The notes under the pieces were generated by a model, which saw nothing but the letters and a program-made list of their open reading frames with translations, was not told the origin of the DNA and did not search any database. A DNA stretch of 64,000 bases from Actinomycetes bacterium. Lineage in GTDB: Bacteria > Actinomycetota > Acidimicrobiia > Acidimicrobiales > JAJYXR01. The position numbers were made by a program, and so were the translations under genes. Where the stretch lies: the NCBI GenBank assembly GCA_021801795.1, contig JAJYXR010000030.1, positions 62,001 to 126,000 on the forward strand. The letters run 5' to 3'. Shown here piece by piece: positions 1-64,000 of the stretch (positions within the stretch are counted from its first letter, which is position 1; every line of letters begins with the position of its first letter).

Positions 1-240
1 GCTGATGTCCGAGGTCTGCACAGATCCGAACTCGACAGCCGTCGCCCCGGTGAAGCCCGAGCCGTCGATGGTGACAGAGCCGCCACCGGCCATGGGGCCG
101 CTGTCGGGGGACACCGAGCTGACAGTGGGACCAGATGAGCCACCGCCGAAGGGCCACCCTGGTATGACGCATGCACCCAGCACTATGGCGAGCGCGGGCA
201 GGACTGCCGCCACACCCAACCTCTCCCAACGTCCGCGCAT
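1..240 (-). CDS. IPT/TIG-domain lipoprotein, 3' end outside window
   Basis: Reading leftwards from an ATG at 238-240, 80 codons stay open to the window edge. The start follows a purine-rich AGAGGGGGG stretch that can serve as ribosome binding site. The N-terminus is a signal peptide with a lipobox (VLGAC, Cys about residue 24), so a membrane-anchored extracellular lipoprotein is expected. After it comes VSPDSGPMAGGGSVTIDGSG followed by GFTGATAVEFG, the classic opening strand pattern of an IPT/TIG immunoglobulin-like domain. Such domains are common in surface-exposed proteins that bind polymers or stack as spacers. What follows is outside the window, so the full function is unknown. Confidence 0.8.
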   Translation of the reverse strand, partial: MRGRWERLGVAAVLPALAIVLGACVIPGWPFGGGSSGPTVSSVSPDSGPMAGGGSVTIDGSGFTGATAVEFGSVQTSDIS

Positions 241-350
241 GCCATTCCCCCCTCTGGGCCATGTCAACACCACGGCCCCAACGCTAAAACGACACCCGGC
301 AGCACTGCCGCCGCTTTACGTGGTTAGCGTAGCACAGCGCGCCAAAGATG

Positions 351-1448
351 TCACCTGGAGCGGTCGTCCTCGCCTCCTGGTCCTCTGATCAGGGCTTCCT
401 CCAGCAACTGCTGTGCGGCTCCATAGGGATCGATCCTGCCTGCAGCCAGCTCGGCCAGGAGCCCCGCGTGCTCAGGGCTACCCAGGATCTTCGTCACCCG
501 CTCCTCGACACGCGCGCCGAGCACCTTCATGAGCTCCCGCTCTGCCCTCAGGCGCCTCCTCGTCTCCAGGCGCCCCTCCGAGCCGAGGAACTCACGGTGA
601 CGCTCTATCTCGCCGAAGAGCTCCTGGAGACCTTCCCCGTTCGACGCCGAGGTCTCTACCACTGGGGGCCGCCAGGCACCCCCGGGTCCCAGGTCGAGCA
701 TCTGCTCCAGGTCACGCCGGGTCTCCCGTGCGCCCGGGCGATCTGCCTTGTTCACCACGAACACATCGGCCACCTCCAGCAGGCCAGCCTTAGATGCCTG
801 CACCGCGTCGCCCCATCCCGGGTTCACCACCACCACCGTCGTGTCCGTAGCGGAAGCCACCTCTACCTCCACCTGGCCCACCCCGACCGTCTCCACGAAC
901 ACCATCCCGAAGCCCGCGGCTCCGAGAACCCTCACAGCCTCCGGCACGGCGACAGCCAGGCCCCCGAGCTGGCCACGGGTAGCCATCGAGCGGATGAAGA
1001 CGCCATCGTCGAGTGCGTGGCCCTGCATGCGGACACGGTCACCCAGGATCGCACCACCGCTGAAGGGAGAGGACGGGTCCACCGCGAGGACACCCACCGA
1101 TGCCTCCGTGGAGCTGCGAGCAAGAGCCACCAGGCGGTCGGTAAGCGTCGACTTGCCAGCACCCGGAGCCCCTGTGATCCCCACGGTCGCCGGCTCGCTG
1201 CCAACCGAATAAGCCAGGGCAGCTACCTCGCGCCCAGCCCCACCAGAGCGCTCCACCAGCGTGAGCAGCCGGGCCAGGGCGAGGCGATCACCCGAACGCG
1301 CTGCCTCGAAGAGGGCTCCAGGTGGCTGGGCCACCCGGGTCACGCTGGTGCCGACCCGATATCCCCCGCCCTCGGGTCCTGACCCGCCTACGTCAGCGTG
1401 AGATCCCCCTGTGCTGGATACGTCTGGGTCTTCGATAGATCCGTTCAT
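351..1448 (-). CDS. meaB: MeaB-like G-protein chaperone of acyl-CoA mutase
   Basis: A 365-residue P-loop GTPase of the MeaB/ArgK family. Seen: Walker A GAPGAGKST (residues 93-101), the acidic VDPSSPFSGGAILGDR segment (123-138), ETVGVGQ (186-192) and the guanine-specificity motif NKAD (233-236). MeaB proteins guard and reload adenosylcobalamin in methylmalonyl- or isobutyryl-CoA mutases by GTP hydrolysis in the cytoplasm. A mutase large subunit lies 3.4 kb away on the same strand, which fits that role. The first 40 or so residues carry no conserved feature and no good ribosome site precedes 1448, so translation may start further in. The C-terminal helices (about 290-350) match the dimerisation region of the family. 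Confidence 0.9.
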   Translation of the reverse strand: MNGSIEDPDVSSTGGSHADVGGSGPEGGGYRVGTSVTRVAQPPGALFEAARSGDRLALARLLTLVERSGGAGREVAALAYSVGSEPATVGITGAPGAGKSTLTDRLVALARSSTEASVGVLAVDPSSPFSGGAILGDRVRMQGHALDDGVFIRSMATRGQLGGLAVAVPEAVRVLGAAGFGMVFVETVGVGQVEVEVASATDTTVVVVNPGWGDAVQASKAGLLEVADVFVVNKADRPGARETRRDLEQMLDLGPGGAWRPPVVETSASNGEGLQELFGEIERHREFLGSEGRLETRRRLRAERELMKVLGARVEERVTKILGSPEHAGLLAELAAGRIDPYGAAQQLLEEALIRGPGGEDDRSR

Positions 1449-1477
1449 GGTGCCAGCCGAGCGTAGCCCGACGACCC

Positions 1478-1547
1478 GGCTGGCCCGACCCGGCTGGCCC
1501 GATCAGGCTGGCCCGATCAGGCTGGCCCGACCCGGCTGGCCCGATCA
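1478..1547. repeat. Five tandem 14-bp repeats between murA and meaB
   Basis: Five back-to-back copies of GGCTGGCCCGAYCM occur in two versions ending in ACCC or ATCA (order ACCC, ATCA, ATCA, ACCC, ATCA). The last copy contains the murA stop codon (TCA on the plus strand at 1545-1547), so the array begins inside the end of murA and fills the gap before meaB. It has no dyad of its own strong enough to be a terminator. Confidence 0.9.
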
Positions 1548-3008
1548 GGCACGCCTGATGGTGGCACCGAGCGAGCGCAGGGCTCCTCCGAGGTCTTCGT
1601 AGCCGCGATCGACGTGGTCTACGCCCGACACCACGGTCTCGTCCTCCGCAGCCATCCCGGCCAGCACGAGGGCGGCTCCTGCGCGCAGGTCCGGAGCGCG
1701 TACCTGGGCGCCGGAGAGGCGAGGCACCCCCCGCACCACCGCGTGATGCCCCTCGGTGGATATGTCGGCGCCCATCCGGCGCAACTCGTCGACGTAGCGG
1801 AAGCGGCCGGAGAAGAGATTCTCCGACACGATCCCCACGCCGTCGGCCACCGAGAGCATGGTTACCAGGAAGGGCTTGTAGTCGGTGGCAACTCCAGGGT
1901 AGGGAAGGGTGGCGATGTCCACGCTCCTCGGCCTGCCATCGGAGCGCACCCTCAACCCTTCGCTCGACTGGGTCACGAAGACGCCCATGTCACCTAGCTT
2001 GCGCAGGAGCATCTCCATATGGTCTGCCCGGGCACCCTCTACGACGACATCACCGCCTACCAGGCCCACCGCTGCCATGAAGGTCGCAGCCACCACCCGG
2101 TCGGGTATGACCCGGTGGGAGGACGGGTGTAGCTCCTCCACGCCCTCCACCTCTATACGGGAGGTACCCGCCCCCCTCACCTTGGCCCCCATGGAGCTCA
2201 GGTACCTGGCCAGGTCCACCACTTCGGGCTCGCGCGCGGCATTCTCGATGATGGTGGTACCCTCGGCCAGCACAGCTGCCATGAGCACGTTGTCAGTGGC
2301 CGTGTGGCTCGGGTATTCGAACACGATCCTGGTGCCCCTGAGCCGGCCCCCACTGGACACAGCTCTCACGGTGCCATCCACGGTAAGGGGTTGGGCAGCA
2401 TCGGCTCCGGAGGATGAGCCCACGACACCGACCACGTAACCGTGGGCCACGTCGAAGCGAGTGCCCATGGCCTCGAAGGCACTCAGATGAATGTCGATGG
2501 GGCGGTTACCGAAGTCGTCGCCGCCGGGCAGCGAGACCTTCGCCCTGCCACAGCGCGCCAGCAGGGGGCCGAGTACCACCACCGAAGCCCGCATCCGCTC
2601 CACCAGCTCGTAAGGTGCCACGGGGTTCAGCACGCCGGGCACCTCCACCACGAGGTCCCCCGGATCCGCTTGCTCGCGCCCGGGCATCCGGTAGACCGAG
2701 CATCCGATGGCCATGAGCAGATCGGCCATGATCTCCACGTCGGTGATGCGGGGAACTCCTGAGAGCGTGTGGGTGCCCTCTGCCAGCAGGCAGGACGCCA
2801 TCAGCTTCAGTGCGGAGTTCTTCGCCCCCCCGGCCTGCACCGATCCTGCGAGCTGACCCGAACCACTCACCAGGAGCCTCGGGGGCCTGGCCTCCGGCCA
2901 TCCGATGGGGACCACTCCCGAAGCGAACCTGGGGACGGCCTCATCACCTCCAGGCATCTCTCCCTGGGAGATGCCTTCCACCACGTTGTCCCTTATGAAG
3001 TCCACCAT
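1545..3008 (-). CDS. murA: UDP-N-acetylglucosamine 1-carboxyvinyltransferase (Asp-type)
   Basis: Transfers enolpyruvate from PEP to UDP-GlcNAc, the first committed step of peptidoglycan synthesis. The ATG at 3006-3008 is chosen because GGGGAG stands nine bases upstream; it gives 487 residues, slightly long for MurA because of about 40 extra N-terminal residues. Seen: GAKNSALK (61-68) with the catalytic Lys, and the active-site loop LPGGDDFGNRPIDIH (160-174). In most bacteria this loop reads LPGGC; here the Cys is Asp (residue 164). Mycobacterial MurA has the same change and is insensitive to fosfomycin, so the same is expected here. The gene is divergent from the MFS transporter and ends inside a tandem repeat array. 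Confidence 0.95.
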   Translation of the reverse strand: MVDFIRDNVVEGISQGEMPGGDEAVPRFASGVVPIGWPEARPPRLLVSGSGQLAGSVQAGGAKNSALKLMASCLLAEGTHTLSGVPRITDVEIMADLLMAIGCSVYRMPGREQADPGDLVVEVPGVLNPVAPYELVERMRASVVVLGPLLARCGRAKVSLPGGDDFGNRPIDIHLSAFEAMGTRFDVAHGYVVGVVGSSSGADAAQPLTVDGTVRAVSSGGRLRGTRIVFEYPSHTATDNVLMAAVLAEGTTIIENAAREPEVVDLARYLSSMGAKVRGAGTSRIEVEGVEELHPSSHRVIPDRVVAATFMAAVGLVGGDVVVEGARADHMEMLLRKLGDMGVFVTQSSEGLRVRSDGRPRSVDIATLPYPGVATDYKPFLVTMLSVADGVGIVSENLFSGRFRYVDELRRMGADISTEGHHAVVRGVPRLSGAQVRAPDLRAGAALVLAGMAAEDETVVSGVDHVDRGYEDLGGALRSLGATIRRA

Positions 3009-3141
3009 GCCAGTATGCTCCCCTCGATGCGCGCGCCGGGGGGAATGGCTCCAGACTGCCTCTTCCCTGCACCACACGGGCGATGCTGCCCTGCTGGGAA
3101 AAGGCGGTAGAGCCCTGACCAGGGTAAGCGTCGAGGCAGAG

Positions 3142-4779
3142 GTGACCGAGGAGGTCGCCGCCGCGACCCTGGAGCCGCGCGACGACCTGCTGACCGAGAA
3201 GGAGGTCGCACCAGGGGTCTTCGAGCTCGTGTCCCTGGGGGGGATACTCCAGGGTCCCATGCATCGCTACAGGCGCGAGGTGCAGGTGGAGCACCTGGAG
3301 GGCTCTATGGCGAGGGTGCGCCAGGAGGTGGAGTTCACCCTGGCGATCCCCTGGTTCGGGTTCCTGTTCGTGCCGGTCTTTCGCGTGTGGCTGGGCCGCC
3401 TCGCCCACGCGGGCGCGCGGCGTCCCTGGTACCTGGCGCCGGTCCGCCTCGACCAGCGCGCGTCGGTGACGCTTACGGCACTGTGCCTGGTGGACGTCGT
3501 GAACGGCTACGTGACGGGGATCCTCGCCCAGACCCTCACCTTCGCAGCCCACCAGTACCACTCCAGCCCCGGTGCCCAGGGCATCGCGCTGGGCGCCGTA
3601 CGAGCGGACGCTGTGGTGATGGTGGTGCTGATGGCACTGGCAGACCGCCGCGGGCGGCGCCAGGTGCTGCTGTGGTCGACCGCGCTGGGATGCGTGGCAA
3701 CCGCTGCCGGAGCCCTCGCTCCGAGCATGACCTGGCTGGCCGCCACCCAGGTGGTGTCGAGGGGTTTCGCCCAGACCTCGGTGTTCCTGGCCATAGTCGT
3801 CGCTGCCGAGGAGGTGCCCCCGGAGGCAAGGGCATTCTCGGTGAGCCTCCTAACCGCCACCATCGCGCTCGGAACCGGGATATGCACCCTGGCGCTCGGC
3901 GTGGCCGGCTTCGGCCCGGGGGGCTGGAGGTACCTCTACATAGCGTCATTGCTGGGCCTCCTGGCCATGGTCCCCATAGCCCGTAACCTCTCCGAGAGCC
4001 GGCGGTTCTCGGCCCCCCACACGGAGGCCACCATGCAGGGCCACGGCGGGAGGCTCTGGCTGCTCGCGTTCGCAGCATTCGGGCTGCAGATCTTCGTCGG
4101 CCCGACCGGCCAGTTCAAGAACAGCTTCCTCAGCCACGACCGTGGCTTCAGCCCCGAACGGATATCTCTCTTCACCGTCGCGACCGGGGTGCCCGGAGCG
4201 CTCGGGCTGATCGGGGGCGGGCGTCTCGCCGACCAGTGGGGACGCAGAAAGGTGGGTGCGATAGCCCTGGTGGTATCGGCTGGTGCGTCTGTGGGCACCT
4301 TCCTCTCCAGCGGCTGGCCGATGTGGATCTGGGCGGTGGTGTCGCTGACGGTAGGGGCTGCTGCCGTGCCGACGCTCGGCGTCTACGGCCCGGAGCTCTT
4401 CCCCACCTCCCTCAGGGGCCGCGCCAATGGCATCCTCTCGGTGGCCGGCAGGCTCGGTACTGTCGTCGGCGTGGTAGCCGTGGGGTTCCTGGCCGACCGC
4501 ATGGGTGGCTTCGGCGGCCCCCTCGCGCTCAGCGCGATAGCTCCGCTGGTGGTCGCAGTGCTCGTAATAGCCAAGTTCCCCGAAACCGCTCATCGGTCGC
4601 TCGAGTCGCTGAACCCCGAGGACGTGGCGCTCCCCGACGGTTACGAAGATGGACCCGGCTCCAGAGGCTCATCAGGTGGCGGGACGGGTGCAACGGGTGG
4701 ATCGTCGGACAGTGAGGCGGGTGCAAGGGATGGATCGGTAGGCGATGGCACGCTCCCGGGGGACACTCCGAGCAGCTGA
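3142..4779 (+). CDS. Major facilitator superfamily transporter (sugar-porter/SP-like)
   Basis: About 545 residues from a GTG at 3142 (GAGG lies close upstream); an ATG at 3007 in the same frame is possible but would overlap the murA start. After about 100 cytoplasmic residues, roughly twelve hydrophobic segments follow. The loop 2-3 signature ADRRGRR and its repeat ADQWGRRKVG in the second half are the MFS hallmarks, as is PELFPTSLRGRANG, reminiscent of the PESPR/sugar-porter region. The conserved cytoplasmic leader (segments FELVSLGGILQGPMHRYRRE and EFTLAIPWFGFLFVPVF) is unusual for MFS proteins. The C-terminal tail is Gly/Ser rich. The substrate cannot be inferred; the gene converges on the mutase gene. 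Confidence 0.85.
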   Translation: MTEEVAAATLEPRDDLLTEKEVAPGVFELVSLGGILQGPMHRYRREVQVEHLEGSMARVRQEVEFTLAIPWFGFLFVPVFRVWLGRLAHAGARRPWYLAPVRLDQRASVTLTALCLVDVVNGYVTGILAQTLTFAAHQYHSSPGAQGIALGAVRADAVVMVVLMALADRRGRRQVLLWSTALGCVATAAGALAPSMTWLAATQVVSRGFAQTSVFLAIVVAAEEVPPEARAFSVSLLTATIALGTGICTLALGVAGFGPGGWRYLYIASLLGLLAMVPIARNLSESRRFSAPHTEATMQGHGGRLWLLAFAAFGLQIFVGPTGQFKNSFLSHDRGFSPERISLFTVATGVPGALGLIGGGRLADQWGRRKVGAIALVVSAGASVGTFLSSGWPMWIWAVVSLTVGAAAVPTLGVYGPELFPTSLRGRANGILSVAGRLGTVVGVVAVGFLADRMGGFGGPLALSAIAPLVVAVLVIAKFPETAHRSLESLNPEDVALPDGYEDGPGSRGSSGGGTGATGGSSDSEAGARDGSVGDGTLPGDTPSS

Positions 4780-4801
4780 ATGGGCTCGGCGCCTGCAGCG
4801 C

Positions 4802-6580
4802 TCAAAGAGCGGGCGCTTCCTCCCAGCGACCGAAGACGTCGGCCATCGCGTCCACCATCTCCCCGAGAGTCGCGTAGGCCCGTACTGCATCGACGACCGG
4901 GGGCATCATGTTCGCAGCTGGATCGGCAGCCTGACGCCTCAGCTCCTTTAGAGCACGGTCGACAGCCCCGGCGTCACGGGCCATCCGCACCGAGGTCAGG
5001 CGCTTGCACTGCACCTGCTCTACCTCGCTACCTATGGCCAGAGTATCGGGAGGAGGCTCCTCGTTCCCCTCCGTGAAGGCATTCAGACCCACCATCAGGC
5101 GACGGCCCGAGGAGACCTTTCGCTGGAACTGGTAGGCCGCATCCGCGATCTCGCCCTGGAACCAGCCAGACTCGATCCCGGCCAGCACGCCCTCGAGCAT
5201 CGACCCGCTCCCCATCTCGTCGATCCTGGCGAATATGGACTCGGCCAGTGCCTCCATGCCGTCGGTTAGCGACTCCACGAACCAGGAGCCGCCCAGAGGA
5301 TCGGCCACATGGGCCACGCCGGTCTCGTAGGCGAGAACCTGCTGGGTCCTGAGCGCTATGCGCGCTGCTCGCTCGGTAGGAAGGGCCAGAACCTCGTCCA
5401 TGGAGTTCGTGTGCAGGCTCTGCGTCCCGCCCAGCACGCCCGCGAGTGCCTCTATCGCCGTACGGACGATGTTCACCTCGGGCTGCTGGGCCGTCAGCGA
5501 CACCCCTGCGGTCTGGGTGTGGAAACGGAGCTGAGCCGACCGCGGGTCCGTGGCGCCATACCTGCCCGTCATCCAGCGCCACCAGATCCGCCGTGCTGCA
5601 CGGAGCTTCGCTATCTCCTCGAAGAAGTCGATGTGCGCGTTGAAGAAGAAGCTGAGCCTGGGAGCGAACTCGTCCACAGCCAGGCCCGAGGCCACCGCCG
5701 ACTCGACGTAGGCGAAGCCATTCGCCAGGGTGAAGGCCAACTCCTGAGCTGCGGTGGAGCCCGCCTCGCGTATGTGGTAGCCCGAAACCGACACCGGATG
5801 GAAGCGCGGCATCTCAGCCTCGCAGAACCTGATCACGTCGGTGACCAGGCGAACCGAGGGCCTGGGCGGGTAGATGTACTCCTTCTGGGCCTGGTACTCC
5901 TTCAGGATGTCGTTCTGCAGCGTGCCCGACAGACGTGATCGCTCCACACCTGCAGCCTCGGCGGCTGCCAGGTACATGGCCAGGAGGATCGGTGCCGGCG
6001 AGTTGATCGTCATCGAGGTGGTTACCGAACCGAGATCTATCCCGGCAAAGAGGTCCTCCACGTCCGCCAGGGTGTCCACCGCCACCCCGCAGCGCCCCAC
6101 CTCTCCAGCGGATTCGGGGTCGTCGGAGTCGCGCCCCATGAGGGTGGGCAGGTCGAAAGCCACGGAGAGACCGTCACCGCCGGCTGCCAGCAGGTCCTTG
6201 AACCTGCCATTCGTGTCGTGAGCCGTCCCGAAGCCGGCGAAGAGACGCATGGTCCATAGCTTCGAGCGGTACATCGAGGCATACGGCCCCCGCACGTATG
6301 GCGGCGTCCCAGGCCATCCGAGCAAGGATTCTGCCCGATGCCGGCAACTGACCCGGTGACCACCGTCGAGGGACCCCAAGTCGCCCGAGGCGTCTTCGGG
6401 GTCGAGCTCGGTGGTCTCCGGCCAGGACATCGGGCCGTATACCGGATCCAGCGGCACTCCGGACATGGTCTCGAAGTCCACGTCCCTGGTCCTAGACCTG
6501 GCGTACTCGCGCTGCCAGCGCTCGAAGCCGCTCAGGTATTGCGAGGACGGATCGGGCGAGCCAGGGATTCCCACAGGCAA
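4802..6580 (-). CDS. icmA: Acyl-CoA mutase large subunit, isobutyryl-CoA-mutase type
   Basis: A 592-residue catalytic (TIM-barrel) subunit of the adenosylcobalamin-dependent acyl-CoA mutases, without a fused B12-binding domain; a separate small subunit must be encoded elsewhere. Seen: [19 protein letters not shown] (32-50), the [20 protein letters not shown] region (97-116), [14 protein letters not shown] (142-155) and [20 protein letters not shown] (220-239). Substrate-pocket positions read Phe114, Ala141 and Gln232. From memory, methylmalonyl-CoA mutase has Tyr and Arg at the first and last, isobutyryl-CoA mutase Phe and Gln, and 2-hydroxyisobutyryl-CoA mutase Ile and Asp; this enzyme therefore looks IcmA-like. 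About 25 extra residues precede GWPG (88-91). Generic annotation would say methylmalonyl-CoA mutase. Start is only 36 bases from divergent glpX. Confidence 0.85.
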
Positions 6581-6616
6581 AGCCTACGCGCGCCTTGCCC
6601 GGCTATGGTCGTTCCC

Positions 6617-7621
6617 ATGCCCGAAACGAAGAACACCAAGCAGGCCCCAGACCGGAACCTGGCCATGGAGCTGGTACGCGTCACCGAGGCTGCAGCCATG
6701 TCTGCCGGACGGTGGATGGGTCGCGGGGACAAGGAGGGTGCAGACCAGGCTGCAGTGAACGCGATGCGCGTGGTGCTCCAGACCGTCTCCATGGACGGCG
6801 TCGTCGTGATCGGGGAGGGCGAGAAGGACCACGCCCCCATGCTCTACAACGGCGAGCGCATAGGCAACGGCGAACCACCCGAGACCGACATAGCCGTCGA
6901 CCCGATAGACGGCACCACCTTGACAGCTCTTGGCCGGGGAGGGGCACTCGCAGTGATCGCCGTGTCCGACAGGGGCACCATGTTCGACCCGGGTCCCTGT
7001 GTGTACATGGAGAAGATCGCTGTCGGTCCGAAGGCCGCTCCCTTCGTGGACATCACAAGACCGGCCTCCGAGAACATCGAGGCAGTGGCAAAGGCTCTCG
7101 GCAAGTCCGTCCGCGATGTGACGGTGGTCATCCTGGATCGTGAACGCCATGCCGGGCTGATAGGCGAGGTGAGGGAAAGCGGTGCCCGCATACGGCTAAT
7201 TACCGACGGCGACGTCGCCGGCGCCATATCCACTGCCTGGCCAGACTCCGGGGTAGACATCCTGATAGGCACCGGCGGCACTCCCGAGGGCGTCATCGCC
7301 GCCGCCGCGCTCAAGTCCATGGGCGGGGAGATCCAGGGCCGCCTCTGGCCCCGTGACGAGCCCGAGCGCCAGGCTGCCATCGATGCTGGTTACGACCTCG
7401 ACGCGGTCCTCTCCACCGACGACCTGGTAGGTGGTGATAACTGCTTCTTCGCCGCGACCGGCATCACCGATGGCGAGCTGCTCCAAGGGGTCCGCTACCA
7501 CGACTTCGGTGCTACCACCCAGTCCCTGGTGATGAGGTCCCGCTCTGGCACCGTCCGGCTGGTCTCGGCCAGGCATCCACTCGGAAAGCTCCGCGAGTTC
7601 AGCCAGATCGCGTTCGACTGA
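6617..7621 (+). CDS. glpX: Class II fructose-1,6-bisphosphatase
   Basis: A gluconeogenic phosphatase converting fructose 1,6-bisphosphate to fructose 6-phosphate, of the GlpX family used by actinobacteria. The 334-residue product from ATG 6617 (ATG 6605 also possible) matches the family length. Seen: [20 protein letters not shown] near the start, [18 protein letters not shown] (metal and substrate binding), the metal motif DPIDGTT (about residue 95), [10 protein letters not shown] and [16 protein letters not shown]. The gene is divergent from the mutase gene and appears to be monocistronic, followed by a strong inverted repeat. Confidence 0.95.
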
Positions 7622-7690
7622 ACAGGCCGCTCCTATCGATTCATACCGTCCCAGGGACGCCGCTGTACGCCGCTCTACGCCGCTCTACGC

Positions 7691-7737
7691 GCAGATCCCC
7701 CGCACCTACCGGAGATCCGGCAAGGCGGGGGATCTGC
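7691..7737. terminator. Bidirectional stem-loop between convergent genes
   Basis: GCAGATCCCCCGC (7691-7703) pairs perfectly with GCGGGGGATCTGC (7725-7737), a 13-bp stem. The 21-base loop contains a second dyad (CCGGA/TCCGG). It lies between glpX and the oppositely oriented Ser/Gly-rich gene, where a shared terminator is expected. No long T run follows, as is common in high-GC actinobacteria. Just upstream (about 7659-7690) is a degenerate GCCGCTCTAC direct repeat. Confidence 0.7.
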
Positions 7738-7814
7738 TTCAGTAGGGAAGCTTGGCGACCAAGAGGTGGGGGTCTCGACGCGGCTTCCCTGGCGGCAGCT
7801 AGCTGGCTGGCCAG

Positions 7815-9167
7815 TTAGCCTGCCGTGACCTGCGAAGCGGATCCCGCTGCACCGCTCGCCCCCGCAGGAACACTGCTAGAGCCTGAGCCCCATGTGGTCC
7901 ACCCTGAACCGGAAGTGGATCCGGAGCTCGAGGTTGACCCGGAGGCGGCACCGTTGGTAGTCGTCGAACCGCTGCCCGAAACAGAGCCCGATCCAGAACC
8001 CGAACCGCTGCCCGAAACAGAGCCCGATCCAGAACCTGACGCCGACCCAGAGGTGCCTGCAGCGGCGGACGGGAGGGTGGGAACAGTAACCGACCCCGAG
8101 CCCCCGCTTGCTGACGAGCCAGAGCCCGCAGTACCGCTCGCACCTACCCCTGCCTTTCCACCGGCGTTGGTGGAGGCACCGACCGAGGCCGGGGGACCCG
8201 GGTTAGCCGGCGCATTCCCATGTCCGCTCGACTGCGAGCCAGGTGCGGAAGGAGCGTTCGCCGTACCAGTGGTGTGGGTCGACGACGGAGCACCCGGCGT
8301 AGCCGGACGGTGCGAGCTGGACTCGGCACTCCCCTTGGCCTTGGCGGCAGTGCTCACGGCCTTTCCTGGCGGGGCAACCGACCGACAGTAGGCGGAGATG
8401 CTCTCGCCCTTGGCCTTGGCCGCTGCTGCAAGGTTCGAGAATGCCACCGAGCCCGACGATCCCGACGAAACGGAACCGCTGGTGCTCGTGCTGCCCGAAG
8501 TGCTCGTCCCCGAGGTGCCGCTGGTGCTCGTGCTGCCCGAAGTGCTCGTCCCCGAGGTGCCGCTGGTGCTCGTGCTGCCCGAAGTGCTCGTCCCCGAGGT
8601 GCCGCTGGTGCTCGAGGTCGCATGAGCTGCCTGGGCCTCGTAGGCTGTGCAGAGACCGAACATCGCCTTTCCAGCGGCATCTGGTCCCTTGGCGCCGGTG
8701 CTGGTCGAGCCGGAGCCGCCTGTGCTGGCAGTGTGGTCGGGGTTCGGCACCGAGATGCCGACGTGCGAGAGTGCCCCCGATACCGACGCCTGCACGGAGC
8801 TCGGCAGCGCACCGGTGGCTGCTGCAGCTACACCTGCGCTGAGCGCCAGCGCGGGGATCGCGATCCCTGCTGCTTTCAGGGTTAGTAGTTTTCCCAACAT
8901 CGGCTTCCTCCTTGGAAGGGCCCTCTCGGGCATCCCGATGCCGCCGCCTCCCCTTATCGCCGCGCCCATCGCGGCGATCGTGCTCTCGTGAGCTGCCAGT
9001 TCAGCAGGCGTAGCCGGTGCCTTCGCCGCCCTTATGGCTGCTGCCACCCGGGAGTATCCGGGAGGCGCATCCTCTGGGTGGACGAGCCCCGAAAGCAGCC
9101 TGTCTGCAGTGGCGTCGTCGAGAGGGATACGTGGCATCTCACCGGATAGATCGCCCCGGGGGCTCAT
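7815..9167 (-). CDS. Ser/Gly-repeat membrane protein, candidate anti-sigma partner
   Basis: A 450-residue protein whose start has a very strong ribosome site (GAGGAGGAGGT) 30 bases after the sigma gene. Residues 15-60 form a small cytoplasmic module with DAPPGYSRVAAAIRAAK, a pattern I recall from actinobacterial proteins encoded beside ECF sigma factors. One transmembrane helix follows (about 97-119), then a long extracellular part rich in Ser, Gly and Thr. Two short motifs, FGLCTAYEAQ and ISAYCRSVAPP, look like halves of one small two-cysteine domain, split by three 14-residue repeats (TSGTSTSGSTSTSG). Position and topology suggest control of the sigma factor from outside the membrane, but no known anti-sigma motif was recognised. 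Confidence 0.65.
   Translation of the reverse strand: MSPRGDLSGEMPRIPLDDATADRLLSGLVHPEDAPPGYSRVAAAIRAAKAPATPAELAAHESTIAAMGAAIRGGGGIGMPERALPRRKPMLGKLLTLKAAGIAIPALALSAGVAAAATGALPSSVQASVSGALSHVGISVPNPDHTASTGGSGSTSTGAKGPDAAGKAMFGLCTAYEAQAAHATSSTSGTSGTSTSGSTSTSGTSGTSTSGSTSTSGTSGTSTSGSTSTSGSVSSGSSGSVAFSNLAAAAKAKGESISAYCRSVAPPGKAVSTAAKAKGSAESSSHRPATPGAPSSTHTTGTANAPSAPGSQSSGHGNAPANPGPPASVGASTNAGGKAGVGASGTAGSGSSASGGSGSVTVPTLPSAAAGTSGSASGSGSGSVSGSGSGSGSGSVSGSGSTTTNGAASGSTSSSGSTSGSGWTTWGSGSSSVPAGASGAAGSASQVTAG
8479..8604. repeat. Three exact 42-bp tandem repeats inside coding sequence
   Basis: Three identical 42-base units (8479-8520, 8521-8562, 8563-8604) and a partial fourth, in frame in the minus-strand gene, where each encodes the same 14-residue Ser/Thr/Gly block. 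Exact identity at the DNA level points to recent slippage or unequal exchange. Variation in copy number would change only the length of the extracellular part. Confidence 0.95.
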
Positions 9168-9197
9168 CGCGTTACACCTCCTCCTCTGTGGGCGCCC

Positions 9198-9743
9198 TCA
9201 TGTCTCGAACACCTGTCGCACATCCTCGGGGGTAAGGGTGGCCGCCAGGCGCTTGAGGGCCCTGTGCTGAGCGACACGTACTGCTCCAGGCCTCTTGCCG
9301 AGCAGCTCGGCCACCTCGTCCACACCCAGGCCACCGAGGACCCTCAGCGCGATGATCTCAGCCTGGTCGCGTGGCAAGCCAGCCGTCAGCCTGGCTACGG
9401 CTACGTCGGGAGCTACGAGACCGGCCCGGGTGTCGGCTGGGTCGATGCCACCCTGACGGGCGACGAAGTGCTCGATCGGCATCGGGTAGGTCCGCCTCCG
9501 AGCCCCACGGCGCCTGTGGTCGGCCACGCGCCTGTGGGCAATGCTGAACAGCCAGCCCCTCAGGGCACCCTCGTCACCGCTGAAGGATCCGAGGCGTCTG
9601 GCCACAGCCAGCCAGAGCTCCCCAGCCAGGTCGTCCGCCTCGTTCGGCTCCTGCCACCGGAGGTAGCGAAGGAGCATCGGATGGTAGGCGTGGTAGATGA
9701 CGGCCACTGCCCAGTCCTGGCCCGCCTGGGCCGCCGCCAGCAC
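9198..9743 (-). CDS. ECF-type RNA polymerase sigma factor
   Basis: A 181-residue sigma-70 family factor. GTG at 9741-9743 is taken as start because GAGGA lies ten bases upstream. Region 2 is seen at about residues 18-85 (YHPMLLRYLRWQEPNEADDL, then LWLAVARRLGSF and WLFSIAHRRVADHRRR). Region 4 at about 120-172 contains LPRDQAEIIALRVLGGLGVD and VAELLGKRPGAVRVAQHRAL, the helix-turn-helix that reads the -35 element. The repeat-rich membrane protein downstream is probably co-transcribed and may sense the signal. The regulon is unknown. Confidence 0.9.
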   Translation of the reverse strand: MLAAAQAGQDWAVAVIYHAYHPMLLRYLRWQEPNEADDLAGELWLAVARRLGSFSGDEGALRGWLFSIAHRRVADHRRRGARRRTYPMPIEHFVARQGGIDPADTRAGLVAPDVAVARLTAGLPRDQAEIIALRVLGGLGVDEVAELLGKRPGAVRVAQHRALKRLAATLTPEDVRQVFET

Positions 9744-9883
9744 CTGGTCGAAGTCCTCTATTGCCGTAGAAGAAACGTTACCGCCGGCTGCGAAGCCATG
9801 CCGCGTACGGAGCCACCGAGGGGCCTGGAGCGCCAGCGGCCGAGGTGCCAGGTCGACCTGGTGGCGCCGGGATGCGGCAGGAA

Positions 9884-10855
9884 TCAGGCGAGGTTATCCC
9901 CGCCGAAGATCTCGGACACCGAGGCATCCTCGAACACCGCGTCTATCGCGTGGGCTATCACGCCTGCTACCGAGAGGATCTCCATCTTTCCTATCCGCCG
10001 GTCGGCAGGTATGGGGAGAGTGTTCGTAACCACCACGCGCGACAGGGCGGACTTGTCCAGCCTCTCCAGGGCAGGATCCGACAGCACCCCGTGGGTGGCC
10101 ATCGCCCATACCTCCGCCGCTCCCCTGTCGGTGAGCAGCTCGGCAGCCGCGCAGATGGTGCCCGCTGTGTCGATCATGTCGTCGATGAGCACGCAGCGTC
10201 GAGACTCGACCTCTCCGACCACGTGGAGCGCCTCGACCTCGTTGGCACTTCCGCGCGGGCGCCGCTTGTGCACCACGGCCAGGTCTGCGTTCAGGTGCTG
10301 GCTGAAACGTTCCGCTACCTTCACCCGGCCCGCGTCTGGAGCCACCACCACCAGCCCGTCGGTCCCTTGCCGCCGCAGCTCCTCCACCAGCACCGGCATG
10401 GCCGTGAGGTGGTCGAAGGGGACGTCGAAGAACCCCTGGATCTGTCCGGAGTGCAGGTCGACGCTCACCACCCGGTCTGCGCCTGCCACCTGGAGCATGT
10501 CTGCCACCAGCTTCGCCGTGATCGGCTCCCGACCTGTCGCCTTTCGGTCCTGGCGGGAGTAGCCGTAGTAAGGGCATACCGCTGTGATCCGCTTCGCGGA
10601 TGCGCGCTTGGCGGCGTCGATCATGATCAGCTGTTCCATGAGCGCGTCGTTCACCGAGCCTGCGTGGGTCTGGATGATGAACACGTCGCTGCCCCGGATG
10701 GAGCTGTCATAACGACAGTGGATCTCCCCGTTCGCGAACTCCCGGAGGTTCGCCTGGCCGAGCGACACACCTAGATGCTCGGCTATCTCCGTCGCCAGCG
10801 CCGGATGGGACCGTCCGGACACGAGCTCGAGGCGGCGGCGAGGGACTAGCTCCAC
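9884..10855 (-). CDS. prs: Ribose-phosphate pyrophosphokinase
   Basis: Makes PRPP from ribose 5-phosphate and ATP for nucleotide, histidine and tryptophan synthesis. The 323-residue length is typical. Seen: LELVSGRSHPALA at the N-terminus, FANGEIHCRYDSSIRG, CPYYGYSRQDRK (ATP/phosphate loop, about 94-105), DLHSGQIQGFF and the PRPP-binding loop VLIDDMIDTAGTI (about 222-234). Translation starts at GTG 10853-10855. In many actinobacteria glmU directly precedes prs; here a plus-strand unknown gene separates them, so this may be an inserted or inverted segment. Confidence 0.95.
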   Translation of the reverse strand: MELVPRRRLELVSGRSHPALATEIAEHLGVSLGQANLREFANGEIHCRYDSSIRGSDVFIIQTHAGSVNDALMEQLIMIDAAKRASAKRITAVCPYYGYSRQDRKATGREPITAKLVADMLQVAGADRVVSVDLHSGQIQGFFDVPFDHLTAMPVLVEELRRQGTDGLVVVAPDAGRVKVAERFSQHLNADLAVVHKRRPRGSANEVEALHVVGEVESRRCVLIDDMIDTAGTICAAAELLTDRGAAEVWAMATHGVLSDPALERLDKSALSRVVVTNTLPIPADRRIGKMEILSVAGVIAHAIDAVFEDASVSEIFGGDNLA

Positions 10856-10987
10856 GCCATGACGCTAGCAAAGCCAGACCTCCGACCGGTCATGGGACTT
10901 GTCTGGGTACACCGGCAGCGGCGGGGAGCCGTCAGAAGCATTTCGTTGCCCGTTTGGCCCTGCAGGCAAGTCCTGAGCCGAACAATT

Positions 10988-11003
10988 GTAACGTAACTGT
11001 AAC
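10988..11003 (+). promoter_or_regulatory. Three GTAAC direct repeats
   Basis: GTAAC occurs at 10988, 10993 and 10999; the first and third are 11 bases apart, the spacing of direct-repeat sites for OmpR/PhoB-family regulators. They are followed by a run of seven T (11006-11012). The site sits in the 268-base gap between prs and the unknown gene at 11124 and is the most AT-rich stretch nearby. Function is inferred only from pattern. Confidence 0.3.
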
Positions 11004-11019
11004 CGTTTTTTTAGCGCCT

Positions 11020-11051
11020 CTGACCAGGTAGTTTGCAAACTCCCAGGTCAG
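11020..11051. promoter_or_regulatory. 32-base imperfect palindrome upstream of unknown gene
   Basis: CTGACCAGGTAGTTTG and CAAACTCCCAGGTCAG are inverted copies matching at 14 of 16 positions, with a perfect 12-base core AGTTTGCAAACT. A second small palindrome, CGAAATTTTCG, follows 6 bases later. It could be an operator for a dimeric regulator or an RNA hairpin in the leader of the gene starting at 11124. No T run follows, so termination is less likely. Confidence 0.5.
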
Positions 11052-11123
11052 AAGGTCGAAATTTTCGGCCGCAGATGGATAGTAGGTGACTGCCTCGAAT
11101 GCAGGCAGGGGAAGGGGAGCCCC

Positions 11124-11795
11124 ATGAGCACACGCCATTACCACCCCAGGCCAGCCAGCAGCGCCGCAAGGCGCCACCCCAGGCCAGCCAGCAGCGCCGG
11201 AAGGCTAAGGGCCACACTCGATCCGACTGGCTCTGACGCCGTGAAGGACCGCCGTTTTCTCTACCTCGTCGCTCATCGGGTTCCCGAGCGCGAAGCGTCG
11301 GAGTGGGCCGAGCACTTCGGAGCGAAGGATGCGCTCGAGATGCGGTCCCTGGGCATGACCCCGTCCGACGCAGTGCGCTACCGGGGTGATACGGAGGCCT
11401 GGGCGGACGCCGTCGTACGTGAGTCGGAGTCCAGTGGAAAGGCAACATCCGGACCCGTCGAGGACGCTGCACCCATCCGGTCGTTCGATCGGGCCAGGGG
11501 CACGGCCCTGCACAGGGAGCTCCTCGAGTACTGCGACCGCATGAGGAAACTGTTCGCTGCGCTCGGGGCAAGTGAGGAAACCTGCAACGCCTGGATCAGC
11601 ACGCTTGCCTTCACGCCGCGGGAGGCAGTGCTCTGGTACGCGTACTACCATTTCACGCTGGAGTATTCCCTACGCTGCCGGCACCTAGGGTTGGAGCCGC
11701 GTCTGGCCTTCTATGCCTTCACGAACCTGCAGGCCTACCTGGACGATGACGGCACGCTCAAGCCCACATACCCAGCCAGGCATCCCTGGAACTGA
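11124..11795 (+). CDS. Unknown protein with duplicated N-terminal segment
   Basis: A 223-residue protein that I do not recognise. ATG 11124 is supported by GGGGAG four bases upstream. Residues 8-25 hold a duplication: a 26-base unit is repeated exactly at 11141-11166 and 11174-11199, giving HPRPASSA twice. The remainder looks like a folded soluble protein rich in aromatic residues, with WAEHFGAKDALEMRSLGMTP in the middle and VLWYAYYHFTLEYSLRCRHL near the end; no signal peptide or membrane helix. It lies alone on the plus strand between prs and glmU, behind a palindromic leader. The start after the duplication (around residue 40) could be the conserved core. Confidence 0.65.
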   Translation: MSTRHYHPRPASSAARRHPRPASSAGRLRATLDPTGSDAVKDRRFLYLVAHRVPEREASEWAEHFGAKDALEMRSLGMTPSDAVRYRGDTEAWADAVVRESESSGKATSGPVEDAAPIRSFDRARGTALHRELLEYCDRMRKLFAALGASEETCNAWISTLAFTPREAVLWYAYYHFTLEYSLRCRHLGLEPRLAFYAFTNLQAYLDDDGTLKPTYPARHPWN

Positions 11796-11813
11796 TGGCA
11801 GGTTCCCACCAGC

Positions 11814-12914
11814 TCAGGTCTCGGGAAGCCGCTGGAACGGTTTCGCTACGCCACCTTCAGGGATGACGGTACCAGGCCCGAGCACGGCATAGGGCCCGAC
11901 AATCGCGTCCTGGCCGACCTCCGCCCTATCCGCGCTCGACTGGCGCACCACCGCGCGTTCGCCGACGACGGTGTCGATCAGGTGGCAGTCGGGTCCGAGC
12001 TCGGCACCCGCGCGCACCTCGGAGGAGCCCTGGAGGACCACCCCGGGCAGCAGGACGACATCTGGCTCGAGGATCACAGAAGCGTCCACGTAGGTACGCT
12101 CGGGGTCCCACATGGTCACCCCGCTTCTCATCCAACGCTCGTTTATCCTGTCGCGCAGCTCCGCCTCCGCTATGGCGAGCTGAGCCCGGTCGTTCACGCC
12201 GGCAGCCTCCATGGGATCGTCCACCACCAGCGACTCCACCTGGTAGCCAGCATCGTGCAGCACCTCGTAGATCCCCGTCAGCGAGTGCTCTCCGGTCGGG
12301 CCCACCGGTCTCAAGCGCCTGAGCGCCGGTGCGAGAACCGCATGGCGGAAGCAGTGGATGGTGGTGGCCACCTCGTCGACACCTGCCACCGCGTCGCCCA
12401 CCTCGGCATCCTCCACCACCCTCTCGACGCGATCGGAACGCTCCGAACGCACCACCCGGTCGTAGCCCGAGGGGTCGGCCAGCCTCGCGGTGAGGATGGT
12501 GGCGGCCGCCTGGCTGGCTCGATGGTGTCGCACCAGCGAGACCAGCGTGGTCGGTCGCACCAGCGGAGTGTCACCGGGAAGGACCACCACGTCCCCGTCC
12601 AGGTCAGCCAGACCCTCCGGCAGGCCTGTGAGACCTACCGCGAGCGCGTCGGCAGTGCCCAGCCTGGAGGGCTGCTCCACGAACTCTATGGACATCCGAT
12701 CCGGAGCGTGCTCGACGAGTGCCTTGGTCACCCAGTCGCCACGGTGGCCTACCACCACGACCACCTGGCGGACCGACACCTCGGCCAGCGCGTCGAGGAC
12801 GTAGAGGAGCATCGGCCGGCCGCAGAGGCGGTGCAGGGGCTTCGGCCGGGTGGAGCGCATCCGGGTCCCCTCGCCAGCAGCCAGCAACACGGCACATAGC
12901 GGACGTTCTGCCAT
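11814..12914 (-). CDS. glmU: GlmU-like UDP-GlcNAc pyrophosphorylase, short C-terminus
   Basis: The N-terminal uridyltransferase domain is complete: LLAAGEGTRMRSTRPKPLHR (nucleotide loop and catalytic Arg/Lys), VLPGDTPLV and ATTIHCF. It makes UDP-GlcNAc from GlcNAc-1-phosphate and UTP. The left-handed beta-helix begins near residue 265 (VDASVILEPDVVLLPGVVLQ) but the protein ends after about 365 residues with GPYAVLGPGTVIPEGGVAKP. Standard GlmU is about 450-490 residues and carries acetyltransferase His, Lys and NYDG elements in the missing part. No continuation was found in any frame downstream. ATG 12914 is preferred (GAGAGGA eight bases upstream) over GTG 12920. Either acetylation is done by another protein, or this is a monofunctional paralog. 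Confidence 0.85.
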   Translation of the reverse strand: MAERPLCAVLLAAGEGTRMRSTRPKPLHRLCGRPMLLYVLDALAEVSVRQVVVVVGHRGDWVTKALVEHAPDRMSIEFVEQPSRLGTADALAVGLTGLPEGLADLDGDVVVLPGDTPLVRPTTLVSLVRHHRASQAAATILTARLADPSGYDRVVRSERSDRVERVVEDAEVGDAVAGVDEVATTIHCFRHAVLAPALRRLRPVGPTGEHSLTGIYEVLHDAGYQVESLVVDDPMEAAGVNDRAQLAIAEAELRDRINERWMRSGVTMWDPERTYVDASVILEPDVVLLPGVVLQGSSEVRAGAELGPDCHLIDTVVGERAVVRQSSADRAEVGQDAIVGPYAVLGPGTVIPEGGVAKPFQRLPET

Positions 12915-13010
12915 GGGCACTATCCTCTCACCCGATGACCCCCCGATCGTGCATCCCCGTGCTATCTCACGGCGCCCCGCACGAACCGCTTGTAACCAGG
13001 CCCCGCTGAA

Positions 13011-14609
13011 GTGCCGGTCCTCCGCAGCTCCCTGGATTCTGCCTCGGACTCGTACGCGTCCAACCGGTCTTCAATGCTCGAGGCCATCGAGGTGCTCGAT
13101 GGCGAGCTGGCCCTCGCGAGAGCGGGCGGGGGGAGTCGATACGTAGAACGTCATCGCAGCCGCTCCAAGATGCTGGCGCGCGAGCGAATAGAGCTGCTCC
13201 TCGACCCTGACTCGCCATTCCTCGAGCTCTGCCCGCTGGCTGCCTGGGGCACCGAGTTCAATGTGGGCGCGAGCCTCGTCGCGGGCATCGGAGTGATCTC
13301 CGGCGTCGAGTGCCTGGTCTCTGCGAACGATCCCACCGTTCGGGGGGGATCGACGAACCCCTACACCATGCGCAAGTCGTCCCGATGTGCAGACATCGCA
13401 CTCGAGAACCGGCTCCCCTCGGTGAACCTGGTGGAGTCCGGCGGAGCAGACCTGCCGAACCAGGCTGAGCTCTTCATCCCCGGCGGTCGCGGTTTTCGTG
13501 ACCTCACCCAGCGCTCGGCTGCCGGCCTGCCGACCATCGCGCTGGTCTTCGGGAACTCCACCGCCGGGGGCGCCTACGTACCTGGTATGAGCGACTACAT
13601 AGTGATGATCGACGGTAGGTCGAAGGTCTTCCTCGGGGGGCCGCCACTCGTGAAGATGGCTACCGGGGAGGAGTCCGGCGACGAGGAGCTCGGCGGCGCA
13701 TCCATGCACGCGAGGGTGTCCGGGCTGGCCGACTTCCTGGCGACGGACGAGCTGGACGCCATACGGATCGGTCGCGACATAGTGGCCAGGCTGAACTGGT
13801 CCAAGCGCGGAAGCCCGCCCTCGATGCCCCCCGACGACCCCCTCTACGATCCCGAGGAGCTGCTGGGGATCGCCTCGGCCGACCTGCGAGTCCCATTCGA
13901 CCCACGCGAGGTCCTGGCCAGGGTGGTGGACGGTTCGCGCTTCGACGAGTTCAAGCCGCTATATGGGACCAGCCTGGTCACCGGATGGGCCTCCATACAC
14001 GGATACCCGATCGGGGTGCTCGCGAACCACAGGGGGGTGCTCTTCAACGAGGAGGCGAACAAGGCCACACAGTTCATCCAGCTGGCGAACCAGGTGGATG
14101 TCCCTCTTCTCTTCCTCCAGAACACCACTGGGTACATGGTCGGAAAGGAGTACGAACAGCGGGGCATCATCAAGGACGGGGCGAAGATGATCAATGCCGT
14201 GTCTAACTCGAAGGTGCCCCACCTCACCGTGAACATCGGTGCCTCCTACGGTGCAGGCAACTACGGTATGTGCGGCAGGGCCTACAACCCTCGATTCCTC
14301 TTCGCCTGGCCGAACGCCCGCTCGGCGGTGATGGGACCGACCCAGCTCGCAGGTGTGCTCTCGATCGTGGCCCGCCAGGCAGCCCAGTCGCGAAACGAGC
14401 CGTTCGACGAGGAGGCCGACGCAGCCATGCGCCAGGCAGTGGAGAGCCAGATCGAGGCAGAGTCGATGCCTCTCTACCTGAGCGCCCGGCTCTACGACGA
14501 CGGGATCATCGACCCCCGTGACACCAGGCATGTCCTCGGGATGTGCCTCTCCGTCGTTCACAACACACCTATCCAGGGAACACGCGGATACGGCGTGTTC
14601 CGGATGTGA
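13011..14609 (+). CDS. Acyl-CoA carboxylase beta (carboxyltransferase) subunit, AtuC/MccB-like
   Basis: A 532-residue biotin-dependent carboxyltransferase with both crotonase-like halves. Seen: CoA-binding and oxyanion motifs SGGADLPNQAELF, FGNSTAGGAYVPGMSDY, the biotin-side GASYGAGNYGMCGRAYNPRF and FAWPNARSAVMGPTQLAGVL. These read like methylcrotonyl-CoA or geranyl-CoA carboxylase beta subunits rather than propionyl-CoA carboxylase. It probably transfers carboxyl groups from biotin to a branched, unsaturated acyl-CoA. The alpha subunit starts 7 bases downstream, so the two are co-transcribed. Start at GTG 13011 lacks a clear ribosome site; a later start at Met22 is possible. Confidence 0.9.
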   Translation: MPVLRSSLDSASDSYASNRSSMLEAIEVLDGELALARAGGGSRYVERHRSRSKMLARERIELLLDPDSPFLELCPLAAWGTEFNVGASLVAGIGVISGVECLVSANDPTVRGGSTNPYTMRKSSRCADIALENRLPSVNLVESGGADLPNQAELFIPGGRGFRDLTQRSAAGLPTIALVFGNSTAGGAYVPGMSDYIVMIDGRSKVFLGGPPLVKMATGEESGDEELGGASMHARVSGLADFLATDELDAIRIGRDIVARLNWSKRGSPPSMPPDDPLYDPEELLGIASADLRVPFDPREVLARVVDGSRFDEFKPLYGTSLVTGWASIHGYPIGVLANHRGVLFNEEANKATQFIQLANQVDVPLLFLQNTTGYMVGKEYEQRGIIKDGAKMINAVSNSKVPHLTVNIGASYGAGNYGMCGRAYNPRFLFAWPNARSAVMGPTQLAGVLSIVARQAAQSRNEPFDEEADAAMRQAVESQIEAESMPLYLSARLYDDGIIDPRDTRHVLGMCLSVVHNTPIQGTRGYGVFRM

Positions 14610-14616
14610 GCCAGCC

Positions 14617-16743
14617 ATGATCACGAAACTTCTCGTGGCGAACCGAGGCGAGATCGCCCGCAGGGTGATCCGCAGCGCGCACGCCATGGGCATCCAGTGC
14701 GTCGCGGTCTACTCGGATGCCGACTCATCTGCTCCCCATGTCCGGGAAGCCGACCAGGCCGTGCGCCTCCCCGGCTACGGGGCTACCGACACCTACCTGA
14801 GGAGCGATCTGCTGGTTCGCGCCGCCCTCATGACCGGCGCGGATGCAATCCACCCTGGTTACGGGTTCCTCTCCGAGGATGCCCAGTTCGCGAGGGAGTG
14901 CACCCGGTCAGGGCTGGCCTTCGTGGGTCCCCCTGCAGACGTGATCGAGGCCATGGGCTCCAAGCTGAACGCGAAGGCTGCCATGGCTGCAGCAGGGGTG
15001 CCTGTGCTCGGCACGGTAGAGCTCCCAGCCCCGTCGCTCGGGGCTGGGGCTGGGGTGGCCGAGGTGCCGCGTGGGCTAATGGACGAGGTAGCTGCCCTGG
15101 GCTGGCCGGTGCTGGTGAAGGCCTCGGCAGGGGGCGGCGGGCGCGGGATGCGCGTCGTGGAGAGGGCTGCGGATCTGGCTGCTGCCCTGGAAGGCGCTTC
15201 TCGCGAAGCCTCCTCCGCCTTCGGCGACGGGACTGTCTTCATAGAGCCATACGTGCTCGACCCGCGCCACATCGAAGTTCAGATAGTCGGCGACACCCAC
15301 GGGAACGTCGTCCATCTGTTCGAGCGGGAGTGCTCCATACAGCGCCGCCACCAGAAGATCGTCGAGGAATGCCCTGCGGCGGGCCTGGACAGCGATACCA
15401 GGGATCGGCTCACCGAGGCGGCCATCACCGTCGCACGGACGATCGGGTACATAGGGGCGGGAACCGTGGAGTTCCTGCTGGCTCCCGATGGGAGGATCGC
15501 CTTTCTGGAGGTGAACACCCGGCTGCAGGTAGAGCATCCCGTGACGGAGGCCGTGACGGGTATCGACCTCGTACGGCTCCAGCTCCTGGTAGCCGAAGGA
15601 GCTCCGCTGCCCCCCGAGGTGATGCACCCCACCGTGGCCGGACACGCCATAGAGGTCCGTCTCTACGCGGAGGACCCGACTCGGTCATGGCAACCCTCTG
15701 CAGGGCACCTCGACCGATTCATGCTCCAGGGCTCGCAGTTCGCGACTCCGACTCCGGGAATGCCGGGCGTGCGGGTCGACGCGGGCTTCGCCGAGGGCAC
15801 CGACGTGAGCCCCTACTACGACCCGATGCTCGCGAAGGTGATCTCCCACGCACCCAGCCGTGGAGAGGCCGCCCGGCTGCTCGCGCAGGCACTGCGACGC
15901 TCCCGCATCCATGGGGTGAGCACGAACAGGGATCTCCTGGTGCGGATACTCGAGCACCCGGAGTTCCTGGACGGCCGTATAGACACTGGCTTCCTCGTGC
16001 GACATGATCCCGCCGCCCTCGGAGCACCACTGGCGTCAGAGGAGGCCGAGCTCTTGCATGCGCAGGCCGCAGCGCTTGCGCTACAGGCGAGCCATCGGGC
16101 GAGCGCTCCAGTGCTGAGGCCTATGCCCTCTGGGTGGCGCAATAACCCTAACGGCCCCGCCAAGGTCTCCTTCGAGGGCCACCACGGTGCCATCGAGGTG
16201 GAGTACGGCTTTGACCGATCCGGGCGGAGCAACCACCTGAGAGCAGTCCTCTCGGCCCCGCACAGTCGCTCGGCCACCCACACACCAGCCAGTCCCGAAA
16301 GCCTAGGAGCAGCGGGTGTGGGAGAGGGCGGTGTGGGAGAGGGCGGTGCAACGGTCCTGGAGTGCACCCCTGACGAGGTGGCGATGGAGATCGGAGGCGT
16401 GCGGACCCGCTTCGAGGTCCAGCAGGTAGACGGGGTTGCCTACGTCGACTCACCGCTCGGCTCCTCAGTGCTTCGCGTGATCGAGCGTTTCAGGCTGCCA
16501 GAGTCCCAGGGAGCTGCAGGGTCTCTGGCGGCCCCCCTGCCTGGAACGGTGGTGAAGGTGGCGGTCGACCCTGGCCAGGCAGTCGAGGCAGGCGACCTCC
16601 TGGTGGTCATCGAGGCGATGAAGATGGAGCACGAGGTATCGGCTCCGCGCTCAGGGATCGTCTCGGCAGTTCGCGTCGAGCAGGGCCACCAGGTCGAACC
16701 TGGCGAGGTCCTGGTGGTGATAGACGCCGAGGAGGGCTCATGA
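14617..16743 (+). CDS. Acyl-CoA carboxylase alpha subunit (biotin carboxylase + BCCP)
   Basis: A 708-residue protein with biotin carboxylase (1 to about 450; KLLVANRGEIARRVIRSAHA at the start, ATP-grasp loop KASAGGGGRGM, and the HIEVQIVGDTHGNVVHLFER, ECSIQRRHQK and EVNTRLQVEHPVTE signatures) and a C-terminal biotinyl domain with EAMKMEH (biotinylated Lys669). It carboxylates its own biotin with bicarbonate and ATP and hands it to the beta subunit upstream. The linker has a 15-bp duplication (Gly/Val/Glu repeat, about 16314-16345). The start at 14617 matches the family N-terminus. Length and domain order equal methylcrotonyl-, geranyl- or propionyl-CoA carboxylase alpha chains; specificity is set by the beta subunit. 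Confidence 0.92.
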   Translation: MITKLLVANRGEIARRVIRSAHAMGIQCVAVYSDADSSAPHVREADQAVRLPGYGATDTYLRSDLLVRAALMTGADAIHPGYGFLSEDAQFARECTRSGLAFVGPPADVIEAMGSKLNAKAAMAAAGVPVLGTVELPAPSLGAGAGVAEVPRGLMDEVAALGWPVLVKASAGGGGRGMRVVERAADLAAALEGASREASSAFGDGTVFIEPYVLDPRHIEVQIVGDTHGNVVHLFERECSIQRRHQKIVEECPAAGLDSDTRDRLTEAAITVARTIGYIGAGTVEFLLAPDGRIAFLEVNTRLQVEHPVTEAVTGIDLVRLQLLVAEGAPLPPEVMHPTVAGHAIEVRLYAEDPTRSWQPSAGHLDRFMLQGSQFATPTPGMPGVRVDAGFAEGTDVSPYYDPMLAKVISHAPSRGEAARLLAQALRRSRIHGVSTNRDLLVRILEHPEFLDGRIDTGFLVRHDPAALGAPLASEEAELLHAQAAALALQASHRASAPVLRPMPSGWRNNPNGPAKVSFEGHHGAIEVEYGFDRSGRSNHLRAVLSAPHSRSATHTPASPESLGAAGVGEGGVGEGGATVLECTPDEVAMEIGGVRTRFEVQQVDGVAYVDSPLGSSVLRVIERFRLPESQGAAGSLAAPLPGTVVKVAVDPGQAVEAGDLLVVIEAMKMEHEVSAPRSGIVSAVRVEQGHQVEPGEVLVVIDAEEGS

Positions 16744-16798
16744 CCCAGCTGAAGCACCCGTCCACCCCGACCAGCCGGTACCTTCCCCCAGGCCCGGT

Positions 16799-18646
16799 GT
16801 GCAGGTGAGCGAGGTCCTGCGTATCGCGAACTGCTCCGGCTTCTATGGCGACAGGATGGCTGCCGCCAGGGAGATGGTGGAGGGCGGTCCGATAGACGTC
16901 CTGACGGGTGATTACCTGGCGGAGCTCACCATGCTCATCCTCTGGAAATCCGCCCAGCGCGACCCGGAACGTTCGTACGCGACCACCTTCTACCGTCAGA
17001 TGGAGCAGGTACTGGGAACCTGCGTCGAACGGGGGATAAAGGTGGTGGCGAACGCCGGGGGCCTGAACCCGGGAAAGCTGGCCGACCGGCTTAGGTCGCT
17101 CGCCGCAGAGCTGGGCATAGAGGTGAAGGTCGCCCACGTGGAAGGAGACGACATCCTCGGCAGCATCGAAAAGCTCCAGGCCGGAGGCGAGGAGCTGTCC
17201 CATCTGGACACCGGAGCTCCACTGGCAGAGGCAGGATCGCCACCCGTCACGGCCAACGCATACCTAGGGGGATTCGCTATAGCCGAAGCGCTGGCTGGTG
17301 GGGCCGACGTGGTGGTTACCGGGAGGGTCACCGACGCGGCCCTCGTGATCGGGCCTTCCATATGGCGATTCGGTTGGCAGCGCTCCGACCTGGACCAGCT
17401 GGCTGGCGCCGTGGTGGCTGGACACGTCATCGAGTGTGGTGCCCAGGCTACCGGCGGTAACTACGCGTTCTTCGAAGAGGTGCGCTCGCTCGAGCATCCC
17501 GGCTTCCCCATTGCCGAGATGCACCCTGACGGGTCATGTGTGATCACGAAGCACCCCGGTACCGGTGGGATGGTATCGGTGGGAACGGTCACAGCACAGC
17601 TCCTCTACGAGATCTCCGGACCCCTCTACGCGAATCCCGACGTGGTGGCGGACTTCTCCACCATCAGGCTCGCCCAAGACGGACCTGACCGCGTGTCGAT
17701 CAGTGGCACCCGTGGCCTCACGGCTCCCCAGAAGGTGAAGGTGGCCGTGAACCTCTTCGGAGGGTGGAGGAACTCCATGACCTTCGTGCTCACCGGTCTC
17801 GATATCGAGCGCAAGGCCGACCTCGTCACCAGGAGTCTCGAGCAGGCTCTCGGTGGGCCCGAAGGCTTCGGCTCCTTCGACGTGAACCTTCTGCGCACCG
17901 ACCGCCCTGACGCGCAGACCCAGGCCCAGGCAAGCGCCGAGCTCAGGATCACGGTGAAGGACGCCGATCGGGAGAAGGTCGGACGGTCTTTCTCCTCCGC
18001 TGTGACCGAGCTCGCCCTGTCCAGTTACCCAGGCCTTCACCTCACCTCGCCACCTGCAGATGCGGCTGCCTATGGGGTCTACTGGCCGGCTCTCGTGCCC
18101 GCATGGGCCGTCGACCAGGTGGTGGTGCACCATGACGGGCGAAGGGTTCGAGTCCCGGTCCTTCCGGATGCCACGGCACCGCTTCCGATCGCCACAGGCA
18201 TCTTCGCCGGAGCAGCCAGCGGGATCCCTGCAGGTGGAGCCGGCGCAGGTGGAGCCGGCGCTCACCCACCTGGCTCCGTTATACGGGCACCACTTGGCCT
18301 GATAGCGGGTGCCAGATCAGGGGACAAGGGGGGGAATGCGAACGTGGGCTTCTGGGTCCGCTCAGAGGAGGAGTACGCCTGGCTCGCGGAGGAGCTCACG
18401 GTGAAGCGATTTCGCGAGCTGCTGGAAGAGGCGCGGGACCTGGTGGTGGACCGATACGAGCTGCCGAACCTCCTCGCCATGAACTTCGTGGTGCGGGGTC
18501 TGCTGGGCGAGGGAGTGGCCTCCTCCACCCGACCTGACCCCCAGGCCAAGGCGCTCGGCGAGTACCTCCGGTCGCGCCTGGTGGACATCCCCGCGGCCCT
18601 CTGCGAAGCGCGTCGGCATCCGGAACAACGGACTGATAAGGAGTAG
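16799..18646 (+). CDS. AtuA-family (DUF1446) acyclic terpene utilisation protein
   Basis: A 615-residue protein with the AtuA core: VLRIANCSGFYGDRMAAARE at the start, TGDYLAELTMLIL, VVANAGGLNPGKLADRLRSL, VVTGRVTDAALVIGP and HVIECGAQATGGNYAFF. The C-terminal AtuA-like ferredoxin-fold domain is seen as LIAGARSGDKGGNANVGFW. A 15-bp duplication encoding Gly/Ala forms the linker between the two (about 18230-18262). AtuA is required for citronellol/geraniol breakdown in Pseudomonas but its reaction is not settled; relatives occur in many acyl-CoA carboxylase operons. Here it stands between the carboxylase alpha subunit and an acyl-CoA dehydrogenase. Start is GTG 16799, 55 bases after the previous gene; two Val codons nearby make it uncertain. 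Confidence 0.88.
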   Translation: MQVSEVLRIANCSGFYGDRMAAAREMVEGGPIDVLTGDYLAELTMLILWKSAQRDPERSYATTFYRQMEQVLGTCVERGIKVVANAGGLNPGKLADRLRSLAAELGIEVKVAHVEGDDILGSIEKLQAGGEELSHLDTGAPLAEAGSPPVTANAYLGGFAIAEALAGGADVVVTGRVTDAALVIGPSIWRFGWQRSDLDQLAGAVVAGHVIECGAQATGGNYAFFEEVRSLEHPGFPIAEMHPDGSCVITKHPGTGGMVSVGTVTAQLLYEISGPLYANPDVVADFSTIRLAQDGPDRVSISGTRGLTAPQKVKVAVNLFGGWRNSMTFVLTGLDIERKADLVTRSLEQALGGPEGFGSFDVNLLRTDRPDAQTQAQASAELRITVKDADREKVGRSFSSAVTELALSSYPGLHLTSPPADAAAYGVYWPALVPAWAVDQVVVHHDGRRVRVPVLPDATAPLPIATGIFAGAASGIPAGGAGAGGAGAHPPGSVIRAPLGLIAGARSGDKGGNANVGFWVRSEEEYAWLAEELTVKRFRELLEEARDLVVDRYELPNLLAMNFVVRGLLGEGVASSTRPDPQAKALGEYLRSRLVDIPAALCEARRHPEQRTDKE

Positions 18647-18648
18647 GA

Positions 18649-19812
18649 GTGGACTTCAGACCCACTGAAGAGCAGCAGATGCTCCGCGATGCGGTGGCAT
18701 CCATCGCCGGCCGGTACGGACATGGCTACTACGTCGAGCGGGCTCGGGCAGGCCAGAAGGCCGACGAGCTCTGGAACGAGCTCGGGCAGGCCGGATACCT
18801 GGGCGTAAACGTCCCCGAGGCCTATGGCGGGGGCGGGATGGGCATCAGCGAGCTAGCGATAGTCGTCGAGGAACTGGCACACGCTGGCTGCCCTCTCCTG
18901 CTCCTCGTGGTCTCCCCCGCCATCTGCGCGACGATCATCGCTCGCTTCGGCAGCGAAGCCCAGAAGGAACGCTGGCTTCCCCGTTTCGCGACCGCAGAGC
19001 TGAAGATGGCATTCGCCATCACCGAGCCCGATGCCGGATCGAACTCCCACCTGATATCCACTACGGCCTCGCGTGACGGTGACGTCTACAGGCTGAACGG
19101 GACGAAGTACTACATATCGGGATGCGACGAGGCCGAGGCGGTCCTCGTGGTGACCAGGACCGGAACCGATCCTGACACCGGCAGGGGAAGGCTGTCGCTC
19201 TTCGTGGTGGACCTCGACACCCCTGGCATCGAGATGACCCTCATTCCCGTGGAGATCGTGGCCCCCGAGAAGCAGTTCACCCTCTTCTTCGACGACGTCG
19301 TCGTGCCAGCCGACCGCCTGCTGGGGGTAGAGGGTGATGGTCTTCGCCAGGTCTTCTTCGGCCTGAACCCAGAGCGGATCATTACAGCGGCTACCGCGAG
19401 TGGCATCGGGCGTTACGCTCTCGACAAGGCCTCGGCATATGCCCGGGATCGCTCCGTATGGGGAGCGCCGATCGGCACCCATCAGGGACTCTCGCACCCG
19501 CTGGCCAAAGCGAAGGTGGACGTAGAGCTGGCACGGCTAATGTGTGCGAAGGCGGCCTGGGCATACGACTCGGGCGCCGATGCCGGCCAAGCCGGTGAGG
19601 CCGCGAACATGGCCAAGTACGCTGCCGCCGAAGCCGCTCTGGCCGCCCTCGACCAGGCGATACAGACGCACGGCGGTAACGGCCTGTCCTCGGAGTACGG
19701 CCTGGCCGACCTCTGGGGAATGGCCAGGCTGATGCGGACTGCGCCGGTAAGCCGCGAGATGATCCTGAACTTCGTCGCACAGCACTCCCTTGGCCTACCC
19801 CGCTCGTACTGA
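18649..19812 (+). CDS. Acyl-CoA dehydrogenase
   Basis: A 387-residue FAD enzyme introducing the 2,3 double bond in an acyl-CoA. Seen: FRPTEEQQMLRDAV at the start, FAITEPDAGSNSHL and the LNGTKYYISGCDEA region of the middle beta domain, and QTHGGNGLSSEYGLADLW near the end. It starts two bases after the AtuA-family gene at GTG 18649, with AAGGAG upstream, and so is translationally linked. In the Atu pathway AtuD (citronellyl-CoA dehydrogenase) fills this role; in leucine catabolism isovaleryl-CoA dehydrogenase supplies the substrate of methylcrotonyl-CoA carboxylase. Either reading is compatible. Confidence 0.9.
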   Translation: MDFRPTEEQQMLRDAVASIAGRYGHGYYVERARAGQKADELWNELGQAGYLGVNVPEAYGGGGMGISELAIVVEELAHAGCPLLLLVVSPAICATIIARFGSEAQKERWLPRFATAELKMAFAITEPDAGSNSHLISTTASRDGDVYRLNGTKYYISGCDEAEAVLVVTRTGTDPDTGRGRLSLFVVDLDTPGIEMTLIPVEIVAPEKQFTLFFDDVVVPADRLLGVEGDGLRQVFFGLNPERIITAATASGIGRYALDKASAYARDRSVWGAPIGTHQGLSHPLAKAKVDVELARLMCAKAAWAYDSGADAGQAGEAANMAKYAAAEAALAALDQAIQTHGGNGLSSEYGLADLWGMARLMRTAPVSREMILNFVAQHSLGLPRSY

Positions 19813-19934
19813 GCATCCTCCAGCTGGATCATCGCACCGGTTCGGGCCGCGTGGAGTCTCGGCCGGGACTGGTGGATAATGGCTCCGGGCAAGACCGGCG
19901 AGCAGGCGCGCGCCCGGCCCTAGGGGAGTGCCGG

Positions 19935-20858
19935 ATGACTGGATTACCGAGGTCACGTAAGGGGACGAGGGGGCGGGTAGGCCCACTCGAGCTGTCGGTC
20001 GTCCTCGCCTGCGTGCTGTGCCTCGTGGCGGGTGTGGACATGGTCTCCTCCGGCGCTGGGACGAGGGTGCTCGGCACTCACCCGCTGGATGTCACTCCGG
20101 TGAACGACACCACGGCTCCGAAGGGCCCGCGTGTGCACATGCTCCTGGCAGGCGGCTCCGAGGCGGAGACGCTCGGCTGGGGCCTCACGGTAGACGGTCC
20201 GAAGTGGGGCGTGGACATGAAGGACTACGCGCTGGTCGGCTGCGGCGTGACCCGCGCCACACCGATCGACTACGGCGGGGTGCGCTCCCCCACGCAGCCC
20301 TACTGCCAGGACTGGCCTCAGACCTACGCACACGACGTGGCTGTCTTCCATCCCAAGGTCTCCCTGTTGCTGGTGGGCAGATGGGAGTCGGCCGACGCCT
20401 ACTGGGACGGTCACTGGACCGACATCGAGCACCCGGGCTACGCAGCTTACGTCGCGAGCCAGCTCGAGCTCGCCGTGAAGGTGCTCTCCGCCGGTGGTGC
20501 GAAGGTGGCCCTGCTAACCGCGCCCTACACAGCCTGGAAAACAGAACCATTCGAGCCGCCTGGCACCGAGTGCTCACCGGGCTGTAACCGTCACTTCTCG
20601 GAGAACGACCCTAACCGGATAAACCGGTTCAACCAGATCCTTGCCGGGGTGGCGGCCAAGTTCCCCGGCACGGCCACGCTGATCGACTTCGGCGCCCATG
20701 TGGATCCGGGCGGCAAGTACTCCGAGTACATAGACGGAGTCCAGGTGCGCGACGCGGATGGCATCCACTTCACCATTCCAGCCGGCGGGGAATGGGTGGC
20801 GCCTTGGCTCTACCCGAAGCTGCTCGCCATGATCGCGCCAGGGAACCAGCCAGGGTAG
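19935..20858 (+). CDS. Membrane-anchored SGNH-like esterase domain, GGS variant
   Basis: About 307 residues from ATG 19935 (GGGGAG seven bases upstream). A single hydrophobic segment (ELSVVLACVLCLVAGVDMV) anchors the protein, leaving a domain outside the cell. It resembles the SGNH domain found at the C-terminus of OafA-type acyltransferases: HMLLAGGSEAETLGWGL takes the place of the usual GDS block I, and DGIHFTIPAGGEWVAPWL carries the Asp-x-x-His pair. The Ser remains but the Asp of GDS is Gly. A role in removing or adding acyl groups on cell-wall sugars is an inference. No acyltransferase membrane domain is present nearby. Confidence 0.7.
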   Translation: MTGLPRSRKGTRGRVGPLELSVVLACVLCLVAGVDMVSSGAGTRVLGTHPLDVTPVNDTTAPKGPRVHMLLAGGSEAETLGWGLTVDGPKWGVDMKDYALVGCGVTRATPIDYGGVRSPTQPYCQDWPQTYAHDVAVFHPKVSLLLVGRWESADAYWDGHWTDIEHPGYAAYVASQLELAVKVLSAGGAKVALLTAPYTAWKTEPFEPPGTECSPGCNRHFSENDPNRINRFNQILAGVAAKFPGTATLIDFGAHVDPGGKYSEYIDGVQVRDADGIHFTIPAGGEWVAPWLYPKLLAMIAPGNQPG

Positions 20859-20994
20859 CCGTTCTCATGTGGATGGGGCAGGAGCCGCTCGGTCTCCAGC
20901 TGGCAGGACCGGTTGCCATTCTCGGAGATTTCGCACCACTCGGATGGCATCGGTCCAGGAGCATGCACGCGCACCTGTGGCAAGCTGGTGCTCG

Positions 20995-22140
20995 GTGAGT
21001 GCAGACACGCACTACGAGGTGCTTGGCGTTGAAGCCGATGCCACACAGGACGACATAAAGGCTGCCTACCGCCGTCTGAGCCGGCAGGTGCATCCCGACC
21101 AGGGGGGCTCTGGAGCGCTTTTCCGCCGGGTCACAGAGGCATACGAAACGCTCTCGGACCCTGAGCGTCGTAAAGCCTATGACGACGCGCTGCGCATGCC
21201 ACGAGGTCGACCTGAACCCGAGGAGCCGGTCGAGGAGGCTCCTGGCTGGGTCAGGGTCGACGACGTCCCGCCTGAAGGCGACGGTGCTGGTCGCACCGAC
21301 GACGGCGCAGCGGGAGGAACCGCACCCGACGGCGCAGTACCTCCACCGAGACGGACTCCGGACCCCGACGCTGACGGCAGCTTTCCCGGCGGCGAAGCCG
21401 ATACCCGGAGCGGGATCGGCCGTTTCTTCGCCCTCCATCCAGCAGGTTGCCTGGCGGGGGTGGGCATGGTGCTGATCGTCCTCCCGGGATTCCTTCGCGT
21501 CCACGGAGCCCCATCGCTCGGGATCCTCGGGTTCCTCATGGTGATCGTCGGTACCGTAGCCCTGATAGGCGGCCGCCGGGTTATCCGCAGCGGTCAGGCT
21601 CTAGGCCTGGTGGCAGCGGAAATCGATACCATGACCGGTCCGCAGTTCGAGTCGCTCCTGGAGGCGCTCTTCAGCGGGCTCGGTTGCCGGGTGTATCGCA
21701 CTGGGCACAAGGGCGGCATCGGGCCCGAGCTCGTTATCGAGCAAGAAGGCAGGCGGTCGGTGGTCATGGCGACACGGTCGGCTGTGCCTGTAGGTCGTGG
21801 CGCCGTCCAGCAGGCCATTGGCGCCAAGGCCCCCCACGGAGCTACCGGCGCCATGGTGGTCACGAATGCCACATTCACCGCACATGCGACGACGCTTGCA
21901 CGGGAACACGGGGTCGTGCTGTGGGACCGACGGGTGCTTTTCGCCGAGATGAGGCGCCACTCCCTGGCCCCCACCCAAGGACAGGGTTACCCCGCGGGAC
22001 TCTCGGGCGGAGCGCTGCTCGGGGCAGAGCTGCGGGCCGGATTCTCGATGCTCGCCAAAGCGACAGCCGTCGTGGTCGGCGTCATGGTCGTAGCCAAAGC
22101 AGCCTCGGGTACACGCCCTAGCCCGCGCCGGCGCCGGTAG
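20995..22140 (+). CDS. J-domain / membrane / degenerate Mrr-like fusion protein
   Basis: A 381-residue protein from GTG 20995. Residues 4-65 are a J-domain (HYEVLGVEADATQDDIKAAY, HPD at 33-35, FRRVTEAYETLSDPERRKAY), expected to stimulate an Hsp70 ATPase. An acidic, Pro-rich linker (70-140) leads to two membrane helices (about 147-167 and 172-193). Residues 211-318 follow the Mrr/restriction-endonuclease fold pattern: MTGPQFESLLEALFSGLGCR, GAVQQAIGAKAPHGA and MVVTNATFTAHATTLAREHG. The usual nuclease residues (GGxD and QxK) read GGIGPEL and VVMAT, so cleavage is unlikely. A last hydrophobic stretch (352-370) ends in a basic tail. Function unknown; Hsp70 recruitment to the membrane is an inference. 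Confidence 0.85.
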   Translation: MSADTHYEVLGVEADATQDDIKAAYRRLSRQVHPDQGGSGALFRRVTEAYETLSDPERRKAYDDALRMPRGRPEPEEPVEEAPGWVRVDDVPPEGDGAGRTDDGAAGGTAPDGAVPPPRRTPDPDADGSFPGGEADTRSGIGRFFALHPAGCLAGVGMVLIVLPGFLRVHGAPSLGILGFLMVIVGTVALIGGRRVIRSGQALGLVAAEIDTMTGPQFESLLEALFSGLGCRVYRTGHKGGIGPELVIEQEGRRSVVMATRSAVPVGRGAVQQAIGAKAPHGATGAMVVTNATFTAHATTLAREHGVVLWDRRVLFAEMRRHSLAPTQGQGYPAGLSGGALLGAELRAGFSMLAKATAVVVGVMVVAKAASGTRPSPRRRR

Positions 22141-22148
22141 GCCGAGCC

Positions 22149-22862
22149 GTGGCGAGGTTGCCCGCGACTCCCGGTGGCATGCCTGCACGCCGGAGCGGCG
22201 GTATCCCAGCGGAACGGGGCGAGAAGTCCCTGGCCTATGTCTCGGCCACCAGAGTCGGTTTCGAGCAGGTGCCCGACGAGATAGTAGAAGAGCTCACCGC
22301 CGAGGGGATACTGCTGGGGGAGGCCGTGGCCGCTACGGCAGAGCAGCCAGTCGCCAAGCGCCGGGCCGACGGTTCTCACTACCAGCAAGTCACGGCCTGG
22401 TGGGCCAGCACCAGGTGCTACGTCGTCCTCGATGCTCGACGGGAGCTGGCCGCTGCCGGAGAGGGCAGGCTCCGCCCCGCCGGAGCGTGGTCGGCAACCG
22501 GAAAGGTCTTTCGACTACCCGACGGCCTGGCAGTGGCCAGCTCGGTGTGGCGCCGCTCGGCCGGGACTGAGGGAGCCGGCACGACGAAGAGGCAGAGCAC
22601 CGATAACCCGCTCGATCTGCTTCCGCCCGAGGTGGTCAAGCCCGTTGCCGGCAGCCAGGCGGACGCGTGGCGGGAGTTCGGTAATGGCTGGGCCACCGAG
22701 ACCGTCGTCGCCTCGCTACTGTCCGCGCAGAGGATAAGGGTTCTCCGTGCCACCAGGAAGGCCGCTTCCAGGCGGGCTCTGGATGCTGCCGACTGGACAC
22801 TGGAAACGATCGACGCCCCCGTCACGGGGCACCAGGAGTTCTCCGTCCGGCCCTGGACCTAG
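22149..22862 (+). CDS. Unknown soluble protein downstream of J-domain gene
   Basis: A 237-residue protein starting (GTG 22149) eight bases after the J-domain fusion gene, so probably in the same transcript. I do not recognise a family. The first 25 residues are basic and Gly/Pro rich. The middle has AWWASTRCYVVLDARRELAA and the end WATETVVASLLSAQRIRVLR followed by a Lys/Arg-rich stretch. No signal peptide or membrane helix is visible. Codon use looks like its neighbours, which supports that it is a real gene. Its partner gene suggests a linked function, nothing more. Confidence 0.6.
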   Translation: MARLPATPGGMPARRSGGIPAERGEKSLAYVSATRVGFEQVPDEIVEELTAEGILLGEAVAATAEQPVAKRRADGSHYQQVTAWWASTRCYVVLDARRELAAAGEGRLRPAGAWSATGKVFRLPDGLAVASSVWRRSAGTEGAGTTKRQSTDNPLDLLPPEVVKPVAGSQADAWREFGNGWATETVVASLLSAQRIRVLRATRKAASRRALDAADWTLETIDAPVTGHQEFSVRPWT

Positions 22863-22981
22863 GGCTTTCGAAGAGGTCCAGATTTCACACCGGGTCGGAC
22901 CCAGTCCTTCTGCCCCGCTGGCATTCCCTGGTCGAATCCCGAAATCACCCCCGGCATCGCTGCGCCCTCCTGCGGGTCGAC

Positions 22982-24463
22982 CTACTGGCCTTCGCCCTCC
23001 GCGAGCAGCCCCTCGAAGAAGGCCCGGTCGGAGAGCAGCGGCGTATCTGCCATGAAGAGCTTCCCGTAGCGCTCGAAGTAGAGGAGCTGCTTGCCCAGAA
23101 GGAAGGCACCACGGTCGAAGTCCGAGGCCATCCCGCCGTGCTCCTCTGCCATACGGCGCATCCGCCTCTGCGCCCTCAGCCTGGTTAGCACCGCTCCTAT
23201 TGAGCGGCTGTGCGCTTCGACACCTCTGGCCCTGGCGACCTGCGCCTGAGGGGCAGTCAAGAGCTCACCCAGGCTCACCTCGCCGAAGGGGCGGGTGAGC
23301 ACCGGCTCGATCATGCTGCGAAAGAAGGCCGCCAGCTCAGACCGGTCCATCCCAAGCCCCTCTTCGAGCGCAGGACCGTAGGTCTTCACCATGTGATCTG
23401 CCACGTCGTCCCAGGCACTCTCGTCGCCCAGAGCAGCCTGGAGCACCCTGCGGAAGAACCGGTAGGTACCAGCGTCGAGGCGTCCGACTATCCCCCAGTC
23501 GAGCACGCCCAGGCGCCCGTCGCGCAGCAGGAGGAGGTTCCCGGCGTGGACGTCGCCGTGGAATGCCCCCCATCGCAGGGTCATGAGGAAGAATGCACGC
23601 ACCACCTGCTCCACCAGCGGAGCCGGATCGACACCATATAGCGAGGCGCTCGCGAGATCGTCGATAGGCACGCCGTCGAGGAACTCCATGGTGAGCACGT
23701 TCGGACCCGACAGCTCGGGAACCACCTCGGGCACCACCACCTCGTCGAGCCCTGCTCCTGCCAGGAGATGGCGGAAGTGGATCATCGCACGCGCCTCGTT
23801 TCGCAGGTCGAGCTCCTCACCGATCTGCTCCCGGAAACCATCGAACATCTGGAGCAACGATCCTGCAGTCTGGTCACCGGTCTGGCGCGCCACGATGTCG
23901 AGCAGGGGCTGGAGCAGGTCGAGGTCCGTGGCCACCACCCGGTCGATGCCCGGACGCAAGACCTTCACCGCCACCACGCGCCCGTCCTGGAGGCGACCTC
24001 GATGGACCACCGCTATGGATGCACGACCTATCGGCTCTGGCTCCAGCTCCGCGAAGGCGTCTCTCACGGCCATCCCGAGATCCCCCTCGATCAGCTCCCG
24101 CACCTGCTGGAAGGGCACCGGCGGGCCGGTGTCGAGGCAAGATCTGAACTCCTCCGCCAGCCCGTCGCCGAACACACCCGGTGACGAGGCCACCAGCTGG
24201 CCGAACTTCATGAAGGTGCCGCCGAGGTCCTCGAAGGTCCGGCGGAGGGGATAGGCGAGGTCCCTGGCGGGCAGCGGGCCACGGTGCGCACTCCGCACCT
24301 GGCGAAGGGCCAGGCGACCGAAGTGCCTCCCAGCCACCCGCACTATGGTCTTGGAGCGTATGGCCAGGTGGCGCCTCGTAGGCTGGGGCAGCCGCCGCGG
24401 GAACACCCGCGGAACCCCCGGCCCGGGAACGCCATCGGTCGCGACCAGCTGATCAGCGCCCAA
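22982..24463 (-). CDS. ABC1/UbiB-family atypical kinase
   Basis: A 493-residue member of the UbiB/ADCK family. Seen: KFGQ (86-89; the family's KxGQ motif), the ATP-binding turn GRASIAVVHRGRLQDGR (Ala-rich loop partly changed), VAVKVLRPGI with the lysine, HGDVHAGNLLLLRDGRLG (catalytic loop) and LDWGIVG (metal Asp). These proteins act as ATPases or kinases supporting quinone or lipid metabolism at the membrane. The first Met may be early; a start closer to the conserved part is possible. It is transcribed away from the rhodanese-MBL gene. Confidence 0.88.
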   Translation of the reverse strand: MGADQLVATDGVPGPGVPRVFPRRLPQPTRRHLAIRSKTIVRVAGRHFGRLALRQVRSAHRGPLPARDLAYPLRRTFEDLGGTFMKFGQLVASSPGVFGDGLAEEFRSCLDTGPPVPFQQVRELIEGDLGMAVRDAFAELEPEPIGRASIAVVHRGRLQDGRVVAVKVLRPGIDRVVATDLDLLQPLLDIVARQTGDQTAGSLLQMFDGFREQIGEELDLRNEARAMIHFRHLLAGAGLDEVVVPEVVPELSGPNVLTMEFLDGVPIDDLASASLYGVDPAPLVEQVVRAFFLMTLRWGAFHGDVHAGNLLLLRDGRLGVLDWGIVGRLDAGTYRFFRRVLQAALGDESAWDDVADHMVKTYGPALEEGLGMDRSELAAFFRSMIEPVLTRPFGEVSLGELLTAPQAQVARARGVEAHSRSIGAVLTRLRAQRRMRRMAEEHGGMASDFDRGAFLLGKQLLYFERYGKLFMADTPLLSDRAFFEGLLAEGEGQ

Positions 24464-24675
24464 CTGAGCCTCGGCCCCCGCGTGACCTCACCGGCGAGGT
24501 CCGACGTTCAATGGCATTTCCCCTTCTCACCATAGGAACGCTACCAGTGCCCGGCGCTACCGGACGACACGCTCCCCCAGTCGGCTTCTGGGCGAAAACC
24601 CGTCCTGGGCCACGCGATTCAGGGCGCCGGGCGCGAACGAGCAGGTGCCCGCCGCGCAAGGGGCTCCGCGGAATA

Positions 24676-24689
24676 TACCCCCGGGGGTA
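24676..24689. promoter_or_regulatory. CstR/CsoR-type operator
   Basis: TACCCCCGGGGGTA is a perfect 14-base palindrome in the context AATATACCCCCGGGGGTACT. CsoR-family persulfide sensors (CstR) bind sites of the form ATACCCC-GGGGTAT in front of rhodanese and persulfide dioxygenase genes. Its place about 40 bases upstream of such a gene supports this reading. The regulator gene is not in the window. Confidence 0.65.
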
Positions 24690-24730
24690 CTGGTTACATC
24701 ACCATACGACGATAACGGAGGTTCACGACG

Positions 24731-26086
24731 GTGCCCCACCGACCACCAGCGCGATCGCGGGCTGAGCGAGCAGGACGGATCTCTGGCCTCCCCGGCCGCG
24801 GGTCAGTCGGCCACATAGCTGGTGGCCGGGGCCCGGGTCTGCCGGGATCTGGTGGCCGGGGCCCGGGTCTGCCGGGATCTGGTGGCCGGGGCCCGGGTCT
24901 GCCGGGATCTGGTGGCCGGGGCCCGGGTCTGCCGGGATCTGGTGGCCGGGGCCCGGGTGGCGACGCACCGGATCCTCACCGCCTCGGAGAGCACCGCCAC
25001 ATGGCTGCTGACGAGCTTGCCTCCAGGCTGGGCACCGAGGCAGAGCCGTTCCTTCTGGACGTGCGTGAGCCGGACGAGGTGACCGCCTGGCCGATGCCCC
25101 GCGCTCGTAACATTCCCCTCGGCCTACTCGGGGAGCACCTCGGGGACCTGCCTGTGGATCGGGAGATCGTGGTCCTGTGCGCATCGGGGAATCGCTCGAG
25201 AGCTGCCAGCCATGCCCTTGCAAGAGCAGGGTTCCAGGTGGCGAACCTGGCCGGCGGCATGGCCGCCTGGGGTTCGGTATACGACGAGGCCGAGGTGAAG
25301 GTGGGCTCAGCACGGATCATCCAGTTCCGCCGCAGAGGGAAGGGTTGCCTCTCCTACCTCGTCGGATCCGGGGACGAGGCATTCGCTCTGGATGTCTCAC
25401 TGGACATCGACCGCTACGCGCAAGCAGCCGCGGCGAACGGCTGGCACATCACCAGGGTGCTCGATACCCATCTGCATGCCGACCACCTTTCGGGTAGCCG
25501 CCTGCTGGCGCTTAGGACCGGAGCGAGCCTGCACCTGAACCCGGCAGACACCTTCGACTTCGACTACGTCCCGCTCAGCCACGAGGAGCAGCTTTCCCTG
25601 CCCGGCGATACGGTGGTGTCCGTCGCTACCCTCCACACACCAGGCCACACCCAGGGATCGACGCTGTTCCGGGTGGATGCTCCTGGCGAGCGAGCTGCCC
25701 TCATCACCGGCGACACCCTGTTCGTGGACGGCGTGGGCAGACCCGACCTGGCCGAGCGCGCCGAGGAGTTCGCGCGGAACCTGCATCGCTCACTGCACCA
25801 GCACGTGCTCGGACTTCCCGACGACACCCTCGTTCTGCCTGCCCACTACGGTAGCGAGGTACAGGTATGTCCGGGCGTGCCCGTAGCTGCGAGCATCGGG
25901 GAGCTCCGCCGTAGCCTGGAGCCCCTGAGCCTGGACGAGGACGCCTTCGTGGCCTGGGCAGCCTCCAGGGTGACCCCCCGCCCGCCGAACTACGAAGATA
26001 TCGTCACCGCGAACATGGGCAGGAGCCCCCAGGATGCCCTGGCTCTCCGCCACCTGGAAAGCGGACCCAACCGCTGCTCTGCCTGA
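24731..26086 (+). CDS. Rhodanese-MBL fusion, persulfide dioxygenase-like
   Basis: 451 residues if started at GTG 24731, which has GGAGG nine bases upstream; an ATG at 25001 (GGAGAG upstream) would remove a 90-residue leader made largely of four GGRGPGLPGS repeats. From residue 91: a rhodanese domain with DVREPDEV and active-site Cys150 (VVLCASGNRSRA), then a metallo-beta-lactamase domain with the metal motif THLHADHLSG (246-255), TPGHTQGSTLF, ITGDTLFVDGVGRPDL and PAHYGSEVQV. MBL domains of this type oxidise glutathione- or low-molecular-weight persulfide to sulfite; rhodanese moves the sulfane sulfur. In CstB the order is MBL first. The upstream CstR-like operator suggests induction by sulfide or polysulfide. 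Confidence 0.88.
   Translation: MPHRPPARSRAERAGRISGLPGRGSVGHIAGGRGPGLPGSGGRGPGLPGSGGRGPGLPGSGGRGPGLPGSGGRGPGGDAPDPHRLGEHRHMAADELASRLGTEAEPFLLDVREPDEVTAWPMPRARNIPLGLLGEHLGDLPVDREIVVLCASGNRSRAASHALARAGFQVANLAGGMAAWGSVYDEAEVKVGSARIIQFRRRGKGCLSYLVGSGDEAFALDVSLDIDRYAQAAAANGWHITRVLDTHLHADHLSGSRLLALRTGASLHLNPADTFDFDYVPLSHEEQLSLPGDTVVSVATLHTPGHTQGSTLFRVDAPGERAALITGDTLFVDGVGRPDLAERAEEFARNLHRSLHQHVLGLPDDTLVLPAHYGSEVQVCPGVPVAASIGELRRSLEPLSLDEDAFVAWAASRVTPRPPNYEDIVTANMGRSPQDALALRHLESGPNRCSA
24821..24958. repeat. 4.6 tandem copies of a 30-bp GC-rich unit
   Basis: Units at 24821-24850, 24851-24880, 24881-24910 and 24911-24940 are identical, followed by 18 bases of a fifth. Each carries the near-palindromic GGCCGGGGCCCGGG. 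In the frame of the rhodanese-MBL gene a unit encodes GGRGPGLPGS. The array stands between two plausible start codons, so it is either a translated collagen-like leader or an untranslated leader able to fold strongly. Confidence 0.95.
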
Positions 26087-26121
26087 ACGGGCAGAGCGCC
26101 ATCGCGCCATCCGCGAGGCTG

Positions 26122-26895
26122 CTAGGAGTCTGCTGCACGGCGAGCAGCACGGCGCTGGCGCATACGCCTGAGCATCTCCCGTGAGTCCAGCCTGAGCGCC
26201 CAGCACACCCCGGTCAGCGCGACGCCGATGCTGTCCACCGTAACCACCGTAACCGGAGACACCCCGTTCCCATATGGCTCGCTAAGTGCGTGGATCCCGT
26301 ATGCCAGGGCCTGGGCCCCAGACCCCATGTCCCACAGGAACAACGCGACCACCGACGCATAGAAGAAGTCCAGATCGAATGCCCAGAGGTTCGCCCCCAC
26401 CCATGCCAGACCGAACAGGGACCAGATGGGCCCGTCCTTCGTCGGGTGCGCCAGCAGCATGGCGAACGCGAAGAAGCTCATCCCAGCTATGAACAGAACC
26501 AGAGCAGCGGGCCTGAAACCGCGCCTTCGCATCGGGAGGCCAGCCAGGAAGAGGGCGACGAACGCCGGCACCAGGAACCACAGGGCCGAATCGGAGCGCA
26601 TGGAAGACGGCAGGACAAGGACCAGCAGGTGAGCGGTAGCACGCCTGGCGACCTGGCCGATGTCCGAGGCGAACGGGAGGATCTCGGTGCAGGCGAAGAA
26701 CACGATCAGGGCGAACCCGCCCACGGCAGCCTCCAGCCGGTGCTCCGCCGGGGGTGCCTTATCAGCAGGCGCCGTGCCAGAAGCGGGCGCCGTGCCAGAA
26801 GCGGGCGCCGTGCCAGAAGCGGGCGCCGTGCCAGAAGCGGGCGCCGTGCCAGAAGCGGGCGCCCTCTCGGCGGGCTCCGCCCGGTCCTCGGTCAC
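26122..26895 (-). CDS. Multi-pass membrane protein of unknown function
   Basis: A 257-residue protein. Residues 12-44 contain five copies of a six-residue Ala/Ser/Gly/Thr/Pro block, then about six hydrophobic segments follow (from AAVGGFALIVFFACTEILPF to SIGVALTGVCWALRL), ending in a very basic tail (RRMRQRRAARR). No family is recognised. It overlaps the start of its tail with nothing and ends 35 bases from the convergent rhodanese-MBL gene; its start overlaps the stop of the GH31 gene by 4 bases (26892-26895, ATGA on the minus strand), so the two are translationally coupled and might act together. Confidence 0.7.
   Translation of the reverse strand: MTEDRAEPAERAPASGTAPASGTAPASGTAPASGTAPASGTAPADKAPPAEHRLEAAVGGFALIVFFACTEILPFASDIGQVARRATAHLLVLVLPSSMRSDSALWFLVPAFVALFLAGLPMRRRGFRPAALVLFIAGMSFFAFAMLLAHPTKDGPIWSLFGLAWVGANLWAFDLDFFYASVVALFLWDMGSGAQALAYGIHALSEPYGNGVSPVTVVTVDSIGVALTGVCWALRLDSREMLRRMRQRRAARRAADS
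26768..26857. repeat. Five tandem 18-bp repeats inside coding sequence
   Basis: Five identical 18-base units (GGCGCCGTGCCAGAAGCG, first at 26768) in frame in the minus-strand membrane protein gene, giving a repeated ASGTAP block near its cytoplasmic N-terminus. DNA identity of all copies suggests recent expansion. Confidence 0.95.
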
Positions 26896-29141
26896 TGCCG
26901 TACCTCCATGAATGCCGATGCGATCCTCGCCGTCACCTCGGAGTCCTCTCTGGCCAGCACCGCCGGTCTGCCGAGCGGCGCGGGCACCTCCGACCAGCCC
27001 CCAGCCTCAGCCGATCCATAGGTGGTACCCGTCCAAAGGTGCCTCCAGAACCCTGCAGGGAGGTAGACCTGCACCGTATCCACATCGGGATCGAGCACCG
27101 GAGCCACCATGAGCTCGGCACCCAGCATGTACTGATGCCTTAGATGGTAGGTACCGGCGTCGTGGGGGAAATGCAGGAAAGGATGCCTGACCACCGGAGC
27201 ACCGGTCCTCGCGGCCTCAGCCACCAGGGACTCTCGGTAGCCTGCCCAGGCACGGTAGATGCCCACACAGCGCCGCAGGTGGGCCAGGATCTCTGGTGTG
27301 GAATCCCACTGCAGGTTGCTCGCGGGGTCGAGTCCCTCGTGGGTTCGAAACACTGGGCTCAGAGCACCCAGCTCCATCCAGCGCATCAGCAGCTCTGGGG
27401 TGCGGGTGAACAGCCGGTCGTCTCCCCAGGGGTTGGGCAGCGAGAGGTAGCCGCCTACATCGCCGTGGACTAGCGAGAAACCCGATAGCCCACCGGACAC
27501 CATCCCGCAGACCGCTGTCCTCATCCCGTCGAACTCGTCCCAGGTCTGCAGCTGGTCACCCAGCCAGCCAAGGGTCATGAAGCCGGGGCTGGAGGTGAAG
27601 CCGGATCGGTTGAACGGGAGCATCTCTTCGGGGGCCTGGAGCGAGTCGACGGCGTCGCGGTTCACCTCGGCCCAGGCCACCGGGTAGGCGTTGTGGAAGC
27701 TCGATGGGTCGCCCGAGAAGATGTCGACTCCCTGCATCGGGAGGCCCTCGCCGAAGTCCGCCATCCACCCCGATGCACCTGTGGACTCGGCCATGCCTGC
27801 TATGACGGAGACCATCCAGCTTCTGGCCTCCGGGTTCGACAGGTCCACCACCGCGGATCCGATGTCACTGTTCGGGATGAGGTAGGCCTCACCGTGGAGA
27901 TCCCGCACTAGAAAGCCTCGCTCGAGAGCCTCGCGATAGAGGTCGTCATGGCCCGGCACCGTGGATAGGTAGGGGTTCACGTAGGTGAGCACCCGGGTAC
28001 CGCGCGAACGGAGCCCGTCCACCATGGACGGCCATCCGGGGTAGAGCTCCTCGTCCAGGTGCCAGTCCCACCAGAGCTGGCTCCCGAAGAGTGACTTGCG
28101 CCTGCCGCACCAGTCCTGCAGCCAGACGCCGGCCACCTCGATCCCGGCCGCAGAGGCGACCTGGATCGCTTCGTCCACCCGCTCCGTACCACCCTGGATC
28201 CCCAGGATCACCCCTCCGTGAACCCAGGATGGAAGCTCCCTGAAGCGACCGATCACCTCGGTGGCCGCTTCTAGGACGTCGAGCGGATCCGTCCCGCTGA
28301 AGACGTGGGCCACCAGGCTGGTGGCGTGGTGCTCCAGCCTCACCACCCCTGGCACCCGGAGGTCCACCTCTCCGTAGCAGGTACCCTCCACCAGGAACGA
28401 CCGGCCCTCGCTCGTATGCCAGAATGCCGATGCAGTCTCCGTGGCCACGGGGGTACCCCCTGCTCCGGGGATGATGCTGTTCACAGCCTCGGTGACCATT
28501 GGCAGGCCGCGTCCTATGCCGTGCTCCTGGGATATGAGTGGCACGAGCTGGCCAGCCAGGTTGCACCAGGTCAGCTGCTCCCCGAAACCGAAGAACGCCT
28601 CTTCGGTGCTAGAGGCCATCCGCAGGACCAGCCGAGAGTAACCACCAGGAAATCTGCTCTCCTCCCCTGGCGATCCCAGCGACACCTCGATCCGCAGGTC
28701 CCTCCCGGAGACCTCGACGAAGCGCATCTCGACAGCTACCGGATCTCCGGCTGGACCCGGAAGATCCTCCTGTCCAACCGCACCGGTCCCGGCTGCCCCG
28801 ACCCCCGAAACATCCGTCGATCGCGCTTCGAGATGGCCCACCAGGCTCACTGTCCCCCCATCGTCTGCAGCCGAGATCTCCTCCAGGACCACCGTCGACA
28901 CCGTGGCGGTGATGGTGCTGGAGACGTCGAAGCTCCCGCCGAAGTGGTCCGCGTAGTCGCATTCGCCTGCCGTGGCCCAGAGGAACCTCCCGTCCTCCAC
29001 GGTCGACCAGAGCACCTTCCCGGGATTGCCACGGTGGCTGACAGCGAGGGAGCACCTGGAGGGCTCGGAGCCGTCGATGAGCTCCACGGCGAGGCAGAAG
29101 CCGGCTGGCATCTCGTAGAGGCGGCTCACCGGTCCACTCAC
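26892..29141 (-). CDS. GH31 alpha-glycosidase, YihQ (sulfoquinovosidase)-like with changed sulfonate site
   Basis: A 749-residue GH31 enzyme close to E. coli YihQ by its motifs: FFGFGEQLTWCNLAG (183-197), GGVILGIQGGTERVDEAI, WLQDWCGRRKSLFGSQLWWD (340-359), nucleophile Asp462 in WMADFGEGLP, acid/base Asp529 in GWLGDQ, and DVGGY (561-565). The sulfoquinovose-recognition set of YihQ (Gln262, Gln288, Arg301, Trp304, Tyr508) maps with constant offset to Gln316, Gln342, Gln355, Trp358 and Tyr565. Only the Arg that grips the sulfonate is different (Gln355). The enzyme may prefer an unsulfonated or otherwise modified glucoside. No signal peptide is seen, so it is cytoplasmic. Start GTG 29141 lies in a 12-bp duplication (ACCGGTCCACTC). 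Confidence 0.88.
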   Translation of the reverse strand: MSGPVSRLYEMPAGFCLAVELIDGSEPSRCSLAVSHRGNPGKVLWSTVEDGRFLWATAGECDYADHFGGSFDVSSTITATVSTVVLEEISAADDGGTVSLVGHLEARSTDVSGVGAAGTGAVGQEDLPGPAGDPVAVEMRFVEVSGRDLRIEVSLGSPGEESRFPGGYSRLVLRMASSTEEAFFGFGEQLTWCNLAGQLVPLISQEHGIGRGLPMVTEAVNSIIPGAGGTPVATETASAFWHTSEGRSFLVEGTCYGEVDLRVPGVVRLEHHATSLVAHVFSGTDPLDVLEAATEVIGRFRELPSWVHGGVILGIQGGTERVDEAIQVASAAGIEVAGVWLQDWCGRRKSLFGSQLWWDWHLDEELYPGWPSMVDGLRSRGTRVLTYVNPYLSTVPGHDDLYREALERGFLVRDLHGEAYLIPNSDIGSAVVDLSNPEARSWMVSVIAGMAESTGASGWMADFGEGLPMQGVDIFSGDPSSFHNAYPVAWAEVNRDAVDSLQAPEEMLPFNRSGFTSSPGFMTLGWLGDQLQTWDEFDGMRTAVCGMVSGGLSGFSLVHGDVGGYLSLPNPWGDDRLFTRTPELLMRWMELGALSPVFRTHEGLDPASNLQWDSTPEILAHLRRCVGIYRAWAGYRESLVAEAARTGAPVVRHPFLHFPHDAGTYHLRHQYMLGAELMVAPVLDPDVDTVQVYLPAGFWRHLWTGTTYGSAEAGGWSEVPAPLGRPAVLAREDSEVTARIASAFMEVRQ

Positions 29142-29201
29142 CGGTCCACTCTCCCATTCATGCTGGATCCCTTCACACCTGGCCAGCTAGCGCAGGAACG
29201 A

Positions 29202-30743
29202 TCATCCCGCGGTGGCCTCGATCAGGTGGTGGCCGGCCGGGACATGCACCTGGAGAAGGCAGCCTTCGAGAGAGGTACCCGGGGCCTCGAAGCGCTGCAC
29301 ATGGCAGCTCGTCGCGACGGGCTTGGAATCAATGGTCACCCTGGTGAGGGTATGGGTGGTGACCGTAGGACCTCCGGACTTCACCACTGTCCCACCCCAG
29401 AGAAAGGCCGTACCGCCTGGCCCGTCGACGGTGGCACTCAGGCTTTCCGGCGTGGAGGAGGTGGCGAGGAGATCACCGGGAACAGCGTCCACGTGCGGAC
29501 CGCCTAGCAGCTGGGCACGCAGGGTGTGCCGGCGAAGGCTGCCGTTCAGGTGGACGGTGGCCCAGTCGTACCAGTGGCCTATGCGCTGCTTCCACAGCCA
29601 GAAGCCGGAGCCGACCTGGTAGGCGTTCTGCAGGGAGAGCTGCTCGGTCAGCCACTCGTTCCATGCCGGTGTTGGGTTCGAGCCGTACTCGTCGACCATG
29701 AAGGGGGTGCCGAACACCTTTGCCTCGGCGGCAGCGTCTGCATAGGAGGAGGAGAGCTGGGACTCGGTGACGCTGGAGTCGAAGGGAGGCGAGAAGACGC
29801 CGGTGTACATGTGGACCGCGTAGACGAGGTTTGGATCGTCGGAGAACCGCGCTGCCTGGCCGAGCGCGTCGTTCGTGAGGTCGCGGATGATAGACGGCTC
29901 GAACCACAGCGGCACCACCACCCCACCAGCTCGGAGGCCCGCGATCATGCGGTCGTAGAAGGGATAGAGGGAGGCCGTCTGGAATGGCTCGGGACCAGCG
30001 GGCCAGGGTTCGTTCATCAGCTCGACCCCGACCACGTTGCTCGAATGGCTGGTGGCTCCGGCAGCCTTCGCCACAGCTAGAGCAGCTTCCAGATACCAGG
30101 TCTGGAGAGGCTTCCCGTGGACGGTACTGTTCGCCCAGAAGGATGCGAACGCCGCCAGAGCGCACTTCGTGGTGGTGAGATCAGGAGTGCACGGGGCACC
30201 GCCGTCCAGGACTGCCCACGCGGGCGCACCGTCGGACTCCTGTGAGAAGTCGGTGACAGTCGAGTAGTTGTCCTGGTGCATGTCCACCAGGACCCCGATC
30301 CCCTCCGCTCCGGCCCAGCGCACCACCTGCGCCACCCGGTCGAGGTAGGTCTTAGATATGACTCCCGGGGCCGGCATGATCTCGCTCCAGGACACCGGCA
30401 GGCGAAGGAAGTCGAAGCCCAGTGCGGCCATCTCCGCGAAGTCCGCCTTCGACACGGGGGGAGCCTCGCGGTAGTCGCTCGGATACTGGACGAGCGCGTT
30501 GTCGTCTATGCCGCGCAGCAGCAGGAACTGCCCGTCACCGCCGGCGATGTAAGGGGTACCGGCAACCGGATGGACCACATGGGCCCCCCCGATGGCAGAC
30601 GCATCCGCCAGCGGTCGGCTGGAAGGGGCGCCCCCTGCAACCGGTGCGCTGGCGGCGCAGGCAGCCAGCAGCAGGGGAAGAGACAGGGCAGCCAGGAAGG
30701 CTGGCAGGCCAACCGTTCTCGGACGCCTCGTGGTCATCCGCAT
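29202..30743 (-). CDS. Secreted GH5-family lipoprotein, endoglycoceramidase-like
   Basis: 513 residues from ATG 30743 (GGAG seven bases upstream). The signal peptide ends in a lipobox (LLLAACAAS). The catalytic TIM barrel shows LLLRGIDDNALVQYPSDYRE, LPVSWSEIMPAPG, VDMHQDNYSTVTDFSQESDG, the acid/base motif VELMNEPWPAG and the nucleophile in FMVDEYGSNP. The MHQD and NEPW features are those of endoglycoceramidase-like GH5 enzymes, which release glycans from glycolipids or hydrolyse simple beta-glycosides. A beta-sandwich of about 100 residues follows at the C-terminus. It stands beside the cytoplasmic GH31 gene (stop and start about 60 bases apart), suggesting an outside cut and inside cut of the same glycoside; that link is inference. 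Confidence 0.85.
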   Translation of the reverse strand: MRMTTRRPRTVGLPAFLAALSLPLLLAACAASAPVAGGAPSSRPLADASAIGGAHVVHPVAGTPYIAGGDGQFLLLRGIDDNALVQYPSDYREAPPVSKADFAEMAALGFDFLRLPVSWSEIMPAPGVISKTYLDRVAQVVRWAGAEGIGVLVDMHQDNYSTVTDFSQESDGAPAWAVLDGGAPCTPDLTTTKCALAAFASFWANSTVHGKPLQTWYLEAALAVAKAAGATSHSSNVVGVELMNEPWPAGPEPFQTASLYPFYDRMIAGLRAGGVVVPLWFEPSIIRDLTNDALGQAARFSDDPNLVYAVHMYTGVFSPPFDSSVTESQLSSSYADAAAEAKVFGTPFMVDEYGSNPTPAWNEWLTEQLSLQNAYQVGSGFWLWKQRIGHWYDWATVHLNGSLRRHTLRAQLLGGPHVDAVPGDLLATSSTPESLSATVDGPGGTAFLWGGTVVKSGGPTVTTHTLTRVTIDSKPVATSCHVQRFEAPGTSLEGCLLQVHVPAGHHLIEATAG

Positions 30744-30827
30744 CACACAGCTCCAGCCGAGCCAGGCACGCCGAGCCCTCCCCTTCTCCATGCCCACCGG
30801 TCGGTCATCGCAGGCGTCAGGTGCATG

Positions 30828-31298
30828 CTACCTGGCGGCTGCACCCGTACCTCCAGGGGAGCGCCTGGAAGCGCTTTCCCTGCAGGTGGCGCACAGACCG
30901 CTCATGGCGAAATGGCGATGATCGAGGCGAAATCCATAGCCCTTCAGGATCCGCTCGGCCAGACGGTCGAACATCGAGTCCTCGACCTCCAGCGTCGTCC
31001 CACAGCCGTTGCATACCAGGTGGGCATGACGCTTGGTCGATAGGTGATATGTGGCCGGGCCATGCCCGAGGTGCACATGCTCGACCACGCCCAGCCTCTC
31101 CAGGTCCTCCAGGGTGCGATAGACGGTCGATAGATGCACGTCGGGCCGCGACCGGTGTACCTCCTCGGCGATCTCGTCCGCGCTACGATGCCCCTCGGAG
31201 CCGATGAGCACGCTGACCACCAGTCTCCTGGGCTCCGTGACCCGTCCGCCGCCACGACGCATGAGCTCGAGCACGGAGTCGACCGTAAGTGCCTCCAC
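30828..31298 (-). CDS. Fur-family metalloregulator
   Basis: 156 residues from GTG 31298, preceded by GGTAGG. The N-terminal winged helix reads RRLVVSVLIGSEGHRSADEI and DVHLSTVYRTLEDLERLGVV; the C-terminal metal part has HAHLVCNGCGTTLEVEDSMF and a second CATC pair, a structural zinc site. Target metal cannot be told by eye. It is one of three Fur paralogs in the window and sits upstream of the GH5 gene on the same strand, 85 bases away. It may regulate that gene or the glutamate decarboxylase gene next to it. Confidence 0.88.
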   Translation of the reverse strand: MEALTVDSVLELMRRGGGRVTEPRRLVVSVLIGSEGHRSADEIAEEVHRSRPDVHLSTVYRTLEDLERLGVVEHVHLGHGPATYHLSTKRHAHLVCNGCGTTLEVEDSMFDRLAERILKGYGFRLDHRHFAMSGLCATCRESASRRSPGGTGAAAR

Positions 31299-31426
31299 GA
31301 CCGGAAACCTACCTTTCCCTGGGCACCGTTGCAGCGACAGGGGCGGACGACCAGGACCCCGCATGCACCTCCATGGGCACCGCCACCAGCGACCGAGGCA
31401 GCCGCTCGCTGCAGAACACGGGTAGC

Positions 31427-32818
31427 TCAGTGGCTGAAGGAGGCCTGCTCCTGGTGGAGCACAGACGAGGAGCCGCCAAGGAGCTTGTCCATGACGCGCC
31501 GCAGGTCGGCGACGAAGAGCTCCGCGAGGTCCCTGCTGAACCCGTTGCGCACCACCACCCGTAGCACTGCCATCTGCTGCATGGACTCCGGCATGGGGTA
31601 CGCAGGCACGAGCCATCCCCTGCCCCGGAGCGCCTCCGAGACGTCGTACACGGTCGGACCGCCGTCGTCTCGCATGCGGAATGCGAATGCAGGTATGCCA
31701 GTTCCGTCGGACACCAGCGAGAAGGGCCCCATGTCGGCCACCTGTCCTGCCATCCAGCGGGTTGTGTCGCGTCCGGCCTGCTGCACACGTCGAAAGCCTT
31801 CGAAACCGAGGCGCACGAAGGTGTAGTACTGGGCCACCACCTGTGCACCGGGTCTGGAGAAGTTCAGAGCGAAGGTGCCCATCGAGCCACCCAGGTAGTC
31901 GACCTGGAAGACGAGCTCGTCGGGAAGCGCCTCCTCGTTACGCCAGACCACCCAGCCGACGCCCGGGTAGACCAACCCGAACTTGTGTCCCGACGAGTTG
32001 ATCGACTGGACCCTCGGCAGGCGGAAATCCCAGAGTAGATCAGGATCTATGAAGGGAGCCACGAAGCCACCAGAGGCGGCATCGACGTGGATGGGGACGT
32101 CGGGACCTCCCTTCGAAGCGAGCTCGTCCAGCGCTGCCGATATCTCGGCGACTGGCTCGTAGGAGCCGTCGTAGGTGGACCCGAGCACCGCGACCACCCC
32201 TATGGTGTTCTCGTCGCACGCCGACCTGGCGCCCTCGGCGCTCAGGTGAGGCCGGTCGGGACCCACGGGAACCATCCGAGGCTCGACGTCGAAGTACCGG
32301 CAGAACTTCTCCCAGCAGACCTGGACGTTCGTCCCCATGACCAGGTTGGGTCGCTCGTGGGGCTGGCCGGCGCCAGCACGCCTCGAGCGCCATCGACGCT
32401 CCAGGGCCAGACCGCCTAACATGCAGGCCTCGCTCGAACCGGTCGTGGAGCAGCCAGTCGCGGAGCCGTCGGGATCTGCGTGCCAGAGTCCGGCGAGGAT
32501 GTTCACGCAGCGGCGCTCCAGCTCGGCAGTCTGGGGATACTCGTCCTTGTCGATCATGTTCTTCGAGGCGCACTCCGCCATCAGCGCCTCTGCTTCTGGC
32601 TCCATCCAGGTGGTGACGAAGGTCGCGAGGTTCAGACGAGCGTTGCCGTCGAGCAGCAGCTCGTCGTGCACCAGCTGGTAGGCGCTCCTCGCCGGGATCC
32701 CGGCATCGGCGAGCTCGCCGCAGGGAATCTCCTCTACGCCAGCATCTTGCGCTGCCTCTGGCCTGAGCCGGATCCTACGCTCCCTGGCCTGCTTCGCGGA
32801 ATGGGTGTGGAGTGGCAT
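31427..32818 (-). CDS. gadB: Glutamate decarboxylase
   Basis: A 463-residue PLP enzyme converting glutamate to GABA and CO2 while consuming a proton. Seen: YPQTAELERRCVNILAGLWH, TGCSTTGSSEACMLGGLALE, VAVLGSTYDGSYEPV, HVDAASGGFVAPF and the PLP-lysine motif SINSSGHKFGLVYPG. AGGAG lies eight bases before ATG 32818. In acid-tolerant bacteria GadB works with a glutamate/GABA antiporter; none is adjacent. The C-terminus carries a histidine (SFSH end), similar to the pH-dependent lid tail of E. coli GadB. Acid resistance is a plausible role in a soil or acidophilic actinobacterium. Confidence 0.93.
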   Translation of the reverse strand: MPLHTHSAKQARERRIRLRPEAAQDAGVEEIPCGELADAGIPARSAYQLVHDELLLDGNARLNLATFVTTWMEPEAEALMAECASKNMIDKDEYPQTAELERRCVNILAGLWHADPDGSATGCSTTGSSEACMLGGLALERRWRSRRAGAGQPHERPNLVMGTNVQVCWEKFCRYFDVEPRMVPVGPDRPHLSAEGARSACDENTIGVVAVLGSTYDGSYEPVAEISAALDELASKGGPDVPIHVDAASGGFVAPFIDPDLLWDFRLPRVQSINSSGHKFGLVYPGVGWVVWRNEEALPDELVFQVDYLGGSMGTFALNFSRPGAQVVAQYYTFVRLGFEGFRRVQQAGRDTTRWMAGQVADMGPFSLVSDGTGIPAFAFRMRDDGGPTVYDVSEALRGRGWLVPAYPMPESMQQMAVLRVVVRNGFSRDLAELFVADLRRVMDKLLGGSSSVLHQEQASFSH

Positions 32819-32982
32819 TGGCGAGGCTCCTCTTCGTCGTATCGGACCCCAGCGGGACGGTGGCCGGCAGGCCTGGCTGGGATGGAGCCAGTCTTGCCCA
32901 GACGAGCGTTCATCGGGACGCGGCCGCCGGCGTAGCGGGCTCTCAGCAGCAACTCAGCTTGTGACGCGGGAGAATCTGCGGG

Positions 32983-34113
32983 ATGCCGAAGGAAGGAAAC
33001 GCCGAGCCGCCGCGCGTAGGGCCGGGCGAGAAGGCAGGAGCTGGGAACGGGCCCGGCGGGCGCCCCGACACACGCCTGCCCTCCATCGAGACACGTCCCG
33101 GCACTCGTATCTCCTCTACCGTCCGTGTAATCGGACGCTCCACGCAGACCGAGTCGGCTCCCCCTGGAGCATCTACCACGCAGCAACCCACGAAGAGAAT
33201 CCTGGCCTCTACCTCGACACGCCATGCCCGTGACCTTCCTGGACGAGCTGGCGGACCGACCCGGACAGCGAACACCGGGCCTCCAGCGGCAGGTGGCCGG
33301 CGCACGACCGTGCTGCCCAGCCAGGCTGCGCGCTCGACTCATGGGGTTCCCTGGCGAAGCCCGGAGCAAGGCATCGAGCCCGGCGCACCGGGACGCAGCG
33401 GGGTAGGACTCGGAAGCGAGGAGCCTGAGCCCTCAGAACCCGAAGACGAGCAGCCGCGCGGGCTCGCTGGATCCATCCCCGGAACGCGCCGGCGCGAGCG
33501 CCAGTCCAGGGCCGCGGAGGCGAACGCGAGGCTAACTGCGACGACCGGGCTGGTGCTGCTGGTGCTTCTCTTCTGCGAGGGCGTCACCGTCCTCGCCATC
33601 ACCTCGCTCTTTCCATGGCACATAGCAATCGGCCTGGCTCTGCTGCCTCCGGTGATGCTGAAGCTCGGATCCACGCTATGGCGCTTCAGCCGCTACTACC
33701 TGGGAGACCCTGGCTACAGGAGAGCTGGGCCACCGCCGCCACTGCTTAGAGCCATAGGGCCAGTCCTATACCTGTCCACCGTGGTGCTCCTGGTGAGCGG
33801 CGTGGCCTGGTGGATCGTAGGACCCAGCGGCGACGCCACCCTCGGAACCATCCACCGGGCCAGCTTCGTCATCTGGATCATCCTTCTCGGCGTCCACGTG
33901 CTCGGCCACGTCCAGAGGGCAGCCAGGTTGGCGAGCCGGGACATGGCACCGGCAGACGCTGCCGAGAGGACCGCGGCGCTGAGGCGCCAGTGGCTCGTGG
34001 CAGGAGCCGTGGGTTCGGGATTGGTGATCGGTCTGGCTACACACGGCCTGGTGACTAGCTGGGCCGTCTGGGCCCACTACCTACCGCTGCTGAAGACCCA
34101 CGCCCGTCCCTGA
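32983..34113 (+). CDS. Membrane protein with cytochrome b-like histidines, start uncertain
   Basis: The reading frame is open from ATG 32983 (GGAG nine bases upstream) and gives 376 residues, but the first 150 or so are low-complexity (Pro, Arg, Gly, Thr) with weaker GC-rich third positions, so the true start may be GTG 33310 or later. The rest holds about five membrane helices (LTATTGLVLLVLLFCEGVTV, then IAIGLALLPPVMLKLGS, AIGPVLYLSTVVLLVSGVAW, ASFVIWIILLGVHVLGH and GLVIGLATHGLVTSWAVWAH). Histidines at WHIAIG, IHRAS, VHVLGH and THGLV could hold heme as in small cytochrome b/ferric-reductase-like proteins. No partner oxidoreductase is adjacent. It overlaps the stop of the convergent monooxygenase gene by 33 bases. 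Confidence 0.65.
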   Translation: MPKEGNAEPPRVGPGEKAGAGNGPGGRPDTRLPSIETRPGTRISSTVRVIGRSTQTESAPPGASTTQQPTKRILASTSTRHARDLPGRAGGPTRTANTGPPAAGGRRTTVLPSQAARSTHGVPWRSPEQGIEPGAPGRSGVGLGSEEPEPSEPEDEQPRGLAGSIPGTRRRERQSRAAEANARLTATTGLVLLVLLFCEGVTVLAITSLFPWHIAIGLALLPPVMLKLGSTLWRFSRYYLGDPGYRRAGPPPPLLRAIGPVLYLSTVVLLVSGVAWWIVGPSGDATLGTIHRASFVIWIILLGVHVLGHVQRAARLASRDMAPADAAERTAALRRQWLVAGAVGSGLVIGLATHGLVTSWAVWAHYLPLLKTHARP

Positions 34114-35634
34114 CCGGGGGCTGTCCGCTGTCGACGGCGAGACGAAGTCCGCCCAGCGCGGTCGCAGGGTTTCACGCCAGTAGCTGACGGTGAAGCTCGG
34201 CCAGTTGTTGGTGACCCTACCGGTGGCGGTCTTGTACCAGCTATGGCACGCGGCCACCCAGGGTGTCCTCGCCATCTGGCGCTCTGCGGAGCGGTTGAAT
34301 CGCTCCAGCGCGTCAGCTCGCACCTCCACCGACGGCCTGTCGCCCCTCAGGATCGAGGTGATGCACTGCATCACGTAGTCCACCTGGCGCTCGATCATGA
34401 AGAGGATGGAGTTGTGCACCAGGTTCGTGTTCGGACCGTAGAGGAGGAAGAGGTTCGGGAAGCGGGGAACAGCGATGCCGAGGTAGGCCTCGGCACCGTC
34501 CTTCCAGGCGACAGCCAGGTCGGTGCCGTCGGCTCCGGTGACCTTCATGGGGCCCAGGAAGCGGGTCGCCTCGAAACCTGTACCGAATATCACCACGTCA
34601 GCCTCGTGGTGAGCGTCGGCCGTGAGCAGGCCCTCGGTGTCGAAGCCGGTGATCGGGCTGGTCACCACGGTGACGTTCGGTCGGGAGAGCGCCGGGTAGT
34701 AGTCGCTTGCCAGCAGGAGACGCTTGCATCCGATCGGGTAGTCCGGCACCACCGCCGCTGGCTCCAGGCGCTCAGAGACTACCTTCCGGGTGACGACCGA
34801 CCTGTAGGCATCCGCGAGCCGACTCGCGAGCGGGCCCTGGATGAAGGTGAGCCAGGTGACCTCGTGGCGCCAGTAGGTCCACCAGCGGTACAGGCGCTCC
34901 GCCGGGGGAACCCTGCCCAGGAGGAACCTGGCCAGAGGCCCGTAGTGCCTGTCGTGCTTGGGTATCACATAGGCAGCAGAGTGCTGGAAGACTGTCAGGT
35001 GAGCCACCTGGGGGGCGATCCGGGGGACGAACTGGATGGCGCTCGCTCCGTTGCCGACGACAGCGACCCTCTTGCCGGCAAGGTCGACAGAATGGTCCCA
35101 TCTGGCCGAGTGGAAGTACACCCCCCCGAAATCGTGGAGCCCGGGGATCTGCGGTATGTGGGGACGGTTCAACTGCCCACAGGCCATTACCACTACGTCT
35201 GCCTCGTACTCCTCGCCACCGGCTGCCGAGAGTGTCCAGCGCCTGGTGACCTCGTCGAAACGCGCGGCGACGATCTCCGTGCCGAAGCGGATGCGCGACC
35301 TGAGCCCGCCCCTGTCGGCAAGCTCCTCCGCGTAGGCCAGAATCTCCGGCTGGCGGGCATAGCGACGGGTCCAGTCACGCTTCGGGGCAAAGGAGAAGGA
35401 GTAGAGATACGAGGGCACGTCGCAGCCGGCCCCCGGATAGGTGTTCTCCCGCCAGGTACCACCCACGCCGTCGTTCTTCTCGAAGATGACCACCTCGTGC
35501 AGTCCGGCACGCTCGAGCTGCAGCGCCATGCAAATGCCGCCCAGCCCGGCCCCGACTATGGCCACACGCGGTAAACCGTCGGGCGCGCCTGCCACAGCCC
35601 TGGCCAGAGAACGACGCGCTAGCTGGAACGGCAC
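34081..35634 (-). CDS. Baeyer-Villiger-type FAD/NADPH monooxygenase
   Basis: About 517 residues from GTG 35634; the frame is open to 35829 but those 65 residues look non-coding. Seen: the FAD motif VAIVGAGLGGICMALQLERA, EKNDGVGGTWRENTYPGAGCD, the BVMO-type signature FGGVYFHSARWDHSVD (consensus FxGxxxHxxxW), and the NADPH motif VAVVGNGASAIQFVP. FGTGFEATRF and LYGPNTNLVHNSIL are also standard. Such enzymes insert oxygen beside a carbonyl or oxidise heteroatoms in ketones, terpenoids or steroids. The gene is divergent from the MFS/carboxyltransferase cluster and may feed it; this is a guess from position. Confidence 0.9.
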   Translation of the reverse strand: MPFQLARRSLARAVAGAPDGLPRVAIVGAGLGGICMALQLERAGLHEVVIFEKNDGVGGTWRENTYPGAGCDVPSYLYSFSFAPKRDWTRRYARQPEILAYAEELADRGGLRSRIRFGTEIVAARFDEVTRRWTLSAAGGEEYEADVVVMACGQLNRPHIPQIPGLHDFGGVYFHSARWDHSVDLAGKRVAVVGNGASAIQFVPRIAPQVAHLTVFQHSAAYVIPKHDRHYGPLARFLLGRVPPAERLYRWWTYWRHEVTWLTFIQGPLASRLADAYRSVVTRKVVSERLEPAAVVPDYPIGCKRLLLASDYYPALSRPNVTVVTSPITGFDTEGLLTADAHHEADVVIFGTGFEATRFLGPMKVTGADGTDLAVAWKDGAEAYLGIAVPRFPNLFLLYGPNTNLVHNSILFMIERQVDYVMQCITSILRGDRPSVEVRADALERFNRSAERQMARTPWVAACHSWYKTATGRVTNNWPSFTVSYWRETLRPRWADFVSPSTADSPRSGTGVGLQQR

Positions 35635-35796
35635 ATGAACCCCCAGGAAACGAGCTGGAGAAGGAGCTGAGACCCTACCGGGTCGACGCGACCGAGATGG
35701 TCGGCGTCTGAGCCAGGTTCTTAGCACGCCCGGGCAGCCCCAGCGCAATCCCTGACGAGCAGTATGTGATGCACCGTCAGACTGCCAGGAGGTGAG

Positions 35797-35825
35797 TTGA
35801 CCACATGCTGCACAAAAGCTAACGT
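35797..35825 (+). promoter_or_regulatory. Candidate promoter of the MFS/CoA cluster
   Basis: TTGACC (35797-35802), 17-base spacer, TAACGT (35820-35825), about 54 bases before the first MFS start. The -10 element is weak. A palindrome AAGAATTCTT (35838-35847) lies just downstream and could be an operator. A five-codon reading frame (ATG at 35804 to TAA) preceded by GGAGG sits across the spacer. Confidence 0.35.
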
Positions 35826-35878
35826 CCACGTAAAGGTAAGAATTCTTGGGATGGCGGTCAGGCGAACGGGAGGTCCAG

Positions 35879-37753
35879 ATGACAGCACCACCCCCGGCCG
35901 AGCGCTCGGCGACCCACGACGACCGCTACAAGTGGATCGCCCTGTCGAACACCACCCTCGGCATATTGATGGCCTTCATAAACCAGTCGATCATCCTGAT
36001 CGCGCTGCCGGACATCTTCCGGGGGATACACCTGAACCCGCTGGTGCCTGCGAACACCGGTTACCTGCTCTGGATGCTCATGGGTTTCATGGTGGTGACC
36101 GCCGTGCTGGTGGTGAGCCTCGGGCGTATCGGCGACATGTTCGGCCGGGTGAAGATGTATAACCTCGGCTTCGCCGTCTTCACCCTCTTCTCCATCCTTC
36201 TCTCCATAACCTGGATGCACGGACAGTCGGCTGCTCTCTACCTGATCCTCATGCGGGTCGGCCAGGGGGTCGGGGCAGCATTCCTGATGGCTAACTCCAG
36301 CGCGATCATCACCGACGCGTTCCCCTCCCATCAGAGGGGTCTCGCGCTCGGGGTGAACATGGTCGCTGGCATCGCGGGCTCGTTCATCGGCCTCGTACTC
36401 GGCGGCGTGCTGGCTCCGGTGCAGTGGCAGCTCGTCTTCCTGGTGTCGATACCAATAGGGCTCTTCGGCACCGTCTGGGCCTACCTGAAGCTACGCGACC
36501 AGGCAGTGCGAACCCCGGCCAGGATCGACTGGTGGGGAAACCTCACCTTCGCGCTCGGCCTCGTGGCCATCCTGGTGGGGATCACCTATGGGATCATGCC
36601 CTACGGCACCCATACGATGGGCTGGACCAACCCAAAGGTCCTAGGAGCCGTCGCCCTGGGCGTGGTGCTTCTGGTCACCTTCTTCGTGATCGAGACGAAG
36701 GTGAAGAACCCCATGTTCCGCCTGCCGCTGTTCAGGATACGGGCCTTCGCTGCAGGAAACCTCGCTGGCTTCCTCGCGGCCCTCGGGCGCGGGGGGATGA
36801 TGTTCATCCTCATCATCTGGCTCCAGGGCATCTGGCTCCCCCAGCACGGCTACAGCTTCTCCTCGACGCCGCTCTGGGCGGGGATCTACATGCTCCCGAT
36901 GACGGCGGGATTCCTCGTCGCAGGTCCCCTGTCTGGGATCCTCTCCGACCGCTACGGGGCACGGCCTTTCGCCACGGGAGGCATGGTGGTGGCAGCAGCC
37001 AGCTTCATCCTGCTCGGAGTCCTGCCAGTGGACTTCGGCTACGTGTGGTTCGCGCTGCTGCTGGTTCTGAACGGCCTTGGCATGGGCATCTTCGCCTCGC
37101 CGAACCAGGCCGGGGTCATGAACAGCCTGCCACCTGACCAGCGCGGCTCGGGTGCGGGCATGGTGAACACCGCCCAGAGCTCCGCGATGGTCCTGTCCAT
37201 CGGCGTCTTCTTCACCCTCATCATCGTCGGGCTCGCTTCGAGCCTCCCACGGGTGCTGCTGCACGGTCTCGTGTCCCAGGGTGTCCCCCTGGCAGCCGCC
37301 ACCAAGGTCTCCCACCTGCCTCCCGTCGGCAGCCTCTTCGCCGCCTTCCTCGGCTACGACCCTGTCCAGACCCTCCTCGGTCCCCATGTGCTCGCGCACC
37401 TGCCCCACGCACGCGCCGCATACCTGACCGGACGCAGCTTCTTCCCACGCCTCATCAGCGCACCCTTCGGCACGGGACTGCGTGAAGCCTTCGCCTTCGC
37501 CGCAGGCGCATGCCTGGTAGCCGCTGGCGCGTCTTGGCTGCGTGGGAAGAAGTACATCCACGGCGAGCACGCCATCCCAGCCACCAGCGATGCCGGGGAC
37601 AGGGGTCCTCTGGAAGCGGGCCGATCCGCTGTTGGCGCCGGCGGTCACCCCGGTGCGCTCGAGCCAGGTCGAACGGAAGCGCCGGAGCCATGCACGCCAG
37701 ATCCGGCGCTGGCCGCTGCCAGACCCGAGGGTACCGCCACCTCCGAGGCATGA
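35879..37753 (+). CDS. DHA2-family MFS transporter, first paralog
   Basis: 624 residues from ATG 35879, with GGGAGG five bases upstream. About fourteen membrane helices as in EmrB/QacA-type drug:H+ antiporters. Seen: DDRYKWIALSNTTLGILMAF at the start, LPDIFRGIHLNPL, VVSLGRIGDMFGRVKMYNLG (motif A), LMRVGQGVGAAFLMANSSAI (motif C-like) and GILSDRYGARPFATGGM. The C-terminal 70 residues are soluble and Pro/Ala rich. The stop overlaps the start of the next gene (ATGA), so both are made together. Given the downstream acyl-CoA enzymes, import or export of an organic acid is as likely as drug efflux. Confidence 0.9.
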   Translation: MTAPPPAERSATHDDRYKWIALSNTTLGILMAFINQSIILIALPDIFRGIHLNPLVPANTGYLLWMLMGFMVVTAVLVVSLGRIGDMFGRVKMYNLGFAVFTLFSILLSITWMHGQSAALYLILMRVGQGVGAAFLMANSSAIITDAFPSHQRGLALGVNMVAGIAGSFIGLVLGGVLAPVQWQLVFLVSIPIGLFGTVWAYLKLRDQAVRTPARIDWWGNLTFALGLVAILVGITYGIMPYGTHTMGWTNPKVLGAVALGVVLLVTFFVIETKVKNPMFRLPLFRIRAFAAGNLAGFLAALGRGGMMFILIIWLQGIWLPQHGYSFSSTPLWAGIYMLPMTAGFLVAGPLSGILSDRYGARPFATGGMVVAAASFILLGVLPVDFGYVWFALLLVLNGLGMGIFASPNQAGVMNSLPPDQRGSGAGMVNTAQSSAMVLSIGVFFTLIIVGLASSLPRVLLHGLVSQGVPLAAATKVSHLPPVGSLFAAFLGYDPVQTLLGPHVLAHLPHARAAYLTGRSFFPRLISAPFGTGLREAFAFAAGACLVAAGASWLRGKKYIHGEHAIPATSDAGDRGPLEAGRSAVGAGGHPGALEPGRTEAPEPCTPDPALAAARPEGTATSEA

Positions 37754-39594
37754 GCGACAGAGCAGGCCTGCAGGGCTCCGACAGGGACCGCAGAGCGGGC
37801 CACCCGGATCGCTACAAGTGGATCGCTCTCACGAACACCACGGTGGGGATGGTCATGGCCACCATCGACTCCACCATCATGCTCATCGCGCTGCCGGACA
37901 TCTTCCGGGGGATACACCTGGACCCGCTGAAACCGGGCAACAGCTTCTACCTGCTCTGGATGATCCTCAGCTTCCTCGTCGTGAGCAGCGTGCTGGTGGT
38001 CAGCCTCGGTCGTCTGGGCGACATATACGGCAGGGTGAGGATGTACAACCTGGGCTTCCTCATCTACACCATCGCGTCCCTGCTGCTCGCCGTCACCTGG
38101 ATGACCGGTGCATCTGGCGCCACATACCTGGTGCTCATGCGCGTGGTCCAGGGCGTCGGAGCTGCCTTCCTCATCGCGAACTCCGCGGCCATACTCACCG
38201 ACGCGTTCCCCCCCGACCAACGGGGTCTGGCACTGGGCATAAACAACGTCGCCGGCATCAGCGGATCCTTCATCGGCCTCATCCTCGGAGGAGTGCTCGG
38301 CCCGATCGACTGGAGGCTGGTCTTCCTCGTCTCCGTGCCATTCGGGGTCATCGGCACGATCTGGGCCTACGTGAAGCTCGAGGAGCACGGCACACGACGT
38401 CCTGCCCCGATCGACTGGTGGGGGAACCTGGCCTTCGCGCTCGGCCTCATATCGCTGATGATCGGCATCACCTACGGGATCGAGCCCTACCGGTCCGAGA
38501 CCATGGGCTGGACGAGCCCCACGGTGCTGGCCGAGCTCGGAGCCGGCGTGGTGCTGCTCGCCATATTCGGGTGGATAGAGACCAAGGTGGACAACCCGAT
38601 GTTCCGCCTTCCGCTGTTCCGGATCAGAGCCTTCAGTGCAGGGGTGATGTCCAGTTTCCTGGCTGCCATCGGGCGAGGTGGGCTCATGTTCATGCTGATC
38701 ATCTGGCTCCAGGGGATATGGCTCCCCGAACACGGCTACAGCTTCGCCTCGACGCCGCTCTGGGCCGGGATCTTCATGCTGCCGCTCACCTTCGGATTCC
38801 TGCTGGCCGGCCCTACCTCGGGTATCCTCTCCGATCGCTACGGCTCCCGTCCCTTCGCCAGCGGCGGGATGCTCATGGCAGCCCTCACCTTCGGCCTCCT
38901 GGAGCTCCTGCCGATCGACTTTCCCTACCCGGCCTTCGCGGTGATCCTGTTCGTGAACGGCCTCGCGATGGGGGCATTCGCCTCTCCTAACCGCGCGGGG
39001 GTGATGAACAGCCTCCCACCGGAACATCGCGGAGCAGGGAGCGGCATGAACTCCACCTTCCAGAACTCCGCTCAGGTGCTCTCGATCGGCATCTTCTTCA
39101 CCCTCGTGATCATCGGCCTCTCCTCTACCCTTCCCTCGCACCTCACTGCCGGGCTCATCCGCGAAGGGGTCCCACGGGCAGCGGCCATACGGGCCGGTGA
39201 CCTTCCTCCGGTCTCCACCCTCTTCGCCGCCTTCCTCGGCTACAACCCTCTCCAGCACCTCCTCGGCTCCACGGTGCTCGCACACCTGCCCCAGGCGAAG
39301 CTGGCGGTGCTCGAGGGCAGGGGATTCTTCCCCAGGCTCATCGCCATCCCATTCCGCGGCGGCCTGCACGAGGCCTTCGACTTCGCAGTCGCAGCCTGCC
39401 TGATCGCTGCAGCAGCCTCCTGGTCCCGAGGCAAACGCTTCGTCTACGGCACTGCTCGGGCCGATGACGCCGACGACGCCGACGACGCCGACGACGGCGA
39501 CGACGGCGCTCCTGGGGAGCAAGCGGTTCCGTCACGAGCCACCAGCGCCGCGCCAGTCCCCCCAGACAGCACCTCGCGAGACGCGCGAGCATAG
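37750..39594 (+). CDS. DHA2-family MFS transporter, second paralog
   Basis: 614 residues, start ATG 37750 overlapping the TGA of the first transporter by four bases. Sequence follows the first paralog closely (DRYKWIALTNTTVGMVMATI, LPDIFRGIHLDPL, VVSLGRLGDIYGRVRMYNLG, GILSDRYGSRPFASGGM), so the pair arose by tandem duplication. It may form a heterodimer or divide substrates. The C-terminus has a run of Asp-Asp-Ala from four GCCGACGAC repeats (about 39466-39500). The next gene starts five bases after the stop. Confidence 0.9.
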   Translation: MSDRAGLQGSDRDRRAGHPDRYKWIALTNTTVGMVMATIDSTIMLIALPDIFRGIHLDPLKPGNSFYLLWMILSFLVVSSVLVVSLGRLGDIYGRVRMYNLGFLIYTIASLLLAVTWMTGASGATYLVLMRVVQGVGAAFLIANSAAILTDAFPPDQRGLALGINNVAGISGSFIGLILGGVLGPIDWRLVFLVSVPFGVIGTIWAYVKLEEHGTRRPAPIDWWGNLAFALGLISLMIGITYGIEPYRSETMGWTSPTVLAELGAGVVLLAIFGWIETKVDNPMFRLPLFRIRAFSAGVMSSFLAAIGRGGLMFMLIIWLQGIWLPEHGYSFASTPLWAGIFMLPLTFGFLLAGPTSGILSDRYGSRPFASGGMLMAALTFGLLELLPIDFPYPAFAVILFVNGLAMGAFASPNRAGVMNSLPPEHRGAGSGMNSTFQNSAQVLSIGIFFTLVIIGLSSTLPSHLTAGLIREGVPRAAAIRAGDLPPVSTLFAAFLGYNPLQHLLGSTVLAHLPQAKLAVLEGRGFFPRLIAIPFRGGLHEAFDFAVAACLIAAAASWSRGKRFVYGTARADDADDADDADDGDDGAPGEQAVPSRATSAAPVPPDSTSRDARA

Positions 39595-39598
39595 GTGC

Positions 39599-41146
39599 GT
39601 GGAAGACCGCACCGACCCCGATGAGCGCGTCGAAGCCCAGCGCGCGCGAGCGCGCGCTGGGGGCACGCCGGAGCGGAAGGCTGAGCTCACCTCCAGGGGC
39701 AAGGGACTTGCCCGTGACCGCCTGGCAGCGTTGCTCGATCCGGGATTCGTCATAGAGGACTGGCTACTGGCCCGCCACGACACTCCCGGGCTTCCCGCCG
39801 ACGGCGTGGCCACCGTCGTCGGCAAGATAGCCGGTCGGGACGTCTGCGTGATGGCCAACGACATGTCCGTGAAGGCCGGCACCTGGGGAGTGAAGACCGT
39901 CGAGAAGATCCAGCGCATCCAGCAGGTCGCGCTCGATTACCGCATCCCCATCGTCTACCTCGTGGATTCTGGCGGAGCCAGGATCGACGAGCAGTACGGG
40001 ATGTTCCTGGACAGACGCCATTCGGGGAGGATCTTCTGGAACATGGCACGTATGAATGGGGTGGTCCCCCAGGTCTGCGTGAACTTCGGACCCTCCCCTG
40101 CCGGCGCTGCCTACCTGCCCGCATTCTGCGACTTCGTGGCGATGATCGAAGGGCAGACCAGTGTCTACCTGGGCTCGCCCCGCCAGGCCGAGGCGGCTAC
40201 GGGGGAGAAGGTCGACCACGAGGAGATGGGTGGTGCCCGTATGCACTGCACGGTGAGCGGGCTCGGGGACATGCTGGTCTCCAGTGAGACCGAAGCCCTC
40301 GACGCGGTGAGGTCCTTCCTCTCCTACCTGCCCCAGAGCTGGGAGGGGACCCCACCGGATGCAGCCCCCAGGCCTGCCGCAGGCCGGGAGCCGATCTCCG
40401 AGATAGTCCCCGACGATCAGCGCAAGCCTTTCGACATGCGCCTCGTGATCGAAGCCATCGTCGACGAAGGCAGTTTCTTCGAGATCAAGCGTGAGTTCGC
40501 GGCAGAGATCCTCACGGGACTGGCTCGCATAGAGGGCATGCCCCTGGGCGTGGTAGCGAACCAGTCCGCGGTGCGAGGTGGCATCCTCACCCAGAACTCG
40601 GCCGAGAAGGCCGCCCAGTTCATCTCCACCTGCACCGCCTACGCCCTGCCCCTGGTGTTCCTCATGGACGTGCCTGGGTTCATGATCGGCAGCACCTACG
40701 AGAGGGCTGCGATCATCCGGCGTGGCCAGAAGATGCTCCAGGCCGTGGCAGAGGCAGTTCAGCCCCGCATCTGCGTCATCGTGAGGAAGGGCTACGGGGC
40801 AGGATACATGGCCATGTCTGGAGCGACCTTCCAGCCGGACTGCACCATCGCGCTCCCCCAGGCCAAGCTCGGTCTCATGGGCCCAGAGGCTGCCATACAG
40901 GCCATCTACGGGAGGAAGATCGAGGAGCTGGACCCCGACGAGCGGGCCGGCTTCGTAGCGTCGAAGCGTGACGAGTACGAACGCGACATCGGGGTATGGG
41001 GCCCGGCCGCGGAGATGTTCGTCGACGACATCGTCCCCGGCCACGAGCTCCGGAGCCAGCTGGCCCGCAGGCTCGCCCTGTACCGCTCCTCTCCTGCCAG
41101 ACCCAAGGTGCTCATAGAGCGCCGCAGCCATGTGATGCGCGGATGA
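39599..41146 (+). CDS. Acyl-CoA carboxyltransferase subunit, second system
   Basis: 515 residues from GTG 39599. Two crotonase-like halves: VYLVDSGGARIDEQYGMFLD, VNFGPSPAGAAYLPAFCDF, MGGARMHCTVSGLGDML, then ANQSAVRGGILTQNSAEKAA, LMDVPGFMIGSTYERAAI, VRKGYGAGYMAMSGATFQPD and LPQAKLGLMGPEAAIQAIYG. This matches biotin-dependent carboxyltransferases but differs from the subunit at 13011, for example in the SPAGAAYLPA loop. No biotin carboxylase is adjacent; a stand-alone 73-residue biotinyl domain converges 3 kb downstream, and the alpha subunit at 14617 could also serve. Substrate unknown. It lies in a tight operon with transporters, a hydratase, a CoA transferase and a lyase. Confidence 0.88.
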   Translation: MEDRTDPDERVEAQRARARAGGTPERKAELTSRGKGLARDRLAALLDPGFVIEDWLLARHDTPGLPADGVATVVGKIAGRDVCVMANDMSVKAGTWGVKTVEKIQRIQQVALDYRIPIVYLVDSGGARIDEQYGMFLDRRHSGRIFWNMARMNGVVPQVCVNFGPSPAGAAYLPAFCDFVAMIEGQTSVYLGSPRQAEAATGEKVDHEEMGGARMHCTVSGLGDMLVSSETEALDAVRSFLSYLPQSWEGTPPDAAPRPAAGREPISEIVPDDQRKPFDMRLVIEAIVDEGSFFEIKREFAAEILTGLARIEGMPLGVVANQSAVRGGILTQNSAEKAAQFISTCTAYALPLVFLMDVPGFMIGSTYERAAIIRRGQKMLQAVAEAVQPRICVIVRKGYGAGYMAMSGATFQPDCTIALPQAKLGLMGPEAAIQAIYGRKIEELDPDERAGFVASKRDEYERDIGVWGPAAEMFVDDIVPGHELRSQLARRLALYRSSPARPKVLIERRSHVMRG

Positions 41147-41156
41147 GGACGCCTGC

Positions 41157-41963
41157 GTGCCTGCCCGGGCTGCTCGATCCGAAGGGTCGACCAGGAGGGT
41201 GAACGCGCCCGTCGACTACAGGATCGAAGGTTCGGTCGCGGTGATAACGATGAACGATCCAGACCGGCGCAATGCCCTTTCCCAGCCCATGCGCTCCGGA
41301 CTCCGCCAGGCATTCGAGCGCTTCGCCGCGGATGGGGAGGCTCTCGTGGGCATCCTGACCGGCGCTGGTGAACGAGCATTCTGCGCCGGCGGCGACCTAG
41401 CGGAGATGTCGGAGCACCAGTACAGGGCTCCCGGACCTGACCACGTCGCCATCATCGGAAGGAACATCGAGACCGACAAGGTCCTGGTGGCCGCAGTGAA
41501 CGGCCTCGCCCTGGGCGGCGGCTTCATGATGGCCCAGATGGCCGACCTGGTGGTGGCCGCGCAGCACGCTGTCTTCGGCATGCCAGAGGCGCGCTGGGGG
41601 CGCGGCGCGCCCTGGTCGGTTCCGCTCGCCCACATGGTCCCCCAGCGGATATGGATGGAGCTGGCTGTGCTCGGCCAGCCGATATCCGCCCAACGGGCCT
41701 ACGAGGTGGGTCTCGTGAACAGGGTGGTCACCTCAGATCAGCTCATGGACACCGCCATGGACATGGCACGCACGGTGGCCGCGAATGCCCCGCTCACGGT
41801 GAGGGCTTCCAGGCGCATGATCCGCCTGGCCGGCGACCTCGGGCTGAGCGAGGCCTGGGACGCCGCCGACGAGCTGTTCGTGGAAGTCTACGAGAGCGAG
41901 GACGCCCAGGAGGGTCCCAGGTCCTTCGTGGAGAAGCGGCCCGCGCACTGGAAGGGCCGATGA
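41157..41963 (+). CDS. Enoyl-CoA hydratase/isomerase family protein
   Basis: 268 residues, GTG 41157 preceded by GAGGA seven bases upstream (a GTG at 41199 is nearer the conserved start). Crotonase fold: ILTGAGERAFCAGGDLAEMS forms the first oxyanion-hole strand and NGLALGGGFMMAQMADLVVA the second, with EARWGRGAPWSVPLAHMVPQ following. The catalytic Glu position of hydratases reads FGMPEARWG. The enzyme may hydrate, isomerise or cleave an unsaturated acyl-CoA made by the neighbouring enzymes. Its stop overlaps the CoA-transferase start (ATGA). Confidence 0.88.
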   Translation: MPARAARSEGSTRRVNAPVDYRIEGSVAVITMNDPDRRNALSQPMRSGLRQAFERFAADGEALVGILTGAGERAFCAGGDLAEMSEHQYRAPGPDHVAIIGRNIETDKVLVAAVNGLALGGGFMMAQMADLVVAAQHAVFGMPEARWGRGAPWSVPLAHMVPQRIWMELAVLGQPISAQRAYEVGLVNRVVTSDQLMDTAMDMARTVAANAPLTVRASRRMIRLAGDLGLSEAWDAADELFVEVYESEDAQEGPRSFVEKRPAHWKGR

Positions 41964-43225
41964 GATCGCAGGAGCAGGGGCAGGGGCAGGGGCAGGGGCA
42001 GGGGCAGGGGCAGGGGCAGGGGCAGGGGCCAGATCCCGGCGCTGCGCTCGCGGGCCTGAAGGTCCTGGAGCTGGCTCATGTGATCGCAGGCCCCATGGCA
42101 GGCACCCTGCTGGCCGACCTCGGAGCCGACGTGGTGCACGTGGAGCCACCTGGCACCGGGGACACCCACCGCGGGATGGGACCGAAGAAGGACTCTGTGG
42201 CCCTCTGGTGGAAGGTGGCCGCCAGGAACAAGAGATCCGTGACGCTGGACCTGCGCTCCGCCAGGGGCCGGGAGGTCGCGATGGAGCTGGTCGGCTGGGC
42301 CGACGTGGTGATAACGAACCTCCGCTACCGGACGCTCAGGGAATGGGGACTCGACTGGGACTCCCTGCATGCCAGGTTTCCGCGACTGGTCTACTGCCAG
42401 GTCTCGGGGTTCGGTGCGAACACCACGCTCAGGGACGCACCGGGATTCGGCAAGGTGGGCGAAGCCCGCAGCGGAGTAGTGCACGTCACCGGCTTCCCCG
42501 ACACGCCACCGGTCCACACCGGCTTCTCACACGGGGACAGCGTGACCGCCCTGATGGCCGCGTTCGCCATATCGGCCGTGCTCCACCGGCGGGACACCGA
42601 CCCCGAGTTCGATGGGGAGTGGATAGACCTGGCCCTGTTCGAGAGCCTCTACCGGCTGCTCGAATGGCAGGTGATAGTCCACGACCAGCTCGGCACCATA
42701 CCCGAGCGTGCGGGCAACCGCCTGGCCGTGGCTCCGGCTGCGGTGATCAACACCTACCAGTCGTCCGACGGCACCTGGATCACCGTGACCTCCGCGACGC
42801 TGCGCTCGGTGCAGAACATCGCTGCCCTTCTCGGTCTGGCGCGAGACGACTACTCGACCCTCGAGGATCAGCTCGCGCGCCGGGACCTGCTGGACGAGAA
42901 GCTCCGCACCTGGATTGGCGCCCACAGCGCCGAGCAGTGCATGGAGGCCATGGCGCGAGCCGAGGTGGTCGCGTCGCCGATCTTCAGCGTCGCCGACATC
43001 ATGGCAGATCCCACATACGCGGAACGTGAGGACGTGGTCACAGTGGACGACGACGAGCTGGGCCCGGTCCGCATGCAGGCAGTCGTGCCGAGGCTCGCGG
43101 AGCACCCCGGGAGCATATGGAGAGCCGGACCGTCGCTCGGGGCGGATAACGACCTCGTCTACGGCCAGTGGCTGTCCATGGACCCCGAACGGATCGCCGC
43201 GCTCAGAGAGGAGGGGGTCATCTGA
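41960..43225 (+). CDS. Class III (CaiB/BaiF) CoA transferase
   Basis: 421 residues from ATG 41960, overlapping the previous stop. After the start comes a (Gln-Gly)9 run, then the family opening LAGLKVLELAHVIAGPMAGT, LGADVVHVEPPGTGDTHRGM and SVTLDLRSARGREVAMELVG. The catalytic Asp is probably Asp193 in HGDSVTALMA, equivalent to Asp169 of formyl-CoA transferase; EFDGEWIDLALFESLYRLLE and the C-terminal domain follow. It would activate an organic acid with CoA from another acyl-CoA. The stop and the next start share one base (TGATG), so translation is coupled. Confidence 0.9.
   Translation: MRSQEQGQGQGQGQGQGQGQGQGPDPGAALAGLKVLELAHVIAGPMAGTLLADLGADVVHVEPPGTGDTHRGMGPKKDSVALWWKVAARNKRSVTLDLRSARGREVAMELVGWADVVITNLRYRTLREWGLDWDSLHARFPRLVYCQVSGFGANTTLRDAPGFGKVGEARSGVVHVTGFPDTPPVHTGFSHGDSVTALMAAFAISAVLHRRDTDPEFDGEWIDLALFESLYRLLEWQVIVHDQLGTIPERAGNRLAVAPAAVINTYQSSDGTWITVTSATLRSVQNIAALLGLARDDYSTLEDQLARRDLLDEKLRTWIGAHSAEQCMEAMARAEVVASPIFSVADIMADPTYAEREDVVTVDDDELGPVRMQAVVPRLAEHPGSIWRAGPSLGADNDLVYGQWLSMDPERIAALREEGVI
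41975..42028. repeat. Nine CAGGGG hexanucleotide repeats at a gene start
   Basis: CAGGGG repeats nine times without a mismatch, five codons after the start of the CoA-transferase gene, encoding (Gln-Gly)9. Six-base units keep the frame, so slippage would change only the length of the N-terminal tail. G-rich repeats of this form can also fold into G-quadruplexes in the non-template strand. Confidence 0.97.
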
Positions 43226-44103
43226 TGCCCGGAGCCGGCCGCGGGGCCTACGGGAACATACGGAGCATCCTGGAATCGCCCATCCTCGATGCCCACCGGT
43301 GGGGCAAGGTGCCGGCTATCCCCGCAGACGCGGTGCTGCTCGACATGGAGGACTCCGTGCCATCGGCAGCGAAGGACGAGGCCCGGGACGAGGTCATGCG
43401 GTGGCTCGCGAATCCCGAGGCGTTGGGAAGAAAGCTGGCCCTTCCCAGGTGCAACTCCCTCCGCAGCCCCTGGGGAGAGGACGACCTGAGAGCCTTGGGC
43501 GTGGCGCGGGCGCCAGTCGTCGTCTACCCGAAACTCCACGACCTGGCGGAGCTGACCGATGCGCGGGCTCTGCTGAACGCCTCGGGATCAGACCCCGACA
43601 TGTTCGTGATAGTGGAGACCGCTCAGGCTGTGGTGGAGCTGGAGAGCATCGCGCGCTCCGAGAAGGTGGCAGCCCTCATGTTCGGCCCAGCCGACCTGGG
43701 CGAGGACGCTGGCTTCGAGCTGGCCGAGAAACCCGCCTACCACTACCCGCGCTCGAAGATAGTGCTCTGCGGTGCCGCCTACGGGCTGCCCGCCTTCGAC
43801 ATGGTGTTCGTAGACGACCTCCGTGATCTCGACGCGGTGAGGAACTGCGCCATGAGCGCTCGGCGACAGGGCTTCAGGGGAATGGCGACCTTCTACCCTC
43901 CCCACGTCGAGGTCATAAACGACGTCTTCACCCCAGGGGAGCAGGAGGTCCTGGCCGCCAGGAAAGTGGTCGACGCGTACGAGGAGGCACTCGAGGCAGG
44001 GCAGGCTGCCGTCTCCATCGACGGCCGGGCACTCATCGTCCAGGACTACAAGAACGCCCTGCAGGTCCTGGCCAGGGCCCCCAGGGACCCTGGGTCTGGC
44101 TGA
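43225..44103 (+). CDS. HpcH/CitE-family CoA ester lyase
   Basis: 292 residues. TIM-barrel lyase of the citrate lyase beta/malyl-CoA lyase group: RSILESPILDAHRWGKVPAI near the start, LLDMEDSVPSAAKDEARDE (Mg and substrate binding), VYPKLHDLAELTDARALL, VETAQAVVELESIA, MFGPADLGEDAG and the C-terminal RGMATFYPPHVEVINDVFTP segment. These enzymes split or form (3S)-citramalyl-, malyl- or beta-methylmalyl-CoA. Together with the CoA transferase upstream this recalls itaconate or citramalate breakdown, but the additional carboxyltransferase has no place in that pathway. Confidence 0.9.
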   Translation: MPGAGRGAYGNIRSILESPILDAHRWGKVPAIPADAVLLDMEDSVPSAAKDEARDEVMRWLANPEALGRKLALPRCNSLRSPWGEDDLRALGVARAPVVVYPKLHDLAELTDARALLNASGSDPDMFVIVETAQAVVELESIARSEKVAALMFGPADLGEDAGFELAEKPAYHYPRSKIVLCGAAYGLPAFDMVFVDDLRDLDAVRNCAMSARRQGFRGMATFYPPHVEVINDVFTPGEQEVLAARKVVDAYEEALEAGQAAVSIDGRALIVQDYKNALQVLARAPRDPGSG

Positions 44104-44131
44104 TCACCCAGCACAGAGCGGCCCAGGACGC

Positions 44132-44353
44132 TCAGCTCTCTATGACCACCACCACGTCGCCCTCCCCTACCGCGTCGCCCTCGGCCACCCTCACCTCGCT
44201 CACGGTCCCGCCACAGGGTGACCAGAGCGGTATCTCCATCTTCATCGACTCCATCACCAGCAGCTCCTGGCCCGAGTCGACGCTGTCCCCAGGAGCTACC
44301 CTGACCTTCCAGATAGAACCCGTCACCTCGGAGGCTACGTTAGTGGTAGGCAT
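44132..44353 (-). CDS. Stand-alone biotinyl/lipoyl attachment domain
   Basis: A 73-residue protein that is a complete biotinyl-type hammerhead: VTGSIWKVRVAPGDSVDSGQ, the ESMKMEIP motif with modified Lys38, and GGTVSEVRVAEGDAVGEGDV. The ribosome site AGGAGGAG stands close upstream of ATG 44353. MKM is the biotinylation signature, so it most likely carries carboxybiotin for the carboxyltransferase at 39599, though it is on the opposite strand. It recalls the small biotin carriers of actinobacterial acyl-CoA carboxylases and of sodium-pumping decarboxylases; no membrane decarboxylase subunit is present. Confidence 0.92.
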   Translation of the reverse strand: MPTTNVASEVTGSIWKVRVAPGDSVDSGQELLVMESMKMEIPLWSPCGGTVSEVRVAEGDAVGEGDVVVVIES

Positions 44354-44425
44354 GATGGCTGGCTCCTCCTCTTATATGTGGTTCCGGCCCTGCTGGCTGG
44401 GTGCCTGGCCGCGTACCCGACGACC

Positions 44426-44707
44426 ATGACCGCCAGGGGCAAACCTACAGCGACAGAGGGCTACCTGAGCGTTCACGTGATCCCGAACCAGCGGGTGAGC
44501 CGTATGGACGGTGTCGAGGGATCTACCTTGAGGGTCCGCATAGCTGCCAAGGCAGTCGACTCGCGAGCCAACGACGAGCTGGTGAGGTTCATAGCCAAGA
44601 CTCTCGGCGTGCGGCGGAGCCAGGTGGAGATAGTCGCTGGCGCGTCAGGCCGTCGCAAGATACTCCACGTACAGGGAGCCGACCCGACCAGCCTCATTCC
44701 TCGCTGA
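44426..44707 (+). CDS. DUF167 (YggU-like) family protein
   Basis: About 93 residues from ATG 44426 (the frame is open from 44378). It matches the small alpha/beta YggU fold: LSVHVIPNQRVSRMDGVEGS, LRVRIAAKAVDSRANDELVR, and GVRRSQVEIVAGASGRRKIL, in the order VxPxA-s, lkVRvxAPPvdGkAN, vxIvsGxtsrxK. The family is conserved and uncharacterised. The stop overlaps the C-terminal end of the convergent nitronate monooxygenase gene by 14 bases. It is divergent from the biotinyl gene. Confidence 0.75.
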   Translation: MTARGKPTATEGYLSVHVIPNQRVSRMDGVEGSTLRVRIAAKAVDSRANDELVRFIAKTLGVRRSQVEIVAGASGRRKILHVQGADPTSLIPR

Positions 44708-45827
44708 GAGCGCCTGCCAGGTCGGCTACGGTCTCCACGTACTCCTCGACCATCTCGGCCATCACCTGGCGTGCGGGCTTTATGGAGTCGAGGGAGCCTA
44801 CGACCTGGCCGACGAAGTAGTTCGCCAGCTCCTTGGCACCCTCGTTGCCTGCGGCAGCAGCCCTGTCGATGCGCTGGACCGCCTCTTCGACGAGAAGAGG
44901 CTGGAGCGGCATCGGCAGGGTCCCAGGCGACTCGGGGGATTCCCAGGCGTCGGTCCAGGCACTGCGGAGCTGGCGTGCCGGCTTGCCGGTGCGGGACTTC
45001 GAGCGCACGGTGTCCCGCGAGGAAGCCTCCAGGAGCTTCTGCTTCACCACCGGATGTGTCTCGGCTTCCTCTGTCGTCAGCCACACCGACCCCGTCCAGA
45101 CGCCCTGGGCGCCCAGTGCCATCGCAGCCGCCATCTGGCGACCCGAGGCTATCCCTCCCGCAGCGAGCACCGGGAGTGGTGCAACGGCCTTCACCACCTC
45201 GGGGACCAGCACCATGGTGCCGATCTCACCGGTGTGACCGCCCGCCTCGGTGCCTTGGGCCACGATTATGTCCACGCCTGCTTCCCGCTGGCGCAACGCA
45301 TGCTCCTTCGTGCCAGCCAGCGCGGCGACCAGTACCCCATGCTCGTGCGCGGCCGTGACCAGCTTCGCCGGCGGGGGACCGAGAGCACTGGCAATGAGCT
45401 TTATGGGATGCTCGAAGGCAACGTCCGCGAGCGTCGTCGGCAGCACCAGCCCACCGAGACCGGGACGGTCGGAGCGGTCCAGCTCCTCCGCGAGCTTCGG
45501 GACCCCGTAGCGATCCAGCAGATCGTCCAGGAATCGACGCTGTGGCTCGGGCAGCAGGTCATTTACGTTTATGTCCTTCAGGACGCTCGGGTCGAGGTCG
45601 CCCAGACCGCCAATGCTCGCCGGGATGAGCAGGTCTACGCCGTAGGGCTTGTCGCCTATCTGGTCCTCGATCCACCGCAGCTCTATGTCGAGCTCCTCGG
45701 GGGTGTAGGTGACAGCTCCGAGCACCCCCATGCCTCCAGCCTTCGACACTGCAGCCACCACGTCCCGGCAGTGGCTGAAGGCCAGCACCGGGTACTCGAT
45801 GCCAAGCAGTTCACATATCGTCTGCAT
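44694..45827 (-). CDS. Nitronate monooxygenase (2-nitropropane dioxygenase-like)
   Basis: 377 residues, FMN-dependent TIM barrel. Seen: LGIEYPVLAFSHCRDVVAAV and the AGGMGVLGAVTYTPEEL region, GVDIIVAQGTEAGGHTGEIG with the catalytic-type His, VLAAGGIASGRQMAAAMALG and GVWTGSVWLTTEEAETHP. GGGGGGAGCC precedes ATG 45827. Family members detoxify nitronates such as propionate-3-nitronate or reduce enoyl substrates. The C-terminal 90 residues form the lid domain typical of the actinobacterial group. Confidence 0.88.
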   Translation of the reverse strand: MQTICELLGIEYPVLAFSHCRDVVAAVSKAGGMGVLGAVTYTPEELDIELRWIEDQIGDKPYGVDLLIPASIGGLGDLDPSVLKDINVNDLLPEPQRRFLDDLLDRYGVPKLAEELDRSDRPGLGGLVLPTTLADVAFEHPIKLIASALGPPPAKLVTAAHEHGVLVAALAGTKEHALRQREAGVDIIVAQGTEAGGHTGEIGTMVLVPEVVKAVAPLPVLAAGGIASGRQMAAAMALGAQGVWTGSVWLTTEEAETHPVVKQKLLEASSRDTVRSKSRTGKPARQLRSAWTDAWESPESPGTLPMPLQPLLVEEAVQRIDRAAAAGNEGAKELANYFVGQVVGSLDSIKPARQVMAEMVEEYVETVADLAGALSEE

Positions 45828-45937
45828 CAGGGCTCCCCCCTCGTCTGCCGCGCCGTCGGGCCGGCAACGCGCAGGCTAGCGAATGAGACCTCGCACCTGC
45901 GAACCGGCTGCACAGAGGGCATCCGATGCGCGAGCTG

Positions 45938-46393
45938 CTACGAGAGCCCACGCCGGGCCAGGACCCGGAGTGCTTCGTCGGCATGCTTGGCCATGTTCAC
46001 CTCGCTGGATATGGCAGCGAGCACCCGCCTGTCGGTGTCTATGACGAAGGTCGCCCGCCGGTTGAACAGGGGGCCAGGGCGCTTCACCCCGTAGGCGGCT
46101 GCTACCTTCCTGTCTGGGTCAGAGAGGAGTGGGTAGTCGAAGCCGTGCTTGGCCGAGAAGGCCTTCTGGCGGTCGACGGGGTCCGCACTGATGCCGAGCC
46201 GGATCGCACCGAGGTCGGCGAACTCCTTTGCCAGGTCACGAAAATGACAGCTCTCAGCCGTGCATCCTGCCGTCATGGCCCTGGGATAGAAGAACAGCAC
46301 CACCGGCCCCTTGGCCAGCTCGTCGGTGAGCGACACGATGGATCCGTCCTCGCGCTCCAGGCTGAACTCCGGAGCCAGATCTCCTTCCCTCAC
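45938..46393 (-). CDS. Peroxiredoxin, Bcp/PrxQ type
   Basis: 151 residues from GTG 46393, with AGGA eight bases upstream. Seen: GDLAPEFSLEREDGSIVSLT and the active site FYPRAMTAGCTAESCHFRD with peroxidatic Cys44 and a second Cys five residues later (Cys49), the PrxQ/Bcp arrangement; ISADPVDRQKAFSAKHGFDY and FVIDTDRRVLAAI follow. It reduces H2O2 and organic peroxides using thioredoxin. Gene is on the same strand as the aminotransferase, whose stop is 55 bases upstream. Confidence 0.92.
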   Translation of the reverse strand: MREGDLAPEFSLEREDGSIVSLTDELAKGPVVLFFYPRAMTAGCTAESCHFRDLAKEFADLGAIRLGISADPVDRQKAFSAKHGFDYPLLSDPDRKVAAAYGVKRPGPLFNRRATFVIDTDRRVLAAISSEVNMAKHADEALRVLARRGLS

Positions 46394-46448
46394 CTTCGCG
46401 ATCCTACACCGGCACGGCAGGCAGATCCTTCCCGGCCGGGGCAGGGAG

Positions 46449-47618
46449 CTAGCCCAGCGCTCCGAGCTCCTCACCTAACGCCAGGGCGGCAGAGTCGATC
46501 TCCTCTGGCGTGTTGAAGAAGCCCAGGGAGAACCTGAGGGCCATCGGGCTCTCGATGGAGCGGACGATCACCCCCCTGCGCCAAAGGCGTTCCACCACCG
46601 CCTCCGGATCCACCGAGGCCAGGCGCAGGCTCACCAGGCCAGCGTGGCGCTCCGAGGTGATGACCTCGACTCCTGGTACATCGCCGAGCACGCCCATGGC
46701 TCTGTCAGCCAGGTTCTGAATACGCGCATAGGCCCAGTCCTCCCCTACCAGACCGGTGAACCACTCGAGCGCCGCCAGCTGCCCGGAGATGTCGGGCAGG
46801 TGCATCGTGCCCTGCTCGAAGCGCCTGGAGTCGGGTCTCACCAGCCAACCGCCGTAGTCGTTACAGGCCACCATCGACCCATAGCCGGCAAAGGTGACAC
46901 GGATCTGGGACAGAGACCCACGGCGGCTGTAGAGGGCTCCCGTGCCTTCGGGGCCGCAGAGCCACTTCTGGCCGGAGAGCGCGTAGAAGTCGACGCCCAT
47001 GGCCGACATGTCCAGCGGGATCGCTCCGAATGCCTGTGCCCCGTCCACCAGGACCAGGACCGAGCGGGCCCTGGCCTCTGCTGCGATCTCGGCGACCGGC
47101 AGCACGTCGCCGGTGGCGTAGGAGACATGCGACAACGAGATGAGCTTGGTGCGCGCGCTCAGCTGACCGAGCACCGCGTCCAGTGGATCCGCCCCCGAAC
47201 GCAGGTCCGCGGTCTTCACCGTCACCCCGAAGCGCTCACTGGCTACCCAGAGCGGCAGCAGGCCGCCTGGATGCTCCACGTTGGTGGTGACTGCCTCGTC
47301 ACCTGGGACCCAGTTCACCCCAAGGGTCACCAGGTTCATGCCCTCGGTGGTGTTATGGGTAAGAGACACCTCCTCGGGTTCGCAATGGATCATCGACGCG
47401 ATCCCCCGCCTGCATGCAGCCTTTACCTCCTCGACACGATCGAAGTAGGCCCTGCCGGTCCGCGGCTCGCCGAGGTGCGCGGCGGCTGCATCTGCCACTG
47501 CCGTGGCGACTGGTCTCGGCATAGGCCCTGCGGTGCCCGTGTTCAGGTAGTTCCAGTTCGCAAGCACCGGCATCTCGGTGCGCACAGCGGCGAGCTTCGG
47601 GTCCTCTGAAAGGTCCAT
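46449..47618 (-). CDS. Class V aminotransferase (selenocysteine lyase/cysteine desulfurase-like)
   Basis: 389 residues from ATG 47618. Fold-type I PLP enzyme: LNTGTAGPMPRPVATAVADA, EVSLTHNTTEGMNLVTLGVN, TNVEHPGGLLPLW, ISLSHVSYATGDVLPVAEIA, VDGAQAFGAIPLDMSAMG and PLP-lysine motif ALSGQKWLCGPEGTGALY. The family includes isopenicillin N epimerase, cysteine desulfurases and EgtE (ergothioneine C-S lyase); no desulfurase Cys loop is obvious near the C-terminus, so a C-S lyase or epimerase role is at least as likely. No ergothioneine genes are adjacent. Confidence 0.88.
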   Translation of the reverse strand: MDLSEDPKLAAVRTEMPVLANWNYLNTGTAGPMPRPVATAVADAAAAHLGEPRTGRAYFDRVEEVKAACRRGIASMIHCEPEEVSLTHNTTEGMNLVTLGVNWVPGDEAVTTNVEHPGGLLPLWVASERFGVTVKTADLRSGADPLDAVLGQLSARTKLISLSHVSYATGDVLPVAEIAAEARARSVLVLVDGAQAFGAIPLDMSAMGVDFYALSGQKWLCGPEGTGALYSRRGSLSQIRVTFAGYGSMVACNDYGGWLVRPDSRRFEQGTMHLPDISGQLAALEWFTGLVGEDWAYARIQNLADRAMGVLGDVPGVEVITSERHAGLVSLRLASVDPEAVVERLWRRGVIVRSIESPMALRFSLGFFNTPEEIDSAALALGEELGALG

Positions 47619-47730
47619 CTCGTTCCCCTGTCTAGGTCGTTCTTCGAGCACCCTAACCGACTGGACCGGCAGGCAGGTACGCATTCAGGCCACCATCCTG
47701 CGCCGCTGCCGCTGCAGTGCGCGGTACCGG

Positions 47731-48888
47731 ATGTACCATCGTCCCACTGTGCCCGCCAAGCATCGACGGACCGCCTCCAGACGGTCGGTTAGCTCCTCGG
47801 AGAGGATGCTCCATCGAAGGCGGCGCACCATCGTCATCGCCTGCCTCCTGGGAGGCGTCGCAGTCCTGGCCGTCACCTATGAGGGTGGGTCTGCCAGGCA
47901 GACCAGGACCCCGAGACCCCACCTGCACCATCCGGCTGCCCCCCCACCCAGCACCACGCCGCCCAGCACCACCTCCACCACCGTCGCCAACCGGGTGTAC
48001 GGGGTCGGCGAGGCCTCCCTGGTGGTCACCGAGCCCGGCAAGGAGCTGGTGGCACCTCACAGCCCCGACGGATCGCTGCCCGCAGAGCGCCAGGTGAGCG
48101 TCAGCATCCTCTACCCGGCCACCGGCTCTCCGCAATCGGGCCCCGTCGCACATGCTGCCCCGGCTCCAGGTGCCCCCTTCCCACTGGTGCTGTTCGGTCC
48201 CGGCTTCGACCAGCCGACTGCAGAGTACCTACCGGTGCTCGAGTACTGGGCCGCGCACGGCTTCATCGTGGCTGCCATCACCTTCCCCCTCACCAACCCC
48301 GATGCGCCCGGTGGGCCCTACAGGCCCGACATCCTGAACCAGCCCGCCGACATGGCAGCCGTCGCTAACGCTATCCTCCATGACTCCGCCACCCCCTCCA
48401 ACGGGCTATATGGGCTCGTCGACCCGGCCGAGATAGCCCTGAGCGGGCAGTCCGACGGAGGTGACACTGCACTGGCACTCGCATACAACACCTGCTGCAG
48501 AGCTCTCGACGTGTCGGCAGTGGTGATCATGTCCGGTGCGGAGCTTCACTCCTACGGCGGCTTCCCTGGGACCTTCTTCCCTGCAGGCGTCCAGTTGCCC
48601 CCGCTTCTCTCCTTCCAGGGCACCGACGACCCCACGCTGAACCCTCCTGCCTACACGAACCAGTACTTCGCGGCTGCGCCCGAACCGAAGCTGCTCGTAT
48701 GCCTCGACGGTGCGGACCACCTGGAGGCCTACACCACCACAGATGCCTACGAGTCGGTCGTCGCACAGGCCAGCACCGACTTCTTCGACCACTACCTGCG
48801 CCACGAGGCCGGCTCCCTCAGCGCGCTCCGGGAGGTGGTCGACGGATCGTCGGTCGCGAACTTCGCCACCAGCTGCCCGCTGGATTAG
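47731..48888 (+). CDS. Exported alpha/beta-hydrolase (PET-hydrolase/chlorophyllase-like)
   Basis: About 385 residues; the start could be ATG 47731, GTG 47749 or ATG 47806. A membrane signal (TIVIACLLGGVAVLAVTYEG) is followed by a Pro/Thr-rich linker and an alpha/beta-hydrolase: SVSILYPATGSPQSGPVAHA, FPLVLFGPGFDQPTAEYLPV, nucleophile Ser in ALSGQSDGGDTALALAYN and a late CLDGADHLEAYTT carrying the acid and His. Fold and signal suggest a secreted carboxyl ester hydrolase, perhaps lipase-like. Divergent from the aminotransferase gene. Confidence 0.8.
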   Translation: MYHRPTVPAKHRRTASRRSVSSSERMLHRRRRTIVIACLLGGVAVLAVTYEGGSARQTRTPRPHLHHPAAPPPSTTPPSTTSTTVANRVYGVGEASLVVTEPGKELVAPHSPDGSLPAERQVSVSILYPATGSPQSGPVAHAAPAPGAPFPLVLFGPGFDQPTAEYLPVLEYWAAHGFIVAAITFPLTNPDAPGGPYRPDILNQPADMAAVANAILHDSATPSNGLYGLVDPAEIALSGQSDGGDTALALAYNTCCRALDVSAVVIMSGAELHSYGGFPGTFFPAGVQLPPLLSFQGTDDPTLNPPAYTNQYFAAAPEPKLLVCLDGADHLEAYTTTDAYESVVAQASTDFFDHYLRHEAGSLSALREVVDGSSVANFATSCPLD

Positions 48889-48946
48889 CCAGCTTGCTCC
48901 GCTCCAGGGCCAGGGGAGCGTCAGGGGAGCGTCGGCCAGCCCGGGG

Positions 48947-49411
48947 TCAGCTGCAGGACGCGCACCTGCCGAGGAGGTCGAGCCGGTGGCCCTGCACCGT
49001 GAATCCCTCTGAAGTGGCCAGCTCGTCCAGCACCTCGGTGACGGCGATCTCGAAGCTCTTCGGCGGGGTGACGTCCACTACCCTGCCGCAGGAGACGCAG
49101 ACCAGGTGGTGGTGGTGCTCGGTGAGATCCTCCGCGAGCTCGTAGCGGGAGAACTCGTCCTCGGCGCTGAGCCTCCTCACGATCCCCGCCTGCTGGAGCT
49201 CTACGAGATGCCGGTATGCGGAGCTCCTGGGGAGGCCAGGGCGCAGCTTCTCTATGTCCGAGATGCTGAGAGGGTGGCCTGACTCCACGAGGGCCTCCAC
49301 CACGGAGCGCCGCCCGCCGGTATAGCGGCGTCCTGAGCGCTCCAGCCGTTCCCGCACCGTGCGGTCGAATGCTGCGCGGTCGAATGGGGCGCGGTCTGCC
49401 GATGCCTTCAT
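48947..49411 (-). CDS. Fur/Zur-family regulator at the end of a metal ABC operon
   Basis: 154 residues. Winged helix: GRRYTGGRRSVVEALVESGH, LPRSSAYRHLVELQQAGIVR; metal site: LTEHHHHLVCVSCGRVVDVT and a terminal CASC pair, so both zinc-binding Cys pairs are present. The start overlaps the permease stop by four bases (ATGA), so the regulator is the last cistron of the metal import operon and probably controls it through the palindrome at 53029. It could be a zinc sensor (Zur) or a manganese sensor (Mur). Confidence 0.9.
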   Translation of the reverse strand: MKASADRAPFDRAAFDRTVRERLERSGRRYTGGRRSVVEALVESGHPLSISDIEKLRPGLPRSSAYRHLVELQQAGIVRRLSAEDEFSRYELAEDLTEHHHHLVCVSCGRVVDVTPPKSFEIAVTEVLDELATSEGFTVQGHRLDLLGRCASCS

Positions 49412-50241
49412 GTGCCCAGAGCCCCGCCTGGGGTGATCGCCCCAGACCTCGTTAGAGGCTTACGGAGGAAAAGCCATCCCCTGGCCATCCCATAGGAAAG
49501 TGCTCCCAGGGCTCCTACGAAGAACCCTACCGGCCAGTTCGACAGGTAGGAAGCAGCTATCGCAAGCCACACCGTGAGCAGAGCGAGCACAACCGACAGC
49601 GTCATGGCGACGAGCGGCCTGTCCGTGAGAGACCTGGCAGCGGCTGCGGGACCGATCATCAGGCTGAACATGAGCAGGGCTCCCACCACCGGTACCGTCA
49701 TGCTGGTGGCCAGCGCCACGAGCACCAGGAAGAGCATCTCCATCCTGTAGACCGACAGGCCGCGGGCCTCTGCGATCTCGGGCACCACCGACACGGTCAT
49801 GAGGGGCCGGTAGACGAGGAGGACCCCGGCGATGCAGACCAGTGCCAGGACGCTCGTGGGGGCGACCTGGCTCCTCGATACCCCCAGCACCTCGCCGAAC
49901 AGGAGCGAGTAGATCTCGGGTGCGTACTCGACGCTCCGGCTGAGGAAGAGTGCACCGAGGCCCAGCATCACCACCAGCGCAAGTGCCGTGACCACGTCGT
50001 GGCGGCCGCTGCGACCCAGCACACCGATGCCCAGCCCTGCCGCCAGGGCGAACACCCCGAGCCCGAGCAGGGTGTTCATTCCGAGCAGGCTGGCGGCTGC
50101 CGCGCCGGCGAAGGCTCCCTGTGGAACGGCGTGCGCGACGAAGGCAGATCCCCTGAGCACCGTGAAGAAGCCGACCACCCCAGCCACCAGCGCCACGATG
50201 CTCGCCACGATCCAGGTGTTCATCATGAATCCCGAGAACAT
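49408..50241 (-). CDS. Metal ABC transporter permease (ZnuB/MntB-like), second copy
   Basis: 277 residues with about eight membrane helices. Seen: TWIVASIVALVAGVVGFFTV, RGSAFVAHAVPQGAFAGAAA, EVLGVSRSQVAPTSVLALVC and TVPVVGALLMFSLMIGPAAA, all in the ABC-3 permease pattern. The gene starts 6 bases after the stop of the first permease gene and overlaps the regulator start. The two permeases probably form a heterodimer. Confidence 0.9.
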   Translation of the reverse strand: MFSGFMMNTWIVASIVALVAGVVGFFTVLRGSAFVAHAVPQGAFAGAAAASLLGMNTLLGLGVFALAAGLGIGVLGRSGRHDVVTALALVVMLGLGALFLSRSVEYAPEIYSLLFGEVLGVSRSQVAPTSVLALVCIAGVLLVYRPLMTVSVVPEIAEARGLSVYRMEMLFLVLVALATSMTVPVVGALLMFSLMIGPAAAARSLTDRPLVAMTLSVVLALLTVWLAIAASYLSNWPVGFFVGALGALSYGMARGWLFLRKPLTRSGAITPGGALGT

Positions 50242-50247
50242 GGGCTC

Positions 50248-51192
50248 TCAGCCTCCTGCCTGGATCCTGGCCTGCCGGTGCACGGCGAATCTCGCGGCCA
50301 GGCGCGCCAGGGCAGCTCGAGAGCGCGCAAGGCGGTGCAGAACCCGTGCCTCCGTGAACAGGTAGAAGACGAACACCAGGGTGACCACGAAGAAGCTCAC
50401 CGGCCACCCGTGACCCCTCGGCGGCCAGTAGAAGCTGTCGTAGGCGAGGACGATGCCCAGCCACACCGAGCCCACCCCGATCAGGGAGGCCAGGGCTAGA
50501 GCGGTGGCAGGGCGCCTGGATATCCTGAGCGCTGTAGCAGCCGGTCCGACGAGCAGGGCGGTGCTCAGGATCGCCCCTATCGTCACAGCGGACAGCGCAA
50601 CGGCTATCGCGAGGCCCAACAGGTAGAGAACCCCTACCAGCCGGACCGGGACGCCGGCAGCCCGTGCAATCTCCTGGTCCAGAGAGCTCAGCATCAGCGG
50701 CCGGTAGACCAGCGCGGTCACGCCCAGGGCTACTGCGGCGAGAACAGCTATGAGAGGAATCGTCGAGGAGCTGATGGCGAACATCGAGCCGAACAGGATG
50801 GTCATCGTCGCGCCAGTAGTGGCGCGCATGGTGGTGTCGAAGTAGAGGAAGAGAGCCGACAGGCCGAGGCCGGCCCCGAGCACGATCCCCGTCGCCACGT
50901 CGCGTCCCCGGGCGCGCTGGATCCCGACGAGGTCCATGGCTGCCGCGGCTGCGAGACCGAGCACCACGTAACCGGTGAGCGGGCTCACACCGAGCACGAA
51001 CGCTCCCGACCCGCCGGTGGTGGCTACGTCCGAGAGCGCGTGGCCGGCGAAAGACTGCCCCCTTATCACGGTGAACACGCCGACGCAGGCCGACACCACC
51101 GCGACTGCCCCACCCACGGCCACGGCCACACCTACTGCACCGGAGTGGAAGAAGCCAGGAGCGAAGACGAGCGTCGACATCTGGCCCATCAC
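50248..51192 (-). CDS. Metal ABC transporter permease (ZnuB/MntB-like), first copy
   Basis: 314 residues, eight to nine membrane helices. Seen: SACVGVFTVIRGQSFAGHAL, ATTGGSGAFVLGVSPLTGYV, LFGSMFAISSSTIPLIAVLA and TIGAILSTALLVGPAATALR. Start GTG overlaps the TGA of the ATPase gene (51189-51192), so it is translated by coupling. The C-terminus has a long basic tail (RVLHRLARSRAALARLAARF). Confidence 0.9.
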   Translation of the reverse strand: MMGQMSTLVFAPGFFHSGAVGVAVAVGGAVAVVSACVGVFTVIRGQSFAGHALSDVATTGGSGAFVLGVSPLTGYVVLGLAAAAAMDLVGIQRARGRDVATGIVLGAGLGLSALFLYFDTTMRATTGATMTILFGSMFAISSSTIPLIAVLAAVALGVTALVYRPLMLSSLDQEIARAAGVPVRLVGVLYLLGLAIAVALSAVTIGAILSTALLVGPAATALRISRRPATALALASLIGVGSVWLGIVLAYDSFYWPPRGHGWPVSFFVVTLVFVFYLFTEARVLHRLARSRAALARLAARFAVHRQARIQAGG

Positions 51193-52025
51193 GCTCCCGA
51201 CCGCGGTTCCCTGCCCGGGTCGGCACCGGCCACCACGACTATGCGGTCATGCACGTGCAGGACATCGACGTGCTGCCCGTAGAGGCTGCTCAACACCTCT
51301 GTGGTGACCACCTCTTCGGTGGTGCCGCTGGCGGCCCGCCCACCCGCGACGTAGACGATACGGTCCATCACCGGCAGGAGGGGATTCATCTCGTGGGCGG
51401 AGATCAGCACAGCTATCTTCTGGCGCTCGGCGATACGGGCTAGCAGGGATACCACCTCCTGCTCGCTCCTCAGGTCGAGGCTGGCCAGCGGCTCGTCCAG
51501 GAGGATGATGGAGGGCCTCGAGACGAGCGCGTGGGCTATCAGCACCCGCTGCTGCTCCCCACCCGACAGCCTCCCCACGCGTTGGTCTGCCAGATGAAGG
51601 GCGTCCACGGCCTCTAGCATCTCCTCGACGGCCTGCCTGCGCGACCTGCTCGGCAGGGGGATGCCGAAGCGATGGCCGTCGATGCCGAGAGCCACCAGGT
51701 CACGGGCCCGCATAGGCATGTCCGGGTCCAGCACCACCTTCTGGGGCACGTATCCTGCCGGCCGCCTGCCCGAGGAGTGGGGCCGGCCGGCCAGGGTCAC
51801 CCGCCCTGCCGTCGGCGCCTGGAGGCCCAGGATCACGCGCATCAACGTCGTCTTCCCGGCTCCGTTCGGCCCTATCAGCCCAGTGAGCTGGCCTGGGAGG
51901 AGATAGAAGCTCACCTCTCCCAGCACCTCCCGGCCACCGAGCGACACGCTTATCCCCTCCACCTCCAGGACGGGATCACGCGCTCCGGGGTCGGACTGGG
52001 CATCGCTCGCCCCGGGACCGGGCAC
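51189..52025 (-). CDS. Metal ABC transporter ATPase
   Basis: 278 residues from GTG 52025 (AGAGG ten bases upstream); an earlier start at 52079 would overlap the binding-protein gene. Walker A IGPNGAGKTTLM, Q-loop YVPQKVVLDPDMPMRARDL, ABC signature RLSGGEQQRVLIAHALV, Walker B IILLDEPLASLD and H-loop VLISAHEMNPLL all present, followed by about 55 residues. It powers the permease pair downstream. The last residues overlap the permease start. Confidence 0.92.
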   Translation of the reverse strand: MPGPGASDAQSDPGARDPVLEVEGISVSLGGREVLGEVSFYLLPGQLTGLIGPNGAGKTTLMRVILGLQAPTAGRVTLAGRPHSSGRRPAGYVPQKVVLDPDMPMRARDLVALGIDGHRFGIPLPSRSRRQAVEEMLEAVDALHLADQRVGRLSGGEQQRVLIAHALVSRPSIILLDEPLASLDLRSEQEVVSLLARIAERQKIAVLISAHEMNPLLPVMDRIVYVAGGRAASGTTEEVVTTEVLSSLYGQHVDVLHVHDRIVVVAGADPGREPRSGA

Positions 52026-52029
52026 TGGA

Positions 52030-53001
52030 TCAGAGCCTCTGGGTAGAGACGTGGTAGACGATCGCGTCCCTGAGGGCATGAACCTCGGCCATCATCCACG
52101 ACTGGTAGTCGTATCCCGGAGTAGGCATCGTCTCGTACACGCCTACCACCGGGATCCCGTCCTGCTTCGCCGTGGCCAGGAATGAGGCCGTCAGCGAGTC
52201 GGTGACCTGCTGGTTGTAGAGGAATACCTTCACCTGGTGGCGGCTGAAGAGCTGCTGCTCGGCAGTGACATCCTGGGGGGGTGGGTCCACCCCGTTCATT
52301 ATGTCCGCCTGGAGCACCCACGGGGTGCGGATGTCGGCACCGGCTGCGGCCAGCATGTAGTCGGCCACTGGTTCGGTGACCGCTACCGGCGTGCCGGGAA
52401 AGTCTGCCTTCAGTGCCGCTATCGCCTGGTCCCAGGGCACGAGCGACTGGTCGAAGCGCTCCAGCTCATCCATGAAGTAGCTCCGGTGTGCCGGATCGAG
52501 CGAGGAGAGGTCGGTGGCTATCGCCCTGGCGACGGCAGGCATGGTGGTCGGCTTGTACCACAGGTGCGGGTTCGGCGTGTCCGAGGGCAGGTGGAGGAGA
52601 TCTTGAACGTCTATTACCCTGCGAGCCGGATCAGGCGATGCAGCCTCGATCCGGTTCATGAACGTGTCGTAGCCCAGCCCGTTCTGCACCACCAGCTGCG
52701 CGGAGCTCACTACCTCGGCGACGCTGGGGCTCGACTCGAAGGTGTGAGGATCGGTGTTCGGGTTGCTCATGATGGACGTCACGCTCACGTAGGGACCGCC
52801 AATCTGGCTGATCACGTTCCCGTATTCGTTCTCGGCACCCACAGCCACGATCCTCGAGCCTGTGTCACCTGTCTTGGACGCGTCGCTGGTGGCGCAGGCG
52901 GCCGCGAGCAGCGCGACGGCGAGAAGGGCTGCGGCCATGCCGCGGGCTCGGCCGCCGACGCTCGTGGCTCCGGTTCGGGATCTTCTAGGCCACCTTGCCA
53001 T
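52030..53001 (-). CDS. Metal-binding lipoprotein of ABC importer (ZnuA/MntA-like)
   Basis: 323 residues from ATG 53001 with GGAG six bases upstream. Twin-Arg-like basic N-terminus, signal peptide and lipobox (LLAAACATS). Metal ligands by position: PNTDPHTFESSPSVAEVV (His), NPHLWYKPTTMPAVARA (His), and AVTEPVADYMLAAAGADI where Zn-binding proteins have His but the Mn-binding PsaA group has Glu. No histidine-rich loop exists. These features lean to manganese or iron rather than zinc, but the actinobacterial group is diverse. First gene of the operon, behind the promoter at 53043-53071. Confidence 0.9.
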   Translation of the reverse strand: MARWPRRSRTGATSVGGRARGMAAALLAVALLAAACATSDASKTGDTGSRIVAVGAENEYGNVISQIGGPYVSVTSIMSNPNTDPHTFESSPSVAEVVSSAQLVVQNGLGYDTFMNRIEAASPDPARRVIDVQDLLHLPSDTPNPHLWYKPTTMPAVARAIATDLSSLDPAHRSYFMDELERFDQSLVPWDQAIAALKADFPGTPVAVTEPVADYMLAAAGADIRTPWVLQADIMNGVDPPPQDVTAEQQLFSRHQVKVFLYNQQVTDSLTASFLATAKQDGIPVVGVYETMPTPGYDYQSWMMAEVHALRDAIVYHVSTQRL

Positions 53002-53028
53002 CACCAGCTCCTCTCCTCTGTATAGTAC

Positions 53029-53043
53029 TGAGACTGAGTCTCA
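53029..53043. promoter_or_regulatory. Fur/Zur-type operator
   Basis: TGAGACTGAGTCTCA is a perfect 7-1-7 palindrome that overlaps the expected transcription start (about 53036) of the metal importer operon and touches its -10 element. It resembles the 7-1-7 Zur boxes of actinobacteria (TGAnAATnATTnTCA), which differ in the middle. The operon's own Fur-family protein is the natural candidate to bind it. Confidence 0.75.
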
Positions 53044-53071
53044 TTATAGTAAGAGCAGGAGAGGCCGTCAA
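53043..53071 (-). promoter_or_regulatory. Near-consensus sigma-70 promoter of metal importer operon
   Basis: On the minus strand TTGACG (53066-53071), a 17-base spacer, and a perfect TATAAT (53043-53048). This is the best -35/-10 pair in the window. The start of the binding-protein gene is about 35 bases downstream of the predicted +1, leaving room for the ribosome site. A strong core promoter blocked by a palindromic operator fits a repressed-when-replete regime. Confidence 0.85.
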
Positions 53072-53117
53072 GACAGGACGGTAGAGCGTGCTGGGACCGG
53101 TCCCGGCGCGCCTGGGT

Positions 53118-54296
53118 TCAGGCGCCCCTGGGCGCGGGACCCGAGGTGACGACCACCAGGGTCCCGTAGTGGAGGATGTTCCAGGCGATCGCTGCCTCTG
53201 GAACCGGAAGCTCGACGCAGCCGACGCTCTGGGGAAAGCCGTAGCTAGCCCTCACGAATCCGTGGATGGCGTCCGAGCCATTGAAGTAGTTGATCCAGTG
53301 GACCGGATCGGCATAGGCGACGCCATCGGGGTTGTGCCCCCGCATGATCTGGAAGGTCCGCCTGAGGTACACGAAGAAGTTCCCATCCGGCGTCGGCGAC
53401 TGGGCTATCCCGGTGTTGGCCAGGCTGTGGAAGACGATCCGGCCGTCATGCCAGATGGTAAGGGTCTCCGGCTGGACCTTCGACGCTATGGCAGCGGTGT
53501 AGCCCTCCGGGTTCTTCGTGTCCACGTTCTCAGCTGCGATCAGCGCGGGCCAGAGCACAGGTCTGATGCTCGTATAGGCAGGAATCTCGTGGGTGCGCTC
53601 GAACGCGACTATCGCACCGCGGGTCATATGGCTCGCCACGCCTTCCTTCCAGGCAGATCTCACCGCAGAGGGGGTGTAGGAGTAGCGCCACGAGAAGGTG
53701 CCTGCGGGCGGCTGGTAGAGAGCCTCCAGGCGAGCCCCGGTCACATTCGGCAACGGGCTCGACGGTGTGAAGGTAAGCGGCAGGTAACCCCATTCGGCGA
53801 GCAGCTGCTGGATCCGCAGCACCGATCCGTTCTGGACGGTCCATGTCAGCGTCACCGACTTCGCGAGCATGGCACCAGTGTCGGATTCCACCTCACCTGC
53901 TCCCCCGCTGCCCCCCGGAACGGTCATCTGGAAGGTGCTGAGCGGCACCAGCGGGTAGTCGGGGGTAAAGCTGAGATCCTTCCCATGCCGGTGCCAGCTG
54001 CCCGGAACCGGGGGGTCGAGGGTCGGCATCGGCGAACCCTGGGCTAGTGGCTGGGAGAACCTGACCTCGAAGGGGCCCCGTGGTGGCGATGCCTCACGCG
54101 CCTGGGCGGTGGCCACCTGGCGTACCTCCAGAACCGAGGTGGCTGATCCCCCGGATGCCGACGGGCCGGCGGCAGACGCAGAGCTCTCCCCCGAGAGATT
54201 CCGGACTACCAGTACCACGACCAGCATGACCAGAACGGCGATGACTCCACGGAACACCCACCTCGTCCGATGGCGTGGAGCGTGCCGCGGCTGCAT
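53118..54296 (-). CDS. L,D-transpeptidase (YkuD domain), first paralog
   Basis: 392 residues from ATG 54296. One N-terminal anchor helix (VFRGVIAVLVMLVVVLVVRN), then an Ig-like region, a short peptidoglycan-binding repeat (VLRIQQLLAEWGYLPLTFTP) and the YkuD catalytic domain. The latter ends IHGFVRASYGFPQSVGCVEL, with the catalytic His-x(15)-Ser-x-Gly-Cys pattern (IHGF and SVGC). Such enzymes form 3-3 crosslinks in peptidoglycan. The domain is unlike the mycobacterial LdtMt2 set in having FPQSVGCVELP. Paralog of the next gene upstream. Confidence 0.85.
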   Translation of the reverse strand: MQPRHAPRHRTRWVFRGVIAVLVMLVVVLVVRNLSGESSASAAGPSASGGSATSVLEVRQVATAQAREASPPRGPFEVRFSQPLAQGSPMPTLDPPVPGSWHRHGKDLSFTPDYPLVPLSTFQMTVPGGSGGAGEVESDTGAMLAKSVTLTWTVQNGSVLRIQQLLAEWGYLPLTFTPSSPLPNVTGARLEALYQPPAGTFSWRYSYTPSAVRSAWKEGVASHMTRGAIVAFERTHEIPAYTSIRPVLWPALIAAENVDTKNPEGYTAAIASKVQPETLTIWHDGRIVFHSLANTGIAQSPTPDGNFFVYLRRTFQIMRGHNPDGVAYADPVHWINYFNGSDAIHGFVRASYGFPQSVGCVELPVPEAAIAWNILHYGTLVVVTSGPAPRGA

Positions 54297-54403
54297 CGAG
54301 TCCAATGCTAGAACCCCCCTCCACGCGAGTGGCGTCACCGAGAGGCAGCTCAGTAGACCGGCGCTGTCGCCATGCCCGCCTCGGGATCGGTCCCAGGGCG
54401 CCC

Positions 54404-56101
54404 TCAGGGCAGGACGGTCACCAGCGTGCCGATGTGGACCATGGGCCAGAGCTGGGCCGCTACCGGCACGGGCAGCTCCACACAGCCGACGCTCTGGGGA
54501 AAGCCGTAGCTCGCCCTCACGAATCCATGGACCGCGTCGGAGCCGTTGAAGTAGTTGATCCAGTGGACCGGATCGGCATATGCGCTGCCGTCCGGATTAT
54601 GGCCGCGCATGATCTGGAAGGCGAGCCTCAGGTACACCGGGTAGGTGCCCGCGGCAGTAGGTGCCTGTGCTATCCCGGTGTTCGCAAGGCTTCTGAGTGC
54701 CACCGCGCCATTCCGGTAGAAGGTAAGGGTCTCGGGAAGGTTCTTCGAGACCTCTATCCAGGTGTACTCATGGGGATCGGTCCTATGGGCGAGGTACGCA
54801 TCGATGAGGGTAGGCCACAGCAGCGGGTTCGAGATGCCCACGGTGTTCAGGTGTGAGACCTGCTCGAAGGTCATGATGGCGCCGTCGGTGATCACGTTGT
54901 CGACCCCGGGCTGCCACAGGGAGGTGAGCGGGGAAGGTAGGTTCCAGCGCCATGCGAAGCTCCCGGGAGGTGATGTGGTCATGAGAGCTGCCTGGGCAGC
55001 CTCGGTGTCCGAAGCCGCAGATGCGGCCAGAGACCCAGGTGCAGCAGACCAGTCGAGCGGCAGGTAGCCCAGTCCGGCGAGGAGCTGCTGGAGCCTCAGC
55101 ACCGATCCGCCGACCCCCGAGAAGGGGATGCTGGTGGTCGGATCCGCGGGCGCAGAGGAAGCCCCAGACGGCGTGGTGCTCACAGGGGCCACCGGGTCGG
55201 GGAGGTCGAGGGTGAGAGACTCGCCGGGCCAGAAGGAGGGACCGTCGGGGACGAACTCCAGCGAGTAGGGAGTGGGCTCGCTCCAGTGTCCAGCCGGCGT
55301 CGGGGCACCCTTCAGCACCGGGGTGATGGTCGGCATGCGGTTGTCGAACACGGACGCGACCGGCTGCGAGAAGGAGAGGCTGATGGAGCTGGACACCGGA
55401 ACTGCCCCCTCGGCCAGGGGCGGCTGCGCGAGCATCATGGGCACCGACGAACCAGCGGATCCGAAGTAGCTGAGCGCTACAGGTGGACGCAATGACTCCC
55501 AGGTATCGGGTGCGGCGGACACCTCCAGGTCACCCACCTGGCCGGCCTGGACGCTCCGCACCAGGTCGACCTTCGCGGATGGCCGCTTCAGCGTCTCCAC
55601 CGGATCGGCGGTCCCGCTGATCACCTCGATCTTGCGCACCGGCCGGCTGAAGCGAGCGGCGACAGGCTGGCCTGGAGCCGCCACCACCACGGGATCCACC
55701 AACGACGCCTGGGGGGTTATGACGGTGGCGGTGACCACCCGGTTGGCTCCCGTAGCCCAGGACATCCACCAGGGCTCCCTGATGTCCACGACCAGCCTCA
55801 GCTTCGTGCCCTGAGGCAAGGCGGCCACCGGGGTGATGGAGCCACCCCGGTCGACCAGGGACACGGTCTTCGAGCCGAAGCTGGCCTGCGCGGAAACCAC
55901 ATGGCCGGCCTCGAAGGATCCGATCTGCGCCAGAGCCCCGCTACCCGGATGGAGCGACATCCTCGGCCAGGCCAGCCATACCACGGCGGCCGCGCCACCC
56001 ACGACGACGACCGCCAGCGTTCCCACGCTGGCGCGCAGCACCCATTTCCGGCGTGCCGACGACTGCTCCTTCCTGGACTGCGAGGTCCAGAACCGTCTCA
56101 C
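54404..56101 (-). CDS. L,D-transpeptidase (YkuD domain), second paralog
   Basis: 565 residues with one membrane anchor (VLRASVGTLAVVVVGGAAAV), two extra Ig-like/beta domains compared with its neighbour, a peptidoglycan-binding repeat (VLRLQQLLAGLGYLPLDW) and the YkuD domain. The catalytic segment VHGFVRASYGFPQSVGCVEL is almost identical to that of the first paralog, as are SLANTGIAQAPT and FQIMRGHNPDGSAYADPVHW, so the genes arose by tandem duplication with loss or gain of N-terminal domains. Outer location and 3-3 crosslinking are expected. Confidence 0.87.
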   Translation of the reverse strand: MRRFWTSQSRKEQSSARRKWVLRASVGTLAVVVVGGAAAVVWLAWPRMSLHPGSGALAQIGSFEAGHVVSAQASFGSKTVSLVDRGGSITPVAALPQGTKLRLVVDIREPWWMSWATGANRVVTATVITPQASLVDPVVVAAPGQPVAARFSRPVRKIEVISGTADPVETLKRPSAKVDLVRSVQAGQVGDLEVSAAPDTWESLRPPVALSYFGSAGSSVPMMLAQPPLAEGAVPVSSSISLSFSQPVASVFDNRMPTITPVLKGAPTPAGHWSEPTPYSLEFVPDGPSFWPGESLTLDLPDPVAPVSTTPSGASSAPADPTTSIPFSGVGGSVLRLQQLLAGLGYLPLDWSAAPGSLAASAASDTEAAQAALMTTSPPGSFAWRWNLPSPLTSLWQPGVDNVITDGAIMTFEQVSHLNTVGISNPLLWPTLIDAYLAHRTDPHEYTWIEVSKNLPETLTFYRNGAVALRSLANTGIAQAPTAAGTYPVYLRLAFQIMRGHNPDGSAYADPVHWINYFNGSDAVHGFVRASYGFPQSVGCVELPVPVAAQLWPMVHIGTLVTVLP

Positions 56102-56148
56102 TGCTTCCTCCTGCCCACTGCGTTCTCGTCAGCTACCGGCCGCCGATA

Positions 56149-56217
56149 CCGGGCTATGCCCCGGCAGCTCCATGCACGTCCAAGGGCTGCCCGAGCTGGA
56201 CAGCTCGCATAGCCCGG
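56149..56217. terminator. Nested inverted repeats between SGNH gene and transpeptidase
   Basis: CCGGGCTATGC (56149-56159) pairs with GCATAGCCCGG (56207-56217) over 11 bp. Inside is a second, perfect hairpin CGAGCTG-GA-CAGCTCG (56192-56207). Its position, in the 248-base gap after the SGNH gene (minus strand) and before the transpeptidase, suits a terminator or a structured leader. The outer right arm and the inner right arm share one base, so the two stems may be alternatives, as in attenuators. The rest of the gap (56218-56349) shows nothing recognisable. Confidence 0.5.
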
Positions 56218-56349
56218 GCCCGCGGCAGATCGATCCTCCACCACATGGGCTCAGCAGGGATTATAGTCCCCGATGGAGACAATCTGTATGGCGGCATCCA
56301 CATATCGGTCGACCGGGACGCCGCGCTCGGCTCTGGGCAACTGGTCGAG

Positions 56350-57342
56350 TCAGTTCCCCAGGGGCGGGTGGTCGTCGGGACACGATCCAGGTGGGTCCCG
56401 GTAGCGGTAGTCAGATGTCCATGCCCCAGTGGGCCAGCCGGGCTTCGCCGGCGGCAGGTGGTAGAGCTCGGTGAGATCCGCCAGCAGCGCGTCCGCGTAG
56501 CGCACTGCACCTGGAGGGCAGAGGTGGACGTTGTCTACCATGCGAACCCGCACCCAGTCCCGAGGTGGTGCCGAGGGATCACCCAGTGGCGGCAACCAGG
56601 GGGTGAACTTCCCGTCGAGCTCCACGGCTCTGGCGATCGGCAGGTACATCACGCGCCCGGGATAGACGCTGGTCATGGAGTCCGCTATGGCGCTCCAGGC
56701 AGCCTCCCCCGCATCCCTCCGTGCCTCGTCGGCCTTGGCGTCCTTCATGTATGCGGGCAGGGGGCCAAGGGGCGGGAACTGCATGAACATGATCCCGTCC
56801 ACGCCGTTACCTGGAGCGAGCATGAGATCGATCGCCTCTTCGAGCATGCGGCGGTAGGTGCTCGGATGATCCAGGGCCTCGTTGTCGTCCCAGCTCCACA
56901 TCCCTATGACCAGCTCGGGATGGAGCTCGGAGACGAGGAGGGGAAGCTCCGTCCTCCAGTTCCCTGCCGTGGTGAGGCCCCAGCCAGGCAGGGCTCTAGG
57001 GAAGACGCGGGCAGCCCCGGTGGAGTCGAAGGCTGCTTCTATGGCCGGAGCCGCGACGTACATGACCGAGTCGCCGATCAGCATGATCCTCAGCGGGTTC
57101 GAGACAGTTCCCGGCGGCGGCGACCCCGGCGAATGCCGGAGCGCTATGGGCACCTGATGGCTGAACCCGCCTGAACCAGGCACCTTCGCGCCCTTCTCCG
57201 GTGCTCCTGCGGGGACGGGCGCCGGTGCGGTCCTGGACACGGGCGTCGAGCATGCGGCCAGGGCCAGCGCGCAGATGAAGATGCTCAGGAGCAGCCTCCA
57301 GGGGCGCGATGAGCACAGGGACGCACTAACCAGGCGCACCAT
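56350..57342 (-). CDS. SGNH/GDSL-type lipoprotein hydrolase
   Basis: 330 residues from ATG 57342, 17 bases inside the end of the upstream gene. Signal peptide with lipobox (ALALAACSTP). Block I IMLIGDSVMYVAAPAIEAAF (Ser nucleophile), WSWDDNEALDH, and the late VDNVHLCPPGAVRYADALL with the Asp-x-x-His pair. Family members deacylate or esterify cell-wall sugars or lipids. Coupled to the TIM-barrel lipoprotein upstream, and thereby to the FurA-type regulator. Confidence 0.82.
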   Translation of the reverse strand: MVRLVSASLCSSRPWRLLLSIFICALALAACSTPVSRTAPAPVPAGAPEKGAKVPGSGGFSHQVPIALRHSPGSPPPGTVSNPLRIMLIGDSVMYVAAPAIEAAFDSTGAARVFPRALPGWGLTTAGNWRTELPLLVSELHPELVIGMWSWDDNEALDHPSTYRRMLEEAIDLMLAPGNGVDGIMFMQFPPLGPLPAYMKDAKADEARRDAGEAAWSAIADSMTSVYPGRVMYLPIARAVELDGKFTPWLPPLGDPSAPPRDWVRVRMVDNVHLCPPGAVRYADALLADLTELYHLPPAKPGWPTGAWTSDYRYRDPPGSCPDDHPPLGN

Positions 57343-58627
57343 GGAACTGCTGACGGTTCGCGGCCACCAGGGAGGTGAACTCACCGAAGACCGGGGTACG
57401 ACCTTCGAAGTAGCGGAGCATCCCTGACGCACTGGGGGGAGGGGATCCATAGGAGGCGAGTTGGTTCGTATAGAAGGGGCTGACACCCTCGGCGTGGATG
57501 TAGAGGGCGTACTGGTAGAGGAACCTAATCCACGCCACGTCGAGCGAGGCGCGCGAGGGCTCGCTGGCAATAGTGGGACTGGTGGTGCTCCAGGCCTCGT
57601 TTATCCACACCGGCGTGCTGCCTGCGCCACCTGCCTGGAGGAAACGGAGAGTGTCGGTGAACGCGTAGGTGTCGTAGATGTCGAATCCCAGGAAGGCCAC
57701 ACCGGGCATGCGGGCTGCCTGCTCCATGAACTGCACGTAGAAGGGACCCTGCCTCGAGTGGTAGAGGGAGTCGCCCGGGATGCTCACCCCCACCTTCGTA
57801 CCAGGAGAGACCTGGTGGACGGCGGCTACCAGCTTCGCGAGGAGGCTGGTCCAGGTGGATACGCTCTCGATCTGCCGGTCGGCGGGGCTCGAGGGGTTCC
57901 TGCTTATCCCCGCGATCATCGGCAGGTACCAACCGGGCTCCTTTATGACGGTGTAGTAGGCAGGCCGGTACAGGGCAGCCAGCGTCCGCACCCTCTGGAC
58001 CCATGCTGCCTCGAAGCGCGCCCAGGGGAGCGGGTAGCTGCGGTAGCGCTCCGCGGAGGCGTCCTTCAGGACCACCAGGCGGCCACTGGCGCGTATCTCG
58101 TCGATGAACCTGGTGTCCTCCGCCATGACGCTCTGCTGGCCAGCGAGCCAGGGATCGTATCCAAGGTCGATCGTGATGCCCTCGGCGCCGGTGGACTCGA
58201 GCATCGACAGCTCCTCCTGGAGCACCGCGGGCGAGTAGCGCGGCTCGTCGAGGTTGTCGTAGCTCATCCCTACGAACATCGGCGAGAAGAGGATCGGGCG
58301 GGGCCTCACGGGCTCCAGCTGAGTCGACATCTGGTCGATCCAGGAGGTGGTGATAGTGGGGCTAGCCGGTGTGGCCACCCCGCCGTTTCGGATCGCGGTG
58401 GCCGAAGTAGACGTGCTCGGTAGGCTCTGAGGCGACGGGCCGCTCCCGGTGCCACAGGCGCTCAGAATCGCACCGATGACGAGCAGGGCGAGCGGCAGGG
58501 CACGCCTCCTCGGATCAACAGCTGCTGGGGGAACCTCGCTGGTGGCCATCCCGGGTCGGCGGACGCCGCGCACCGGCGCCGCCCCGAGGTCTCGGCAGAT
58601 GGCATCCGATCCCGAGATCTGTTCCAT
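57326..58627 (-). CDS. Secreted TIM-barrel lipoprotein, glycosidase-like
   Basis: 433 residues; ATG 58627 overlaps the stop of the regulator gene by one base (TGATG). Signal and lipobox LSACGTG. A TIM-barrel pattern is visible: GITIDLGYDPWLAG, YTVIKEPGWYLPMIAG (possible acid/base Glu), VGVSIPGDSLYHSRQ, FLGFDIYDTYAF and PVWINEAWST (possible nucleophile Glu). It resembles clan GH-A enzymes but I cannot assign a family. Its coupling to a Fur-family gene is unusual for a glycosidase. Confidence 0.65.
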   Translation of the reverse strand: MEQISGSDAICRDLGAAPVRGVRRPGMATSEVPPAAVDPRRRALPLALLVIGAILSACGTGSGPSPQSLPSTSTSATAIRNGGVATPASPTITTSWIDQMSTQLEPVRPRPILFSPMFVGMSYDNLDEPRYSPAVLQEELSMLESTGAEGITIDLGYDPWLAGQQSVMAEDTRFIDEIRASGRLVVLKDASAERYRSYPLPWARFEAAWVQRVRTLAALYRPAYYTVIKEPGWYLPMIAGISRNPSSPADRQIESVSTWTSLLAKLVAAVHQVSPGTKVGVSIPGDSLYHSRQGPFYVQFMEQAARMPGVAFLGFDIYDTYAFTDTLRFLQAGGAGSTPVWINEAWSTTSPTIASEPSRASLDVAWIRFLYQYALYIHAEGVSPFYTNQLASYGSPPPSASGMLRYFEGRTPVFGEFTSLVAANRQQFHGAPG

Positions 58628-59070
58628 CAGCTTCCGCGGGTGCTATGACGGTAGCGGCGCACGCACTCGGGACACAGCCCCCGGTAGATGACCTCGCTGC
58701 CTGTGATCAGGAAACCGCCTCTGGCTTCATCGGGCACAGAGGGCTGCTGGGAATCTCGTGGAACATCTCGGATGGCGTGACAGCGTTCGCAGACCAGGTG
58801 GTCATGCTCTGCGGTGACGTTCGGGTCGTAACGCTTGGGCCCGTCCACGACATCCACTACGACCAGTTCGCCCATGGCCACCAGCTCGTTCAGGGTGTTG
58901 TAGACGGTGGCCCTGCTGATCTCAGGCAGCTTCTCACGGGCGAGGTCATGCACCTGCTCCGCAGTCAGATGCACGTGTTCTCCTACCAGCACCTCGGCTA
59001 CGGCCCGTCGCTGAGCGCTGAGGCGCCATGAGCGACTGCGAAGCCGGGAGAGTAGGTCAGTGCTGCTCAC
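58627..59070 (-). CDS. furA: FurA-type peroxide/iron regulator divergent from katG
   Basis: 147 residues. Winged helix: WRLSAQRRAVAEVLVGEHVH, ISRATVYNTLNELVAMGELV; metal region: AEHDHLVCERCHAIRDVPRD and the CPEC pair. In actinobacteria FurA/CatR represses katG and itself and is released by peroxide. Here the orientation is divergent (in mycobacteria furA lies upstream of katG on the same strand), with about 110 bases between starts containing a promoter and an inverted repeat. It is coupled to two lipoprotein genes. Confidence 0.9.
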   Translation of the reverse strand: MSSTDLLSRLRSRSWRLSAQRRAVAEVLVGEHVHLTAEQVHDLAREKLPEISRATVYNTLNELVAMGELVVVDVVDGPKRYDPNVTAEHDHLVCERCHAIRDVPRDSQQPSVPDEARGGFLITGSEVIYRGLCPECVRRYRHSTRGS

Positions 59071-59086
59071 AGGCCAAGGCTAGCTC

Positions 59087-59115
59087 TTGACATATCCTCC
59101 GTTAGTAGTTAGATT
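59087..59115 (+). promoter_or_regulatory. Sigma-70 promoter of katG
   Basis: TTGACA (59087-59092, perfect -35), a 17-base spacer, and TAGATT (59110-59115). The katG start lies 67 bases downstream. The region is markedly AT-rich for this genome. Confidence 0.75.
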
Positions 59116-59128
59116 GATTCCAATATCA
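59115..59128. promoter_or_regulatory. Candidate FurA operator
   Basis: TGATTCCAATATCA has an inverted pair TGAT/ATCA with 6 bases between and lies over the predicted katG transcription start. An outer, gapped symmetry (TAGAT at 59110, ATCTA at 59130-59134) adds to it. GATTCCAATA-like cores occur at FurA sites of actinobacteria as I recall, but this is not checked. Confidence 0.4.
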
Positions 59129-59181
59129 GATCTACCCTAATCTTATTTTTGGAACACTCACCGGAGAGGAGCCCATCCATA

Positions 59182-61356
59182 ATGTCTGCCGACGAATGTC
59201 CCGCGACGCCCCGCAGGCGGCCCGTTACCAACGGGGACTGGTGGCCCGACAGGATCGACATAGACGTCCTGCACTCTCACAGCTCGCAGTCCAACCCCTA
59301 CGGGGCCGGCTTCGACTACGCGAAGGAGGTCGAAGACCTGGACGTCGAGGCCCTGAGACGCGACCTGGTGGATCTGATGACTAGCTCGCAGGCATGGTGG
59401 CCGGCAGACTACGGGCACTACGGACCTCTCTTCATCCGCATGGCATGGCACGCGGCGGGCACCTACCGGATAACCGATGGGCGCGGCGGCGGTGGGAGCG
59501 GAGCACAGCGTTTCGCCCCGCTCAACAGCTGGCCTGACAACGCCAATCTGGACAAGGCGCGACGCCTGCTGCTGCCCATCAAGCTCCGATACGGGTCCAG
59601 GCTCTCCTGGGGTGACCTGATCATGTTCGCGGGCAACTGTGCGGTCGAGGCAATGGGACTTCCCACCCTCGGATTCGGCTTCGGGCGACCTGATATCTGG
59701 GAACCCGACGAGATCGACTGGGGCGAGGAGCAGGCATGGCTGGGGGACGACCGTCATGAGGCATCCGGTGAGCTGATCGGCCCTTACGCCGCAGATCACA
59801 TGGGGCTCATATACGTGAACCCAGAAGGACCTGGCGGTCGACCCGACCCTCTGCTCGCCGCCGCTTACATACGGCGAAGCTTCGCCCGCATGGCCATGAA
59901 CGACGAGGAGACCGTCGCGCTGATCGTAGGAGGTCATACCTTTGGCAAGACCCACGGCGCCGTCGCTGCCGAACACATTGGACCCGAACCCGAGGCGGCG
60001 CCGCTGTCCGAACAGGGCCTTGGCTGGAATAACGATGTGGGGAACGGGAACGGCCCAGACACCTGGACCAGTGGACTCGAAGGCGCCTGGACGACCAGCC
60101 CGACCGTATGGGACAGCGGCTTCCTCGAGAACCTGTTCAAGTACGACTGGCAGCTGACCACGAGCCCGAGCGGCGCCAAGCAGTGGACCCCCGCTGACCC
60201 GGCTGCATCAGACGCCGTACCAGACGCCCACGACCCGACCAGGCACCACGCGCCGATGATGCTGACCACGGACCTAGCGCTGAAGGTGGACCCGACATAC
60301 GAGCAGATCGCACGTCGCTTCCACGAGCACCCTGATGAGTTGGCTGAGACCTTCAGAAGGGCCTGGTACAAGCTGCTCCATCGCGACATGGGGCCCCTCT
60401 CTCGCTACCGTGGACCGCTCGTGGCCGAAGCCCAGCTCTGGCAGGATCCCCTGCCACCGGTAGACCACCAGCTCGTCGACGAGGCAGACATCGCCTTGCT
60501 GAAGCAGGCGATCCTCTCCTCCGGTCTCCCCGTGGCCCACCTCGTGCGAGCAGCCTGGGCTGCCGCCGCAAGCTTCCGAGGAACCGACAAGCGCGGCGGG
60601 GCTAACGGGGGAAGGATCCGTCTCGAACCACAGCGGAACTGGGAGGCGAACGACCCTGCAGAGCTGAGCGAGGTACTTTCGGTTATCGGGCGGGTCCAGC
60701 GAGACTTCTCCGAATCCCAGCCCGGGCGCAAAGCTGTGTCGATAGCAGACCTAGTGGTCCTAGGTGGATGCGCGGCGGTCGAGAAGGCCGCCCGTGACGC
60801 CGGCTACGGGGTGAGCGTACCCTTCGCCCCTGGACGTGTCGATGCGTCGGCAGAGCAGACCGACGCAGATTCCTTCGCCGTGCTCGAACCCACGGCTGAC
60901 GGCTTCCGAAACTACCTCAGGTCAGGAGAGAAGCTGCCGCCAGGGAAACTGCTCATCGACAAGGCTCGTCTCTTGACACTTACCGCCCCCGAGATGACCG
61001 TCCTAGTAGGCGGCATACGAGCCTTGGGAGCTAATGCAGGCCAATCGACCCACGGCGTGCTGACTGATCGCCCTGGGTATCTCACCAACGACTTCTTCGT
61101 GAACCTCCTCGACATGGACACTCAGTGGCGGCCATCCACTACTGAGGAGCACCTATACGAAGGTCTGAGCCGCTCCACGGGAGAGCTGAGGTGGACGGCC
61201 ACGGCAGTAGACCTCCTGTTCGGCTCCCATTCGCAGCTCCGTGCCATCGCCGAGGTCTACGCGAGCGCCGGTGCCGGGCCTAAGTTCGTCACCGACTTCC
61301 TAGCGGCTTGGGACAAGGTGATGAACCTCGACCGCTTCGACCTGCAGCGGCCCTAG
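59182..61356 (+). CDS. katG: Catalase-peroxidase
   Basis: 724 residues from ATG 59182 (AGGAG ten bases upstream); the frame is open to TTG 59149 but that start is less likely. Decomposes H2O2 and acts as broad peroxidase. Seen: distal heme site [20 protein letters not shown] (Arg, Trp, His), Tyr of the Met-Tyr-Trp cross-link in [11 protein letters not shown], Met in [18 protein letters not shown] and the proximal His in [11 protein letters not shown]. The C-terminal half repeats the fold without heme ([20 protein letters not shown]). It has been kept under FurA-type control next door. Confidence 0.97.
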
Positions 61357-61361
61357 CCTGG

Positions 61362-61399
61362 TGCCGTGTCGCCAGGCGCGTGCCGTGTCGCCAGGCGCG
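61362..61399. repeat. Two tandem 19-bp repeats after katG
   Basis: TGCCGTGTCGCCAGGCGCG occurs twice in direct succession (61362-61380 and 61381-61399) in the gap between katG and the convergent methyltransferase gene. Each copy has a small dyad (CGCC/GGCG), so together they could act as a weak terminator. Confidence 0.85.
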
Positions 61400-61423
61400 T
61401 GCCGGCCAGCGCCCACCTCGGCC

Positions 61424-62242
61424 TCAAGGTGTGCAGAGCACCTCGCCGTGGAGGATGAAGAAGCAGGCGTCCTCTGTCGCAGCCCAGGCCCGCCAGGACT
61501 CGGCCAGACGCTCGAGGTCTGCCTGGGTCGCGAGCCCCGACGAGGTGGCCTGCTGCGAGAAACGTGACCTGGTCACGCGCTCCGACCACAGCCCGCCCCA
61601 CCAGGCTCGCTCCTCAGGGGTGGAATAGCACCATGCGCTGGCGGAGGTCTCGACCTGCGCGAACCCCGCCTGGAGCGCCCAGGAACGCAGGTGGCGGCCT
61701 GCGTCGGGCTCGCCTCCTACACTGCGCGCAACCGCTCGATAGAGGGCCTTCCACTCTTCGAGGCCCTCGCTGGCGGGGTACCAGCACATCGCGTCGTAGT
61801 CCGCGTCGCGCGCGGCGACGACCCCACCGTCACGACATACCCGTCGCATCTCGGCCAGCGCGCGGACCGGCTCGGAGAGGTGCTGGAGCACCTGGTGGGC
61901 GTGGACGATGTCGAAGGTGCCGTGATCGAAGCCCATCGCGTAGACATCCCCTACCTCGAAGCGCAGGTTCGCCGCACCGGCTGCCTCGGGGAGTCCCCGG
62001 GCCTCCTCGAGAACCTCCGGTTCGGCATCCATTCCCACCACCACGCCCTCTGGTGCGCAGCGGGCTAGACCCACGGTGATGGTTCCCGGTCCACAACCTA
62101 CGTCGAGGATCGATGAATCTGGTGAGATACGAGGCAGGAGGTAGGAAGCTGAGTTGTCTACGCTGCGGCGGCGATGGGAGCGCAGCACGCTGTCGTGGTG
62201 GCCATGCAGGTATCGGTCATGGGCGTCCTCGCTGGCTGGCAT
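61424..62242 (-). CDS. Class I SAM-dependent methyltransferase
   Basis: 272 residues. SAM-binding motif I SILDVGCGPGTITVGLARCA, followed by VVGMDAEPEVLEEARGL (acidic loop), LRFEVGDVYAMGFDHGTFDI and HAHQVLQHLSEPVRALAEMR, as in the Ubi/COQ5-like Methyltransf_11/25 group. The substrate is unknown; small-molecule methylation is likely. The C-terminal part is Trp-rich. Upstream lies pabBC on the same strand, 112 bases away. Confidence 0.85.
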   Translation of the reverse strand: MPASEDAHDRYLHGHHDSVLRSHRRRSVDNSASYLLPRISPDSSILDVGCGPGTITVGLARCAPEGVVVGMDAEPEVLEEARGLPEAAGAANLRFEVGDVYAMGFDHGTFDIVHAHQVLQHLSEPVRALAEMRRVCRDGGVVAARDADYDAMCWYPASEGLEEWKALYRAVARSVGGEPDAGRHLRSWALQAGFAQVETSASAWCYSTPEERAWWGGLWSERVTRSRFSQQATSSGLATQADLERLAESWRAWAATEDACFFILHGEVLCTP

Positions 62243-62354
62243 CCACCCATAATGCGCACCATGGGCTGCATCGGCAAAGTGCTCCTTCCCGCGTGCTCAT
62301 CTCGCTCGAACTTCCGGGCGGCCCAAACGGGATCAGGAGCCGGGCCCTCTGGGT

Positions 62355-64000
62355 TCAATGGCTGCTCCGCGGAACCTGCGCGAGGGCAGCATCCGGCGCG
62401 AGGCAGGCAGCGCGCCATCCTCTCAGGGAGTTCACGAGCGCTATGCCGGACGCTGCGTGAAGGTCATGGCAGGTCAACGTCCGCTCACCGAGAGTACCCT
62501 CCGCGATCAGGCGACGACGCTCGACTCCTGGAAGGCATCCTGACTCGATGGGCGGAGTCCACCATCGCCCATCGAGTCGTATTGCGAGGTTGGCGATAGT
62601 CGTCTCGGTGACCTCGCCCCGCTCGTTCGTCAAGACCACGTCGTCGGCGTGCGGGTGGCGTGCTGCACGTAGGTCATATGTCGAGCGACGCGTGGTCTTG
62701 TGGTAGAGCCAGACGCTGGAGGAGTCCACCGATTCGCGGTCGATGGCCAGCATCACCTGGCGGGCGTCTCGCGGGGGCATAGGCGTCGAGCCCACGAGCA
62801 CCCTGCCAGTACGGGAAAGCGTGAGTCGGATCCTGAGGGGTCTGCACTCCCCACCAAGCGCCTCGGCGATACAGGCATCTACGTACGCCGGGTCGAACCT
62901 GAAACCGAAGTAATCGGCTGATGCCGTCAGGCGATCCAGGTGGAGAGCCAAGTTCCGTATTCCCTCCCCTGGCCAGTACCCCATCGTCTCCACCAGCTCG
63001 AACTCCGCACGGGGCGCTGCGAGGATGGCGGCTTTCGCCAGCAGCTCCGTATGCTCTGCTTCCGCAGTGGAATCCCATGTGATGCCCCCACCGGTGCCAT
63101 AGACGGCCGCGCCGGTGGGCCGGTCGACCACGACGGTCCGGATGGCGACGCTGAATCGTGCCCTGAACCCGGCTCCGGGCGGCGCAACGATTCCGACCGC
63201 GCCGCAGTAGACCCCGCGCCGGCTGCCCTCCAGCTCGGCGATCAAGTCCATCGTGCGGCGCTTGGGAGCTCCGGTGACGGAGCCACAGGGGAACAGTGCT
63301 TCGAAGACATCGACGAGCGTCAACCCAGGCCTGGGTCGCGCAGTTATCGTGGAGGTGAGCTGCCAGAGCGTCTCGAGGCGCTCCAAGGTGAACAGCGCGG
63401 GCACTTCGACGGTGCCCCACTCGGCCAGCTTGCCGAGATCGTTGCGCAGCAGGTCGACGATCATCACGTTCTCCGCGCGGTCCTTGGAGGATCGAGCGAG
63501 CCGATCGGCGCAAAGGGCATCCTCACCGGGCCAACGACCGCGGGGGAAGGTACCCTTCATGGGCCGCGCCATCAGCATGTCCTGCTTCCACTCGAAGAAC
63601 AGCTCAGGTGACGCGCTCGCTACGACTATGCGACCGGTGTCGATGTAGGCGTTGTACGCGCCCCGTTGTGCCAGCGCGAGATCGCGGTAGAGCCCCCGAA
63701 GATCACCTCTGACCCGTGAGTGCAGGCGGACCGTGAGATTGCACTGGTAGGTGTCGCCGGCCCCGATGTGGCCACGGATCGCCCTGACCTTGCGCTCGTA
63801 GCTGCCCGCGTCCCAGTCGGGCTGCCACGGCTCAGCCGAGTAGCCGATCTCGGTCAGGGCCGCAGCATCCAGGGCCTCGGCGTATCGTGCACCGGGGAAG
63901 AGGCCGAACCAGACGAGAGGGAGCTCGGTGCTGGGCTCAGAGGGCTGCGTAGGGTGGGTGGCCAGCGCCGAGGCAAGCCCGGACGCTGCTTCATAGGACA
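62355..64000 (-). CDS. pabBC: Aminodeoxychorismate synthase I / lyase fusion, 5' end outside window
   Basis: Open from 62355 through the right window edge. The PabB part shows GDTYQCNLTVRLHSRVRGDL, VASASPELFFEW, RPMKGTFPRGRW, MIVDLLRNDLGKLAEWGTVE and FPCGSVTGAPKRRTMDLIAE, the chorismate-binding core. A C-terminal class IV aminotransferase-like domain (LVETMGYWPGEGIRNLALHL, LTNERGEVTETTIANLAIRL, SGCLPGVERRRLIAEGTLGE) is the PabC lyase. The fusion makes p-aminobenzoate for folate from chorismate, with a glutaminase subunit elsewhere. The N-terminus is cut. Confidence 0.93.
   Translation of the reverse strand, partial: SYEAASGLASALATHPTQPSEPSTELPLVWFGLFPGARYAEALDAAALTEIGYSAEPWQPDWDAGSYERKVRAIRGHIGAGDTYQCNLTVRLHSRVRGDLRGLYRDLALAQRGAYNAYIDTGRIVVASASPELFFEWKQDMLMARPMKGTFPRGRWPGEDALCADRLARSSKDRAENVMIVDLLRNDLGKLAEWGTVEVPALFTLERLETLWQLTSTITARPRPGLTLVDVFEALFPCGSVTGAPKRRTMDLIAELEGSRRGVYCGAVGIVAPPGAGFRARFSVAIRTVVVDRPTGAAVYGTGGGITWDSTAEAEHTELLAKAAILAAPRAEFELVETMGYWPGEGIRNLALHLDRLTASADYFGFRFDPAYVDACIAEALGGECRPLRIRLTLSRTGRVLVGSTPMPPRDARQVMLAIDRESVDSSSVWLYHKTTRRSTYDLRAARHPHADDVVLTNERGEVTETTIANLAIRLDGRWWTPPIESGCLPGVERRRLIAEGTLGERTLTCHDLHAASGIALVNSLRGWRAACLAPDAALAQVPRSSH

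Follow-up and report, generated by a model that had tools for sequence, protein, structure and literature searches.

Class C membrane J-proteins such as DjlA have an HPD-bearing J-domain and a membrane segment, and carry neither a G/F region nor a zinc finger. Among nucleases, the Mrr-type enzymes MspJI and AspBHI share the restriction-endonuclease fold. A link between a J-protein and a bacterial defence response has been described for bNACHT25, whose phage sensing requires DnaJ (PMC12169576). We found no description of a J-domain/Mrr fusion, or of such a protein paired with the partner gene reported below, in open-access text.

The window, that is, the whole stretch of 64,000 nucleotides that was analysed, contains an intact open reading frame with a GTG start, encoding a single protein that joins a J-domain to an Mrr domain. 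Its GC content by codon position (0.76/0.55/0.72) is of the coding type. The original prediction was that an intact J-domain, two membrane helices and an Mrr fold follow one another in this protein, and the reading frame, Pfam and the full-length homologues all confirmed that order. The J-domain retains its HPD, and two hydrophobic segments correspond to the predicted membrane helices. Pfam returned DnaJ, Mrr_cat and NA-iREase1 only; like class C J-domain proteins, the window protein has an HPD J-domain and lacks the DnaJ zinc finger and C-terminal substrate domain. The linker between the J-domain and the membrane segments is of low complexity. Two features were absent from the first description: the GWVRVDD motif in this linker, and a third hydrophobic stretch followed by an Arg-rich tail at residues 348–381. 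Owing to the latter, the topology predicted for the protein is uncertain. The features are collected in the table.

Table. Features of the J-protein gene and of the gene downstream of it (positions are those of the window)
Feature	Position	Strand	Basis or remark
Membrane J-domain protein (J-TM-TM-Mrr), 381 aa	20995–22140	+	ORF, Pfam, full-length homologues
J-domain, residues 5–63	21007–21183	+	PF00226, E 1.4e-20; HPD (residues 33–35) at 21091–21099
Linker motif GWVRVDD, residues 84–90, candidate partner docking site	21244–21264	+	W...D motif counts
Predicted transmembrane hairpin, segments 145–163 and 175–193	21427–21573	+	Kyte-Doolittle 2.05 and 2.37 over 19 residues
Degenerate Mrr catalytic domain, restriction-endonuclease fold, residues 210–316	21622–21942	+	PF04471, MspJI fold match, residue loss
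GPEL	21721–21732	+	Inside degenerate Mrr domain
VVMATR	21760–21777	+	Inside degenerate Mrr domain
C-terminal GALLGAEL, hydrophobic helix and RRRR tail	22009–22137	+	Present in similar form in relatives with Mrr and in several without it
Beta-rich partner protein (237 aa), no known family	22149–22862	+	8 nt past the J-gene stop

The Mrr_cat profile (PF04471) matched the window protein with 68 bits (E 1e-18), compared with a curated cut-off of 21. An AlphaFold model of residues 192–381, built from two sequences only, had a pLDDT of about 75–96 in the core; its mean of 67 was lower because of the tail. MspJI (E 1.3e-6), AF1548 and AspBHI were the best PDB matches of this model, in agreement with the restriction-endonuclease-like fold that had been proposed. 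In a gap-free alignment, the GADL...VVQAKR of the intact relatives corresponds to GPEL...VVMATR in the window protein. The catalytic Asp is thus replaced by Glu, and the Gln and Lys of QAK by Met and Thr, as the first reading of the sequence had held, and the D...(E/Q)xK signature of Type IV Mrr enzymes is missing. The domain is 56% identical to that of the G864 protein, and the conservation of residues between and around the substitutions indicates point changes in a kept fold, not a frameshift. In the preferred explanation given below, the Mrr domain of the window copy is a catalytically dead, decayed effector. The dead fold may nonetheless have kept a capacity to bind nucleic acid or protein.

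When the same domain order was searched for in other actinobacteria, homologues were found in ten further genomes, which represent several families of one order, that of the window. The active-site Asp and Lys are kept in six of them (G009, G212, G141, G864, G915 and G972, with His for Gln in G141). The GADL..QxK residues are conserved in the intact relatives, which may be active nucleases. The remaining four have lost the active-site Lys, which is replaced by Thr in G1055, Arg in G1052, Glu in G197 and His in G929. In the tree of partner proteins, many forks of which are weakly supported, G1055 and G1052 cluster with the Lys-keeping G141 and not with the window. G197 and G929 come from a different family within the order, and their proteins with a dead Mrr domain have no partner. 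Taken together, the tree grouping and the position of G197 and G929 suggest that decay of the Mrr site probably occurred several times.

The gene downstream, at 22149, had been put forward as a possible partner of the J-protein. Its product had no match in Pfam, NCBIfam or PADLOC, and a single marginal one in PHROG (E 0.04). An AlphaFold (AF2) model based on four sequences was beta-rich (pLDDT 80.6, pTM 0.75). This model had no fold match at E ≤ 0.001 among PDB structures and viral models, and the partner profile gave chance matches only against PDB sequences. An internal duplication was weakly indicated by hhalign (P 0.037, probability 1.4%). Across 16 partners, R71, W85, R98, W114, L158-P159, G168, E184, R203 and W216 are invariant.

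Relatives of the partner occur in 17 genomes, all of the one actinobacterial order. Nine of these belong to an even sample of 298 genomes of the order, and the others are G864, G915, G972, G974, G1027, G1044, G1052 and G1055. Searches at phylum and class level found the partner nowhere outside this order, and it had no match in the plasmids, phages and viral contigs searched. The match in G1027 (L103:4672-5244) has an internal stop and a shorter open frame, for which either a sequencing error or damage to the gene may be responsible. Occurrence within the order is patchy. In genus g70, for example, the partner was listed for three genomes only (G141 and two further), and most sampled genomes are without it. 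Such patchiness within well-sampled genera marks it as an accessory gene.

In 16 of the 17 genomes, the gene immediately upstream of the partner, on the same strand, encodes a J-protein predicted to have membrane segments, which supports the proposed partnership. Only in G048 does the partner have no J-protein beside it; a membrane J-protein is encoded elsewhere in that genome. The 16 linked units differ in their Mrr domain: six have one with the full site or with Asp and Lys, three have lost the Lys (the window, G1055 and G1052), and seven have no Mrr domain. The original view that a dead nuclease is the essence of the protein is hence not supported. The Mrr domain is rather an optional module, decayed in several lineages, and the constant part consists of the J-domain, the linker motif, the membrane region and the partner. 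The slot that this module occupies is the one between the predicted membrane hairpin and the Arg-rich tail.

The HPD is retained in the partner-linked J-proteins, except for the membrane copies of G086 (L033:7981-8967) and G176 (L049:2508-3491), which have RPD. In G040, G086 and G176, the partner is followed by another J-protein, which bears LRV/HEAT-like repeats; in G086 and G176 this second protein (LRV repeats) keeps the HPD. A division of labour between the RPD membrane copy and the HPD second copy is possible in these two genomes. It may be noted that two Mrr-less membrane J-proteins without a partner (L084:8013-8636 and L085:2863-3504) have a similar tail, hydrophobic and basic with AEL..G, which suggests a wider family of such tailed J-proteins in the order.

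The linker of the membrane J-proteins is variable apart from a W...D motif. This motif was present in all 16 partner-linked proteins and in one of 11 unlinked ones (G296, which has no partner); the corresponding Fisher p of 1.3e-6 overstates the evidence, since related sequences entered the count as if they were independent, and the counting followed on the motif having been noticed. GWxRxD, which reads GWVRVDD in the window, is the best candidate for the site at which the partner would dock.

Most flanking genes examined were ordinary metabolic or regulatory ones. Those near the window copy encode AtuA, an acyl-CoA dehydrogenase, an SGNH protein, an ABC1 kinase and a rhodanese/metallo-beta-lactamase protein. 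The last of these reading frames (24731–26086) opens with tandem GPGLPGSGGR repeats at 24780–24900, and its true start may lie further downstream. Location in a defence island was rejected, as restriction-type neighbours were seen at just two loci. In G141, an HNH_2 restriction-type endonuclease gene (L051:7323-8246) adjoins the partner. In G040, an SNF2 helicase gene (L032:595-4493; BrxH/DrmD-like in PADLOC) and an adjoining 697-aa unknown gene lie upstream of the J unit.

The explanation that we prefer, with a probability of about 0.5, is that the two genes encode a membrane-tethered DnaK co-chaperone and its dedicated soluble partner, with a nuclease as optional effector, decayed in this copy. 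The N-terminal J-domain would recruit the DnaK of the cell to the inner face of the membrane; we infer this recruitment of Hsp70 from the HPD motif and from the presence of a DnaK gene in the window genome. The partner would dock on GWxRxD in the disordered linker, and would tune the activity or deliver a signal or a client. As the effector, an Mrr nuclease may occupy the slot between the hairpin, which is predicted to insert into the membrane, and the Arg-rich tail. Such an effector was probably present in ancestors, where it would have cleaved DNA near the membrane. With the effector dead in the window genome, the remaining function would be chaperone recruitment, and perhaps binding of DNA or protein. 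A role in defence is plausible, given the patchiness, the module variation, the Mrr kinship and the J-protein precedent (PMC12169576). Against a co-chaperone with a dedicated partner stand the lone partner of G048, the motif without a partner in G296, the partnerless proteins of G197 and G929, and the ordinary genes of most neighbourhoods.

If the preferred explanation is true, one compact unit brings together a nuclease fold, the membrane and the recruitment of Hsp70. It offers a partner without a confident fold match, together with a short candidate docking motif for which two point mutations would suffice as a test. The natural series of proteins with the full site or Asp and Lys, with the lysine lost and with the domain absent could tell what remains after decay of a nuclease. 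In a broader version, which we advance only tentatively, the unit would be a chaperone-controlled membrane effector system. Here a DnaK-recruiting J scaffold, with the partner on the linker motif, would direct swappable effectors (the Mrr nuclease, the LRV repeats of the second J-protein, or none) against incoming DNA or stressed clients.

The strongest competing explanation, though an unlikely one, is membrane-bound restriction gated by chaperones. The Mrr domain would be central, the J-domain with DnaK and the partner would restrain it until a phage or plasmid enters, and the window copy would have decayed. The full site or Asp and Lys kept in six relatives, the patchy spread, and the HNH and SNF2 genes at L051 and L032 are consistent with this, as is the requirement of bNACHT25 for DnaJ (PMC12169576). 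The Mrr domain is also similar to defence nucleases in PADLOC, those of the ZorD type among them, and to plasmid-borne Mrr 'restriction endonucleases' with membrane segments. Yet partner and J-protein are kept in the seven of 16 units that have no Mrr domain and in the three that are Lys-less, most loci examined lie outside defence islands, and the partner is absent from the phages, plasmids and viral contigs searched.

It is also doubtful, and more so, that the unit serves quality control of membrane proteins. It would then be a DjlA-like envelope co-chaperone whose Mrr fold is reused to bind protein or nucleic acid, with the partner as client adaptor. The constancy of the J-domain and membrane region, the decay or absence of Mrr in ten of 16 units, and the LRV/HEAT J-protein adjoining the partner in G040, G086 and G176 would fit. 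A housekeeping gene would not usually be so patchy and accessory in its distribution, however, and the strict GADL/QxK conservation in several relatives would be left unexplained. A toxin–antitoxin pair of Mrr nuclease and partner, which two short and tightly spaced genes might suggest, is very improbable, as the partner persists at seven loci without Mrr and at three with a Lys-less Mrr, and dead Mrr forms exist without a partner. That a frameshift or the assembly joined an mrr gene to a dnaJ-like one, an artefact for which no supporting point was found, can be dismissed, as the homologues are single open frames in ten further genomes of several families.

Compared with DjlA, the window protein is similar in its HPD J-domain, its membrane segment and its lack of a G/F region and zinc finger. 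It differs in that the J-domain is N-terminal, the membrane hairpin is internal, and an Mrr module and a partner are present. The NCBIfam DjlA equivalog model scored 24.1 bits, far below its cut-off of 162, and matched the J-domain only. The family score and the fold are common to the window protein and to Mrr_cat, MspJI and AspBHI; unlike these enzymes, it has the catalytic Asp and QxK replaced and is tethered to a J-domain. The same region is weakly similar to NA-iREase1 (PF22722, NACHT-associated inactive REase). Membership was rejected for the window protein (22.1, cut-off 27), whereas the four relatives tested scored above the cut-off, and the match thus reflects clan similarity. Among the PADLOC 2023 models, the partner had no match and the J-protein matched through its Mrr region only, so that no known anti-phage system there matched both genes. 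The bNACHT25 response likewise couples a J-protein to bacterial defence, but that J-protein is the housekeeping DnaJ of the host, acting in trans (PMC12169576).

For the nuclease part, the closest annotated proteins are Mrr 'restriction endonucleases' of Bacillota plasmids, e.g., WP_310774679 (Brevibacillus pBbsI) and WP_278154855 (Bacillus pID-A02). Among plasmid proteins they matched the Mrr part best (about 37–50% identity) and, like the J-protein, have one or more hydrophobic segments, N-terminal in their case, followed by an Mrr_cat-like domain. They lack the J-domain, the linker motif, the Arg-rich tail and the partner, and have instead a Cys-rich, zinc-ribbon-like tail and the GADL and QAK residues.
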